Assembly (NCBI GenBank): GCA_020744425.1
Contig: JAGMUV010000001.1
Span: 4,402,001 to 4,466,000, forward strand
From: Dactylonectria macrodidyma
Lineage: Eukaryota > Ascomycota > Sordariomycetes > Hypocreales > Nectriaceae
Reading direction: 5' to 3'
DNA: 64,000 nucleotides
Within the stretch, counting starts at the first letter, position 1; every line of letters begins with the position of its first letter. Below are positions 1 to 64,000 of this stretch, piece by piece. The translations under genes were made by a program, and so were the position numbers. The notes beneath the pieces were generated by a model. That model saw only the letters and a list, made by a program, of their open reading frames with translations, was not told the origin of the DNA and searched no databases.

Positions 1-661
1 ACCTGGGCTGGAGATCTAGACATGACGGTCCTGGGACAGGCACATTTGGACAATGACAAGAAGTGGACGAAAAGACTGGCTTTCCTCGGAATCAGTACGG
101 TCGGGGGCAAGCATGGCTGGCCGTACAGAATCATGAGTGGGTCTTCTTTACGGAAACGTTCGGTAGGAGCACCTTGTTTCTGGGGCCGTATCCAGTAAAA
201 TAGGACAAGGTGGAGCAGAGCAGACAGAAATGGACGTGGACTTGGCAACTTGGGCAACTTACGCCTTCTCACCGTTAACATCGTTATGCATGACGACCAT
301 GACGGAGTAAGCCTGCACGGACCGAGCATGTTAGCATCTACGCAAGATACCATGCCTCGAATTTTCATTCGCTGGAAGCACCGATTTCAGTTGTCCCAGT
401 GCAAATCGAGATGTAAGCCCGCAGGACCGGCTTGTCTCAACTCCCGCCTCTCCGGAAATACCCATTCTTTATCGTCCCACAACTAGCGAATGTCGTTATG
501 GAGGCGATGACAAGGACCATAGTTATTAATCAACTCGGCATTAACGGAAGTAAAATTTAAGTCCGTAACACCACGAGTTTATAAACAGGTAGAGCAGAAC
601 CTTTCTTGCTAACACAAAACCATCCAATTGAATTATTCACAAACTTTTCCATATTATCAAG
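1..661. other. Non-coding stretch upstream of the SDR gene
   Basis: I see no convincing gene here; the only open frame (250-486) has no recognisable domain. A TATA-like stretch at about 579-586 lies roughly 80 bases before the SDR start codon and could be part of its promoter. Confidence 0.5.
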
Positions 662-1582
662 ATGGCATCACCTGTGTGGTTTATTACCGGAAGCTCCAAT
701 GGCTTTGGCCATTTGCTCAGCTTGAGAGCTCTGGAAGCTGGACATCGAGTTATTTCGACAGTTCGAGACGCAACAAAATCAGCTCAGGCGGTCCGATCGA
801 TCGAGCAAGCCGGAGGCAAGGTCGTTCAACTTGACATGACAGAACCCAAATCGAGTATCACCCAGAAAATTCAAGATGTAGAGAAGAATTTTGGACGGAT
901 TGACTATCTTGTGAATAATGCTGGATACTCTGTTCTAGGAGTGATAGAGTTATTCACGTACGTCAAGATCCCTTTCCCCTAAAGTAACCTAATTCTAATG
1001 ATAACTAGGGAGGCAGAAGCCGAGCACCAAATCCAAACCAACCTCTTTGGTCCCCTCTACGCCACCCAAGCTGTGCTACCGGGCATGAGAACACGGGGTT
1101 CAGGTACTATTATTAACGTAGGTAGTGTGGCCGGACAGGATGCAAACCCGAGCTGCGGACTCTACGCGGCGAGCAAGTTCGGTCTTGAAGGTTTCACCGA
1201 GGCATTAGCCAAAGAGACGAAAGAGTTCGGCATCAACGTTCTACTGGTTGAACCAGGAGCATTTCGAACCAACTTCCTCAGCGCAAGCATTAGGAGCGAT
1301 GAGGTGGCCGAGCAAGCGTATAGAGGAACTGCGGTTGATGAGGCCCTCAAGAAGTTCAGCGCTTTTTCAGGAAAGCAACCCGGGGATCCGACAAAGGCTG
1401 TCAATATCATCTTTGACGTTGCCACGGGTGAAGGAACAGCAGGCGGCCTCAAGGGCAAGATTCTAAGACTGCCTCTAGGCAATGACGCGTTCTCCCGGAT
1501 CCAAAATAAGATAAACTGGGTACAACAGGACCTCGAGGCTAGCCGTCAAGTCGGCGTTACAACTGACCTAGATAGAGAATAA
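662..1582 (+). CDS. Short-chain dehydrogenase/reductase (classical SDR)
   Basis: NAD(P)-dependent oxidoreductase of the classical SDR family, probably cytosolic; the substrate cannot be told from sequence. Two exons, 662-957 and 1009-1582, are split by a 51-nt intron with donor GTACGT and acceptor CTAG, giving 289 residues, the usual SDR length. The cofactor-binding motif TGSSNGFG is at residues 9-16 and NNAG at 85-88. The catalytic residues are Ser138 (in GSV), Tyr151 and Lys155 (in YAASK). The intron falls just after NNAG, and the frame joins exactly (ELFT then EAEAEH). No operon-like partner is seen. The fold and activity are secure; any specific pathway would be a guess. Confidence 0.93.
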
Positions 1583-2677
1583 GCCTTAGGCGTTATACTC
1601 GTCGCGTCTATGAATACTCTAGGGCATGGCATAATCAGTGGGCACAACTACGGCAGAATCTCAACTAATTCACGCACCTTAGCGTCTCCGAACGTCGAGA
1701 CGACCAGTTACCTAAGCCATAAAGGGCCTTTAACGAATGAGAGTGTAGAATTAGGGCCGCTAGTGTGTGCGAATTTGTTGAGATTTAATAGTAAAGACAC
1801 GAGCAAAGAATTGTGTGCGCTTTTCTCTAGTTCCGATTCAGGAGATGACTACCACAATTCGCGGCCAGAGCGCCACTTAGGAAGCAGGAGCAATATTCTT
1901 CAATTTGAATAAAAGTATTTAGAGCTCGCAGAGCGCAACGTCTCATATTACCCTCAAGGCTATCGACTCAAGGGTTGTGTTAAGGTTCCGTCGGAGTTTA
2001 GAGACAACTTTCCATACATGATAGAAGACTTGAAAAATATCCTTGCGATGCAAGAACATGAAATATACATTTTTTTTCACCCTGATATCTGACAATAAGG
2101 CGGGCTTCGAAGGTAGGCGCATCTCATCGGGCCAGTTTGTCGATGGAGCGTGTCGATGGAAATGATGGCTGGGGTATTTCTCGGTCTTGACCAACAAGCT
2201 CCTCCTGAACCATTAGAGTTTTAGAGTGGCATTATCCCCGTGCGACCGAGCAACACCTGCCATTGGCTGGCATGGCGATGAGCTGAGAGACGTGGGTGGC
2301 GGCAATGGCTGCGAGAGGCTCCCACACTCGGTTGTCCAAGTCGATGCCACTCGTGGCGAGCAATGCGCCGACGTCGCGGCAGGTCCTGTCATCCCGAGCA
2401 GCGGCATAACCAGTCATTCCTGCATACAAAATGCTATTTCTATGGGGAAACATCGGAGATGCTTTTTTTAAACGATTTAGCTGTAGCCGGGCTATGTTGC
2501 TGTTGCTACATATGTGATCGTAATGCCTGTGCCTGTAATTTACGTGTGATTTCGAGAGTTCTTTTGTTTGTATGGTAGTTCCTAAAGAAAGTGGGGAATT
2601 GGAAGGTGTTGGATTGGCTCCTTATGTGGCGGCATAATAAGCCGGATGTGCATAAACCTACGACATATCAATATCCG

Positions 2678-2737
2678 GATGTCTCATATTAGACAGGATG
2701 GAATAGTTGAAACAGCTTGGTGACGATGGAAGATCTT
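2678..2737 (+). repeat. Dispersed repeat, copy 1 (partner at 15636-15695)
   Basis: About 60 bases align with 15636-15695; both end in the shared block GATGGAAGATCTT. Most differences are transitions (A/G or C/T), as RIP would leave in an old repeat. The surrounding DNA does not align clearly, so this may be the remaining core of a larger element. Confidence 0.6.
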
Positions 2738-2842
2738 ATCCTTTTTTTTTCTGTCTAGGGGGGAAGAAAGCTAGCTATATATCCCTAGGAATACGGTTGA
2801 TCTGGACACCCTTGAACCGATGAAGCCGTCACAATCCGTCTA

Positions 2843-2900
2843 TCTAGGCTGCTGAGGATCATCTAGGTTGTTGAGGTCTGTCTAGGTTGTTGAGGGTGGA
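2843..2900 (+). repeat. Tandem repeat, about 19-20 nt, three units
   Basis: Three successive copies of a unit beginning TCTAGGTTGTTGAGG, starting near 2843, 2862 and 2881, with small differences. No coding role is evident. Confidence 0.7.
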
Positions 2901-3276
2901 TTAGGTTTGAAGTCTCTTTCTAGGTTCCAAGGAAAACACTATATAGATCCGGTCCTATGCACAGCTAGCTTTTCTATCGGTCCGTCTGACAACTCAAAAC
3001 CCCTAACAGAGAAAAGAAGGGGCCAGAGCCATGCTAGATCATTACAGTCTCTAGATTCAGCATCTTGAATCCGTCAATTGACAACGATCTGAAGTAGCTC
3101 GTCTTTTAATTCTATTTCAATTGAGACACCTTGTTTCCCTTTTCATTCTAGTGCGATTTAATATTTCGATCGGGTGCCGTGTTTTAGAACAGGCACTTTT
3201 TCCTCTTTCTGCTCGGTTGAAAGCATGCGCCTCCATTCGTCGGCAAGCATTGCTCTTCATGCAACCATCAAGGATT

Positions 3277-3882
3277 CTACAAATACCCAAGGTCTTTAAA
3301 CGCCCGCTCTAGAATTTCACGAACCACTTCCTCCTTACGCTTGTTATATTGCATCCCTGTCTCCTCCTTCTCAATGCTCAACTTGGCCGATTCCCTCTTA
3401 GTCTTTGCATAGAGCTCTCTGTCCGCTTCATTGTGTCTCAACCAGTCAGTGAAGATGGTGTGACGAGCCGCCTCTGGGCAGTCGGAACCCCAGACATGCA
3501 GATTCGTCAACAGCGGCTCATACCCGCAGAAAAAGCGGTGCTGATGCCAGGTTGGCTCCCTAGTTAGGAATTGAAACCCGACGGCCTCGAGCGGCCCGAC
3601 GTACGATGCCTCATCAGTCACGTCCTTGACGACAAGGTCGATATCAATTATAGGCTTGGCCGGGAGGCCCGGGATCGACGTCGAACCGACGTGAGCAATG
3701 GATAGGCTGGTGGGGCCGAGAGCGGACTCGATACGCGCCTTGAGAAGGTTGAACGTCTGCGGCCAAGAGGGATCAGGCTCGACGATCGCCAACGGGGACG
3801 CGGACTTGCGGAAAGAAACCCGTTCGAGGCGGTTGGGGTCGAACTCATAGTGCTCGAGCAGCGCTTCGAGAGAGGGCGCCAT
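3277..3882 (-). CDS. GrpB-like (UPF0157) nucleotidyltransferase-fold protein
   Basis: A single-exon protein of 201 residues belonging to the GrpB/UPF0157 family, which has a nucleotidyltransferase-like fold and no well-established substrate. The signature HVGSTSIPGLPAKPIIDIDL is at about residues 64-83, and a conserved HVW motif follows. I chose the ATG at 3882, which opens MAPSLEALLEH, because family proteins are 170-200 residues long. An open frame continues upstream to 4041, but that part is translated from a tandem repeat and is probably not coding. The family is common in bacteria and also occurs in fungi. No neighbour suggests a pathway. Confidence 0.85.
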   Translation of the reverse strand: MAPSLEALLEHYEFDPNRLERVSFRKSASPLAIVEPDPSWPQTFNLLKARIESALGPTSLSIAHVGSTSIPGLPAKPIIDIDLVVKDVTDEASYVGPLEAVGFQFLTREPTWHQHRFFCGYEPLLTNLHVWGSDCPEAARHTIFTDWLRHNEADRELYAKTKRESAKLSIEKEETGMQYNKRKEEVVREILERAFKDLGYL

Positions 3883-3992
3883 TGTCTGATTGGCCTTGCT
3901 GATGCGGCTGATGTGGTTGGCTCTGTTGGTTCGGTTGGTCGTGTTAGTAGAATGACTGAGCGAATGCAGGGGACGAAAGTCGCGACCAAAAT

Positions 3993-4039
3993 GGGAGGCC
4001 AAAACGGGAGGCCAAAACGGGAGGCCAAAACGGGAGACC
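3993..4039 (+). repeat. 13-nt tandem repeat upstream of the GrpB-like gene
   Basis: The unit GGGAGGCCAAAAC is repeated 3.6 times, 110-160 bases upstream of the minus-strand start at 3882. The first three units are identical, so it is either young or conserved. It lies in the likely promoter or 5' leader. Confidence 0.85.
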
Positions 4040-4041
4040 AA

Positions 4042-5829
4042 GTTAGAAGACCCAAAATGAATGCGTGGCCAAAATAGACGGCGTTTGTGGCTTCGTATTG
4101 CGTCTCCGGGCGACAGCGGAATAGTTAAATGTTGCTAGGCCCCGCGGGATGGCCTCAACCACAGGCAAACCACTCTTTCGCACCATTGGCCTATTCCTCG
4201 GCCATGACTCACTTGCCGAAATCTAGGCCATGATCAGCTTGCGACGAAACGAAAGTGACCAGGGGACGAAAGTGACATCTGAATTGCATAAAAAGCCACT
4301 TGTATCTAAAGTACCTTCTGTTAATGAATTGTGAAGGATGCGTGATGTGTTAGAATAACTAACCTGCTTTTGGATAGCGCAGGCCGAGTCTGACGGTGGA
4401 GTTGAATGCGATGCAACAGACTGCGTCTGTATTCCTCATATTGTGGGGGTCAAATCGAATGCCCCCTGACCTTCGTGCCTCAGGGTGGGGGGTGGTTTTG
4501 TCAGAAAGCTACGGAGGGTCCTTTCAAAAAGCTTGTCCAAGCGCTAGCAATGCCACATCTCTATACCCTGTAAGTTACCTGAGATACATAGTGATTCAGG
4601 CAGCGCACTGAAGTTATCTGCTATATCTACTGTAGCTCCAGGGGCATAAGCGGCTGCCGGTCAAGACTTAGCGGCCGGTGGTGTGCTGTAATCTCTGGCC
4701 TTCTAGGGCATATGAGAACCAGGACGTATTTGATGTACCTAGCCTAGCTATGATTGGCTGACTAGAAATCGTTGCTTTTTCTTGGGACAAGACTTTTGAA
4801 ATGGCTCTCCGTAGCGTGGCACTCAGATGACTTAGCCGTTGATCACTGTTGTAAATACAGCCTAGCCCCGGCGAGTCCTCCCCGACTCGGTCCCGATAGA
4901 CCACCTAGTCCCACGTGACCACCATGCGCCTAGGTGTTCCAACATGGCCCAATTCAACAGGTCTGACTTAACTATAGCTTTTGTCACGGCCCAGGCCCTG
5001 GGAAGGCCAGGCGGTGAACAAGGGCAGAACGGCCCCAGGAACAACCAATCAGCAATGGAAGCCTAAAGACAGTCAGACTGAATGGTGGCAATAGCTTGTC
5101 TACGGCCTCATTGCAACCTACTCAAAAGAGATACAGTCACGGGAGAGATTTCGAACTGGGGATGAATTTACGCCTGTATCATAGTATGATCGCATCTGCA
5201 ATGGGAAGTCAGGATGTCTCGCTCGTCACGGCTTCCGGGTTGGCGAGACTCGTGGCCGCAGAAAGAGGGCTCCTTTGTCTGCTGTCAGCGGCAACAGCCG
5301 CGTGCCGCAGTTACGATGGCGTTGTCAGGAGTGTAATCTAGCGTATGTAGATCAGGCAAGTTCTGGGACTTGTGGCACCAGCCAAAATAGGTGGAGATTG
5401 ATGTACCTTTGATTTGGCGCTCCCTAGTTGGCTAGAACCCCCCTGTCCGAGGTGAAAGTGGAGGCTTACGACACTCTAAGGGATAATCGCCAACAGGAAC
5501 ACCATGGCCTTTGAAAAGCAATATTGGAGAAACAGACGAAAACAGAAAGAGTCCAATTTCCAAGCTTGGTAAAGATCAAATCTGCAACACTAGTAGCCCT
5601 GCGGCATCCACATTCAAATGAGCATCAGCCGTCCCGACAAGGCTGCTGCCTTAGCAATCATCTTGACTAACTGCGGTGACATCCGGCATTTTGACTAGTA
5701 CGTGCTAAAATTGACCACACCTTCTACACACAGACAGAAAGGCGGGGTCTCCACCTTCTCAATCGACGCTCACACATTCATTTCCCCCCTCCACGTCCTC
5801 TTGCTTACGCCGCATTCCGCCCGGATTAG
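4042..5829. other. Intergenic region without a supported gene
   Basis: I found no domain-bearing frame on either strand. The short open frames at 4396-4611, 4668-5044 and 5096-5341 look random in composition. Confidence 0.45.
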
Positions 5830-6681
5830 CAAAAAATTGGCTTCAATGCAGGCCGCGCATTACTATTTCTTAGTTCCCAAACCGATTCAGGTCTCTCCGA
5901 CGATGGACAGCTGAATGCTGAGGCGCGTGCCCGTGTTTCGCAGCAAGCTAGGTTGAAGGCAGCACGGCGGCCAAGAGACATCAAGTTCATATCTTACTCT
6001 CCCGAGACAATCTACAACCTTCACCTTTTAGCAGGACGCTACCGACGTTTGGAGAGTCAGACCTTGTATCTCGACCGCAAGATGGTTAAGCCCCTCCTAG
6101 TGGTGGCCGACATCACCGTCGCCCTCGACCATTATTGCCGCGGCGGACAAGGAGCTCCGGCATCGCTTAACGTACTGCTTAACAACTGCGACTGGGTGGT
6201 TCATACCATTCTTTCAATAGCTCCGTATACACGACTAGCTGCGTCTAGAGATAGCCCAGGCCAGGACGCAAACGACAGCATCACTACTTCCCTTTATGAG
6301 ATTTGCGGACTATGTGCCCTTCTTTACATTGACATGGTCATTCTTCCGACACCACCGCACACAGGAATCAAACTTCGTCACTCGAAGATAATATTACGTT
6401 TAATAGAGGAAATACAGCAAGAACACCCCGCCGAGGATCCTCATGTCATCGATTTTTTTCTTGCTTGCCAGATCCGGGTTCTTGGTTAGCCGAATATACT
6501 TTGCGATTTGCGCCATCTGACGATTTTACTAGATAACGACTGGTGGGTTGATATCTCTGCTTTAAATACGCATTTGGCTAATGTATACCTAACATTGTTG
6601 CGGCTTGGTTCACCGGGAACAGCGATAGGCTTAAAAAGAGCAGCTAGTGTGCCTAGTAGTCGCCATCACAGCGATTATTAA
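5830..6681 (+). pseudogene. Relic of a fungal transcription-factor regulatory domain
   Basis: An open frame from about 5830 resembles the C-terminal regulatory region of fungal Zn2Cys6 transcription factors. It has the YEICGLCALLYIDMVI helix followed by PTPPHTG, which is typical of that domain. No zinc-cluster exon is visible upstream. The frame meets TAG at 6487-6489 but stays open for another 63 codons to TAA at 6679-6681. That continuation (DNDWWVDIS and following) still looks like family sequence. A CAG to TAG change would fit RIP. I read it as a truncated, dead paralogue; a short expressed protein ending at 6489 cannot be excluded. Confidence 0.5.
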
Positions 6682-7044
6682 CCAATCTTTTGCCCTATGG
6701 TACAGAGGTCTAGCACAACCGTTACAAACATCGAGAAGCCCGGGCCGCGCAAATAGACCTATTTCCAGACTGCAGTACTTTAGCTAATTGCTACTTAATA
6801 ATCTAGGCTTAAAATGGAATGTTATTATATTAATAGGTCTATAGAAGCTAGCACGTGGCGCTATAGTTAGGAACCTGCACTCCGCAAGCCCAAGAGACCT
6901 CACCGAAGCACGTCCTCCTTTTTCAATGCAAAAGGACCCCAGAGCATTGTGATTGGCTGGGGTTCGTCATCGGCGAATGGCAACCGGGAAAGGTGACCAG
7001 GGTATGCTCTTTGACGTGAAAAGGATGGTCGGCTAACTTACATA
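6682..7044. other. Intergenic region, no gene seen
   Basis: No open frame with recognisable content on either strand; the stretch ends at the TAG microsatellite. Confidence 0.5.
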
Positions 7045-7182
<138 letters not shown>

Positions 7183-7206
7183 GCGGCGCACATCAACCTC
7201 ACATAA

Positions 7207-8551
7207 TCAAGAATGTCTTATCTCTGTTAACACAGCCTTCATGAAATCCTCAATATCCTGGAAAAACTCAACTGGCCGCTCCAGGGCTGCGAAGTGTCCG
7301 CCCTACCACAGTTCAGCCCTTTGTTTCACTTTCGAATTTATTAAAAAGGGAATCAGGGAGATGCGACCTACCTTCTCATGTTGCCTGTAGAAAAGCAACT
7401 TTCCCTTGCTTTCCAGAATCTTCTTAGGGGCTGGCGCCAGCTCATGCATGAACCATGAGAATCCGAAGGGCTTGTCAATGAAAGGCAGGCTTGGAGGAGG
7501 GCCAACAAGAAAAGGCCCGCGATATGTATAGCTGCAGCGCGGAAAGCAGTCCGTGAACCAGTACAGTGACACGTCGGTCAAAACTTCGTCAATGCTGACA
7601 TCTTCCTCTGGCCACTCTAGGAACTTCTCTCCGATCCTTCCAACTGTCAGTCAAGTAAAAAAAGAGCCAAGGATATCCGAGGCTCACCAAACTAACAAAG
7701 CTAAAGGATTGGACGAGACCACCGCTCCAATAGTAGCAGGCCGTGTGCTGTTCATGAAAGCGGCGCCCGATGTAGGCGTTTGGAAGCGCTTCTTTCCTTG
7801 CTGGACAGCTTGCCTCTCAATTTCGGAAAGATCAGGGTCATCGGCCTCAACTTGGTCCAGGCTGGGCAGCAAATTGACTGGTCATGTCAACTTCTGTCTG
7901 TGAGGGTCTGGAGGGATCGACACCTACGATGCACTCCGACAACGGAATCATACATCGTCCCGAGAAGGGAAGCTACAAGGCATCCGACATCTCCGCCTTG
8001 GACGACATATTGATCAAAGCCGAGCTTCTTCAGAACTTGATCGATGATTCTTGCCGCATCTTCCGCCACCCACGCCTTGTCCTGGCGCGGGCCTGAGCTA
8101 AGAGTGTAGCCGGGTAAAGATGGAACGATAATATGAAATGGCAATTCGGCAGACTCATACTTCTTTTGAACGAGATCAAGCGTAGGAAGGAACTCGAGAA
8201 AGCTGCCCGGCCAACCATGTAGGAGAACAATAGGAATTGCGTCCTCTTTGGTTGAGAAGAGGCCCACAAAATGGAGGTCGACACCACCTTTCTTGTCTTG
8301 GACCGAAATCTTGTAGTTTGGGAACGAATTGATCCGTCGCTCCTGGGCGCGCCAGTCAAAGGAGTTCAGCCAATACTCTTTGGTTGAGACAAGCCATTCG
8401 TGTGGGACGCCATAGCGACGATCTTGGTGCTGATTTCCCAAGTCAAAGGTCCAACGCGTGAGAGACGAAGAAGCTGTTCGAATTCCGTATACTCGTCATC
8501 AGGAATGTGTAGAGTGAAGGGTCTTGCATCGTCAGGGAGTGAATAAGGCAT
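7207..8551 (-). CDS. Epoxide hydrolase, alpha/beta fold (EHN type), one-base frame break
   Basis: Epoxide hydrolases open epoxides to diols, in detoxification or secondary metabolism. Four exons: 8551-7928, 7877-7688, 7636-7372 and 7302-7207. Introns are 50, 51 and 69 nt. The product is 391 residues if one base is restored, the normal length. The N-terminal EHN domain is followed by the oxyanion motif HGWPGSF (112-118), the nucleophile Asp188 in GGDVG and the catalytic His363 in GGHFAALERP. The oddity is in exon 1: the frame shifts near 8434-8436, where an AAA run on the coding strand must be AAAA to join the two halves of the EHN domain. The exon phases agree only if that base is restored. 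This is either a sequencing error in a short homopolymer or a recent null allele. Confidence 0.85.
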
Positions 8552-9635
8552 TTTAGCAACGGTCAAGGCTGTAGCCGTGGAGTTCGAAAGGTAGGAGGGT
8601 TACTAAAACAGGAAGGCCAGTGATACGACTAGATGTATTCAGTATGCCCTTTTCTATAAGCCATTTCAACTAACACCTTACACTAAATAAGCGCTAAAGA
8701 GAAAATAGTGTTACACTAATCACTCAGCTCAAAGATGAAGATCAATGCCCCTGCCGCCGGGTCAAATTCGGGAGGTGCTCTGACACTCGTGACTCACCAT
8801 TGAGGGGGTTTTGAACCAGCTACTACGTCATAGTCATCTTAATGCCATGACTATCATGACTCCCTCTGACTCACCAGCATGCCCCGGAATGTCCGTCTAC
8901 CGTCTCTCCGAATTACAGGGCCCATTTTTATTCGCTTGACGTGTTACATGGGGCTGTTGGTAGTTTGTCCCCGCCTCCCCATGCTCGTGGATATTGGACC
9001 GCTAATGCTGCAAAATCTTGAAGTTGTATGTCGTCGAATAGGCTTTCTTTCATGCACTGTGTTCTGTGTCTTCGTTCAGTTGGATGATTTGAACGTCTCA
9101 TTTATCACGGGTAGGATAGAGTTTCGGGAAGTTCCTATCGAACGACTCATGTGAACTCCTCTGGTCCTCTACGGGATGCACTTTAGACGCCCTTCACAGC
9201 GGCCACCGTGTGGAGATGGCGATTCTGCATTTGGATCTTGAGGCCCATCGATTGGCACTGCTAGCAGTGGTTATGAGCCCGATTCTCCTTCCGTCAAAAG
9301 CCGCGCGTCATTGCCTTTAGCGGCATACACGATCCATAGACTCACGGTGATTTGCCGTCCTTTCTCCTTGGCCATGCAACCTTCGCCACAGACATGGTCC
9401 CGCAACAAGGGTCCTGGTAAATTTGTAATTTGTGAGATTGCTATGGCCAAAGTGACGTTATTTTAACCTCGTTATCTACCTCACCAAAGTAAATCAGCTC
9501 AGGAGATATAGTTTAGCGAGCGACCGAGAAGACACAGTTCCAAACCAACCCTCCCGATAATTGTCATCACGTACACCAGTCGAATTCGACAACAATCACG
9601 CGCGTCTCCTAGTCATATCGTTACAAATTGGCAAC
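8552..9635. other. Divergent promoter region between epoxide hydrolase and carboxylesterase
   Basis: The two genes point away from each other across about 1.1 kb. The open frame at 8879-9154 has no recognisable domain. I see no other gene. Confidence 0.45.
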
Positions 9636-11690
9636 ATGACCGAACCATCAAAGGCAGAGCATTCTGCAAAGGAGGTGGTCGTGGAGTTGCCAACATGGAC
9701 CGCCACCAGCTACAATCAGAAAGTGGTTGGCAAAAAGTCATCTCTATCGGACGACCTGGATGAGTTTTTGGGCATTCCATTTGGAGAAGTGACTAAGAGA
9801 TGGGAGCATGCAAGACTCCGCACTCGTCTTCCCCATGACGTTTTTGATGCGACTAAGAACGGGTATGTTTCATGGAATTAAAAATAATGACATGCAAGTG
9901 TTTTTTCCTTGGATCCTCACATTCTGACCATGAATATGCCCGTTAGACCCAAATGCCCCCAACCTAGCGCGGCAAAAAACAGCGAATACTACCAAGCGTA
10001 CCTAGCTTTTCCCAACCTTGATGAATCTGAATTCGAGTGTCTGAACCTTCTCATCGTCCGCCCTAGTGCGGCCGCATTGTCCCGGGCGGGGATTGACGAA
10101 ATGTCCAAGTTGCCTGTTCTGGTTTACATCCATGGCGGCGCCGGAACTGGTGCGGGCAGCGATCCCATCTATGGTGTGTGAAAAATGACATTCTCGCCTG
10201 GTCCATACGTCAGGCCAAGTAAATGGATCGTTAATGGCTAATAACCTGAGACTAGACCCTTCCCGTCTCGTACTCCGGTCTCTGGAAATCGGTTCTCCCG
10301 TTATCGCCGTCAACCTAAACTACAGGACCGGTGTGTTTGGGCTCATCGGCTCGGCCGACATCCTGAAGACTCAAGATCGAACAGAAGTTAGAGGCCTCAA
10401 CTTCGGCCTGTATGATCAGAAAGTTGGCTTGACGTGGGTGGCGCGTAACATCACCCAGTTTGGCGGTGACCCTGAGCAAGTCACCTTGTGCGGCAGCTCG
10501 ACAGGAGGCAGTTGTGTGTACGCACACATTCTCGATGCTGATGCCCACACCGAGAAACCTCTCTTCCAAAGAGCTCACGTACAATCTGGAGCCATGTTGA
10601 CCCTGTTGCCTATGCCGCTCGCCGAGGCCGAGGCCAACTGGGACAAGCTGTGCCAACACTGGGGCATTGAGGCCGAAAGCAGCAGCCAGCATAAAGTGGA
10701 ATCGCTGCGCCACGTCTCAACGGCGGCCATGCTCGAGTCTGCTCTAGAGAACCAAGTCTTCATGCTGCCGCCTATTGCCGATGGCCTCACCATGACCCAG
10801 GAGACTGCATCATTCCCTCACGTGGATCTGCGGCGGGAGATCAAACCCGGTGCCTACAAGCCTATTGAAGTTATGATTGGCACAACGGACGTCGAGGTAA
10901 GTTGGTTTCCTATCTGGTTTCCTGCATACATCTAGCTTGTAAACCCTCGTAAGTTATTATACTCTGCTAATCAAGGTTCAAACAGTCGGCTGGACATGCC
11001 CAAACCGATTTTGACCTTGAAAAGCTGCGACAAGGATTCGCCGAAAGCTACCCAACAGCTGAGGCAGGCGCCCAGGTTTTAGAAGCTTACGGCCTCGTCG
11101 AAGGTTCTGAACAGAGTACCTTACGAACAGCCCTCGAGCGGTTCCACTCAGATGCAGTCTTTGATTTGGGTATCTACCGCGCGCGAAACTTGCTGAGTGC
11201 CCAGCGCCTCGCCAAGTACGGTGACGCGACCAGCATTCAGCCCTACCACATTGAATTCGGAAACCCGTTCCCCGGAACGAAGAGAGGGTGCGCACATCAC
11301 GGCGTCGACGTCATCTACATGTTTGATGCGTTCCATGATGCTCTTGCCGATGCGGATAATGGTATCTTCAAATCGTACGCTGAGGCTTGCGCAGAGCACT
11401 CCGCAAGGCCAGAAACAGAGTCTACAGTGCAGAAGACGACCAGTAGTTCGGGAACGTCCGCGGTGAATCACCAGAAACTGGTGAAAAGCTTCCAGGATCA
11501 TGTGATTGGGTTCATTGTCGGAAATTCCGTTCAAAAGGTTGCGGAGGATGAGATATTGATATGGGGCAAGGACGGATCTTTGAGGGTTGAGAAGCTGGTG
11601 GAAACTCCAAGGTGGACGGAGAGAATCGACCGATTGAAGCTGCTAGAAAAGGACACCCCATCAATCCTCAAGGTGCTTCGAACTGTTTAA
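9636..11690 (+). CDS. Type B carboxylesterase (COesterase family)
   Basis: Serine esterase of the type B carboxylesterase/lipase family, hydrolysing carboxylic esters of unknown identity. Four exons: 9636-9862, 9947-10173, 10256-10896 and 10986-11690. Introns are 84, 82 and 89 nt, and the product is 599 residues. Landmarks are the oxyanion motif HGGAGTGAG, the family block NYRTGVFG at 173-180, the nucleophile elbow GSSTG with Ser233, and the catalytic histidine near 470 in CAHHGVD. The usual GESAG elbow is replaced by GSSTG, which keeps the serine. No signal peptide is apparent, so it is probably intracellular. The divergent epoxide hydrolase neighbour could mean shared detoxification use, but that is inference. 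Confidence 0.92.
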
Positions 11691-11793
11691 CAAAACTTAT
11701 AGGCTTAGATTCGTGTATATATCCAGTATAATCTAGATTCACCCTAGACGCAACTCGTCATCCAATTTAATGAGGTAATGGCTATTCGTTTCT

Positions 11794-12928
11794 CTAGCTG
11801 TTCTGATCCACTAGGGGTAGTGGCATGCAATCAAGCCCATCCCGCTTGCCCTTCGCGGTCAACTGAGGGAAGTACATAGCGGGGCGGAAGATTGTAAGGA
11901 GAGCGATAGCGATGAGGACCATAGCACCATCAAGGATAAGGAACGAAAGTTCATGCTTCATTAGAAAGTTACCCCAGCCGCCGGCCATCTCAGGGATACT
12001 ATGGAAAAGATAGATTGGTTTCCGTTTTAGTACGCCTGACAATAGCTATAAGCGAGAACTTACCGGTAGATACAACGGATCATAATGGCAATAAAAGCAG
12101 CCGAAATAGCCTAAATGAAGATCTTAACCCTGTCCCGTCTGTAAATTGTTCTGTACTTTGGAATAGCCGGGATCTCGACAAAGATGCCCTTACTCGATGA
12201 CCTAATACTCCTTGAGCCTAGGACCCTGATATCCTAAGCTCACCTACGGCAGTAGAGAAGTATTAAACCGCCACATACCGCTATATTTACGACTTGGAAG
12301 GATACGCCGCAGATAAGTAAAATAGAACTAGCGTCCGAGAGCGTCTGGTTTTTATCGGCGCTAGATGTAGCTATGCTAGCCAATGCGCAACCAGCCCCCT
12401 AGATAATGATAGAGACGATATCAGACCCAACGAAGAGCCAAGGATACCATCATGGCCTAATAGTAGACCCCTGCTGCCCGTAGTAGAGGACGAGGTGCTT
12501 GAATGTGATGGAAATCGCGTGTTACGGCTTGGTCCCCCGTAAACTCTATAAGGCAGCTGGTGCACCTGCTTGATTGCTACAATTGCGATCAAGGCCCAAT
12601 CTTTTGGCCTGTGGCGTAACGGTCTAGGTGCCCGTTACTATGACTAGCCGTCACATCGCGGCGACTACGACCGTCGGGGCGAGCATCAGGGCGAAGAGCT
12701 AAAAAATAAAGGCAATGAAATTCCAGGGATTGTCTGCCATGCTATACGGCAGGCATACCTGGCGAGCTCGAAGATAGTGCTGATGGCGAGGTATGAGGCG
12801 AATGACCAGGCCCGGCTCTTCTATATGTAAACTGCTTGCACGAGAAGAAGTAAAGCGTATAATGTAGTAAAGAAGATGCTGGCATCCTTCGAGAAGTAGT
12901 GTCCGTATAGAGTTGCTGGACGGGGCAT
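11794..12928 (-). pseudogene. RTA1-like membrane protein pseudogene, RIP-like nonsense mutations
   Basis: Pieces of an RTA1-like (lipid-translocating exporter type, seven-helix) protein run in order along the minus strand. It begins MPRPATLYGHYFSKDAS at 12928. There follow a helix block ending STIFELAR, a block NPWNFIAFIF, then FVGSDIVSIII-stop-GAG, then IMIRCIYR before an intron with donor GTAAGT. The last exon (TIPEMAGGWGNFLMKHEL) ends at 11794. In-frame TAG codons replace residues that are normally glutamine in at least three places, matching CAG to TAG on the coding strand. The gene is clearly dead. Living members act in membrane lipid translocation and drug resistance. Confidence 0.75.
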
Positions 12929-15240
12929 TACTCAGATACCTCTTTGCAGGTGTTATAAGAAGGGATGAATGACTTGGTAGTATTGGTGGAAATAGCGGGC
13001 GGGTATTGGGCGGACGAGTCGATTGAGGTTAATAGTATTCTTAATCCTTAGTGAAGGACGATTTAATGGGGCGGCAAACAGACTTGAAATGCCCGAGCTG
13101 AAAGAGTATTGAGAACTGAGATGGAGATTTAGAAATGCTCTGTTCGGAGAGGATGGTCAAGAGAGGCACTTTATATCTACATCTTGAATTACATCGTCAG
13201 CAATGCGAGATAAATAGCGAGGATAACGATAGCGAGACATGACTAAGCCCATAGCTAGTATAGCTGAGCAATGAAGCTCTCCCCATTTTGGCTGCCCAAA
13301 CCTATTTTCAAAGGGTTACACTAAAAAGAACTATTTACATTCAAACCTCGTTAAGCGAAAAACGATAACGATAACGATAACGAGTAAGTCAGAGGCGCAG
13401 TTAGGCGCCAGCAGTGGCAAGGTGACCATGCCCCATTAACTTCTTGCTTGGCAACTCCGTATCAAGGTAGGATTTTCCCCTAGCTGATGCCGAAACGCCA
13501 CGTTTTCAGCAAATTTACGGTCTTGCAAGAGCCGGCATTGCAAGTTACGTCACCTCTGATTACTGAGCCAATGGGGGGGACAGAAACCCCCCAGAGGGAA
13601 TTCTGGAACCTTAGGATTAAGCAGCTTAAGACGCGGCGTTTCCGAACTCGGGCGTCCTCTATCAAAAACAAGCCCTGAGTCAAAACAACCATGCCATTAA
13701 TTCCTTCTAATACAAACGATAATTAAAGCACCATTAAAAAGTGGATCCGTTCCATTTAGGATTTAAAAACAGGGGAACAAAATGCGAGGATAGAGTATAT
13801 CATTTAACAGCTTAAGCCTCGTTCTCGTTCTCGTTATCGCTGTCGTTAGCGTTATTGCAGTAGCATGAAATTTGTAACGAGATGGGGAGGTGTGCCCACT
13901 CGACCAGTAGACCAAAAGATGGCGCTGAGCTCATCCGCTTAAACTACAACTAATTAACAGCACAGCACTTGGAGAGCACGACCCTGAAGAGCTATGATGA
14001 GCCCAATCCCTTTACTGGTGCCCTACATAACCCGAACCCTGCTTTACATCTACCTCTCTCCTGCTTCTATATGTGCGTCTCCTTTTCGTCGGGGCCGCTG
14101 CTGAGTCTGTTCCTAATATTGCTTAGTTCTACGCCGCAACTATTTCGCTGGACTAAGTGGAACGCTCACCTGCTACAACTATTGCCCCTATTTGGTGGTC
14201 CGCTATGAAATTTGGCATTTCGTTTTTCATTATTCAGTTGCGCTGTTTTCTCTCATTTGTTTTAAAGAACACTCACTCGTTCATTCTTTTCTTGTTCAGG
14301 CTGCGTGGCGATCGCCGCGCCACAGTTTTGAGTCACACCTAGGAGCACCACGGTTATGCCATTTTCAGCCCTACTCCAGTTCACCGTTTCCTTGAGAAAT
14401 TTGAATCTTTCCACCGGTTAGGATTATCATCCCAACTTGTAATACATGTTAAGCCCAACGCTTGCGCAGCCTACGGTTGTCTCTGAAAGGCATCTTAAAA
14501 CAGGAATTCCTAATCTTAAGCCTCAGCCTGACACCTACCTTATACCTTGGCATGCATTAATAGTAAATCTTATTTATCGAGCGGAGGTTGATAGCACCTA
14601 AGAATATAGGCACGTTAACGCCTTGCATTAGCCGGAGGCGCTTGTAAACCGCAGCTTTGTGCTCGAGATCGGGGATGAATGCCCGCACTGTGCCCTTGCA
14701 AACGAATGTGTAGCCATATATAAGCAGGGTTACCTAGAAGAGCATGCTACGCGCACCACCCTAACCTAATAGTGTGATCTAGTTATTTAATTATTTCTCT
14801 AGCTGCTTTTAAAGAAGCTGAAGCTATTTAGCATAATTGACTAGATGGTGGGTATGAGTGTACGCATGGGTTTGGGTATGACCGCGGCTGCGGTTGCGGT
14901 TATAGCCGTCCTATTTGCAGTGAAGCGCCGGGTTGGGGCATACTAGATTAAGAAAACCTCCACGGAAGACGTCAAGCGGGATGCTAAACAGTGGGTCGCA
15001 TGGCGGCACATATCCCTTAGACTGCGGAGAGGCAACACTTTTGCTTTTAATTCGACGCCACATTTCACCTGCACTGCAATTCTAGCCTCTCCGCGGCATA
15101 ATCCTCTCACCCTTTGGGTTGGGGTCTCCCCGCTTGAGCCGCTGTTCTAGTATGCCTAAAGGGCCTCTCCGCTGGGAAGGCGTTATTGCACCTGAGCGAT
15201 CCGGATTAAACAGGCAGATTTAATCTCTCCAATATCAAGC
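12929..15240. other. Gene-poor region with hexamer repeats
   Basis: No supported gene. (AACGAT) units are repeated near 13363-13382, and a related inverted block (CGTTCTCGTTATCG) lies near 13817-13850, about 450 bases away. A frame at 13969-14208 and an overlapping one to 14395 look like a broken hydrophobic coding remnant that I cannot identify. Confidence 0.4.
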
Positions 15241-15480
15241 TTCGTTCCTCAAGGCTCCTTTCCGCAAACCGTGACCGGTTTGCCTCTCCTGGTGCCTTTC
15301 GGAACGAAAGGTACTTTCTTCTGCGCCCTCCTTCGTAAACTCGGGGCACCTAAAGGTCCGTGCTCGGCAGCTTCACCATAGCTCCGCGCCACAGCTCCGC
15401 GCCACCTAGCTTCGCCACAATCGAGCCGCCACCTCTTAGCCACGGCCATACGCCACAACAATCAAGGCTCCAACACAGCG
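15241..15480 (+). repeat. Dispersed repeat family A, copy 1, with 20-nt palindrome
   Basis: Shares long blocks with 22165-22330 and, more weakly, 25905-26040. The shared order is CCTTTCGGAACGAAAGG, then CTTTCTTC..GCGCCCTCC, then CTTCGTAAACTCG, then a CGCCACAACAATC block. Near its start is a palindrome, GCAAACCG-TGAC-CGGTTTGC (15264-15283), which recurs at 18737-18756. The copy lies about 400 bases before a HET gene. Confidence 0.8.
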
Positions 15481-15635
15481 CCTTAATTCCAGGGCTCGGT
15501 GTTCTATTGTGCCGATTCCAGCTGGGGGCTGACAGCCCATATTGAACCAGAGGTGATCTGAAAGCTCATAACCTCCTCTCGCTCCTAGACGCTCAAGTTT
15601 GACCGTAAGCCTGGGATGAGCTACAATCCCCTTCC

Positions 15636-15695
15636 GATATGACATATCAGACGGGATGGAATGGTTAAGACAGCTTGTTAACGATGGAAGATCTT
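15636..15695 (+). repeat. Dispersed repeat, copy 2 (partner at 2678-2737)
   Basis: Aligns over about 60 bases with 2678-2737, mostly with transition differences. It lies some 190 bases upstream of the HET gene start. Confidence 0.6.
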
Positions 15696-15881
15696 GCTTT
15701 TTATCTAACAGAGGGCTTGCAGCGGCTCTTATATATAAAGGTGCCCTCATCATCATAGGAACTAAAATAAGGTTTTTCTTAAGACCGGACCCAAGAGATC
15801 CGGGTCTTCGAGACCGGGCCGCAGTCTCAATAGCTGACAGATGTAGCATAGGGCTTTCCTAGCATACCTGTTCCATCTGAC

Positions 15882-17636
15882 ATGGCAATGCCCAACATGG
15901 ATCCAGCCCAGCGTCAAGGCGAAATTGGGGCACAGCGCCAGGTATATCAACCACTGAGTCCTCGGCAGACAAGAGTTCTTCGAGTTCATTCTTCGACCGA
16001 CTCCAATGTCGAGATTGAATGCGACCTGTTCACGGTAGACCTCAAGAAGAAATCAGGCGCAACAGTTGCGGGAAGCTCCAAGAAGGCCGGGTACGATGCA
16101 TTGTCGTACACGTGGGGGGATCCCGAGCCAACCAAGAGAATCTTGGTAAATGGACTACCGTTCTGGATCTCTGCAAATCTCTTCGCGGCGTCAAGACATC
16201 TTCGGCTCCCGGGACGACCTCGAGTGTTGTGGATAGATGCTATCTGCATCAATCAAAACGACCTAATTAAGAAAGCAGGCCAGGTGGGGATGATGTTCAG
16301 CATCTATCTCAAGGCGTACAGGGTCGTTGTCTGGCTGGGTCAAGCGACTAATGATGACGAATATCTCTTCAGCCTGCTCAAGACCTGCGGCACAGAGGGT
16401 ATGCGTGGCATTCGTGGAGAGGTCGAGGGCCCAAGAGCACGCAAAGCAGCGACCGAGCTCATCGAGATCAAGCCATGGTTCCAGCGGACTTGGACCCGGC
16501 AAGAGGTACATGCGGCTCACGAAGTCCACGTGATCTGTGGAAGTCAGGAATGTTCTTTCGAAGACTTTCAGTTTGTCATGGATCGCCTGCTTCCAGACAT
16601 GGATGAGATTCGGGATACGTTTAAACCCCATCGCGACCCTCGGGAACGAGCCTTGAGCGCGAGGAGAGCATACGTCTTCTTCAAACAGCATTGCGAGAGC
16701 GACATGTACACTGAGGGCGGCGGATTTCATCAAGCCTGGTTCAGGATGATTATGCGAAGCAGTCTATATGAAGCGACTTTACCACAGGACAAGGTCTTTG
16801 CTGTCCTCGGAATCATTGCAGAGATGACCAAGGAGGCCTACGACGTTACAGAAGGGTTTCCGGAGATTGATTACTCAAAATCGGTTTCGGCAGTATTCGA
16901 AAGCTTCCAGAAGCACACAATCAACATCAGCCAGACTCTTGCCAGTCTCCAGATCTTCTACGACAGAGACGCCATCGGACAGGACCTGCCATCCTGGGCT
17001 ATCGATCTGCGCCAAAACGTTACCTGCTTGATGCTTCGATTCGGCATATTCCACTTTGACATGCCCTATACGGCGCCTCCAGTGCAGGCATATGACGAAG
17101 ATAGGCTTTTGCGTCTCGAGGGAGTACGGATTGGAGTTATAGCCTCGACAGAGAGTCCATGGAAAGGCGGAATGCACCGGGAGTTCAACTCCGAGATTTT
17201 GGGATCTTACTCTTCAGGGGTAGGACTGGAGAGCTGCTATTCGAGCCATGACTGCTGGATGCCCGATAATCAGGGCAACAAAGGCATCGAAGAGGTATAC
17301 AAGATTCTTGAGAAGCGCTGCTCGTACAATTGGGCAGCCTTGGAACCCAGGAACAACAATGTCATCGAAGAGTACAATCTAACTCGACATCGCTGCGTAG
17401 TATTTGTGTCGCATCTGGTGCGAGAGGGAGATATCATGATTCATCCGTCTGGTGCCGAGATGCCTTTCATCTTGCGGCCGGATAAAGAAGCAGGACGCTT
17501 CAGCTTTCTAGGTCCAGCTATCATCGCGATGGGAGTGGTGAGGAAACTAAAGGACAGGGATATGTTCACATATGCTTTTCCTCGCCGTGGAAGTGGCTAC
17601 GGTGTCAACTCGCCCGAGAGCTTTGTGCTTATCTAA
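15882..17636 (+). CDS. HET-domain protein (heterokaryon incompatibility type)
   Basis: Intact intronless protein of 584 residues with an N-terminal HET domain, the TIR-related module that triggers cell death when fungal non-self is recognised. Conserved blocks are YDALSYTWGD at 71-80, VLWIDAICINQND at about 115-127, VVVWLGQA at about 150 and PWFQRTW near 197, followed by the usual R-E-V stretch. After the HET domain come about 380 residues typical of these proteins but without a named effector domain, WD repeats or ankyrins. A family repeat lies just upstream and a second HET gene at 22.5 kb. Function in incompatibility is inferred from the domain, not proven. Confidence 0.93.
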   Translation: MAMPNMDPAQRQGEIGAQRQVYQPLSPRQTRVLRVHSSTDSNVEIECDLFTVDLKKKSGATVAGSSKKAGYDALSYTWGDPEPTKRILVNGLPFWISANLFAASRHLRLPGRPRVLWIDAICINQNDLIKKAGQVGMMFSIYLKAYRVVVWLGQATNDDEYLFSLLKTCGTEGMRGIRGEVEGPRARKAATELIEIKPWFQRTWTRQEVHAAHEVHVICGSQECSFEDFQFVMDRLLPDMDEIRDTFKPHRDPRERALSARRAYVFFKQHCESDMYTEGGGFHQAWFRMIMRSSLYEATLPQDKVFAVLGIIAEMTKEAYDVTEGFPEIDYSKSVSAVFESFQKHTINISQTLASLQIFYDRDAIGQDLPSWAIDLRQNVTCLMLRFGIFHFDMPYTAPPVQAYDEDRLLRLEGVRIGVIASTESPWKGGMHREFNSEILGSYSSGVGLESCYSSHDCWMPDNQGNKGIEEVYKILEKRCSYNWAALEPRNNNVIEEYNLTRHRCVVFVSHLVREGDIMIHPSGAEMPFILRPDKEAGRFSFLGPAIIAMGVVRKLKDRDMFTYAFPRRGSGYGVNSPESFVLI

Positions 17637-18704
17637 GGCGAACTTTGATCTTCGTTAATAAGTAGTAATAGAGCATCGCTTGACCGTTATAAGTAGGAGG
17701 GTGTAACCTTGGTCTCATATTTATGTAACAGTCGATTGGAGAGGTTTCGATATATGTGGCTAGTTTAAGAAGCGAGAGATTATAATAATTCTCGCAAGTT
17801 TTTTTCTCGATGGGCGAATTAATGTCCGGCTTATGGTTCTGGTTCCCCTCCATGAGCCGATCTCTTTACTACTTTCAATCGCCGCCAAGGCTTCCTTTCA
17901 TTATTTAAGCCCAACCCTGGGCGGCGAAATATGCATCGTTCAGTGAATTATGCCTACTGAGAATGATACTGTGAGAAAGTATGTCCAATACCTCGGCCTT
18001 TTTAACGCCATTACTAGCCTCAAAGAGGCGGTGAACGTACCATCCATCAGTGGTCTGACGAGGAAATACAGGATTGCTGCGGAAAGACTTCACTCCTTCG
18101 CGCGGCTTTGTCTGGGAGCTTTCCCTAAACGGTATGTGCTGGCCGGGGCCCGCAAAGCCTCATAAGACTGATGGCTGACTGAAACTTCGAGACCGTACCC
18201 TTCGAATAAGTGCCCGGGACCTACGAGTGTTGTGTAGCCGGCAAGAATGGTCTAAGTACAACGTTGTAGCTAGACTTGTAGGATATGGCCGGAGTCTCTG
18301 AATATAGCCGCCTAGAGCCGCTGAAGTGGGTGAAAGTAGACGTATTTATTGTCTGTTTTGCGATCGACTCAATGGATTTACTTGATAGAGTTTAAGAGAG
18401 GGTGAGTTTAGCTGTGAGTTTCTTTAAATCCTATCAATCTCACCTGACTAGATACTGATCACTTTGTGTGTAGTGGTTGCTAGAGATCAACCACTTCCCC
18501 ATTTTCTCACCCTTTCAAACTGCCATTAGACTTTTGCATAGCGTGCCATGCGCCACGAGGATACTTTGGACACATACAAGCCACCAAAGACAATTTCGGA
18601 TGGAAAATACAAGGCGACCCACGCAACCTTGGGAAGCACTTGTAAAAATCTCCATAGCGGACTCTTAGCCGTTCATGCTGTACAAAGGCAGATTGAAAAC
18701 CGCC
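17637..18704. other. Intergenic region, no gene seen
   Basis: No domain-bearing frame on either strand; the open frame at 17950-18165 is not recognisable. Confidence 0.45.
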
Positions 18705-18845
18705 CTAGTCATCTTCATTCTTCAAGGCTCTTTTGCGCAAACCGCGAGCGGTTTGCCTCTCCTGTGTCGGGCTTTTTCTTTCACAAGGTAAGTGCGTTGC
18801 TTCTCAGGCTCGTCACGAAAGGCATTGGCGGACCCCGCTAGAGAA
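18705..18845 (+). repeat. Dispersed repeat: palindrome plus family B block
   Basis: Contains the palindrome GCAAACCG-CGAG-CGGTTTGC (18737-18756), with the same flanks as in the 15.2-kb copy (CAAGGCTC before, CTCTCCTG after). A block AAAGGCATTGGCGGACCCCG near 18819-18838 recurs near 25553 and 25716. It lies just downstream of the CHR transporter on the opposite strand. Confidence 0.75.
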
Positions 18846-19030
18846 GTGGCTTTGGGGGAGAGTACCTCTAGGAGACTTCAGTGAAGTGGACAAATTCCAC
18901 GCAATTAGGATTAATACTTGAGAGTGTCTTCGGGTGCGCAAAAGCTTCTATTTGCTTAGCATATAAGGAGTATCACGTTACATCTTTCGTACGAAACAAC
19001 GTGGCCAACCGACTCTCGACCGCGTTCCTG

Positions 19031-20692
19031 CTAAACAACGAAAAGGAATTGACCAGCTACAGCGCCGAAAATCACCAACAGAAGAGCCGTGTACTTGTTC
19101 GTGAACTTGTAGAGAACAGCGAGAGCAAGCAGGTAAAGCACCGCAGCAGACCCGACCTGAGCAGTCATTTCAATCGCCTCAGCGATGGGCTTGTCTTTAA
19201 ACCTGTCGATAGAGCCCTCGACGCTAGCTTTCAGGATCTGCGCAGCAATGATGGCAATCACGCCAATGACCGAGCCGCAGAGGCCATCGAAGAAACTGGC
19301 GAGGACCTTGTTCCGAACCAACTTCTCCAGCAGCTTGTGTCCCGCAATAGTAAAGAGGAAACATGGAAAGAACATGCCCAACGTGATGACCACCGCACCA
19401 GCGAAGGCATTTGCGAGCGACTTATCCACGTATCCTCCTTGAAATCCGACAAAAGTCGCAAAGATTACCAGTGGCGCGGGCAGAACGTTGCCGATGGCAA
19501 TGGCGTCGATAAACACGCTCTGAGGGAGCCATCCACCCATGAGGACGGCTTCGACCTGAATGAAAGGTATTGCAGTGTATGCCCCACCAAAGGACAAACT
19601 CCCAGCAACCAGACCAAGGACGAACAAATTGACGGTGGATGGAGTCTTGGCAATACCAAGAGCGAGGGAGACCGGAGACGGCACGCCCCGGAAGATGACG
19701 TAAATGGCATAGCCGACGTACTGAAGTATGAAGAGGGCCCCGGCAGGGATCCACAAGCGGCGGGCAACGAAGGCGTAGATGACTCCATAGAGGCCTAAGG
19801 AAATAAAACTGAAAGGCGTAGCGAGGTCAGCAATACGGCCCCTTGCGAGTTTATGAGGCGCACCAAGAACCGAGGACGATCCGTCACGTCACGGAACAAC
19901 TCGACGGTGCTTGAGTTGGACATTGGAAGGCGGGGGTGAATATGGAAGGCAGGAGGAGGAACCCACATGTTGATACGGAGGGCGCCGTTTATAGCAGTGC
20001 AAACGGCCGCCACGATGAGAAAAGGGTCGACTTTTTGACTGTCATGCTTCCTTACTGAGTGGTCTGCAATCTTATGCGTTGCCCGAAGAATCTACGACAC
20101 AGTCAGCAACCTGATCCGATTCAGATAATTCCACGCTAAGGTGCCCCACCATTGCCGCTACAATGGGCTGCAACGCTCTAAAGGAGGCGTTGAAGTACGT
20201 GTTTTCGAAGCCAGCGAGGGAATAGAGATAGCTTGCGAGAAGCATGAGAAGGAAGCCGGGAAGCATGAAGGCAATTCCGGCGAGAATGCCACCTATGCGG
20301 CCTGCAGACAGACAGCCAAAGAACATGCATAACTCGGCAGCTTCGGGCCCTGGCAAGATCTGGTACACGGAGAAGACGCGTTGGAATCGGGGGAGGGAGA
20401 TCCACTTGTCCTGAATGACTAGGCGATCCTTGATCAGGGCGATCTGGGCAACTGGGCCCCCCCAGGCGAACAGGCCGAAGTTGTAAAAGAAGAACCAGAA
20501 TAATTTCAAGTAGGACAGTCGCGGGACGTTGGAATTGTCCTCAAGGCCTAGTTCATCGCTGATAGATGCGGAAGTTGGGGGTGTTGGAGCTATGCTTGGC
20601 GGATTCATGGAAGCCGACTTTTCGACGTCGTCGGGGTTGGACCCTGCCTCAATTGGGCGGCTTGATGTAGGTGCTAATCCCTGATTCGTCAT
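19031..20692 (-). CDS. CHR-family chromate transporter-like membrane protein
   Basis: Fungal two-domain member of the CHR (chromate ion transporter) family, a multi-pass membrane protein. Exon 1 (20692-20150) holds FFYNFGLFAWGGPVAQIALI and QILPGPEAAELCMFFG. A 58-nt intron leads to exon 2 (from 20091, ILRATHKIADHS through LRINMW). The last exon (from about 19808) holds the second half, with LSFGGAYTAIPFIQ and GNVLPAPLVIFATFVGF, and ends at 19031. Both halves carry the family GG and P-G/P-A motifs. The donor joining exon 2 to exon 3 (between about 20010 and 19809) is unclear: no good GT fits the needed phase. I cannot exclude a small lesion there. Chromate or sulfate-related transport is a family inference. 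Confidence 0.82.
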
Positions 20693-21107
20693 AGCAGCGG
20701 TCGTTTTAGCGCTTCAGAAGTCTGGAGTCGAGTGCTTATCTCTCAAGCTCTTGATATCCAGGTACTCACCGAGAGCTATCATCCCCTTGCATACTTCCAT
20801 ATATACCTGTCTTGGGTCTTTGAGAGTGGACGGACAGGCCGGCTCTGATTGGTGCATGCAGCCTACGCCTAGCTCAGTTTGGTCCTGATGCTGCAAGAGC
20901 TGCGGGACCAATGAAACTCGCGAACAATGTCAGTCGGTGGACGGACAGGCGGCGCATGATTGGTCCGTCCTTCCACTACTGCGTCTTCGAGCGATGACCC
21001 CAACCCGAGTCCGGAAACCTGAGCGCAATACCGCTTCAGAGAAGGCGATTGCAAAAAATGTCATGGGGATATCTCAACCCAAGTCCACCTATTCCGGGTA
21101 AAACACT
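20693..21107. other. Upstream region of the CHR transporter
   Basis: About 415 bases between the transporter start and the 3' end of the bZIP gene, both on the minus strand. Two short similar blocks around TCGGTGGACGGACAGGC/GAGTGGACGGACAGGC (near 20934 and 20825) lie about 110 bases apart and could be promoter elements. No gene is seen. Confidence 0.4.
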
Positions 21108-22135
21108 TCATCCTACCATACCGTCCAGAACTTGCCAAATGACGTTCTTCTTGACAGCGCACCCTCCCTGGCCATTTGACGTGCACCCGTTCTCTAACGC
21201 CTCTGCAACGTCGTCGATCTTCTCCTCAGATGTCGCGAAACGAATGAGCATCTCGTACGCCTTAGCACACTCAATTCCCTCCATATCGCCGCCAGCAGTC
21301 GGAGCGAGCTCATCCGCAGCTGGAAGAACGGGATTCTGGGTCAGGTCCGCACCAGGGTTCTCTGCGAGGCGCGATAGAAGTTTGCACGGCGGATTCGACC
21401 TCGCCGTTGGCAAGCGATCTCCCGACGGAGAGGCGGTTGACCGACATGCCTCCCCGAATTGAGATGGTGAGTCAATGCTGGTGGGCGGCGTCGGGGACGG
21501 CTGGTCTTGGCTTGATCGCGACAGAGTGCCGCAACCCTTGTCCCCAATGCTCAAAGAAGTCTCGGTTGCGTGGATGAGCTCTGGAATATCGGGCATCTGC
21601 GTGGCAGAGGGTTTCCAGGTGGTTTTGCGACCAGAGCCACTGCTACCGCTGGCGGCTTCCACTTCTATTCTGTTGGAGGCATAGTCCCTCGCTTTTTGCT
21701 CGCAAGTCCGCCACCGAGCACAGCTCTCGTGATTCCCTCCACCTCCGCTGCCGCCCTGTTTCACCCAGGCGTCAACATCTTCGTGACTGAAACCAGCAAG
21801 GCCGAGGAGCTCCCGGAGCCTAGCATTTTCCTGCACAACCTGCTGAGCCGCAAGTTGCACCTCCTTCGTAGCTTGTACACCACGCTCTCGCGCCTCTTCC
21901 AACCTTCGTTCGAGATCGGCGACGTATTCCTTGCGGCGCGCGCGATAGCGGCGCTTGTTCTCCGTGAGTCGTAACGTGTGCGAGGTGGTCTAACCCAAGG
22001 ATATTAGCACGATGGACTCAGGCGGAGTATGCTACCGGGTCGGCTGGTAACCCACGCTTCTCCGGTGACAGATTTAAGAGTGGGCCAAAATACAGTTAAG
22101 GAGAGACTTACCCCCTCGGTTTGATTTTGAGGCAT
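21108..22135 (-). CDS. bZIP transcription factor (fungal RARRKEYV type)
   Basis: A DNA-binding regulator of 301 residues expected in the nucleus. Exon 1 is only 24 nt (22135-22112, encoding MPQNQTEG). A 121-nt intron (donor GTAAGT, branch-like GCTAAT, acceptor GGTTAG) joins it to exon 2 (21989-21108). The basic region ENKRRYRARRKEYVADLERR (about residues 17-36) runs into a leucine-zipper heptad series (LEEARERG.., ENARLRELLGLAGF). The last third has several cysteines and an acidic C-terminus. The product looks complete. A family A repeat lies just upstream (22165-22330), so the promoter is repeat-derived or interrupted. The target genes are unknown. Confidence 0.85.
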
Positions 22136-22164
22136 TACGGTTCCGTGGAATCTCGTTGATGTCG

Positions 22165-22330
22165 AGAGGTGCCTTTCGGAACGAAAGGTTCTTTCTTCCG
22201 CGCCCTCCTTCGTAAACTCGAGCCGCTTAGCGGTCCGTGCGAGCTGGCTTTCACCATAAACATCGCGCCACCGGAGCTTCACCACCTCTAGCCACACCCA
22301 TGCGCCACAACAATCGAGGCGCCAACCCAG
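22165..22330 (+). repeat. Dispersed repeat family A, copy 2
   Basis: Aligns with 15293-15480 through GTGCCTTTCGGAACGAAAGG, CTTTCTTC and GCGCCCTCCTTCGTAAACTC, and through the CGCCACAACAATC block at the end. It sits between the bZIP start (22135) and the HET-ankyrin start (22547), so both genes have it in their upstream DNA. Confidence 0.8.
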
Positions 22331-22546
22331 CCCTGAGAAACGAAAAGACGGAGGACTCATTGGCCCTCTTGCCCTCCTCGACGCCACGGGGCCGGGGGAC
22401 CAGTGGCGGCTGAGTGTTAGGCACCCATCCGGCGCTCAGGTGAGGGAAAGCCCCTCTCCCCTCATCCTCAATAATCAGTTTTAAAGACGCCTTCGCTTTC
22501 TAATATTCATTACTTTGTGAAACTCTTGACACTTTTACGTTTTACC

Positions 22547-25085
22547 ATGCCTCTATACACCCCTTTGCTAGAGGGCAGTGTGCGGTTACTCCGGATTCTT
22601 CCGCATCCAGATAAACATTCTAGCATAAAATGTCATCTTTTTACCTGCACTCTATTAGACTCAGGAAGCACCCATCCTTACGAGGCCTTATCGTACGTAT
22701 GGGGATCTGAGAAGAACCAACAGTCTATTTCTATAAACAACTGTGAACTGTCCGTCAGGGCAAACCTTCACGCAGCGTTATCACACCTTCGAGATCGATT
22801 TATAGAACGGATCATATGGATAGATGCTATTTGCATTAACCAAGAAGACAACGACGAAAAGGGACAGCAGGTTCAGTCTATGGCGAAGATCTATGCTAAA
22901 GCAAGTCGCGTAATTGTTTGGCTTGGAGAGGCGGCAGGCAATAGCGATCAAGTGCTCGAAGCAATACGCAAGGCTGCCGAAGAGCAGGACATGAATTCCG
23001 CGATCGACAAAACGAACCAGCAATCGATCCTCGCACTGCTAGAACGGCCATGGTTTCAGCGCATCTGGGTAAGCGTGCAGACGTTAAGTAATGTTAGCAG
23101 GAGAGTTATTAATAACATTGATTCAGGTCCTTCAGGAGGTTGCCGCAGCTCGACACATCCTGATCAAGTGTGGTCCTATGGAAATCGACGGATATGCGTT
23201 CTGCTCAGGCCTAAGCGCATTGAAGATATCATATGAAACATGCCCAGACTTACAGGGTCTGATCCATCCAGTCGTCTACCTTATAAGAGGCGCAGTCTTC
23301 CGGCCTAGACACGAAAGATACGAAACCAGTCGGCCAGGCAGGTTTTCCCTAGGGATACGCCCTCTGGGTGAGCTGGTGGATATGTACCACACCCGCGAGG
23401 CTACCGACCGCCGCGACAAGGTCTATGCCTTGCTTGGCCTGAGCTTGGATGATCCCAGCGCGGCAGGGCTATCGGCCAATTATAACAGTCCATGGAAAGA
23501 AGTCTTCCAGAAATTTGTCAAATTCTCACTTTCTGATAAAATATCCGTGGGGACTTGGGACGGTAAAGAGGTGGCAATAGTTGAAGGCAAGGCCCGTGTC
23601 CTCGGCGAAATATCCTCAGTCAAACCGGACATTACTCAGGATGACAGACAGAGCGTGGAGATTACTTGGAAAAATGCGCCTAACCCCTTCGGCATAAAGG
23701 GGAATAAGAGCTCTCGCTTCACCTTCCAGGCCTTAGCGAAACCCATCCAGGTAGGGGATGCCGTATGTCTTCTACAAGGAGCATCGAAGCCTACAATCTT
23801 CAGGCTATGCAATAATCATTCGGCTGTTATAACGATTACAGCTCCCCTTACAAACGGTTTTAAGTGGCCAGAACCTTCACAATCGATCACAACATTTCCA
23901 AATGATTTACTGCTCGTCTGGGACTGGAATGTATCTCGAGGCAAGTCGCAAGATGGAGAAGACTACGAATACTTAATGAGTAGTCGAAGGGTGCCCGAAT
24001 ACTCAAGGACAGAGTTGCAAGATGATCTGGACAAAGCGATCAGATTATGGAATTTTGGAGTGTTACTACATGAAATGGAAAGATATGAAGAGGCAGGAAA
24101 GAATTTCCAAAAGGCCATGGAGGTTTACGAGACGGTATTGAGAAGCATGGACAACACTAAAAAGGCGGATGTGCAGGCAATGGCTGATCTGCTCATCGAA
24201 GACAGGGGCGGATACGTGCCACTGCCTTTCGCGGCACGGATCGGGCATAAGGCAATCGTCAAGCAGTTGCTTGCCACCGGCAGAGTCGATCCAGACTCCA
24301 AGGATACGGAAGGCGGGACGCCGCTGTCGCATGCCGCCAGGAGCGGGCAAGAGGCCATTGTGCGGCTGCTGCTCGAGAAAGGCGCCAATGTCGACGTGAA
24401 AGATGCAGATAAGCAGACGCCATTGACATATGCCGCCTGGAGCGGGCACGAGGCCATTGTGTGGCTGCTGCTCGAGAAGGGCGCCAATGTCGAGGCGAAA
24501 GATGGGTCTTGCCAGACGCCGCTGTCGCTTGCCGCCGAGAGCGGGCACGAGGCCGTTATGCGGCTGCTGCTTGAGAAGGGCGCCAATGTCGAGGCGAAAG
24601 ATGGGTCTTACCGGACGCCGTTATCATATGCCGCTAAGAGCGGGCATGAGGCCGTTGTGCAGCTGCTGCTTGAGAAGGGCGCTAATATTGAGGTAAAAGA
24701 TGGGTCTTGGCAGACGCCGCTATTACATGCCGCCAGGAGCGGGCATGAGGCCATTGTACGGCTGCTGCTTGAGAAGGGCGCTAATATCGAGGCAAAAGAT
24801 GGGTATTACCGGACGTCGCTATCATATGCTATAAGGAGCGGGCATGAGGCCATTGTACGGCTGCTGCTTGAGAAGGGCGCTAATATCGAGGCGAAAGATG
24901 GGTCTTGGCAGACGCCGCTATTACATGCTGCCAGGAGCGGGCATGAGGCCATTGTACGGCTGCTGCTTGAGAAGGGCGCTAATATTGAAGCGAAAGATGT
25001 GTATTACCGGACGTCGCTGTCATATGCTATAAGGAGCGGGCATGAGGCCGTTGTGCAGCTGCTGCGTGAGAAGGGCGCTTGTTAA
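22547..25085 (+). CDS. HET-domain protein with TPR-like linker and nine ankyrin repeats
   Basis: NLR-like architecture: a HET effector at the front and a repeat sensor at the back, 826 residues. Exon 1 is 22547-23068, exon 2 is 23127-25085, with a 58-nt intron that restores PWFQRIW then VLQEVA. HET blocks are YEALSYVWGS, IIWIDAICINQED and VIVWLGEA. A TPR-like helix pair (AIRLWNFGVLLHEMERYEEA) follows. Nine 33-residue ankyrin units run from about residue 545 to the end. Units 2-9 are nearly identical, and units 6-7 and 8-9 are two copies of one 198-nt block. Start 22547 (MPLYTPLLEG) matches family starts. Repeat-like DNA continues beyond the stop in a broken frame, so the array was once longer. 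A role in non-self recognition is inferred. Confidence 0.92.
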
Positions 25086-25170
25086 GGTGAAAGATGGGTA
25101 TAAGTAGATGCTGCTATTATATGCTGCTAGGAGAGGGCATAAGGCTATTAAGAAGCTATTAAAGTAGAGG
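25086..25170 (+). pseudogene. Decayed extra ankyrin unit(s) past the stop codon
   Basis: After the stop at 25083-25085, DNA still matching the ankyrin unit continues (GTGAAAGATGGGTAT, then a unit readable as LLLYAARRGHKAIKKLL) with further stops. A small deletion near 25075-25085 put the array out of frame, and the lost tail then decayed. Confidence 0.75.
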
Positions 25171-25529
25171 CACGTACTATTAAGCTTTCGTAGTTACTTA
25201 ACGTCCTCTCCACTCACTACCTGCTTCTAAACCCTTATTATATATTTTATATATGTAGTAATATATTATATCAGAATTCTAAAGAACTACTTAATTATAT
25301 AATTATTAATCAGTTACTAGAAGCATCCCTTAATAATTATATGAAGAAAGAGTAAGAGGTTGAGATCTTAAAAAGACTCGGATTTCCCAATTAGAGAGCT
25401 TTTGAAATGAGCAGCGGGCTGTTTTAGTTAATCGAGCCCCGGTTTATAGTTCCACTTGGCGAGCTCCACTGTACGTTGGACCTCAATGCTAACGCACTGA
25501 CCAGCGAGCCCTTGTCACCGTCAAAAGGC

Positions 25530-26040
25530 CACAAGACTCGTTCTAAAGGCATTGGCGGGCCCGCAGGGACCAGTCTCCTGTGCAAAGCCTTGCTCCCCCA
25601 GCAATGTCTTTCGGGGTTGCTTATTGGTGGGTTCCCGGTTTGAGATCAAGTTGTTATTGTGGGCGGGCAGATAAGAGTGAAGACAAATGCCTTGCTTCTC
25701 ATGCTCGTTCCGAAAGGCATTGGCGGACCCCGTAGGGGACCGGTCTCCAGTTTAAGGAGGACGCCAAGACAGCGCGGGATTGAGGCGGGTTATCAGTTGG
25801 TCCGTGGAGGCGCTTGGATCCATCCAATATCCGCTGTATGCAACAAAAGGGCTTCCAAACGCTCGGATCACCTAACACCCAATGCCTTCCAAGCCCATGC
25901 GTAAGCTTCGTTCCGAAAAGCTCTTTCTTCCATGCCCTCCTCGACGCTCAAAAACTAAGCTCGGGCCATTAAATGGTACGTGCGAGATACCTGCACCACA
26001 ATCGCTTCACCACGATCCCTGCGCCACGTCTAGGCCTAGG
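25530..26040 (+). repeat. Dispersed repeat cluster, families A and B
   Basis: Holds two family B blocks (AAAGGCATTGGCGG..CCG near 25551-25580 and 25713-25740) and a degenerate family A copy (25905-26040: AAGCTTCGTTCCGAAAAGCTCTTTC, then CATGCCCTCC, TGCGAG and GCGCCACG blocks). It lies between the HET-ankyrin gene and the Helo-like fusion gene. Confidence 0.65.
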
Positions 26041-26493
26041 AAGCCAGCCGTCTTGCCGATCCTCAACGAGGTGTCTGACTAGGCTGTCAAGCCTGTCAGG
26101 CCTGTTGACGTAATTTGCTGCTTCAACTGGGTACTTGGGCCACCCACGCGGGTGCACCTCGCGCCTCAACTGGAATTACCATTTGTGGGCGAGGGAATGG
26201 AGCGTCACAATGTACTTTATGCCTGCTGGGGCAGACTCAGTGTGGCCCGAGCCACATAAGGCGTACTGCAGGGCACTCAACACAAGCACAGAATCGCCTT
26301 AACAAAGGGGTCTTGTGCCCTTGGCTGCGGCTGGGGGCTGCTGATGGAGCCAGGCAACGAATATTAAGCCTTTAAGACGGATGTTTCAGCTGCACAGCCA
26401 CCTTCACGACCTCATTTTCTTGAAATTTTTACCCCTCTCAAGCGCCCTGATCTCTCCTCAATTCTGCATCTCGTGGCATCTGAAGGTTCTCGA

Positions 26494-29400
26494 ATGGACC
26501 CACTGAGCGCGATCGCATCCGTTGCGGGGATCGCCACCGCTGCAGGTGAGGTTGCCAAAATCCTCGGTCTGTATATAACGGCAGCGAAAGACGCACCCAA
26601 GATCGCGGCTCAACTCTCCTCGGAGGTTCTTGCGACGCAGACTATCCTCTCTGCCCTAGAGCAACTCGCTAGCAACATCTCCACCAGAAATGTAAAATAT
26701 GCGTCCCTAATCCAGGTCGATCAACTCATCGCTGTGCTTACCGATGGTGTCCTGATATTTTCCGAGCTCGAGGCAGTGTTGCAGACACTCCCACCGCCCG
26801 AACCCATAAGCCCGCGTGGGCGTTTATGGTTGTCAATGCAATGGGTTAGAAAGAACAGTTCTTTAACTGCTATATTTACCAGGCTACAGGCATTTAAGTT
26901 GTCTATCAACTGCATTCTGAGCATTCTCCAGAGGTATGTTGTCCACTATTTGCATTCCGTTGAGGTTTATATGTATCCAACTGGAGACAAAAAGCGATTC
27001 CCAAGTCAGAGCAGAAAACAACCAGCAGCAGTTGATGTCAACCGTGGAAATGCTCCTAGAACGCAACCATGATCTATCTGAGAGAATGATGGGCATAGAG
27101 AGCGCTTTCGATACAATATCGCAGCACCAAGCAACATTCCAATTTACAGCTGGTATTGACAGTCTGGCGCCGCATACTGCATCACCAAAACGCTCCTCTC
27201 TCGTCGAGTTTGAGTTTGAGCGTTACCTCAAAGCCTCTCGTGTTTACCGCCGAGCCAAGAGAGATACCATGGACTTTTCAGTACGCAGTTCTGTGGCCCG
27301 CACTCACGCGTGGTCTGTTTTCTCCGGAATCAGTCTCAGCAACATCTCTGAGATCTCCGTTCTAGCTCTCCCATTATACGCAGAGGACATTGCCAATCCA
27401 CAGCATTATAATTTTGGACACAAAACTATTCAGCCTAAACCGTTGTTTTCCCAACCTATTTACACGAGATCTATCTACCATGAGTGTGTTGAAGCGCAAC
27501 TTCAGCTGTCTCAGTTTGAATGGTTTGCTGAACTCCACCGGCAAGAAACTCAAAGGGGAACCGATGACCAAACCCCGCTATCAATTCTTATCGCCATATT
27601 TAGGCACGGGACTCCTCTGTTGATGTTATTTAATCAACTCGACAACTCACAACACGAGAGATGGGATAGTTTAATCGCTTCGAGTCCATCTGAATCAGTT
27701 GCAAAGCTTGCGATGGTCGAATTCGTTCAGGCTTGCGTAAGCCGCTTGAGTTTCCAGCCAGCTGACTGCTTTACTGTAGCTGATCTCATGAGCATTGACA
27801 CAACAAACCACATTAAGGTAAAACAATAGCCTTGAGCCTCGTACAATGCCCCGGTAACTTATGAATAATTAGGTTATCCGGCTAGTGCGGCTGCTTCTGG
27901 CGAGGCTCGCTAAGGCCGGTTTGATTCAAACCGTTCTCTTCGAATCTACCCCCCAGATCTCCACGGCAGAACCAAGTCCTGCAGGACTGGCTGTGGACGA
28001 ATTCCTCCGCGATGAGCGACTCTACCTCACACGTCTAGAGATCCTCCTCGAAACCTCCAAGCAGATCATATCTTATGGCACGCTCCCCGTTAACACAGTC
28101 AAACAAATGTTTGCTCCAGTTGGTCCGTTGGTCGATGTTCAAAGAAAATTCTTGATAAAGGCAGAGATGTTGGTTCGGAAGCCATACTTGCGCCAAACCT
28201 GGCTCTCGGTTTTTCAGGAATGGTCACAGCAGTCATCCGGCTATTATGCGGCTCTTATCACTGCAGAGAAAGAATCAAAATCAACGCTCAGAACTGCGCT
28301 ATCATCCGTGGAGAATCATGACGAGCGCCGGGCAGTATTAGACGATGCGCTGGCAGTTTTAGGGCTCCCCTCCCAACAACTCGAGAAATACGAGGCCTTC
28401 TTACTGGTATGGACACAGATCTGACTTGCATACGAAACTAACCCTTTCCAGGAGCTCTCTCAACATGGACTCCATGAATCCAGAGACATCAAATCAGCAA
28501 AGGAGAGCCTGCAATGGGTCAAAGAGACTGTCGATATTGCCATCGCTACCCAGGAACTCCATAAGGCTAAAGCCGCCTTGTCTAAAGACCTGGATGATGA
28601 AGGAAAGAAAGCCGTTTGGGGACTCGGAGAACTCTTGATGTTTGACAATGTTGATATCCAAGACCCTATAGGTGGTCCAGTAGTAAAGGTATCTTGCTAC
28701 TCTCCTTATGGAACCTAGTTGTTATTCCACTAAATTTCTAAACATATCAGACCCAGTTATATCTCTACCGGAAAGGGTTATTGCGAGCAACAGAAGCGTA
28801 CCCAAAGAGTCTACGAAGAGGGTTTCTAAGACATAGGACACCGTTACCACAGGATCGTCTGAGGCCGCAGCTATGCATAGTCCAAATCATTCATGCAAAG
28901 GATATCCAACAAGTACTCCCATCGTCTAGACAAGGTACAGATGAGTTACCCTGAAAGTTTATGGATTGAATTAACGGTTCATAGAGTTGCCAGGCTGTGA
29001 AATTATGTGGCGGACCAGTTACAACGAAAGCTGCCTCTTCTTTGGTCTCGGCTCTGAGGCACGGATTGACGAATGGAGAAAGGAGCTGAAAAGAATTCAA
29101 GGCCAAGCTCGACCCGTTAAGCCTTCCTCCAAGTTCCCAAGAGAATACAAATTGGCCGTGGTGGGAGGAGGCGGGACTGGAACAGGTTGTCTCATTACTA
29201 AGGCAAGCATCATACCCCGCGAGATTCTCAGTCTCAATCCTCGCCCAAACTGACAGTCCCTAAAGCTAATAGAATCGCATTTTGGCGATGAATACGATCC
29301 AACAATCGAGGACTCATATCGTAAACAATGCGTCATCGATGACGAAGTTGCTCTACTCGACGTGCTCGACACCGCTAACCAGGAGGAATACTCGGCCATG

Positions 29401-29754
29401 AGAGAGCAGTACATGAGAACGACGGAAGGCTTCCTACTGGTATACAGCATCACCAGTCGGCAAAGCTTCGAAGAAGTCACGACCTTCCAGCAGCAAATCC
29501 TCTGGGTGAAGGATAAAGATTTCTTCCCCATGGTCCTGGTTGGCAATAAATGCTCTCTGGAGTCAGCGAGAGAAGTGACAACACAGGAAGGTGTAGCCTT
29601 AGCAAGGTCTTTCGGATGCGGATTCGTCGAGGCAGATGCAGAATCCGGCATCAATGTCGATGAGTCATTTTTCGATTTGGTACGGGAGATTCGACGATGT
29701 GAGATGACCGGGCATGGATACGTATCACCGCCCATGCCGCGACTTAATGAATGA
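26494..29754 (+). CDS. Helo-like / Cdc24-like (CH-DH-PH) / Ras pseudo-GTPase fusion protein
   Basis: Seven exons: 26494-26933, 26995-27817, 27873-28406, 28452-28688, 28751-28934, 28985-29202 and 29266-29754. The product is 974 residues. Residues 1-150 are a Helo-like domain of the STAND-protein N-terminal type ([20 protein letters not shown], then [18 protein letters not shown]). About 339-440 is a Cdc24-type calponin-like domain ([20 protein letters not shown]). About 456-655 is a DH (RhoGEF) domain, and about 660-780 a PH domain ending [20 protein letters not shown]. That same exon reads straight into a Ras domain ([12 protein letters not shown]). The Ras part keeps the effector loop [11 protein letters not shown], but the P-loop reads [13 protein letters not shown] is DTANQ, NKCD is NKCS, and the SAK box is DAE. 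There is no CAAX box. The sixth intron is GC-AG. Likely a signalling or recognition protein with a non-binding Ras module. Confidence 0.9.
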
Positions 29755-29896
29755 CGCCGCCCAGCACGGATCACGTACTAGGGAAGTCGCCAACGGGAGA
29801 CCCTTGGCGAAGGCGAACGCAAAGCTGTTTCAGAGAAGCCGTCAATTGAAGCTATCGGCTATGTAGATCATTTCCCTGCTGAATCGTTCAGCTTCC

Positions 29897-30453
29897 CTAT
29901 CGGGGATAGATGTTCTGAGGCTCCTGCCGGTCTTTATCCCGTATTCTTGCCCTAATAACACCTTCTGCTTGTGTCGTGATAGCCGGGAGGTCAAAAGCAG
30001 CGTCGAACATAATCCTGTCAAGCCTTTTGACACGCGAGACGGCCACATACGACAACCCGTGCTGAAAATCCCTCTGTGATATGTCCGCAACCGCCCTTTC
30101 TAGCGTCATCTCTTGTGACTTATGTACCGTAATGCTGTAGGCCATAGTTAGGGCGAATTGAGTGCGGTTGCAGGGCGTGTTGACCTTGATAAAATCGCGA
30201 TTGGAACGGAATATAGGTACGACGGTCGATAGGGGGGGATCCTCGAAGAATGCTAGGCCTCGTACTTGTCAAACTTGACCAAGATAACGTAGGGATGTTC
30301 TTTGCGAGGGTCAGTCACATCAGCTCGCCAGGAGATGTCAAATACCTTGCCCAAGGCACCGTTGACGAGCCCAGTTGCGGTCCACAGGTTCTCAGTCAAC
30401 ATAACCCGGGTACCGATGCATAAGGGAAGCTTGTTGTGAAGGTCACTAGCCAT
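29897..30453 (-). pseudogene. Pif1-type helicase C-terminal relic (Helitron-like)
   Basis: Two pieces in order on the minus strand match the C-terminus of Pif1-like helicases, as carried by Helitrons. The first (30453-30253) reads LCIGTRVMLTENLWTATGLV then VNGALGKVFDISW. The second (about 30250-29897) reads TQFALTMAYSITVHKSQEMT and then GLSYVAVSRVKRLDRIMF. A frameshift near 30240-30254 separates them. No upstream Walker motifs or Rep domain are seen. It is a dead fragment, whether from a Helitron or a host Pif1-like copy. Confidence 0.75.
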
Positions 30454-30670
30454 CGTAGAGTCATATACCGGTTGGCAAGCGGGTGGTTCCGCCGCATCTT
30501 GAGCAGGCCATCCTCCTTGAATCTGGTACTCTTAACAATCTTCTAAGGCGCTTTAAACCAACCGGCCATCTCCTTTTGCTTATCTACACTCTTCCTGACA
30601 AGTCCTCTAAGAGAATGCTTAATATAAGTATAAGTATGTAAGTATATTTAATAACAGTATGTAATGTAGT

Positions 30671-31116
30671 TAACGTACTTGATAAGTGAGTGAGCCAAAC
30701 AAGCGAGTGAGCCACGAATACTGTGCACTAAAAAGAGCTAAACTTTAAATTTTTAAAACTAGCTATCTAATTATTAAAAATAAAATAAAAATAATTTTAA
30801 TTATTTAATTAAAAAGAAAACTGTATAATAATTTTTTTAAATTTTTAAAAAAATTTCTTTATATAGAAATAGCTAGGTATATAGTGCGAATAAGCATTTT
30901 TAATATAGCTTATTAAGTAATTTTTAAAAAAAATCTAAGAAAGTTTATATTTATTTTTTAATATATAATAGAGCTATTTCTATAATATTAGTTACTTTAC
31001 TCTTAGTTTTAATTTTAGAGAATATTTTAAAGATATTTTCATTTAAGGTATAAATACTAGGAAATTTCAAAGCGGCTCACTCGCTTGTTTGGCTCACTCA
31101 CTTATCAAGTACGTTA
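30671..31116. mobile_element. AT-rich MITE-like element with perfect 43-bp terminal inverted repeats
   Basis: The left arm 30671-30713 and right arm 31074-31116 are perfect reverse complements over 43 bases, beginning TAACGTACTTGATAAGTGAG. If the outer TA is a target-site duplication, the arms start ACGTACTTG, as in Tc1/mariner-type elements. Each arm contains a 13-nt direct repeat (AAGYGAGTGAGCC twice, four bases apart). The 360-base interior is almost all A/T and non-coding. It is non-autonomous; no transposase is seen in the window. Confidence 0.85.
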
Positions 31117-31471
31117 TTTTAAAAAAAAAAAATTAAGCATATATATAGCATCTACCGTCCCTACCTACTCTATTATCTACCTACCAATCTACCTGCTAAT
31201 CTACCCACTACTCTACCACCACTCTACCCACTCTACCTAAGTAGGGCAAAGGAAACCACTCCTCTACTATAAGTAGGGTAGAGAAGTAGGTAGAGCTCCC
31301 TCTACTTTACAATGCCTAAGTATGGCACTTAGTGTGTGGAGGCACGCGATGTGGACAGAGCCAGCTAAGTTACCTAAGTAACCAGAACTGTTAGACGGAG
31401 GAGTCGGCCTGGCCTCGGTGAATAAGGAAAGAGGTATCGTAGTCTAGAGCGATGAGGACTTGGTCATGTAA
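31117..31471. other. CTACC-rich low-complexity stretch downstream of Sec14-like gene
   Basis: Bases 31150-31240 consist of irregular CTACC/CTACT units; the remainder has no gene. It is the 3' flank of the Sec14-like gene. Confidence 0.5.
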
Positions 31472-32705
31472 CTATATAGCCGCTTTGAAGTCTGCTTCGT
31501 GCGCAGCATTCACCACACCTGCTCGGTGATAGTATGTCCTCGCTCTAATGTAAGGATCCAGTTTCCAGTAGTTACTCTGGATCTGCTTCACTAAGTGATC
31601 TCTCTCGAGGAATTTCTCCTTAGCAACGGCTGATCCTGGCTCAAGGCACGCCCACTCAATGGTAAGTAGATCGAATTGGTGAAGAAGGTCGTTCCGCTCA
31701 TCTTGAATCTCGGCTCTCTTCTCCTCCAGCTCCATCCGCTCATTTTCGCCTGGTACTGGATCAATGTAGTTATACTCCCACTCATCATTGCCGCCATAGC
31801 GTGTTTGTAAATGGTCCTTCGAGATGAAGCGGGTCAAGTCTTCCTTGCCACTTGTAAAGTGGATCTTAGACGCAACGACCGGGTCCAGCCAGCGCTTTAT
31901 GACACTCCATAAGCCTAGTAAAGAAAGTTAGACGTGGAATTTCCAGAATGCGATTAAGTGTTTGTAGCAGTGGTAGAGATCACATACCCCAGAAGACAAA
32001 CGGTGCATCGTGAACAAGCACTGACCCCAACGTGTCGGGATATCTGGCCTCCAGAACATGAATAAGAAACTTGACAACATGGAAGTCCATGTTGCGAAGA
32101 CCAAAACCGCTGAGATCAAAGATAAGGCATGTCTTGTCGTGCGGGGACCTAGCCATCATCCTGATAGTTTCAATGTTGTGCAAGGTGTACGTTTCCATAG
32201 CCTCAGCCGACTGCAAGTGAGGATCATGGAGTCGAGCCCGTATGATGTACACTGGGTAGCCTTCTTTATCAGTACCCCTGACGTAACTCTTGCCAGAGCG
32301 GTACTGCGATATGAAGGCTTCATCATCCGCAGTACGGGACGCCTTCAGACCGACGCCTTCGCCTTTTTGAATGATATCCTCGTCAACTCGTCGCTCTTTA
32401 CGCCAGTCAATAGCTGATGTGATCATGGCCATGGCTTTCGCCACGTCCCAATCTCGAGCCCGGAGAAAACGAAGAATTGTTGCATCGGGATGATCAGCAA
32501 CGATAGACTTCCATAGAGTGTGTCTGAAACTCTCTGGTGACTTGTCGTTGAGATTCTGCCGAAATTCGTCGATTTTTTCTAGTCTTCCATGGACAAAGCT
32601 CTCGGTACCGTGGAGTCGGAGTAGATAGATCCAGGAGTTTTGCAACCTGCGTTCCTGACTAACAGTCAAGTTGTCTAATGTCCCGATCTCAGCCGACGGA
32701 GTCAT
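31472..32705 (-). CDS. Sec14-like CRAL-TRIO lipid-binding protein
   Basis: A phosphatidylinositol/lipid-transfer family protein of 386 residues. Exons 32705-31988 and 31914-31472 are split by a 73-nt intron (donor GTATGT, acceptor CTAG) joining FVFWG to LWSVIKRW. The CRAL-TRIO N-terminal helix block (ATILRFLRARDWDVAKAMAM) and lipid-binding domain (GKSYVRGTDKEGYPVYIIRA, then CLIFDLSGFGLRNMDF) are intact. A C-terminal charged helical tail follows. I chose the ATG at 32705; one at 32786 is an in-frame alternative. It is expected to be cytosolic or membrane-associated. It diverges from the Zn2Cys6 regulator across about 1 kb. Confidence 0.9.
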
Positions 32706-33748
32706 TTTGCTGCTAGAAGAGCAATGTTGATGTTGATTGACATAAAGATGGTTGTGTATTGAGGTTCGTCGTTCCACGCCGTTCATGGTCAGACAAAGAT
32801 TGATTCTATGGACGTTAGATATATGTGAAGGTATGGTAGGCAGAAATATTCTGACTAGTTGTGAGCTTTCGACGTGCACTCTATATAACCTACAGTGGGT
32901 GTACGTCTACGTCCGTAGCCTCAGTCTCGACCCTCAAAGACTCCTGATTTCGCTGGTACAAATGCGACCTTGGTTCGGAAAGTGGTCACGAATTGGGACT
33001 ACGGCTAGGCGTGTGCTCCGTAGTAAGCTAGAGTTGGCCAATCGGGTTTCTCATGCAGTCATCCGACTGCTTTTCCTCAGCTAGACAACGAGTGGCTGGA
33101 GTTTAGGCATCACACATTAAGCGAAGATCTAAATAAACAAGACTCGGCCTCAAATTCATTGTATTTTACAGTCATCACAAAGAAGCAACAGTACTTTAAA
33201 CAATGCCGAAAATCCTTGAAGGAATCCGTTGTATCTATCCAAAATCCCCCTAATCATCTTGTTGGCCCCCTGCCTCCTTAATTTCCCTACGTCACTGATT
33301 CGGGAAACAGGGGACTGTGATGTGAGAAAATAAAGTACAAGCAAGAACAAAAGCGGAACCTTCCCCGAAGTTCGACACAGCCCCTCTGCTTCCTCTTAAG
33401 GTCTAGCTTCCGAACCTTGCATGCAAGTGTCCCACCTGGCATTTATTCCCATCGTCAACCCCTGCCAATGCCGCATTGAGTCGCTGTCTCTCCATTCATC
33501 AACTAAGCCTTAACACAAGTGATGCGGGGTTCTCGAAAGGCGTTTTGACTCCTATTTCCTGGGGCACGTGGTCTGTGGGAGCACCATGTCGTCAGCCCTT
33601 GACCGGTGGTAGTACGTCATCTCCCTCACCAAATGTTGCTCCGCACTTTGTAATCTGCATTTGCCATGGTCTTCATTCCGAGACTTCATGCTTCCCTTCT
33701 TCTGACGTAGCTCAAACTGCTTCCTCGCGATCCACTTTCTGGATTGAC
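32706..33748. other. Divergent promoter between Sec14-like and Zn2Cys6 genes
   Basis: About 1 kb. Open frames at 32752-33084 and 33476-33880 overlap it but have no domain; the second crosses the true zinc-cluster exon in another frame. Confidence 0.5.
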
Positions 33749-35583
33749 ATGGTATTCCCAGGACACTTTAGCACGGGTTGCTTGCGCTGTCGCCAACGCA
33801 AAGTCAAGGTGAGCTTTAGAGAGAGGACCGAGAGACTAGCATCATTCCCCTTCTGCAGTTCGGGAGGACACTGTGGATAAGGGCTGATATGAGACTCTCC
33901 AAAGTGCGACGAAACCAAGCCCTCATGTCGCCGTTGCTACATCTATGGAAAAGCGTGCTTAGGATACACTGACCAATTCCAATTCAAATATCAACCGGCC
34001 AATGCCAAGCTCGGCGAGAGGCCACCATGCCCAACCCGCACCAGGAGCACAGTGCCAAAGCATGAGCAGGGAACTACGTCCCGTAGACAAGTCAGGTATC
34101 GGAGCGCAGGTAATGACGACCAAGTCGAACAATATCAACTCCGGCATCAGGCCATTGTTCGTAACCCCGAAGTCTCATATGATCAGGTGTCTCTTTGCTA
34201 CTTTGTCCGTCGCTTCGTTTCACCGGATGAGGCCGACGGTTTCCCTGGCCACTTGAGCTTTCTCCCCGACCTTTTCGATCACGACAAACATGGTCTCCTG
34301 GAAACAGCTACCCTCAGCGTCGCTCAAATGGCGGCATATAATCAGTTCGGAGGCGACAAGTTCCGATTACAGTCGTACAGAAACCACGGCCGTTCGATTC
34401 GGATGTTGCAGGATGCCATACAATGTGAAGACCAAGTCACCGACGATAAAGTCATCACTGCCATTTTGCTCCTTTGCACTCTCAAGGTCAGAAAGTTCTT
34501 GAATAGCTGCACAATGTGGTGCTTACCATTAACATGCCCGTAGGATATCAGCGGCGAAGGGTCAGGCGATCCAAATGAACACGCTCCCGGGCTCTTCTAT
34601 CTTGTAGAGAAGCGAGGCCCCGGCCAAATTGGCACAAAAAGAGGAGCAGAGCTCTTTCATTTGGCTCTTCTCCGATTGGTAAGTGACATGACTACAATAG
34701 CCCCAAGCTCGGGGCTTTCAAAGGCGGTAAAAAAAAAATGGCTCACAATGACACTGTCTTGTAGCAAACCTATTCTTTTATACATGGAGATGATAGATAT
34801 AGCGACCCCGGCGCCATAGCTACCGTCATGGGACTTTTTGATCCTCTTCTCCGAGCCATGTCCATGATGTCGAGGACTTTGTCACTCCGTCATACTTTAT
34901 ATCGATACATGAACCTCAAAGCCCAAAAGATGCAAGGCGATTATGCTTCAAAAACGCCCCACGACAGCGCAACACAGGACCAAGGACAAGCCATCTTGCA
35001 AGAATGCTTCGAAACTCTCGACAACTTCCACAACTGGGACGCAGAGGCGGCAACACATTGGCAAAGCACTTTTGAAGGACGTCCAGTGCCGACTGCCTTG
35101 GGCGAGATAGCCTCAGGAAAGACGCGTCATGATGCAGAGACTGCTTGCATCATCATCTTGGTCAGATCTGCGCGCCTCATATTATTACTGAGCGTTCTCG
35201 AGTACCATAGCGAGATGCAGCTGGCGGGTTATGGCGAAGATGCTACCCTCGGCGACAGTGCGATGTGGGCGGAGTGCGTCCAAAGCCTGAAAGAGCATGT
35301 CGGTAAAACCATTGAAGACATCCTCTCAAGTGTGCCGCACGCACTTGGTGACACTAAGACGGGCGGCGTTCCCACATCCACGCCGAATGACGGCGCCAGC
35401 GCCATCGTCATTGTTCATTCAATCCGGCTTGTTGCGTATTGCGTGTATGCAACATCCGAACAGCTCGGAAAGGCAAGAAGCATCCTCTCTCGCATGAATG
35501 CAACGATTGGGATCAGGTCAGCAGTTGAGTGGGTGGATGAGAAAAGCATTGAATCGGCGCAGGAGCTAGCTTGTATTCATTGA
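33749..35583 (+). CDS. Zn2Cys6 (zinc binuclear cluster) transcription factor
   Basis: A nuclear DNA-binding regulator of 531 residues. Exons: 33749-33808, 33905-34486, 34544-34678 and 34765-35583; introns are 96, 57 and 86 nt. The 20-codon first exon carries the first half of the zinc cluster and splices exactly to the second half. The six cysteines are at 11, 14, 21, 28, 31 and 38 (CX2CX6CX6CX2CX6C), with a basic stretch RQRKVK between. A fungal regulatory domain without obvious membrane segments follows. The last exon ends in a tail that reads smoothly to the stop. The target genes cannot be told. It is divergent from the Sec14-like gene. Confidence 0.9.
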
Positions 35584-36356
35584 GGGGTGATGGCAAACTA
35601 TCCTCTGTCACCACCATCACACTGTTCAATGAGCAAGATCCGAAGGAGTTCAAGGCTGTCATCTCAACACTAGCCGCGACGAGCGGCTATTTCACCTCTT
35701 CGGCTTTTCATAGCAAACTCATCTGATTATAACCTGCGGTGTTCATCCTTCTAGCTGAGGATGTCCCCTTAACCTTTGTTTATCCACTCATTTCCCGCTA
35801 GCAGCTTTTATATACATAGGCCAACTAGATGTTATTTAACTTCTCGGTTTAGTTAATTCTGTTGATTTCATCATTATCTCCAGTGGTTAGATGGTCCACC
35901 ATTCTCTTGGCCGCGGTACGAAGCTCGGCGGCAGAGGGGAGTTGTTTCGTGATCGACCCCAGGCTGGCAAAGCAGATTACACAAGTTCCGAATTCAATTG
36001 ATCCAGAAACCATGTGATGAAGCCTCTATTTGATGCCCCTCTTTCTAGTGACCTTTCCCTTTAGCATGTTCATCATAAATTGACCCTTCAGCCCTGGCAT
36101 GACTATCTGGTGAAATGACGTCGCCACTGATACACGACGGACGCCTGTCGTCATTCCCCACAGCTTCTGGCTGGTCTGAACGTGCTGTCTGACGGTGTAC
36201 GGGCTATTCTTGAATTCTTGAGCGCTCCGCCGGCATGGAATAGCGGCAACCACCAAAGCCTGGTACTCACCACCCATGATTATCGTCACAAATATCCTAT
36301 CGACTGGAGAACCAAGCGACCAGTCATAGTTCGTGCGAACCGACCAGTGGTTTGCC
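35584..36356. other. Intergenic region at the edge of the pseudogene zone
   Basis: No supported gene; short frames on both strands have no recognisable domain. Confidence 0.45.
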
Positions 36357-36890
36357 GACCTGGGACATCGAGAGGCAGTTTCGAGGGGAGGTGGCAGTGG
36401 TGGAGGAGGAGGAGGAGGAGACGGAGGAGTATGTCAAACCAGCGATTGAGCTGAATATCCCCGGACACGCCCGGCTCGCCGAGATGCTATGTAACCAACC
36501 AACCGATTTGACCGACGATGAGATATTCTAATGGCGAGTTGAGGCCATCGATGTCATGGTGGCTCTGTGAGGTAAGAGAGAGACGGTCAAGTGCGACCAC
36601 ACTCGGCCACGGACGCAGGCCAAGGCCTTTGTGAAGGAGTCGTCTCTTGAGCGGGATCCTTTTCCGCTCCTCATGGAAGCAACGCAGTGCCCAGACTGCT
36701 TTGGGGACGGTCGGCTTACCGTTGAGGAACGGACGTTCCGTTACTGCCGTCCGACTGTCAGGAATGACCACTTTGACGATGCACACTTGGAGGGAAAAAA
36801 GAGAGCGTGTGGAGCGACGTCGCGTCGAATTTCCTCTTGGTGGGCACGGCTACCTCGTGTCGGACGGCATCACCACTCCTTGAAGATTGC
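36357..36890 (+). pseudogene. DUF3435-type C-terminal fragment with zinc-finger-like block
   Basis: Reads PTWDIERQFRGEVAVVEEEE, then IELNIPGHARLAEMLCNQP, TDLTDDEIF, a stop, then WRVEAIDVMVAL. After a frame change it reads MEATQCPDCFGDGRLTVEER and CRPTVRNDHFDDAHL. That order matches the C-terminal part of the fungal DUF3435 (tyrosine-recombinase-like) family, with its CPDC zinc-finger-like block. Stops and frameshifts make it dead. It is on the opposite strand from the core relic at 39.4-40.9 kb. Confidence 0.7.
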
Positions 36891-37649
36891 TCTCCACGGA
36901 TTGGAGGAAGTTCTGTACCTGATGAGTTCGCGAGGTCATCCCAATCTCCGTACTGACACACGTACCTGTACGGGGACTTGCAACAGCGTCGGCTGCTTTT
37001 CTCACGAGAGCGTCGAACGAGGGCGACAGGCTCGCGACTTGGTCACTCCGTCCTTCATAACGAAGAAGGTAGCGGGATGAAGGGGGAGGGAGGAAACTTC
37101 CATGGCGCCCTAATATGGCCGACAAAAAGGCCTGTTGTAAGCTGTAACGGTTTTTGTCGCAAGGTTATGTTCTGGGTGAGCTGGGCCACGACAGTGGAGG
37201 GGGGTCTAGGGGATACGTTGTTCTTTGTTCATGCAGCAACAAAGACTCGAGTACGCGCGCCACCTATCATCCTGCCAAAAGGGAACCCATGTGGAACATG
37301 GTCGCGAGGGCGGCACCGTAATATATAATTACACCTCCAACACCTGCGGAAGGATGCCCCCCATGTTTCCTGCACGATCAGATACGCATGCAATCTTTGC
37401 CATCAACCCAATCCACATGATGCATCCCTCAACACCCCAACCACCCTTACAGAATAATGAGGCGAGGTTTATCGAAGCAACGATGAAGAGAATTCACGTA
37501 CCCACGCTGCCGCTACTACGTGAATACTCAATCGTGTTTAAATAGAACTATCTTCCCAAGTCAGAAGGACGAGCTTCTCAAACCCATCAGTCCTCAGTTA
37601 TCTTTTTACCATAAGTGCATCATCATTCTCGATCATCGAATTTCCAAAG
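36891..37649. other. Non-coding stretch inside the pseudogene zone
   Basis: No domain-bearing frame; open frames at 36978-37328 and 37225-37545 look random. Confidence 0.4.
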
Positions 37650-38036
37650 CTAAATGAAGCTCGTCTTAGAGCCGGCGCTACTGGGCGCTATTCGGGTGAG
37701 AGGGGCGGGTTCGCGACGCTTGCATGGTGGTGGTGGTTCGTCATCGTCGTCCTCGTCTTCGTCCTCGTCGGTCGACACTTGCTCATAGTCCTTATCACCA
37801 TGGCGTTCCCCCCAATCCTCTCGATAAGCGGCATTGCCCTTGCGGAAGCGACTTATCTGACGCTTGGGATGATCGGACGCCAGCTCAATTTCGTCATTGT
37901 CGCTCCCATCGGCGTTTGCGATGCCGTGTTCCGGCTTGCGTGACGTGGCGTGGAATGGAGGGGATCCGTGATCGCGCCGCGGCTGGGCGGACTGCCGGTC
38001 GATCTCGTCCAGCACCTCGCAGTTAACCTCACCCAT
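37650..38036 (-). other. Acidic low-complexity open frame, unidentified
   Basis: A 128-codon frame with a basic/polar part (HPKRQISRFRKGNAAYRED) and then a run of Asp and Glu (STDEDEDEDDDDE). I do not recognise a family. It lies between DUF3435 pieces and may be a remnant of the same elements. Whether it is expressed is unknown. Confidence 0.25.
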
Positions 38037-38349
38037 TGCAGTCGCGGAGATAGGTGTCGGTCGGGCGGCGACTCTCGCTAATGCGGCCCGACGAGTCGCA
38101 AAGTAGCCGTGGCGTCAACGGCGGAGATACTGCTGGCGGAGACAAACTACATGAGGATGTTGTAGGAGTGCAGAATCTAGGATCATAATGCGTTCCGGTT
38201 GAGTGCGACCACCCTCCATCTCTTGCTAGTGAAGCAACCGTCCTGTGATCGGTTGTGCCGCGTACGTCGTCATCCGTCGGGGATATCCGGCTAGCCTTGT
38301 TGAGGTTATTGTCGACTTGGTCTAACGAATCGTGAGGAATCGGGGATAA

Positions 38350-38909
38350 TGGTGGGGGGGAGTCGATGCCGTTGAGGCTGTGGGAGCAACTGAGGCAGGT
38401 TGTGAAGTTGCTATTCTCGGTTGGCTCTGCAGGCCTGCTTCCAGCCCCTCGGCGGCTGACCAGTCCATGGGGTCATTGTGTATAAGATCAAGCATCTCGC
38501 TTGGAGCGTCTGGGATCTCGTCAGCGATGTAACATCCTTTTCAGGCTAGTCGACGAGACTCACAGAGGCGGCGTTCTGAACGCTTGAGAACTTCGTTAAT
38601 GTCGGGATATGAAGCGTCGGAGTCGTCGCTGGCTGGGTTGTCATTATTATACTCAGGCAAGTCGGGGGCTAGGGCTTCCATAGAGCCATGCCCGTAGACA
38701 TAATCAAGGACCTCACTGGGACTCTCTGGAATTCCGTCAGCGACTCGACGTACTTCCCGAGCTAGTGGACGAGACTTACCTAGCCGCTCATTTGGGCGAG
38801 GGTTTGCACTCGCATAAAGCTCGTCGTTGGAGGAAATTAAGTTGCCAGAGACGCCAGAATCGTACGCAGCCGTACTACGATCGTCATTGTCGTCCTCGCT
38901 AGGTCTCAT
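38350..38909 (-). pseudogene. Broken open frame with an internally repeated motif, unidentified
   Basis: The frame 38909-38541 contains VADGIPESPSEVLDYVYGHG. After a stop and a few codons, the same frame continues with a second version, IADEIPDAPSEMLDLIHND, followed by a Ser/Pro/Thr-rich tail. A gene with tandem copies of an acidic motif has been cut by a nonsense codon (about 38541). I do not recognise the family. It lies directly downstream of the isoleucyl-tRNA synthetase fragment. Confidence 0.35.
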
Positions 38910-39043
38910 TGTCGTCAGAAATGGCTACGGCATCGACGTTAAGGTTCTCCAAAGAGCGAATCCCAGGGCCGTGGTCCGTATCCTCCTGGGGGAGCGTAGG
39001 TCCAGTCAGACTCTTTGGCTCGGACGGCGAACGGAGGCGTCGG

Positions 39044-39436
39044 CTTCAAGCCGTTGTGGTCGAGGGCGAACCCGTGGGTCATGGGGGTTCTGTAGGGCGC
39101 CATAATGGGATTGCGTTTGTTGCCGTGCTGAGCACCGCTCTGGTATGTCACGTAAGTGAGAAGCGACGACTGAAACCAGCCTCGGTGCTGATCAGACCCC
39201 TCCAGATAGACATCGGCGACATGGCCACCATCGCCTGCCTCGGCCAAAAGTGTCCAACTTGTGCCACTGTCAAGCCAGACATCCATGGTATCCTTCCAAC
39301 GACGATAAACATGGCCGTCAAGTTCAGCCGCTACCCATGCTGGGTCGTCTTCGGGGTCAGCCCACCAGGCGCCCACTCCTCTGTGCTCGATCATCTTTGT
39401 GATGTGGGCGACAGGATGGCTAGTCATGACGGCATT
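39044..39436 (-). pseudogene. Captured fragment of mitochondrial isoleucyl-tRNA synthetase
   Basis: 131 codons match class I isoleucyl-tRNA synthetase: HITKMIEHRGVGAWWADPED, then KDTMDVWLDSGTSWTLL, then DVYLEGSDQHRGWFQSSLLT and HGFALDHNGLK. It stops exactly before the KMSKS signature, so it cannot be an active enzyme. It is joined in frame, with no gap, to the end of the DUF3435 core (…LPPDPAIAELEE then NAVMTS). DVWLDSG for the usual DVWFDSG is a further change. It looks like a gene piece copied into or fused with a mobile element. Confidence 0.82.
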
Positions 39437-40945
39437 CTCCTCTAACTCGGCAATTGCAGGGTCCGGAGGCAGGTTCTGCCAAAACTCATCCGGAACCATA
39501 TCTCTCGCCGCCCGCGGATCGTGGTTGAGGCTGACGTGTGCGAGCAGTCGGTATAGCTGATCCTCGGTTTCATCTTCCAAGAAAGCGTTCTGGATGTCGA
39601 ACCCAACATTCTCATTGAGATAGGCGCTTAAGAACGTGGCAAACTTCGGATCGTGGCGCATCATCCGGTCTCGGACAGCGTCCGGTGCGATTCCTAGCGA
39701 AGCCCCTTGTTAATACTTCTGTTTTAGCTTGGCCTCGGCAAGATGCACGTACCCTTCGCAGCATTCCCTGTGCCTCTCCGAAGGAATCTTGGCTTCCAGC
39801 GATTCTCAAATCCGGCATCAAGGCTCTGCCGACCCATGTCGTCTCTTAGTTTGGAATAGAGCATCGCTTCCATTTCCGCAAGCACCCCATCACGATCAAA
39901 ACGGCGGAAGACTAGAGTCTTGAGCTTGGATTTCTTCCAACGTAGGGGAGTGCATTTGGTCAATGCCACAGGCTTGACCCCAAGAACGTGGGTGGCACCG
40001 GTCAAGCTCGGCGCATCAAAGGCGTTATCGCGCGGGCCATGAGCGATCATGGTGCTGACGGCACAGAAGATCAGCTTCTCGGTAGGGGTGGAGTAGAAGA
40101 CGGTCCTGGCCTCGTTAGCAGGCCCGATCCCGATTCAAGAGCTCATGGCCCTGGGGAGGCTAAAGGCACACGGCCTTGGTTTGTTGTCCTCCCCCTTGTG
40201 GTGGACGAACTTGATGGCCATTGCCGGGATGGCTCGACCCATCACCGGGTGGCGGACAATCATCAGAAGAATATACTCGTAGCACAGGGTTTTGAACGCC
40301 CACGCCCGATGTTTTCGTAAGAGAGCAGCTCGTCAAGCCTTTTGGAATCTTCATCCGGCGCCTCCTCGTCGTTGGCTCCCATGCCTTGTCGCCGCGGTTG
40401 CCGTCGGCCGGTCCGATGGCCCTCCGACCGGAGAGCTCATCCACAGAGCCATCCTTTGGCTTCTTTCTCTCGTTGACCACAAGCTCGGCAGGTCGTGCCC
40501 CTGTTTACGACAGGATCAGATAACAATCGTGTAGCTGGACGTGTTGTGCTTCGGTGGAGAAGATGCCGGTGTCGTATGCCAGGTTGAAGGTCAGGATGAC
40601 ACGGAGCTCGTCCACACCTACAACCGGCTTGCCATTGGTGTTTGGCGCTCGGAGGCCCAACCCGAGGAACTAATACGTTGTCTTGGTACTAGCAGTGCGT
40701 CAGTGGACGTTCCGTGTCAGATCTGCGTGGGTCAACGACCGCACAGTGGAATTTGACGTACCTTGTAAACCTCCTTGGTGTCGTTCCTGTCCATGTAACG
40801 GCCGGTGACACAGGTGTAAAGCTGCTAGAACCGACGAATGTAGACCTTCGTCAAGCCTGACGCCTTGACGTTGGAGGTCTCGCAGACATAGATGAAGAAG
40901 TCCATCGTCGTTTCTCGTCTTAGGGTCTCGGTCGTCCCTTGCCAC
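39437..40945 (-). pseudogene. DUF3435 tyrosine-recombinase-like relic (core region)
   Basis: Pieces in family order on the minus strand: MDFFIYVCETSNVKASGLTK at 40905, then QLYTCVTGRYMDRND after a TAG. Next come LCYEYILLMIVRHPVMGRA, FVHHKGEDNKPRPCAFSL, then WKKSKLKTLVFRRFDRDG, KLRDDMGRQSLDAGF and RRGTGNAAKG. The last piece is HDPKFATFLSAYLNENVGFD through LPPDPAIAELEE. Several frame changes and at least one TAG show it is dead. DUF3435 proteins include the recombinases of fungal cargo-carrying elements (Starships). Nothing here shows element ends, so only the family call is safe. Confidence 0.75.
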
Positions 40946-41047
40946 TCCCGACTAACGTGACACCCTGAACTCTCGTTTAGTGCCGCCCGAATCCCCTGCC
41001 AATATAAACTTGGTCTAGCCCAGTTTATTCCGTGGGAAACCAGACCA

Positions 41048-41655
41048 TCACATTAAAGGCATAGGTCGACGGTTACTCTGGTTCACACCACCCCCATTGT
41101 CAACTGCCGACCCCTCGGCCGAAAGAAGGGCGTCGAGATATCGAAGAGAAACATCCGACGGATCCCGGACCCCTACCATTCCCCCAAATCGGCCCCTGTT
41201 GTAGGGGGTGCCGTATCGGATGAGCAATCCAGCCACTCTCGCCAGTCGAATAGACTCCATCCTATGTTCGGACAGGCCCCCGACCAGTTTGCCAAAGGTA
41301 CTCCAGAATTCGTCCCTCAGGTCGGCGTCAGCAAAGTATTCCCGCCTGTCAAGGCCCATGCTGCCAAGAGCATTATCCAGTGCGTAGAGCGCGCGGCCGA
41401 ACGGCTAGAAGCTCGCCTCGGCCTAGTCTACGGCTCCGATAATTCTGCCGCTTGCCCAAACTCGCGTCCGGCAAATTCATCACATTGCTCCCTCGTCGTA
41501 GACGTTCCCGAGCTCGAAAAGAATGCCGTGATAGACCTATCGAGATCGTAGTTGGCCTGGGATATGGCAGGCCAGTTGGTGTTGTGATGCGAGGATTGGG
41601 TTCGGACATGTTCGGCGGTCCTGGGTGTGAGCTGAAAACGTAGCTGAGCATGCAC
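41048..41655 (-). pseudogene. Broken gene remnant, unidentified
   Basis: An N-terminal-like piece (PAISQANYDLDRSITAFFSS, then TTREQCDEFAGREFG) is followed, after a frame change and two TAG codons, by PFGRALYALDNALGSMGLDR, RREYFADADLRDEFWSTFGK and LVGGLSEHRMESIRLARVAG. The sense of the strand is clear from length and composition. The N-terminus faintly recalls fungal aminoglycoside-phosphotransferase-like proteins, but I would not name it. Confidence 0.35.
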
Positions 41656-41879
41656 GAAGCGGGCGCTCAGAGTTTGTGCCGAAGAAATTCCGACATTGTC
41701 CGCATCCTGCCCTTTGTTCAGGGTTGCTCTCCAGCTCGTCTACCGCAGGGCGCGGGGCCAGGCACGATGATCGGATCTGGATCCGGCCTTTGATGCCTGC
41801 ATCAAGCACGTAGGCAGTTGACGTCAGGGAGAGATTCTTAGAGGGTGGATCAATTTTAACTTAGGTAGCTCAAGCTAGC

Positions 41880-42741
41880 TTCCCGGGGGGGCTAGGGAGT
41901 AAGTGTTGCAACCCCTCCAGGCAAACCAGAATGGTAATGACTGTCCTGATTCGATCCTCCACTAGGAACGTTCGGGACGAAAGGGGCGACGACTTCGATC
42001 CACCCCGCACCGAGGACCCTGGCGCTCAATCAATAAACTCCGTCGGCTCGCAGCGCATTCATGAGGCTCTTCTCTGATCGTGGGGGTGTGTGGGTCTCGT
42101 TGCCCTTGAGCTCGGTGACCCCCGACTCATCCGTTTCGACGACATACCCCGCGACCTGGTGAGCCTGCGTTATCTTTATATCCTCGGCGTCTAGCATCGA
42201 ACTCCTGCAGCTGCTTGTCTTTGTGTTCGTTCAGAACCTAAAGACCGACGAGGCTCTCCAGGCCGTGCTTCCGCAGGTATGCCTTTAGTGCGACAACGAA
42301 GGCATTGATTGTCGTTGGTGCTCATGGTGGGGGGAAGGTCCCTAGCGGTACTCGTACATGTAACTCGCCGTTGGGGGGCAGTGCGAAAATGTGCATGTTG
42401 CCGACATCCAGTCTGGAGATGTCGGTCGGGCGCGTCCAACGGCCTCGAAGGCTGGTCATGGCCGTTCCGTGCATGATTTTGCCCTGGTCAACCTGCAAGT
42501 GGCCGTGGACCAGATGGATGCCAAACTTTTTCTGGGCATGGAAGCTCACGATGATTTCCGTCATCTCCTTGAGACGAGCTGGCGAGATTTCAGGCTGGTT
42601 GGTCCTTGTCGTCAGGGAGCAAGTTGTAGTTGTAGCTTTGTCGCCAAACAGCCAGAGGGGGACACACCACAACGTACTGTAGCTGGCATGCAGATTGAAC
42701 TTACACTAGTGCTGTCCTCAGCGCATACAATAACTCGATAA
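41880..42741 (-). pseudogene. Broken conserved fungal hypothetical gene
   Basis: The best block (ARLKEMTEIIVSFHAQKKFG, then HLVHGHLQVDQGKIMHGTAM and LRGRWTRPTDISRLDVGNMH) resembles a widespread fungal family of unknown function. Downstream in other frames are KITQAHQVAGYVVETDESG and VTELKGNETHTPPRSEK, which fit its C-terminus. At least two frame breaks separate them. Probably dead. Confidence 0.4.
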
Positions 42742-42840
42742 AAGAGCAGCAAAAGCAGAACAAAGTACAATTGCACAAGCAATTTAACACAGCCCTAGAT
42801 TCGTCTGTCCTGCTGAACTCCTAAGCCTGTCCAGTTAACA

Positions 42841-44598
42841 TCATTCTGGTCGCTGCCCTCTCTCTTCCGCCCAGCTTAGAGTTCCATCAGCATTCCGATG
42901 AAACCATCGTCCAATTGTCCTATCCCATTCCCAATATTCCCCCTCCTCAGCTCCACTGCTTTGTCCTTGGGTGCTATTACGTCTCCCGCTCTTTTGACGC
43001 CTCGACGATGTTTTGCGCATCTTACTGCTGCTGGTGCTGCTGGTGCTGCTGGTGCTAGCAGAATCGGCAGACGGTGGCATGCGGGACTTGGCTGCCGCCG
43101 AAGCTGTCTTCCGACTCTCTTCCAGAAGGCTGTCTAAGGACTTGCGAATCCCTTCTAGCCGCCTGCCCCTGCCCCAGTCGATGATGTTGCGGACGTACTT
43201 GCGGAACTTGAGGTAATGCTTGGGATCCTGGAGGAGGAAACCATCAACGTTTGCCATATAGTAGTCCAGCTCATTTTGCTTCCATGAGATAAATAGTCGC
43301 GCCTCCGTACCGCTCATGGCGATGCTAAATGCAGCGCTATTAATTGGATGGACTAATTCGCTCTCGCACTGCTTTAAATGACGGTTGAGGTTTTCGGCGA
43401 TATTGACACAGGATGCGGACCCCCCAAGGCATTGGTTTGTTGCGACCCATAAATGGCCAGCTCCAGATGGACCGTCTGCTTTAAACTCAATACTGAAGAA
43501 TGGATATATGAGGCCTAGACTATTGGCTACCATCTCTCCCCCCATAGAGATCAGCTGGGCCTCCTGCAGGGGAAAGGCCTCCTGCTGGTTGTATCCATAG
43601 AGCATGCCTGGCACGGGGGTGCTAATTTTGAGGCTAGATCCCGTGCTGGGGACGATGTCCTTAGCCATCGGTTGTCTGTTGCTGCGTTGTAGGCTCTCTG
43701 TTGTTCGGAAAGAAGGGAAAATATTAGTATGGAAATACTCTTCCACTTGGGGTTCCGCAGCCCCCTTCCATTGCAGGGCAGCTAGGTCAGAGTCCAGTCT
43801 GACATCCTCTAGCGACGGGCCAGGAGAATCACGACCCTTGTGTATGTCATTGATGATGCTGGCAATCTGCTCCGGGAATTCTTCATATGGGGAGCGCATG
43901 GAGATGTTATTCGCAGCCAGGTTCCTACTCCGGTAATTGGGGTTCTCGACAAGGCTTTTTCCAGACGGTGCTGAAGAGGGCTTTGTAACACCCGATGGGG
44001 CTACACGAGACCCGTTCGAAGCGGGCGTCGGCGGCACTGCAAAGCCATCGGCATCTCGTGTGTAGCCCATCGCCGGTGCCGATCTTGCGAGCCCTCTAGG
44101 GATGGGGCTATTAGCCACAGGCTGAAGATAGCTATCTGACCGGCAGCGTGTATCTCGGTCGGACCCAACCGTCTCAAGCCACTCAAGAACAAAACTATGC
44201 TCAGAATTGGCGTGACTCGGCTGGAAGGGGTCCACAAACTTCTCGAGAAAGGAGGCATATGGAGGTTTTGGTTTCGGATACTGGAGGACTGGCGTCTGCC
44301 CAGATTGTGCTATTAGCACTTGGTTCCGAAGAAGCGTGTGCTGTCGTACCTTATCCGCGAGTTGAACCCCTCCGCCGTCAACTTCAGGTTGCTGCGCGTT
44401 CGTCAATCGGACCTTCTTCGCAGGCGTCTCATCAATCTCGTCGAGTTGCCTTTTTGTTGACCTCGTTGGCGCGTCCTGATGGAGGCCCGCTCCCACTGGA
44501 GATGGTATGGTGATAGCGTTGAGCAGCTGTTCTTGCAGGCGCTTGGAAAGTCTCACACGAGAGCGCCCGAGCTGGGCCTTGGAGATCCTGTTAGTCAT
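42841..44598 (-). CDS. DUF7924-type fungal protein, nuclease-fold candidate
   Basis: Intact intronless protein of 585 residues. I chose the ATG at 44598 (MTNRISKAQLGRSRVRLSKR); the frame stays open a little further upstream without an ATG. The C-terminal half has the family block LIYPFFSIEFKADGPSGAG, then HLWVATNQCLGGSASCVNIA and a long domain ending near residue 520. The EFK triplet after a hydrophobic strand resembles the E-x-K of PD-(D/E)XK nucleases, so a nuclease-like fold is plausible but unproven here. The tail is Ser-rich and basic (KMRKTSSRRQKSGRR), with a nuclear-localisation-like look. Two related nuclease-fold genes lie just upstream on the same strand. Confidence 0.75.
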   Translation of the reverse strand: MTNRISKAQLGRSRVRLSKRLQEQLLNAITIPSPVGAGLHQDAPTRSTKRQLDEIDETPAKKVRLTNAQQPEVDGGGVQLADKVRQHTLLRNQVLIAQSGQTPVLQYPKPKPPYASFLEKFVDPFQPSHANSEHSFVLEWLETVGSDRDTRCRSDSYLQPVANSPIPRGLARSAPAMGYTRDADGFAVPPTPASNGSRVAPSGVTKPSSAPSGKSLVENPNYRSRNLAANNISMRSPYEEFPEQIASIINDIHKGRDSPGPSLEDVRLDSDLAALQWKGAAEPQVEEYFHTNIFPSFRTTESLQRSNRQPMAKDIVPSTGSSLKISTPVPGMLYGYNQQEAFPLQEAQLISMGGEMVANSLGLIYPFFSIEFKADGPSGAGHLWVATNQCLGGSASCVNIAENLNRHLKQCESELVHPINSAAFSIAMSGTEARLFISWKQNELDYYMANVDGFLLQDPKHYLKFRKYVRNIIDWGRGRRLEGIRKSLDSLLEESRKTASAAAKSRMPPSADSASTSSTSSTSSSKMRKTSSRRQKSGRRNSTQGQSSGAEEGEYWEWDRTIGRWFHRNADGTLSWAEERGQRPE

Positions 44599-45597
44599 GA
44601 TGGAAACGCTCAGAAAGTACGAAGGAAGGGATAGAAGGCTTGTATCAGCACATAGGCTGGTCGATAACAAAGGCCTGTTTGCGAGATGCGGAGTTGATTG
44701 TCCCACCAGCGTGGGAATTTAGGCCATTAAATGCGCTGGCGCGTGACCTCTCACGACGCGGTCTCTGTTGTCTTTGTTTCAGTGCCGAACTGAACTCGTA
44801 ATAGATAGGCCAAGCAAGATTCGTAGCCTTTGATGCCATGCCCAGCACTCTGCAAATAGAACCCGGAGGCTTGACGCTCTCCGGTTGAACAACACGGGTA
44901 ATACTGTAATCAGGCTTCGTAGGAATTAATTCTCTCGCCAAAGTTCTTGAGGTGAGTGGTAGGTAACTCTTCGTCGACGCAGCCGTGCATTTATACTTTG
45001 TCATCCGGGTGTGCTCTAGCAGAGAACAGCTTGTGGGCACAAATAGAGAATGCTTTGGTCCGTTTCTGGACCGATATCCTGGCGATTGCCTCAGGCCAGA
45101 AGTTGCACCGCTTGGCCACAAACTGCTCAATTGCTTACGGGGACATGTTTGGCTGTCCCTGGATAGCTTGTTTTCCGTATGGCAAGCTTACTGGGCTCGT
45201 CATACTGGCCATGATGGCTTCCAGCTGTCCTCGCATCGCTTCAGCTCTTCATCCATCTGCCTTTCGTCTCCTCCATCTGCCTTTCGTCTCTTCCATCTGC
45301 CTTTCGTCTCTTCCATCTGCCAGCCGAGTCTGCGTATTTCAGGAGATCCAGAACCATCTGGGGCATTGCCCTACTGTAATGCAGAATGGGACTGGCAGCC
45401 TATGATATCGTTGAGAGCTCCAGCTCTATCCCGTCAGTGAAACATGCGACCACCCTGGCCCAGATTCGGAGCTGAAATCGAGGAAGGTTGTGCGTCAAAG
45501 ACACACTTCAATCATCTCGTCATTCTTTTTGATGTCCTCACGCCCTTCTTAGAATTTTCGGCCCCCCGTGACATCGCAATCCTTACGCGCAATCTCG
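44599..45597. other. Intergenic region between DUF7924 and kinase-like genes
   Basis: No supported gene. It contains the 20-nt tandem repeat at 45251-45320. Confidence 0.45.
45251..45320 (+). repeat. 20-nt tandem repeat, 3.5 units
   Basis: The unit TTCCATCTGCCTTTCGTCTC is repeated with at most one or two changes per copy. It lies about 650-720 bases upstream of the DUF7924 start codon. Confidence 0.85.
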
Positions 45598-47260
45598 TCA
45601 TCCAACACACCGTGATACACTTGACAATACGGATTGCAGCTCTTGAGCAAAGATATCCTTTCCTTTCTTTGCTGGTCCCTCTCGCTTCCTCTTCCTGTTC
45701 TGTTCGCTGGGGCTGATGGGGCTAAGAGGGCGTCGACCTTGGAACTGTGCCCGCTCAAAATCCACCACCATGAGATTGCTGGTTTGCGTATCGTACAATA
45801 GATTACGTGGCTCTGCGTCAAAATGAAGTACGACCTGCGCATGCAACTCCGTAAATACTGTCGTCGTTGCGTTGATGGCCCTTTCCTTGATCTGCTTGCT
45901 GCACTCCGACAAGGGCTGCCCACCCCAGCTGAGGAACAGGAGATGCACGAATACACCACCATCATAGTAGCATGGGAGAGTCAAGTCTACCCCGCCGACA
46001 CAGACAGGGACGTGCTTCCCCTGAATGGCACGCATCTTATTGTATATGTTATTCTCATATCGCAACAGAGCCACATCCATCTCCTCTACACCCTTCGCGA
46101 CGAGCGTGTAGCCATAGGATGATAGCCGTATGTTGAAGAGAGACCCGCGTGATCCGGATAGACCGAGCAACATATAATCGGCGTCATGCCCTCGGTCCAC
46201 TGCAAGCTGGTCGCGAATAAGTCGAAGAAACTCTCGACGGTTGATATGCGTACGCCCGTGATCATGGACGTTAGGGCAACTCTCGTCTATGAGACCGCCG
46301 AAGGCGAGGCCGCGGAGGCATCTGTGGGTGCAGTATGGCCGGTTCGTATTCCCTGCTGCATTGTGTCGGGCTGCTGTTGCTCTGCTCCGTTGCGTCGCTT
46401 TTATTTTCCGGCTGAACTCGCATCGTCTGCCACGGCCGCCTCTACGCCATGGCGGCCAGATGGGTTCGGTGTCGTGGAAGGACTGCTGTCGTTGCCGCCA
46501 TGAAAATCGTCGTTGTAGTCGTCTTCATCGTCATCATCATCATCATCGCTATGTCGTCGCACTGTGTCCGGTGGCAGGCAGCGGGAGCGTGTCCGAATCG
46601 GCGAGCGTTTGAAGCCTTTCCAACGCTGTGCCTTGTAGGGTGTCGCTGGGACCCTTACGCACTGTCTCAGGGATATTCCTGAACACATCCTCATATTCCA
46701 CCACCCATGTGCCAAGTCTTTGCGCCGCGTCATACCATGAAAGAGGCGGAGGTTCCACCCGTAAAGCCTGGAGGATAAAGGCAAGAGCCTGTGCAATAGC
46801 CGTATAATATGGCCCATTCACATCACCGTCGAGAACATCCACATTCGGCACGCACACGGAGTAATAGACGAGAGTGGGATCCTCTGGGATGAAGAGGAAG
46901 ACGAAAGTTTCCCCGGTGCAGACGTACCCATACTGAATGCCCTTGCCAATCATGTAGGAGAAGAGCTGGGTGACAACGGCGGCTGCGAGTGACCTCGACG
47001 CGAACGAGAAACCCTCGCCATCTTTGTTGATCACTTCACGTTCTGGCTGTATCTCGAACTCCAGGCCGGTCACAATCTCATCCCGATTCAGCTTGTGTGG
47101 CGCTTTGTATTCGATCGCAAGTGCGGGGGTGTGCCGAGAAGGGTGGGAGGCTGCAGAGTTCTCTGACGTGAAGATAATGCTGGAACCATTCCTGAAGCCA
47201 TCTTCATATATGATGCGGAAGGTGTGACAATGGAGCTTGGTTGGTGGGGAAACTCTGGGC
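45598..47260 (-). pseudogene. Nuclease-fold plus kinase-like fungal protein, frame-broken
   Basis: Two domains of a family common in filamentous fungi. The N-terminal part (47260-46650) has ALAIEYKAPHKLNRDEIV, AAVVTQLFSYMIGKGIQYGY and VCTGETFVFLFIPEDP, a PD-(D/E)XK-like region. The C-terminal part (46330-45598) has a Cys/His cluster (PYCTHRCLRGL, then SCPNVHDHG) and then a kinase-like fold. The catalytic block is VVLHFDAEPRNLLYD with VVDFERA. Asp and Asn are kept, but HRD is HFD. Between them the frame changes near 46640-46668 (to KGFKRSPIRTRSRC and an Asp run) and again near 46440-46520. The N-terminal exon is not found. This is a pseudogene unless these are sequence errors. Confidence 0.65.
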
Positions 47261-47974
47261 TTTTTGAATCTGGGGTGCGCGTAAGTGCACGCATTAATTG
47301 GATATGCATGACTCAGACGGAGGCATGCGGCGATGGGACGACGATACTGGCTCAGGCGGCGACGATGGAGGAGACAGGAGGACGGGCGTCATGGCGAGAA
47401 ACGGATCCGGGCTCGTCGTGCTTCTCGTTGAGAAAGGCTTGTGTGGCAACGTACTCCGCGCTTATGGCGCAAATCCGGTGTCTCGGTGGGCCATACTATG
47501 CGTAAGAGTGGCGTGGCCAGGAGATCTTGACGTGCTGGTTGCTTTTTCGAGCTGAATGAACCCGGCATCGCATTCGGAGGCTCTTACTTGTAAGCAGACG
47601 TGCTAGGGGAAATGCAAATTTGATAGGGTAGTGAGCTACTCTTATTGCAAATTGGGGCTTGGAGGAGGGATATCATTGCCTTCCTGTTGCCGATTATCTT
47701 TTGGCGACATATGGTGACCCTACTGATAAGTGGCGAAGTTACCTAGGGCTAGTGACTTGAAGGGGTTGTGATGGCTCATCAGCTGAGACGTAGTAATAGG
47801 GGGAGGAGTGGATGGGTGGAATCATAGTGAAGAATCAGATCGCAGAATCTCGTCAACACTTCATCGCTTCTTCCTCCGAGCTTTGTGTTGTTGACTCGGC
47901 CAAATCTTACTCAATGTTGGAAACTACAGAAGATGGTCATAACCTCGTCTGATGCTATGAGCATGGTCATCATC
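47261..47974. other. Region upstream of the kinase-like gene
   Basis: The frames here give no continuous family match. The missing first exon of the kinase-like gene may be here but cannot be placed. Confidence 0.35.
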
Positions 47975-49394
47975 TCACTCATCCTCCGTGCACATGAACC
48001 ACTCCCGCATCGACTTATAGAAGGTCCCCTCAACCCACTTCCCGACGGCCTTGAGCGATGCCAACAGAGTAAATACATCAAGAACTGTGTCTGTTCTGCC
48101 CAGCGCAAACGGACCGAAGACCTCAATCGAGGTACCATAGTCGGCCGCGTAGAATACATCCCACTGAGCTCCCGTGATTACGATCAGGTGAAGGGAGACA
48201 AGTAGGGGACCAGTTGCTAGATCCTCGTCCTCGTGCTGGCTCGGTGTGGCATTATCACGGTCGAGGAGGGAAAGACGAAGAAGCCGCAATGCCTTCATGC
48301 GATTATGGAATGCAGCAATCCAGATTCCTAGCTGCTCCGAGGGGTCGCCGAGGGGTGTTCCATCCCAGTTTACTTCGATTGATGCCGCGATGAGGCTATC
48401 CCGGACAGCAGTGTACGCTGTCTGGTTGACGTAGGGCGAGATGCTGACTCCGCGCGACTTTGCGCGTGCACACTCCTCATTTGTGAGATCTTGGAGAACG
48501 CCATGTAGGGTGTCGTCCTTGGCAAGCTGTAGGGCGACGGCGTAGTCGACTATATTAGTGTTGGTCTTGGTATGTCGAAGCTCGGTTGGGACATTGATCT
48601 CGCATCGAGTATCTGAGCTTCCACTAAAGCTGACTTGGGATTGATCGCTTGTGACTGAACAGGCCAGAGGACCAGACTTGGGCGCAGAGGTGTCTGAGGT
48701 AGAATCGTGCGCTCGCAATTGCAATCGCGGAACCCAATCGTATAAGATCGTTGCTGACATTATCGGCTCGAACCGCGCAGAGATATCCTTGACTTCTACA
48801 GGCTCTCCAAGCGCCTGTTCGCACTTGAACAGTGTCCCCTCTATATCCTTCACGTCTGAGCCGAAGGCATCCTTTAGCAGAGGTGAGTGTAGCAAATCCT
48901 TCCAGAACTCCTCAATCCGCTTGCACGGCTGCAAGTAAGCTGTTACCTTCGCAATGAAATCAAGTTTGATGAGCTGGGCAGCTAGGGCTGCGCTGTAGTC
49001 TTCGCACTTGTAGTAGCAGGCCTCTGGGAAGTCCTCGCCGGCCATCTTCTCAATGTGAAACCGCCATCCGCCGGGTAGGACGCTGTTCTTGAAGTTGGTG
49101 TATTGGGAGATCTCGCGCTGGAGGGCTTAGACGTCGATAGGGAGATCAGCGATGCGCTTCGTCAAGCTGCGCTTGAACGGCTTAGAGAGTCGACCCAGGT
49201 CAAAGATGCTCGTGGTCCTGTGGAGGGACTCGAGGCGGCGCTTCTTTATCGGTGATCGGTGGAGCGGTCGAGGAGTTGCGTCAACTACGAGGCATCAGCT
49301 AGGACTATTTAGCATACTAAGCAGAAATAAATGACTTACAGTCAAGGGGGTGATGGCGGGTTTTCCCCTCCCCTTCCTGTTCCGCCTCGTCCAT
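47975..49394 (-). pseudogene. PD-(D/E)XK nuclease-like fungal protein with an in-frame TAA
   Basis: Exon 1 (49394-49340, MDEAEQEGEGKTRHHPLD) joins by a 55-nt intron to exon 2 (from 49284). The frame reads KKRRLESLHRTTSIFDLGRL and KRSLTKRIADLPIDV, then TAA at 49129-49127, then ALQREISQYTNFKNSVLPGG without a shift. It continues for more than 370 residues: CEDYSAALAAQLIKLDFIAK, EQLGIWIAAFHNRMKALRLL, then HLIVITGAQWDVFYAADYG near the end. The stop sits where glutamine is expected, so CAA to TAA is likely. A shorter product could start at the ATG at 49045. The family is predicted PD-(D/E)XK-like, but this copy lacks a clear active-site triad. Confidence 0.7.
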
Positions 49395-50725
49395 TAAATC
49401 GGCAGAGGGAAACCTACGCCCTGCCCGGGAGGCTGAAGGCGTAGTCGGATCCTAGACTGTTTCTTGGCGCGGCATGTTGTATGGCAAGGCGAAGTCGTCG
49501 CCGCAGGGCTGGCCGGTCTCGCCACTTTGTTCGTACCGCATGTGCTTCGGAGGGCGAGGCTTGCCTTGCTTCTCCGGTTCGATGGGCGGGTTTTTGAAAT
49601 CGCTGCTGTAGCAGGTAAGACTGAGGTTGACAGCTGCCTCATCTTCAAGTATTCACTCTGCGATCGCTTCGTGCGCAGGGGTCGGCTGAAGTTACGTGAT
49701 CCAGCAATGGACGCGAGGATCCATCGAGAGGTCTGACATGGCGGATAGTATGCGGCAGACAAGATGCTAGCTGATCTGCGGACAAACCCGGGGCGAAGCG
49801 AAGGAGATAGATAGAATAGAAGAAAGGATGCTGAAAGTAGCTGGTATTAAAGTAGCTGGTAGCGGGGGCGGGGTGTTGATGCAAGGGAGATCCCTAGCCC
49901 CATAATTACCCTTCATAGCCAGATGCCCTAAGGCAACTTGCGCTAGTAACAAGGATTCGTACCAACCAACAAGAAAGATGAGGTACATGAGATGCCACCC
50001 ATTTGATATGAGGCTAGAAGTTGCAGCTCTGAAGGAGCTACATCCCAATACATCACACTTGCTATTTCCACGCAGCTTTTTGAAGTCGACCAGCGTACCG
50101 TTGATCTCCCGGGCCTCTGTTGGGGACTACGGGTCAAGTGTTGCCTCAGGGCACTCAAATGAAAGGTGGCTCCGCGCGTGGCTTAGGCTTGATGGCGCAG
50201 TATCGAATTGCACATAATGCATGTATACCTGCCTACCTTATCTAGAGACAGTATTGTGCTAATTTCTACGCAGCGCTGCATGTCTGATGGCTGGGTCTTC
50301 TTTGTTCCTCTTGGTGCTGTTTTCACACTGCGTTAAAGGTGTGGAAGTACTTGAGGCCTTGGCTGCGTGCCGGAATCAGTGTTGCTACTAGGCCTGGGCG
50401 AGCGGCTGTCTCGGGCGGCCCTGGTGTGTGTCTCCGATGGTAACAGAATTGAGCGCTCGCAGCAGGGTCATTTCGACCTAATGTGTAATGAGAAAAGTAG
50501 CGTTTACACAACCAAGGTTACGATTTTACGATCAGATTGATAAATTTGCGAAGAGTAGTACTCGCGAGAGACTTTTTGTTTGTACAAGAGACAGATCATG
50601 GAGCAACAGAGTCCTCTCAGCCAGAAAGAAACCATTGATAGACACCCGTCCCATGTCCGCCTTTCCTTCTTATACCATTTTCGAGCACCTGAGCGCATGA
50701 CGGTATGATCCTTTTCTCATAGAGC
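49395..50725. other. Intergenic region, no gene seen
   Basis: About 1.3 kb at the boundary between the nuclease-like cluster and conserved housekeeping genes. The open frame 49464-49736 and its antisense partner have no recognisable domain. Confidence 0.5.
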
Positions 50726-51579
50726 CTACCACCGGACTTTCTCGCCCTTGCGGTTCCTCAACTCGCCCTCGCCCGACAGATCCGTGGCCTCCACTTCCTC
50801 CGGGACGTTGGTTGCCCAGACCCTTTCGATGCAGAGCTCGAAAGGTCCTTCGGTGCGGTCGGTCAGGCCAATGCCAACGCTCAGGACCTTCTGTCGCAGC
50901 ATCTCGGTCTGGGGTTCGACGACGAAGCCATGGTTGGTGCGCACGAAGTCGTTCCACTTGATGAGTATCGTCTCCCACTGGCCCGGCCGCTTCGGGAACA
51001 GCCGGTGCTGGTGGAGATCCGAGGGCTCGACGCTCTCGGTCTGGAGGTTGACAAAGTAGGCGCGGCCGTCCGACTTGACGCGCATAGCGAGGTAGACGAA
51101 CGGGTCAATGTCCCACATGGCCCGGCCGAAGAGCGTCGGTCTTTGATCCGGCGTGCGGAAGCCGGCGAAGCCCGTTCGCTCGATGCTGGGTAGATCGTTG
51201 GGGAGGCGGGTCGAGATGTTGCCGTAGAAGCGAGCGAAGGATGAGGGGGTGGCGGATGCAGCTGGAGATGCGTTGGAGGCTGCCTGTGACTCGGTCGACG
51301 TCGTGTATTCTAAGTTGCTCTTGGAGAAGCCGCCGATGGATCGATCGGACATGACGACACAGTCGCGGACTGCGCTGGGGTCGTTGAAATCGTAAAGAGG
51401 GCGAGGAGCAGTGGCGCCCTTGATAGCTTCGAACGAAACGGCTAGGCAGGTCTCGATTAGCCAACGCAGCCACAATGCAGACATCCCCGGGAATGCATAC
51501 CAATTTGCGTCCGCCGCCTCAGCTCGTCCATGCTCCGGCCGAAGAGCCCCTTGGAGGCGAGAAATTGCGTGGCCCTCAT
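50726..51579 (-). CDS. CIA30-family complex I intermediate-associated protein
   Basis: A mitochondrial assembly factor for respiratory complex I (NADH:ubiquinone oxidoreductase intermediate-associated protein 30 family), 264 residues. Exon 1 (51579-51501) and exon 2 (51441-50726) are split by a 59-nt intron with donor GTATGC and acceptor CCTAG. The frame joins as RRRTQI then AVSFEAIKG. CIA30 landmarks are YDFNDPSAVRDCVVMSDRSI, GFAGFRTPDQ, LAMRVKSDGRAYFVNLQTES and FVVEPQTEMLRQKVLSVGIG. The basic first exon (MRATQFLASKGLFGRS) suits mitochondrial import. It diverges from the mL45/Mba1 gene, another mitochondrial protein. Confidence 0.93.
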
Positions 51580-52777
51580 GGTGGGAAAGGATGATGCGGG
51601 TGGTGGTGTGAAGCTGAGGATGAGCCTTGTCGCAGAGCCCAATTGGCTCACCGTGATGCGACTAACATGAGCTACAGGCGGGGAGTAGATTGATCAAGGT
51701 CTGAACTTGCGCTGGCGCCGAGCACTAAAGGCGGGCTGGGCGTTTGCTGTCCGTGATGTCGACGAAGCGCACCTCGATGATTCCAAAGCGCAAATGCTGG
51801 GCACTTTGAAGCTGTCTCCACCGACTTTGGCTCTCCTCAAGAATAACCCACGCTAGCTGGGTCGAGCAGAAGCGGGGCCCAAAGCTACTCAGGATCCAGT
51901 CTGACGCCCAGAAGATTGTCATGTTTTGAGAGCCAAGCCAACCATGCAATCAATGTTTGCGCTGTACGGAGGACGATTTCAAAGTATTTGCCAGCATGCA
52001 AGCCACATTTTCTTTTCCTTAGGTATTAAAAGAATATTAAATAAGGTACATCTTACGAACGTTAATACTAAAAGATGTCCTAAATTACAGAGCACTTAGC
52101 CCACTACCTAGACATAACAATGGTCCTCTGTACATAATCAGATAAATACCTGTTTATTCAAGAGCATTACTTCTAGTCGAATAGAGGCGTAAATCACCAA
52201 CGACCATGTGTCCCTCCATGTGTTCTCGAGATCACCGTTTTCAGGCCATGAATATTATCTTGCAGCATCGGTTTCGCCCCGCCAAACTACGACGGGTCGA
52301 ACAACACGCTCTTTTAGGGCAACGAGTTCTAATGTTCGAGAAAACACAAGCAATCTCGTCCCATTGAAATCCAAACTCTTTCCAGCCACGTCTTCCTGTC
52401 ATAAGATGTGTTTCCATGACATTGCTGACAGTTCGGTCCTGCAATCAAGATGAGTTCTTTTGCCAGGCCGATTACCCTACACCTCGACCCTGCCCCACTT
52501 CCTCACTGCTCTCACTTCAAGGGTTGTCACCCCACCCCGCACGCGGTTCATTGCACCAGGACCAGCCGGCAGCCCGTCGGAACATACTTGACCCGGATGT
52601 CGGACCAGACCCAGGAAATTCTTCCCACCAGCCCATGCCACCATCACGAACCAGAGAGCCAGCCCCAGCTCGATAATGACTCTGCGCCGCCGGTAACGCC
52701 GGGTCCTGAACTTCCTCACACGGTGATTTCGGGAACGACCATCGACTCTTTGCCGTACAAAGCCTCCTTCAGTCGCA
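51580..52777. other. Divergent region between two mitochondrial-protein genes
   Basis: About 1.2 kb between CIA30 (minus) and mL45/Mba1 (plus). The open frames at 52416-52938 overlap the true start in other frames. No gene is seen. Confidence 0.5.
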
Positions 52778-53853
52778 ATGCCGTCCTCCGCCGCAATGGG
52801 CCCCGCCATGGCCACGGCCCGCCTCTTGCGCCCCGGCGTCCTCTCCGCCGTTGGCCTTCGCAAGCCCATTGTTGGGAGCGCCGGCCTCCAATTCACCCGC
52901 GCCCTCTCGATGCCCTCCAAGGAGCGCATGCTCCGTGAGATGGAGAAGACTGCCCGCGAGGGAGCTAAGAAGACGGACATAGAGACGATGTCGAAGATGC
53001 AGCAGAAGGCGAACAACGAGTACTTCAAGTCGGGCGGCGGACCTTTATTCCCCGGTCAGTGGTACCATTCCTCTTAACTAGAAGGTCCAAACAGACGAAT
53101 CAATGATATTGTGGGCGTGACGAACATTTCACTAACTCATGGCGTCATCTAGGCACCTTCATCTCTCTCCCCATCTCCAAATACCCTCGCAGCCCCGGTG
53201 ACTTCGTTCGATACCAATGGTATCGTATATACCAATGGGGAATTGAGACACTCTCCCTCCTCAATTTCAAGCTCAAGTCAATGCCCAACTGGACGACCCG
53301 ACCCAAATGGAAGGCCGCCCGTGGCAAGATCGGCCCTACCGCAAAAGTCATGTACACCGAGATGCTCTCGGCCTTTGCCGCCGGCGACAAGGCCACCTTG
53401 AACAACATGTGCCTCGGACAGTTCGCCAAGAAGCTCACTGCTGCCATTGACCGCCGCAAAGCCAACGAGCGTACCGTCTTCGAAGTCCTCAGTTTCAACA
53501 AGCGCCTCTTCTACCCTCGCGTCCTCGCCCACCAAATCCACAACGTGAACCCCTACGACAAGGATATGTACACGGAGCAGGCCATCGTGGCTATCTGCTC
53601 CACGCAAAAGGCTGCCCGCCACAACGCCTCGACCGGAGAGCTGATCCACGGCAGCACCAAGATCCAGCAGAAGGTGGAGCACGTCGTGCTATCTCGAGAG
53701 GTCAGCGAGAGCACCTATGAGTCTGGACCATGGCGGATATGGGGCACTGCGCCTGCGACAACTATGGAGTCCTACCTCGAGGAACAGGACTGGGTTCATC
53801 GGGAGCAAGCTAAGCGTGCCGGATGGGAAGGCCCCACAGGGAAGAAGAACTGA
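52778..53853 (+). CDS. Mitochondrial large-subunit ribosomal protein mL45 / Mba1 type
   Basis: 325 residues with the Tim44-like fold of mL45/Mba1 proteins, which tether mitochondrial ribosomes to the inner membrane for cotranslational insertion. Exons 52778-53054 and 53153-53853 are split by a 98-nt intron (donor GTCAGT, acceptor CTAG) joining GGGPLFPG to TFISLPISKYP. The first 40 residues are basic and hydroxylated (MATARLLRPGVLSAVGLRKP), as expected of a mitochondrial presequence. The core shows RSPGDFVRYQWYRIYQWGIE, then a long helical/beta domain ending near GPWRIWGTAPATTMESYLEE. It is convergent with the symporter gene. The alternative ATG at 52796 would trim six residues. Confidence 0.9.
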
Positions 53854-54220
53854 TGCACACCCAGTGTGACTGAAAACTTCAAGGGGAGACGGGTTTGGAT
53901 GACAATAGCAAACAGTCGCGCATTTGGTGGAAGAACAATGTAAAATGAGAGTGTATATTGTACCAAGATTATATCTGTACTATAGAATAGCATGGAGGCC
54001 AGCGAACGGACATCGGTACAGAGCAGTACTTCTCTCCAAATCAATCCCAGTTTTTGCCTTTGAGCAAAGAACTAGGTCCCCCGATCCTGCACGCGTGATT
54101 GAGAATTGAATTTGAGTGATTAAGACCCCCAAACCTTTCCATTTCTCTCCATTTGGTCAAGAAGTTGTCCAAATAGGGGCAAGAAACGTTCAAGTAAGGG
54201 ATTACTGGGCCAGGACTGAT
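53854..54220. other. Convergent 3' region between mL45/Mba1 and symporter genes
   Basis: 367 bases between two converging stop codons. It must hold both 3' UTRs. No gene is seen. Confidence 0.55.
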
Positions 54221-56579
54221 TTAAAAGAACTTGCCAGGGGTGGTAGAAATCAAGTTTTCCGAGGGAATATCCGTGTCTCTGCTGGGGGTGTGCTCAATAG
54301 GGTCCAGAGCAGTGAAGCGATGACCTCGGACCTTGGCCATCACCCACTGGATGGAGAGACGAAGAGCGAGAGCTCCAAAGCCCCAGAGGAGGCCGCCAAC
54401 AGGAGCAGCGACGAAGGCGCCAAACGCACTCCAGTCGTTGCCGTAAAGACCCTGCTCGAGGAGGAGGAGCTCGGCGCCCTGCTTAGCATCACCGTAGTAG
54501 ATGGTGCCGAAGATGAAGACCGTAAAGAGACCGCCGAGACCGCCAACGACAACCTCGAAGCCGCGCCACCAGTAGAACTTGTTGATGAGGCCGAGGACGA
54601 GGACGGGGATGGTAGCGGCAGAGACCAGATCCGTGATGAGATAGATCTGGAGAATGGAAGGCGCCTTGAGCGCGAGGACAACGACAGGGATGATGACGAG
54701 CACGACCAGGCCACGGATGATCCAAATGTTGAAGCGATTTCGGAACAAGTCGTTGGACGCCGACGACACCATGGCGGACTGGAGGCTGTCAAAGGCGGCG
54801 GTGCTGAGCGTCACAACCATGACCAGGACGATGCCGATGACCCATGCAGGGAGCGTCTCGAGTAGGAGGAAGAAGGCGATAGCACCGGACGTGGCAACGT
54901 CGGCTGGCGGCAGCGCGCCGGACCAGACGGCGATGAGGCCAGTGGAGCCGACGAGCGTGAGGATGCAGAGGATAACGATCGTTGCCATAGCAGTGCCCAG
55001 TCGCAGGTCCTTGTCGGTCTTGGACGCGAAGGTGCGCAGCCAGAAGCTGGACAGGAAGAAGTCGTTGGTGATGATGGCGACGGGCAGGATGTACAGAAGC
55101 TGCCAACCAAGCAGGTTCGCCTTGGTGAGGTCCGAGTCCTCGACCAGTTCCTGCTTGATCTCCGTCTTTACACCAATGGTGATGGTGGCGATGAGAACGA
55201 GGCCAATGACCATGGCTCCTTGGATGACGTCGGTGAAGAATGAGATTTTAAAACCACCCATTGCTACAAAAGCGGCAGTTAGCAGGATTTCTGATGCAGT
55301 AGAGAAACGGGTGCGTACACGTGTAGATGGTGGTGATGACACACTGAACGATGACGACAGGAAGTCCATCGAGACCGGTCAAGGCATTGACAACCTGGCC
55401 GATGGCGGACAGCTCAGCGACCATGTATAGGAACAAGGTCACGAGGGTCATGAAACTGAGATACAGCATGGTCACGACACCGTAGCGCTGTCGAGTCCAC
55501 TCGGTCAAAACGAAGCCTTCCGGGCATCTGTCGCGGATAATGGGACCGAGGAAGCCAAAGATGAGAATTGGCAAGGACGAGGCGAGCGCGTATACAATCA
55601 TGCCTTGGACACCGGAGATGGTGGCGAGCTGAGGGTAAGCAAAGAGGATACCAGATCCAAGGGCTACACGAGTCAGTATTCCATCTCGAAGGGGGAGAGA
55701 ATCAAGGGGGTTCTGGAGCGGCAACACTTTTCCCACGCAAGCATTAACTTGATCGAGTATTACGGTACAATCTCAGCTTCGTCGACGCGCCCCGTGGCAT
55801 CTCCCCGGATCAGCTCAATAAGGAGGAGCTGTCCGAGGTTGGATGCCAGGGGCCCACGTCGATTCCGCGCCCGTAGTGAGCCGCATCCCCTCCCCCCTCC
55901 CGAGATGCATCTCTGAGCGGAGTGTGGTTCTGCGCCGGCGCGAGGCCGGTTGGGTTAGTAGCATCAGAGAGTGAGGGCATCTCGAGGAGGGGGAGAAGAT
56001 AAGGATGGTTTAAGTACGAACCTGCTCGCTCAGTTCCGCCGTTGCTTGCGTCAAGTCATGCTCGACGGGAAGTAGTTGGGATTGATGCCCATTTGGTCAC
56101 ACGGCCATCATAGCCGCCTGCATTGCGTTGCGCTGCGTTGCGCTGCGAAAGGTGATGCTACCGCTCCGGGACGACGCTGGGTCACAGGAGCAAGATGCTC
56201 TACTCACCGGACGCGATGAAGTTCAAGGCCAGAGGGAAGGCTAGTCAACAGTCAGCCAGAGTCTTCACAACAGGCGGTGGATTGGCGTCGACACGTCGCC
56301 CATGATGCCAAGCAGACCAGTCGCAGTCCTATCTGCTCGATTCCCATGGGCGGGTCGACGGGTGGAGAGTCTCTGACCCGTCTGAGTTCCATTGCCAGCG
56401 AGGAAGTCCTCCTTGCTCTGGTTCCTCATCTTCCAGGCGACGCCTGTTCCCAGCAGCCTGCATCGCCGTTGTTAGCTAAACGTTCAGGTGAGTCCGCATC
56501 TGGTGGGGGTCGCGTACAGAAATGCGCCATAAGTGACGTAGATGATGGCGTTGGACGCCGCAAATGATGGTAAGCCCAT
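54221..56579 (-). CDS. Sodium:solute symporter family transporter (urea/DUR3-like)
   Basis: A multi-pass plasma-membrane transporter of the SSF family, 520 residues by this model, shorter than DUR3 urea transporters (about 690). Exons: 56579-56518, 56457-56378, 56240-56208 (33 nt), 55663-55319 and 55263-54221. The join GNGTQT, AFPLALNFIAS, ALGSGILFAYPQLATISGVQ reads perfectly across the small exon. Other landmarks are RCPEGFVLTEWTRQRYG, LTGLDGLPVVIVQCVITTIY, SMGGFKISFFTDVIQGAMVI and the Na-site-like stretch STAAFDSLQSAMVSSASNDL. The fourth intron is 544 nt, long for this genome. Urea is the nearest named substrate in the family, but other solutes are possible. The C-terminus is cytosolic and Ser/Thr-rich. 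Confidence 0.88.
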
Positions 56580-57878
56580 GGTGGAGCGCAGGTTGAGGCG
56601 CGTCGAGTTGTTCGTCGAGATTTCCGTCCAAAGCTGCGTTTGGATTTATGCCTTCAGGATCAACACAGATGTTTAAGAAGGAAGCAGCACAAAGTCTGAT
56701 GGGATGGAGGTGATGATGGTGGGGGGTGAAAAAATCAGATGTTGCTACACGGAGATTAACACAAGCGATGAGCGAAAAAAAAAAAAAATGGGTTGCGGCC
56801 GCTCCCTGAGGTTGGTTAGACTAGACTTCTTCTCGCCTCCGAATTAGGCCCGATCCCGCTCCCGTCGTGATACTTGGCATAGTGATATGCTCATGATTTG
56901 ACGTGTTTTTATTATCAGGCCACCTGTCGGCAGGACGATTTCGAATCCTCTTGGTGGAGTTAGTTTCTGACCTGGTATCCAGGGGAAGAAAAACACCACA
57001 CACCAAATTGCCTCTTCTACTCAGCCCAACCCTTTCGTGAATAGGGAAGCAATAACTAGATTATGAACGAGGGCTAACAGAAAAAAAATGTAAATAGTCT
57101 ACCAAATCATTTGACTCTACTTATAATTTATGATCTAATTCATGCTCTTTGTGGTGTGCCTTATGCGTAGTGGCTCCCGAGTCTCAACCACCAGCTAGAA
57201 TGAGGCGATTTCCAGTCACAGTTCTAAAAGGTATGCGACATGGGACTAACGTTGGTGTGGGAAACCCCAACTAGTGTTTTTTTCATAATGTTACAAAACT
57301 CATACATACGAGGAGAAGAGATCAAAAGTCTCGTTTGTGATGCCCAACGGATATGCAGTTTCCTTCCACCAATCTAGGAATGGAGACAAAGAGTGCTATC
57401 ATGCTGGCGATCCAAACCACTCCTTTCCTCGAGATGCGCGTCCAAATTAGAGAGTATATCCTTCAAATTTCGCAGACGCAAAGAAACAAGTCAAGCATCC
57501 GAGTTCGGGCGCGATGATCAATTCCAATCATGCAAATTGAGAAGCAGACCATGGCCTGCGGGTTTGGCGATGAAAGCTCCCAGGCGATGAAGCTTCGGTG
57601 ATGTGTGAGTTAACGAATACACCATGGGTCGGAAATGATGGCGAAAACAAACAAAAGGCAGGGCAGAAACAGTTGTCAATACTCTTTTCGTGGAAATGCA
57701 GCTAATGGGCCGCCATAGACACATCAGAGCGGCATGCTGGTGTTCTTGCAGGTGCTTTTCAACTTTGAGTCGAGCTGTTGAGAAAAAACAGGCCATGTAA
57801 GATGCAAACCTTGCTCAGATTTGTTGACTGAGCTGTTATGCGCCATGATGAGACCAAAAAGGAAATATCGAACGAACG
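56580..57878. other. Symporter promoter and 3' end of the RRM gene
   Basis: 1.3 kb between two minus-strand genes, with a poly-A run near 56776-56788. No gene is seen; the open frames at 57393-57590 and 57518-57796 have no domain. Confidence 0.5.
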
Positions 57879-60813
57879 CTACATCTGGTGGCCGAACTGA
57901 GTGTGGGGGAAGTCCTGGGGGGAACCTGGCTGCCCATGAACTGGTGGGTAAGGCGACACATACTGACGGGAAGCCTGGTAGCTTTGGGGAGCCTGGTAGG
58001 TCTGAGGGGCCTGGTAGGGGTGAGGAGCATTGTAGTGCGGAACATGCTGCTGGAACATGTTGGGAGGATAACCGAGTCTCATGGCTTGCGGTCCCATAGC
58101 AACCTGCATCTGCAAGCCTTGGGGTGCGTAAGGCTGAAGCTGGTGATGCGCCTGAGGCATCATTGTAGGCATATGGGTTGGAGCAGGGTACATGGCGGCC
58201 AGATGCATGCCGTTGTTAGGATAGCCAGCGTTGATGAAAGGCTGGGAAGGCTGAACCGTTGGCATGAAGTCGAAAGGCCCTTGGAAGTCATTCAAAGCTG
58301 GCATGACCGCATCGTGAGCAGATATGGGACTCAGCTCACCAGGCTCATCATTTCTTTGAGCAAACTTGTCCTCCTCTCCCAAAGTGTTGGAAAATTCCAG
58401 GGGCGTGGGGGTGACGCTCTCGGTAGGCTCAACACTGTATTCCTCGGATTGCGAGTCATCCTCTAAGATTTCTGATTCCGTATCCATGACGAGTAAGGAA
58501 ACGGCCCGACGATGGAAAGCCTCTGTCTCAGCAAGGTCAGCAGCTTGTTCGGCACGATCCGCAGCCAGCTGGGCAGTGTAGGAGTAGGATCGCGTAGGGG
58601 TGAGCTTGCGATATGGTTGGAACGCTGCAGGACGTGGGGTCGCTGGGGAGCTGGCTTGAGCCAAATCTTGGGAAGTAGCAGACTTGGGAGTAGTCTGAAG
58701 AGCTGTCGGCTTGGAGCCAACCTGACGCTCAATAGACTCAGCTGGCTTGAGGTCATTGGCTAGGTCAAGATTGGCTTCAGGAAGCGCTAGCTCAGAATGG
58801 TTTTGAGTGATGGCTAGCTGAGAATTCGTTTGAGCGAAAGTGAACTCAGAGTTAGATTGAGTAGTGGTTGTGTCTTGATTGACTCCACTAGAAACTTGCG
58901 TACGAGGAGGTTCGTCCATACCATTCGGATGTGATTGAGAAATAGCTGGTTCGGAGTAAGATCGAACAACGACTATGTCTTGATTGAGTCCAGCAGAAGC
59001 TTGCTCGGTCATGTCATGCTGGGAATAGGGATGAGTGACAGCGGGCTCAGGACGAGCCTGGGTGTTGGTTGGAAGAAAGGCTTGCTCAATGAAGGTGCTA
59101 TCATCGGCAGGAGCGTGGAGACCAAACTCTGAAGGCGCACCCATAGAATGCCGTGTTTCAAACGGAGGACCAGCTAGGGAGTGCAGTGCCATCGCATTGG
59201 AAGGACCGGACCAAGGGCCAGCAGTCAACAGCGGGCGATGGTGTCGACCAGGATTTGATGCGGAAGCCGATGGTCCGCGACGATGCATCAACCGACGGTT
59301 CTCATTAAACCCACCAGTTGGTCCACCGGAAACAGAGAGACGAGACCCATGTGAAGTCTTTTGATTCTGTCTCTTCTTTCTCTGTACCCGAATGGTATGT
59401 CCTTGGATGACTTGGCCGTTCTAAGCTGGTCAGTGGCAGCCGAGGACAGCAACACATTTGCGCTAAGGAGAGACACTTACACAACGGTCCACGACATCAT
59501 CAGGGGACTCTTCGCTTTCGAACATCACAAATGCAAAGTGTGTAGTGTTACCTAGAAAGGGTGGTGAGTGATGTGAAGTAAGAAAAGCACACGAATCATA
59601 CCATTGTGCATCAAGCTATGCATCAACTGAATATCCACGACCGCACCGGAGGGTGCAACGAGAAGATGGATCAGAGCTTCGTTGGTGCAAGGAGGTAGGT
59701 TTCCCATGTAAATTGAGCGGGCGTCCTTGTAAAATTGGTCTCTGACGAGGGCGGATGTGAAACCCATTTGCCCATCGTTATCAGGATAGTGCGGTATAAC
59801 CGTGAAGATGGGATGCTCTCGTGTCGCCTCAAACACTGTTAGATTTGTCCCGAGATGATCAAAAAAATGTAGAAGAACCTACTCCCAAAATATCTCTGTG
59901 TGAGTCGAACTTCTCAAACACAACGACCACAGCTGGTGGAAGCCCCAAAGAAATTCGAATATGCTCTTCTAGGGTCTCCACCTTCGAGATCGGACCATAT
60001 GGCTCCAACAACACCTGGGCTTCATGGAGAAGTGTTCGATCTCCGGACTTTTTGTAGACAGCGAACGTGACTTATGCAAGTCAGTATTAAGTTGCGGCAG
60101 GGAGGGGGATGGTGGTACAACTCACGGTTGGCTCGGACCTCCTCCACCCGGAGCTTGCGTCCGAACATGAGGCGATCATTTCCGTGCTCACGAGCAAGCC
60201 GTGCATCTGAAATTCTCTGCGAGTGCTGTCAGATGATGAAGTCACCTCAAGATGAAATTAATTACCGTGAATTGGCAGAATGCAAAGGGCATGCGGCGTT
60301 TGTCTCGCTTGATCTTGATGTAGACATCACCAAACTGGCTGAGCATTTTGTGAAGTTCATCTTTCAAGGTTGCATCATCGTGTGTGGTGTTCAAGCTATA
60401 CAGGTTCGGTATTAATTACCGGGAATTGGAGGGAATAACTTACTTCGCAACAAAAATGCAAGCCTTTGGGGGGTAGATCACTTGAGGATCAACTGGAGCC
60501 CTGCGCACAAGTGCTCCCGTTTGGGCGGTCAATCGAGGCTGGTCAGCGTTTCCAAGTGTCGCCAGTGGCTGATCAGCTGAAGAATCGTCATTTTCAGAAA
60601 TGCTTCTCACTCCGACAGACAGACTGAGGCAAATGAGTTATGATATCCTAGTGCGGGTACAAGAAGGCGATCTGCTTACGAAGAATTGGAGCCTCTCCCA
60701 ATGTCTGACGCCGATTTTTTGAGAACACTAGAAGGGTGTTAGGGGGGAACAAGTAGCAAATTTGTCATAGGAGAGTCTTACTGAGATTCAGGAGAGGAAC
60801 ACCAAGAATTCAT
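57879..60813 (-). CDS. Three-RRM RNA-binding protein with long disordered tail
   Basis: About 840 residues in nine exons: 60813-60782, 60727-60680, 60623-60444, 60395-60266, 60225-60126, 60070-59883, about 59830-59602, 59551-59481 and 59420-57879. The start (MNSWCSSPES) is the first ATG that keeps every phase. RRM1 has ACIFVAS as RNP2 and RMPFAFCQFT as RNP1. RRM2 follows TFAVYKKSGDRTLLHEAQVL. RRM3 has SIYMGNLPP and THFAFVMFE. After a basic linker (RVQRKKRQNQKTSHGSRLS) comes a 480-residue tail rich in Gln, Pro, Ser and Tyr. The tail ends in QAPQTYQAPQSYQASRQY-like repeats, typical of proteins that form RNA granules. The exon 6/7 junction near 59830-59883 is uncertain. It is probably an mRNA-binding regulator; the orthologue is not named. 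Confidence 0.85.
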
Positions 60814-63800
60814 GACTGAGAAATTAGTACCCGCATAGATCATGGTTCAAATGCCATATGTGAGTGTCGGGGATAGGGATACGGTGTTCTGAGATGCGAT
60901 GAGGGAAAGGGGCGAATGAAAGTGAGAGATAGGCCGCGCGAAAGCAGAAACTTGGTAGGAAATTGCCAAATAGGTATGCAGCAATAGTGGTTGAAGTCTC
61001 GCATAAAAAAAAAGACAGAAAGGGAGTCGACTTACCTGGAGAAGTCCCACTGCCCGAGAAAGAATCTCGGGAGGTGTTATCAAAGGAGGCAGTCTTACGC
61101 AGGACCTCAGCTCTGCGCCCCGCATCAGGCAGGCCCTTGGGAGAGTATGGAGGCATTGGATCCTGAGGGGCGTCAGAAATGCCTAAACGCCGTGTGAGCA
61201 TTAGCAGGTACACCGAAAGAGAGAGGGGAGGTAGTCTATCCCGGCCATACAAGAGGGCAAGACCTGCTTGAGCAGTGAAGGACAAACGGTGTGTCAGGAG
61301 TGGTATGCTGGCTTACCTTCAGAATTCCAAAACAGGCAGAGGCGAGCGAGGAAGGTGGTGGCCACCGGAGAGGAGGGTACAGCGTGAAGGCAAGAGCAGG
61401 AGCGACAAATGCAATGGAGAAAGGACTCGAAGCTCGGGAGAGTAGAAGAAGGTGAGAGGTAGAGATCGGCACTGGCAAGAAAGCCAAGAAAGCTTGGGTG
61501 TTGGAAGAAATGGAAATCCTCCTTCGAGAACGGCCGAGGATGCAAGGAAGCCCCTTGAATGCTAACTGAGGCTTGAAGAGGCTTGGATACAAGGGTGGTG
61601 TGATGTTTTGGTGAGGAAGCGGGAAGTGAAATGTGGTGAGGGTGGAGTGAAGGCACAAGAGGAAGGAGCGGGGAGGGTGAGAATAAATAGGTAGTAGTGG
61701 AAGGAGAAGGCGCGCAGCTGACGGAAAAACAACAAGGCAGGTGCAGCACTAGGCACTACCACACGATCCGTCCCTCTAGACCAATGGCTTCAAGGCAACG
61801 AGTGCCAATCGAGCATCTAGCCACCCGGCCAGCAAATCGGGGTCTTGCGAATCACCAATCAATATGCCTCGAAGATCGTATTTGACCAAAATGCTGCCCG
61901 GGAGCTGCAGTGCCCTATGGCAAGCCTCGAGGGCTTTCTTCCCGCCAAGCTAGATTGATACGAGGATATCAAGTGACCAGGCTCAGACGGGCCGCCGCAT
62001 GGTATATGCACTACCTAGGCAGTAGTTCAGACTCAGCTTAATCGCAGCGAGTACGTGAGGTACCTAGAGAAAGGCGATGGCATCCGCAGCTAAGCACGGG
62101 GAAACCAAGTTGACATAGATACAATGCTATCGTGTAGGACGTTCCAGTTCATTTACCTGACAATCCATAAGTCAAAGTGCACATTATCTGATGGGTCTTG
62201 CGCAAAAAGGTGACGTAGATGCCCCCCCCCCTGCTCTCGTGGTGCGGTGTCGAGATCGTTCTTCTTGGTTCTCCTGCATGGAAGCAGCCTCATCACCTTC
62301 TTTCTCATCTCTTCCACCACGACTTGTAGTGTATTTTTCTTCATGCACAATCTCCAAAGGGAGAAAATTTCCCGAGTTGAGATCTAGACATCGCGCCAGA
62401 AGCTTGGATGCCAAAACGGACGGGTCTAGGGAGCTGGTGAGGCATCTGCCGCACCCCTTTGGTAGTACCCACACACTCTCTTTCTCTGGGACCTGACTTG
62501 ACCCTAGTGACATACGCGAGCTTCCTAGCAATACCCAAAGGTATTAGTGTCGAGATGTACTGCACATCGCAAGCATACCCTTAGAACGCCTAGGGAATGC
62601 CCAAGATGAACCAGCCCAGGATGGACCAAGTCACGCCAAGGTCGAGATGAAGCTGCCACTGACGCGTCAGGTACAGGAACTCAAGCCGGGAGGGACGAGT
62701 CGATGGTCAACAGACAGCGAAAGAAGCTATCGAGCTTGACACGACCGAAGGGGGAATTGATGGGCGAGTGCTAGGTTCGACGGAATCTGACTCACGACGG
62801 GAGGTGTTGCTCCAACGCCTCACTGCTCCTAGGACCCAGTCCTACGACGACACCATGCAGTTCATACACCATGGCTACTTCACATCAAAGTATACAGTGC
62901 GATGACTTCGGGATTTGGATCAGGATCCCTGAACCAGAGTAACCAGAACCGCATTAGATGAGCAGTAACAGAGGGCTTTCAAGCCTGTGGACACTAGATT
63001 GCTGATCAGCTAGGCATGGACACAAACAGGAAGCGAACTCTAGGCACAAACATCAGGGACAAGACTCTACGGGATACGAGGAATACCGGAGAAGGAAAGC
63101 AATGTCTCTGACAATCAACCTTTGTTGGGGGAGTGTGCTTGGACAGTGCCCTTGACACGCACAAGATCTCCCTCGACCAAAGAGTACTAGCATAGGACGA
63201 GGCAGCCGAACTGAGTCTGCGTTGAACCGAACGCTAGGCCAAAGAGTAGCACTCCTCTGGGACCGGTCGACAGTTGGTTACCTCCACAGTAAGATTCGTT
63301 GCAAGCCGTGGCAGGTTTGCATGTAATACCCTACTTTTCTTGATATGGAAGGTACTGACAGAATGATACCTCTAGAGAATCTCATACTCGAGAGAAAGAC
63401 TAGTCAGTATGTCTACCTGCTTCAAATGAGCCCTCAGGCTAAGACTCGTCGGTGGAACCAACCCAACCCAGAGAGCGAACTCAATCGAGACGATCAACTT
63501 TACCAGGATATCTCCAAGAAACCCTTGTATTCGACAGAGCCAAAATCACGCCATGGACGTATCTACAAAGCCGGCACCCCATACAGACAATTACCGCGGA
63601 GGACCAGCCAGTCCCGAAGGAGCATTGGCGATAGGCTATCTCGCGACAAACTGTCCTCCGCAGTCAAGTAGAGGCATAGCGTTGCGCCACCAACCAAGTC
63701 ACTACTCGATACTCCGATATAACAAAGGAGGGATTGGATTTGAAAGAACAAGTGGATCGCCGGGTAATAGGGGCAGAGGCGCCACCATCTGGACTTTGGT

Positions 63801-64000
63801 TCATCTGGGGAAACTAGTACGCAACTTCCGTGCTAGTTGGAGTACTCTTGAGCTGGCTGGGACATTCTTCGCTAAAGATGCTCGAATTGGAACTCACGAA
63901 AGACGGAAGACATTGATACCGGTAAACTGAAGGAGGACAGGGATTTCTGTAATGCTATGGTTCAGCTAAGAGGAAAAGTACCGAGCAAGGTGACAAGACT
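60814..64000. other. Upstream region of the RRM gene and unassigned right end
   Basis: 61100-61760 is pyrimidine-rich when read on the minus strand, as fungal 5' leaders and promoters often are, and could hold a spliced 5' UTR. From about 61900 to the window end I see no gene. The largest frames (63345-63671 and 63553-63930) have no recognisable domain. A C run of about 10 lies near 62222. Confidence 0.5.

Follow-up and report, generated by a model that had tools for sequence, protein, structure and literature searches.

A single gene of Dactylonectria macrodidyma joins a predicted N-terminal helical bundle, a Cdc24-like body and a Ras part that is a pseudo-GTPase, probably no longer able to hold GTP. 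The gene belongs to a family of proteins in which the same N-terminal part, here called the chassis, carries different C-terminal modules, and these modules, as judged by sequence comparison, come nearly all from Ras-Cdc24-Cdc42 polarity signaling: Cdc24 with its PB1 domain, Ras, a degraded Rho-type GTPase, LIM, SH3 and RhoGAP. Our preferred reading, which is tentative and to which we give a chance just short of even, is that the gene encodes a death-linked sensor and killer in one chain, a decoy of the Ras-Cdc24-Cdc42 polarity module with no NLR core. The gene lies in a stretch of 64,000 nucleotides, hereafter the window (positions 4,402,001 to 4,466,000 of contig JAGMUV010000001.1, C1 in our numbering), 4.4 Mb along this contig of a 77 Mb genome. 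Positions given below are those of the window.

Structure and Authenticity of the Fusion Gene

The whole gene occupies 26494..29754 on the forward strand. The translation of its seven exons amounts to 974 residues and is identical to the deposited D. macrodidyma protein P0001; the coordinates, strand, exon number and length given in the initial annotation were right. All exons lie on the forward strand. Exon 1 (26494..26933) encodes residues 1-146, a predicted helical bundle (Helo-like, with a weak PF17111 signal), and exon 2 (26995..27817) encodes the last helices of the chassis, a conserved linker and the first part of the CDC24 calponin-type domain. Exons 3 (27873..28406), 4 (28452..28688) and 5 (28751..28934) are followed by exon 6 (28985..29202), which holds the end of the PH part plus the start of Ras, and by exon 7 (29266..29754), which encodes the remainder of the Ras domain and a C-terminal end that lacks a prenylation box. 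The final model has introns of 45 to 63 bases, with 61 bases for intron 1. Intron 6 is of the GC-AG type, with its GC donor after exon 6 as in the C21 copy described below, and introns 1 and 6 both end in AAG. These two introns were fixed on the basis of the deposited protein and of the SDSQxRAE stretch of relatives. Two other models, of 969 and 972 residues, were rejected, intron 1 being wrong in both and intron 6 also in the 972-residue model; an out-of-frame model of the locus was dropped as well.

A gene-prediction artefact was considered as the source of the fusion and rejected, because the PH-Ras junction lies in one uninterrupted exon (exon 6), because this junction is repeated in the C21 copy, and because full-length relatives occur in two orders. 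The initial annotation had argued from the shared exon that the fusion is real, and both points stand. Some deposited models that seem to have no Ras are truncated, as exemplified by P0006, which is without Ras, yet Ras is encoded at its locus.

At least 84 proteins match the window protein at E 1e-3. Ras-bearing relatives covering at least 98% of the query, with 43-65% identity, were found both in Fusarium and among the Sordariales, where they come from Lasiosphaeris, Schizothecium, Podospora didyma and Podospora conica. With full-length relatives in both groups, the fusion is old. Lone-Ras matches aside, the named matches are all from filamentous ascomycetes among the matches listed. The proteins of two F. 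oxysporum strains share 68% identity. Relatives are deposited in public databases under names such as 'ras family-domain-containing protein', and P0012 carries a peptidase domain.

Copies in the Same Genome and Selection

Four copies were found in the genome of the window: the window gene itself and those on contigs C21, C22 and C76. The C21 copy is open over all aligned codons and has the same seven exons, with the GC donor at the same place. The C22 copy is rearranged, with pieces on both strands, and the C76 copy contains 17 stop codons in the aligned frame together with a RIP-like excess of C to T before A and of G to A after T. The copied segment in C76 and C22 takes in the flanks of the gene, from ~26030 to ~30365 of the window. 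Between the window gene and the C21 copy, dN/dS is 0.41 overall (bootstrap 0.33-0.51) at a dS of 0.33. The ratio is 0.33 for the DH domain and, with overlapping intervals between parts, reaches its lowest value among the parts of the gene in Ras (0.23; 0.14-0.36). By this measure, the Ras part is kept under purifying selection despite its lost motifs.

The N-Terminal Chassis and the Cdc24-Like Body

The first 325 residues are a chassis common to other proteins with different modules behind. A Helo-like identity had been assigned to this N-terminus, and the assignment is weak: PF17111 (HeLo-like, now named PigL_N in Pfam) scores 23.2 bits on the 974-residue protein, under its gathering score of 27.2, and 27.6 bits on the wrong 969-residue model. 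The profile matches 9 of the 35 aligned family members at E 0.01, and its cut-off is passed by the chassis relatives P0109, P0112 and P0121 (27.3, 39.5 and 29.4 bits, respectively). The model of the exon 1 bundle has a pLDDT of 83.8. In fold searches, the N-terminal bundle model resembles MLKL and plant CC domains, unrelated bundles match equally, and the HeLo domain of HET-S was absent among the fold matches listed. The Helo-like start is weakly supported. Neither NB-ARC nor NACHT was found among Pfam matches up to E 1 (969-residue model) or E 0.01 (the 35 aligned members), and the window protein is therefore not an NLR. The most conserved part of the alignment is residues 221-288, where all 17 of the 17 invariant columns lie. 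This stretch belongs to the linker (27125..27469, forward strand, residues 191-305), which is of low confidence in the predicted structure (pLDDT below 50 over residues 180-303).

Behind the chassis come, on the forward strand, a CDC24 calponin-type (CH) domain at 27575..27899 (residues 341-430, spanning intron 2; PF06395, E 4e-17, 62.6 bits), a Dbl-homology (DH, RhoGEF) domain at 27993..28532 (residues 462-626, spanning intron 3; PF00621, E 4e-9, over cut-off) and a PH-like part at 28632..29109 (residues 660-781, spanning introns 4 and 5) with predicted strands and a C-terminal helix. This is the Cdc24 layout that had been claimed, with the PH-like part recognized by its model: Pfam reported no match to a PH family in the 974-residue protein, and PF15411 in 10 of the 35 aligned members. 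The replacement of the PB1 end by Ras was likewise borne out, since Pfam reported no PB1 domain in the window protein and found Ras instead (E 4e-48); a PB1 domain is present in the relatives P0116 and P0117. Among the profiles that had been suggested for a search, CDC24, RhoGEF and Ras were hence recovered, Helo-like fell under its cut-off and PH was not reported.

The genome has a separate Cdc24 of its own, fragments of which score 105 bits for CDC24 and 94.9 bits for RhoGEF, the latter to be compared with 37.4 bits in the window protein. At alignment positions that we take to be those of motifs CR1 and CR3, the aligned DH domains keep the Glu of CR1. CR3 has changed over its PLLL stretch and at the Lys that precedes Pro, with Pro, Gln and Lys-Tyr mostly kept; the window protein has both of these changes and keeps Pro, Gln and Lys-Tyr.

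Loss of Nucleotide Motifs in the Ras Part

The Ras-like pseudo-GTPase domain (29149..29694, forward strand, residues 795-955, spanning intron 6) still presents the Ras fold, and Ras alone was among the matches listed in whole-model fold searches. Its closest relative is RasA, the exons of the genome's own RasA being 59-89% identical. On the forward strand, the P-loop is degraded at 29182..29187, where Thr and Gly replace Lys16 and Ser17 of Ras; the equivalent of Gly60 is Asn (29377..29379), that of Asp119 (G4, guanine reading) is Ser (29554..29556), and that of Ser145 (G5) is Asp (29635..29637). The equivalent of Lys147 is Glu.

Asp119 is kept in none of 23 family Ras rows, which are inter-related, include near-duplicates (two identical in the Ras part, one a dead-copy model) and do not represent 23 events, vs 15 of 15 control Ras proteins. 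The same comparison for Ser145 gives none of the 23, with Asp in every one, vs 15 of 15; the controls keep all scored motif residues (Ser or Thr at 17). A further protein, P0085, was left out of the 23 rows, although in the chassis tree it groups within the family. Its residues 119 and 145 are Gly and Asn, and its addition gives 24 rows, none with Asp119 and 23 with Asp in place of Ser145. Residue 119 varies in the family (Ser, Phe, Ile, Leu, Arg, Gly or Lys). Lys16 is kept in 6 of the 23 rows, or in 6 of 15 by our own reading of the alignment when eight deposited models without the P-loop stretch are set aside, and four rows keep both Lys16 and Ser17. The Ras of the C21 copy keeps the GKS P-loop, the switch I threonine, DTAGQ and Asn116, with G4 and G5 lost. 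Because C21 keeps the P-loop without G4 and G5, the rows examined all share the loss of guanine reading and do not all share that of the P-loop. The window protein ends in RLNE, RasA of the same genome ends in CVVM, and no prenylation box was recognized in the printed C-termini of the family rows, some of which end early. Against the working Ras and GEF modules first assumed stand the loss of guanine-reading residues in every family row examined and the changed CR3 of the DH domain.

Other Modules on the Same Chassis

A search with residues 1-325 alone returned 87 matches among proteins whose length is 0.55 to 1.75 times that of the window protein (974 residues), and a second query, the first part of a Colletotrichum protein, returned at least 21. 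Hand sorting of 101 chassis proteins gave 83 with a polarity-type domain, 17 with none found and one with a HET domain in front, counts that are weighted to the nearest relatives of the window family, the searches having begun from that family. Along with the CH-DH-PH-Ras architecture of the window gene, the chassis is combined with CH-DH-PH-PB1, with strong scores, in Oculimacula and Cadophora (P0116, P0117), with PH_10 in Xylaria and others, with LIM pairs in three proteins (P0105, P0109, P0111), with Ras without CDC24 in P0037, P0106 and P0108, with a Rho-type GTPase in seven Fusarium proteins (P0128-P0134), and with two SH3 domains or with RhoGAP in one protein each. P0092 has a weak protein-kinase match as well. 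In the RhoGAP module of P0121, the arginine-finger pattern was not found in the form searched. The best PDB matches of the P0130 GTPase are Cdc42, Rac and Rho1, and the other six were grouped with P0130 by similarity. The window's own genome carries a chassis gene with a Rho-like GTPase (C18:155521-157410), in which a similar motif loss, with Asp again in place of the G5 Ser, was read by eye. The LIM pair of P0109 shares 67% identity over 145 residues with an ORF on C34 that overlaps a same-strand RhoGAP ORF, the two ORFs presumably forming one gene. The single odd gene described initially is one of a chassis family whose C-terminal modules were drawn repeatedly from polarity signaling.

Outside the 23 rows, neither any of the four chassis Ras (P0037, P0085, P0106 and P0108) nor any of the seven Rho-type rows retains Asp119 or its counterpart in Rho. 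Ser145 is Asp in two of these four Ras (P0108 keeps Ser, and P0085 has Asn) and in all seven Rho-type rows, which keep Lys16, Asp57 and Gly60. In the tree of the Ras parts, the controls all lie on one side of one branch (88/93) and the four Ras rows outside the family are long branches. Many separate captures of Ras were considered and discarded; because a single Ras capture is compatible with the tree for every chassis Ras, our claim is limited to two captures, one of Ras and one of Rho. The chassis tree (58 rows) needs 13 changes of architecture label, some of which reflect truncated models. A link to MOD-A was also dropped: Colletotrichum chassis proteins are named 'modin', but no MOD-A of Podospora anserina was among the matches listed.

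Two HET loci precede the window gene on the forward strand. A HET domain followed by ankyrin repeats (22475..25085; two overlapping ORFs, with weak TPR) ends 1.4 kb upstream of it, and a second HET-domain ORF lies at 15852..17636. Near the chassis gene on C18, a HET domain lies at a distance of 1.6 kb. When 16 chassis loci were compared with the 150 HET places listed, at least 2 had one no more than 5 kb away, against 0.3 expected (p 0.04 in a post hoc test), and the adjacency is weak.

Proposed Function and Alternative Explanations

In the decoy reading that we prefer, the dead Ras and the worn DH domain would have lost signaling and kept surfaces for partners or foreign effectors, and the worn modules could serve as bait, or could sense what state the real Ras-Cdc24 pair is in. 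At rest, they would restrain the helical bundle, by analogy with MLKL, in which the pseudokinase restrains the four-helix bundle. The trigger may be a bait that is bound, modified or mismatched, whether through an attacker or through alleles that fail to match once hyphae have fused, and the freed bundle would then assemble at the membrane and kill or arrest the compartment. Chassis relatives carrying a degraded Rho-type GTPase, Ras alone, a RhoGAP-type LIM part, SH3 or RhoGAP may offer different baits from the same pathway. A decoy for Ras-Cdc42 signaling was already envisaged in the initial annotation. The dead Ras, the changed CR3 and the recurrence of polarity modules on the chassis make that idea more specific, the modules probably being no longer working ones.

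The main rival, unlikely in our opinion but serious, is a polarity regulator with a built-in pseudo-GTPase and no immune role: the bundle would be a membrane or scaffold anchor, DH-PH would bind Cdc42 or Rho, and the dead Ras would be regulatory, tuning hyphal growth or fusion. Nearly all chassis modules do come from polarity or small-GTPase signaling, the CR1 Glu is kept with a DH dN/dS of 0.33, and deletion of the pseudoGTPase domains of p190RhoGAP is described as lowering its RhoGAP activity (PMC5593906). Such a regulator fits less well with copies that were gained, broken and RIP-mutated, with a changed CR3, with a separate Cdc24 in the same genome, and with named matches that, among those listed and lone Ras aside, are all from filamentous ascomycetes. 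Another account makes the gene an allorecognition (heterokaryon incompatibility) determinant, allelic or non-allelic strain differences in the captured modules being read at hyphal fusion and leading to death, with parasite defence secondary. It overlaps with our preferred explanation and differs in the trigger. We find it improbable: the HET ORFs beside the window gene and near its C18 relative speak for it, but the adjacency is weak (at least 2 of 16 loci); the 68% identity between the F. oxysporum strains speaks for it too, but could reflect paralogy. Copy-number turnover within one genome is a further point in its favor.

Two further alternatives concern the state of the captured parts. 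It is very unlikely that Ras was re-tuned and is not dead, the loss of Asp119 and the change of Ser145 to Asp shifting a carboxylate across the base so that, where the P-loop is intact, a different nucleotide is bound or the choice of base no longer matters. Residue 119 varies freely, the window copy is without Lys16 and Ser17, P0108 keeps Ser145 and P0085 has Asn, all of which weigh more heavily with us than the otherwise preserved motifs of C21 (GKS, switch I threonine, DTAGQ, Asn116) and the recurrence of the Ser to Asp change in all 23 family Ras, all 7 Rho-type rows and, by eye, in C18. Plain decay of a gene without function is hardly credible: one copy is destroyed and one broken by rearrangement, but the window and C21 copies are open, with a dN/dS of 0.41 (0.33-0.51) at dS 0.33.

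Beyond the gene itself, the decoy reading raises the possibility, real but doubtful, that filamentous ascomycetes own an NLR-free immune class, in which a death-type chassis with captured parts of one pathway, its GTPases switched off, would sense attack on, or mismatch of, the polarity machinery. Ras and Rho would have been captured separately, both having lost the Asp that reads guanine and, in most cases, having exchanged the G5 Ser for Asp. The parts concerned would be Ras, Cdc24, Cdc42/Rho, the LIM part of RhoGAP and perhaps SH3 and RhoGAP. If the proposal is true, a target is named, the Ras-Cdc24-Cdc42 module, which opens a direct route to look for attackers, and an MLKL-like design would exist with a pseudo-GTPase in the place of the pseudokinase. 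The C21 copy, with its P-loop kept, and the window copy, with its P-loop lost, make the nucleotide question directly testable.

Comparison with Known Systems

No paper describing a chassis architecture with CDC24 and Ras was found among the literature matches listed. p190RhoGAP is of animal origin and is not known to have a death-type bundle. It is similar to the window protein in that a pseudo-GTPase lies within a Rho-pathway protein (PMC5593906), and differs in being a RhoGAP, whereas the window protein is RhoGEF-like. With RasA-type Ras, the Ras part shares the fold and most of the core; G4 and G5, and in the window copy also G1 and Gly60, are changed, CaaX is absent and intron positions differ. 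Cdc24 and Scd1, the exchange factors of Cdc42, have the same order of CH, DH and PH, and the window protein departs from them by Ras in the place of PB1, by its changed CR3 and by its lower RhoGEF score (37.4 vs 94.9 bits). Ras1 is reported to bind directly to Scd1, a Cdc24 orthologue (PMC7002011); in the fusion, Ras therefore sits where PB1 would be, on a type of protein to which Ras itself binds.

Integrated decoys occur in plant NLRs, and were proposed for NLRs of Sordariales in a 2025 survey (PMC12258605). The resemblance lies in a captured host-pathway domain on an immune-type N-terminus: Ras is closest to RasA and CH-DH is Cdc24-like, and relatives carry a Rho-type GTPase and a RhoGAP-type LIM part. 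The difference is that no NACHT, NB-ARC or repeat domain is reported for the window protein. Ras, Cdc24 and GTPase are nowhere mentioned in the main text of the Sordariales survey, and proteins without NACHT or NB-ARC would presumably fall outside the scope of such NLR surveys. Finally, HeLo and HELL domains have been linked to MLKL and to a role at membranes, as presented in PMC12881547. The window protein differs from these systems in having no pseudokinase and in a PF17111 score under the curated one; pore formation by its bundle is putative. It resembles them in its overall design, in which an N-terminal helical bundle, putatively of executioner type, is joined to a pseudo-enzyme, a pseudokinase in MLKL and a pseudo-GTPase here.

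Captured GTPase Domains and the Conserved Chassis

The family's Ras domains and the Rho-type domains bear an identical change at the G5 position (Ser to Asp at position 145 of Ras), and these two GTPase families were captured separately. A separate union of Ras with an incompatibility domain is found in the deposited proteins P0048, P0050 and P0070 (sources including Hyaloscypha), in which a Ras domain occupies the extreme N-terminus and is followed by a HET domain. P0070 is the representative of 27 member sequences, and motif comparison found the motifs of the N-terminal Ras intact in P0048 and P0050.

Conservation of the chassis, the N-terminal helical bundle and linker, is highest over residues 221-288 (window 27215-27418), a stretch modeled with low structural confidence. 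Several Colletotrichum chassis proteins (P0114, P0115, P0118, P0119, P0122 and P0124) carry the source name 'modin' and may be related to MOD-A, which suppresses incompatibility in Podospora. For the family member P0012 (Fusarium sp. NRRL 52700), a peptidase S8 domain (PF00082) is listed in a 1660-aa model, reflecting either a real fusion or a merged gene model.

Chassis Genes Elsewhere in the Genome and Flanks of the Window Gene

Another gene of the window's own genome joins the chassis to a Rho-like GTPase that is degraded (locus L063, contig C18:155521-157410); this gene lies in divergent orientation to a HET place at C18:159042. At locus L044 (3586-2448; contig C34:4209630-4210585), open frames reveal a chassis-like gene composed of the bundle, the linker and a short tail, with no known module behind it as far as these frames show; this gene could act as a partner.

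Downstream of the window gene, a minus-strand helicase-like fragment (window 29897-30531), recognized by eye and presumably Pif1-like, lies within and past the duplicated segment. The stretch from about 29776 to 30350 has a further copy on contig C20, where the window gene itself found no match among the matches listed. Upstream, the ankyrin repeats after the HET ORF (window 23088-25085) were read by eye as near-identical to each other, and in this they resemble those of fast-changing incompatibility genes.
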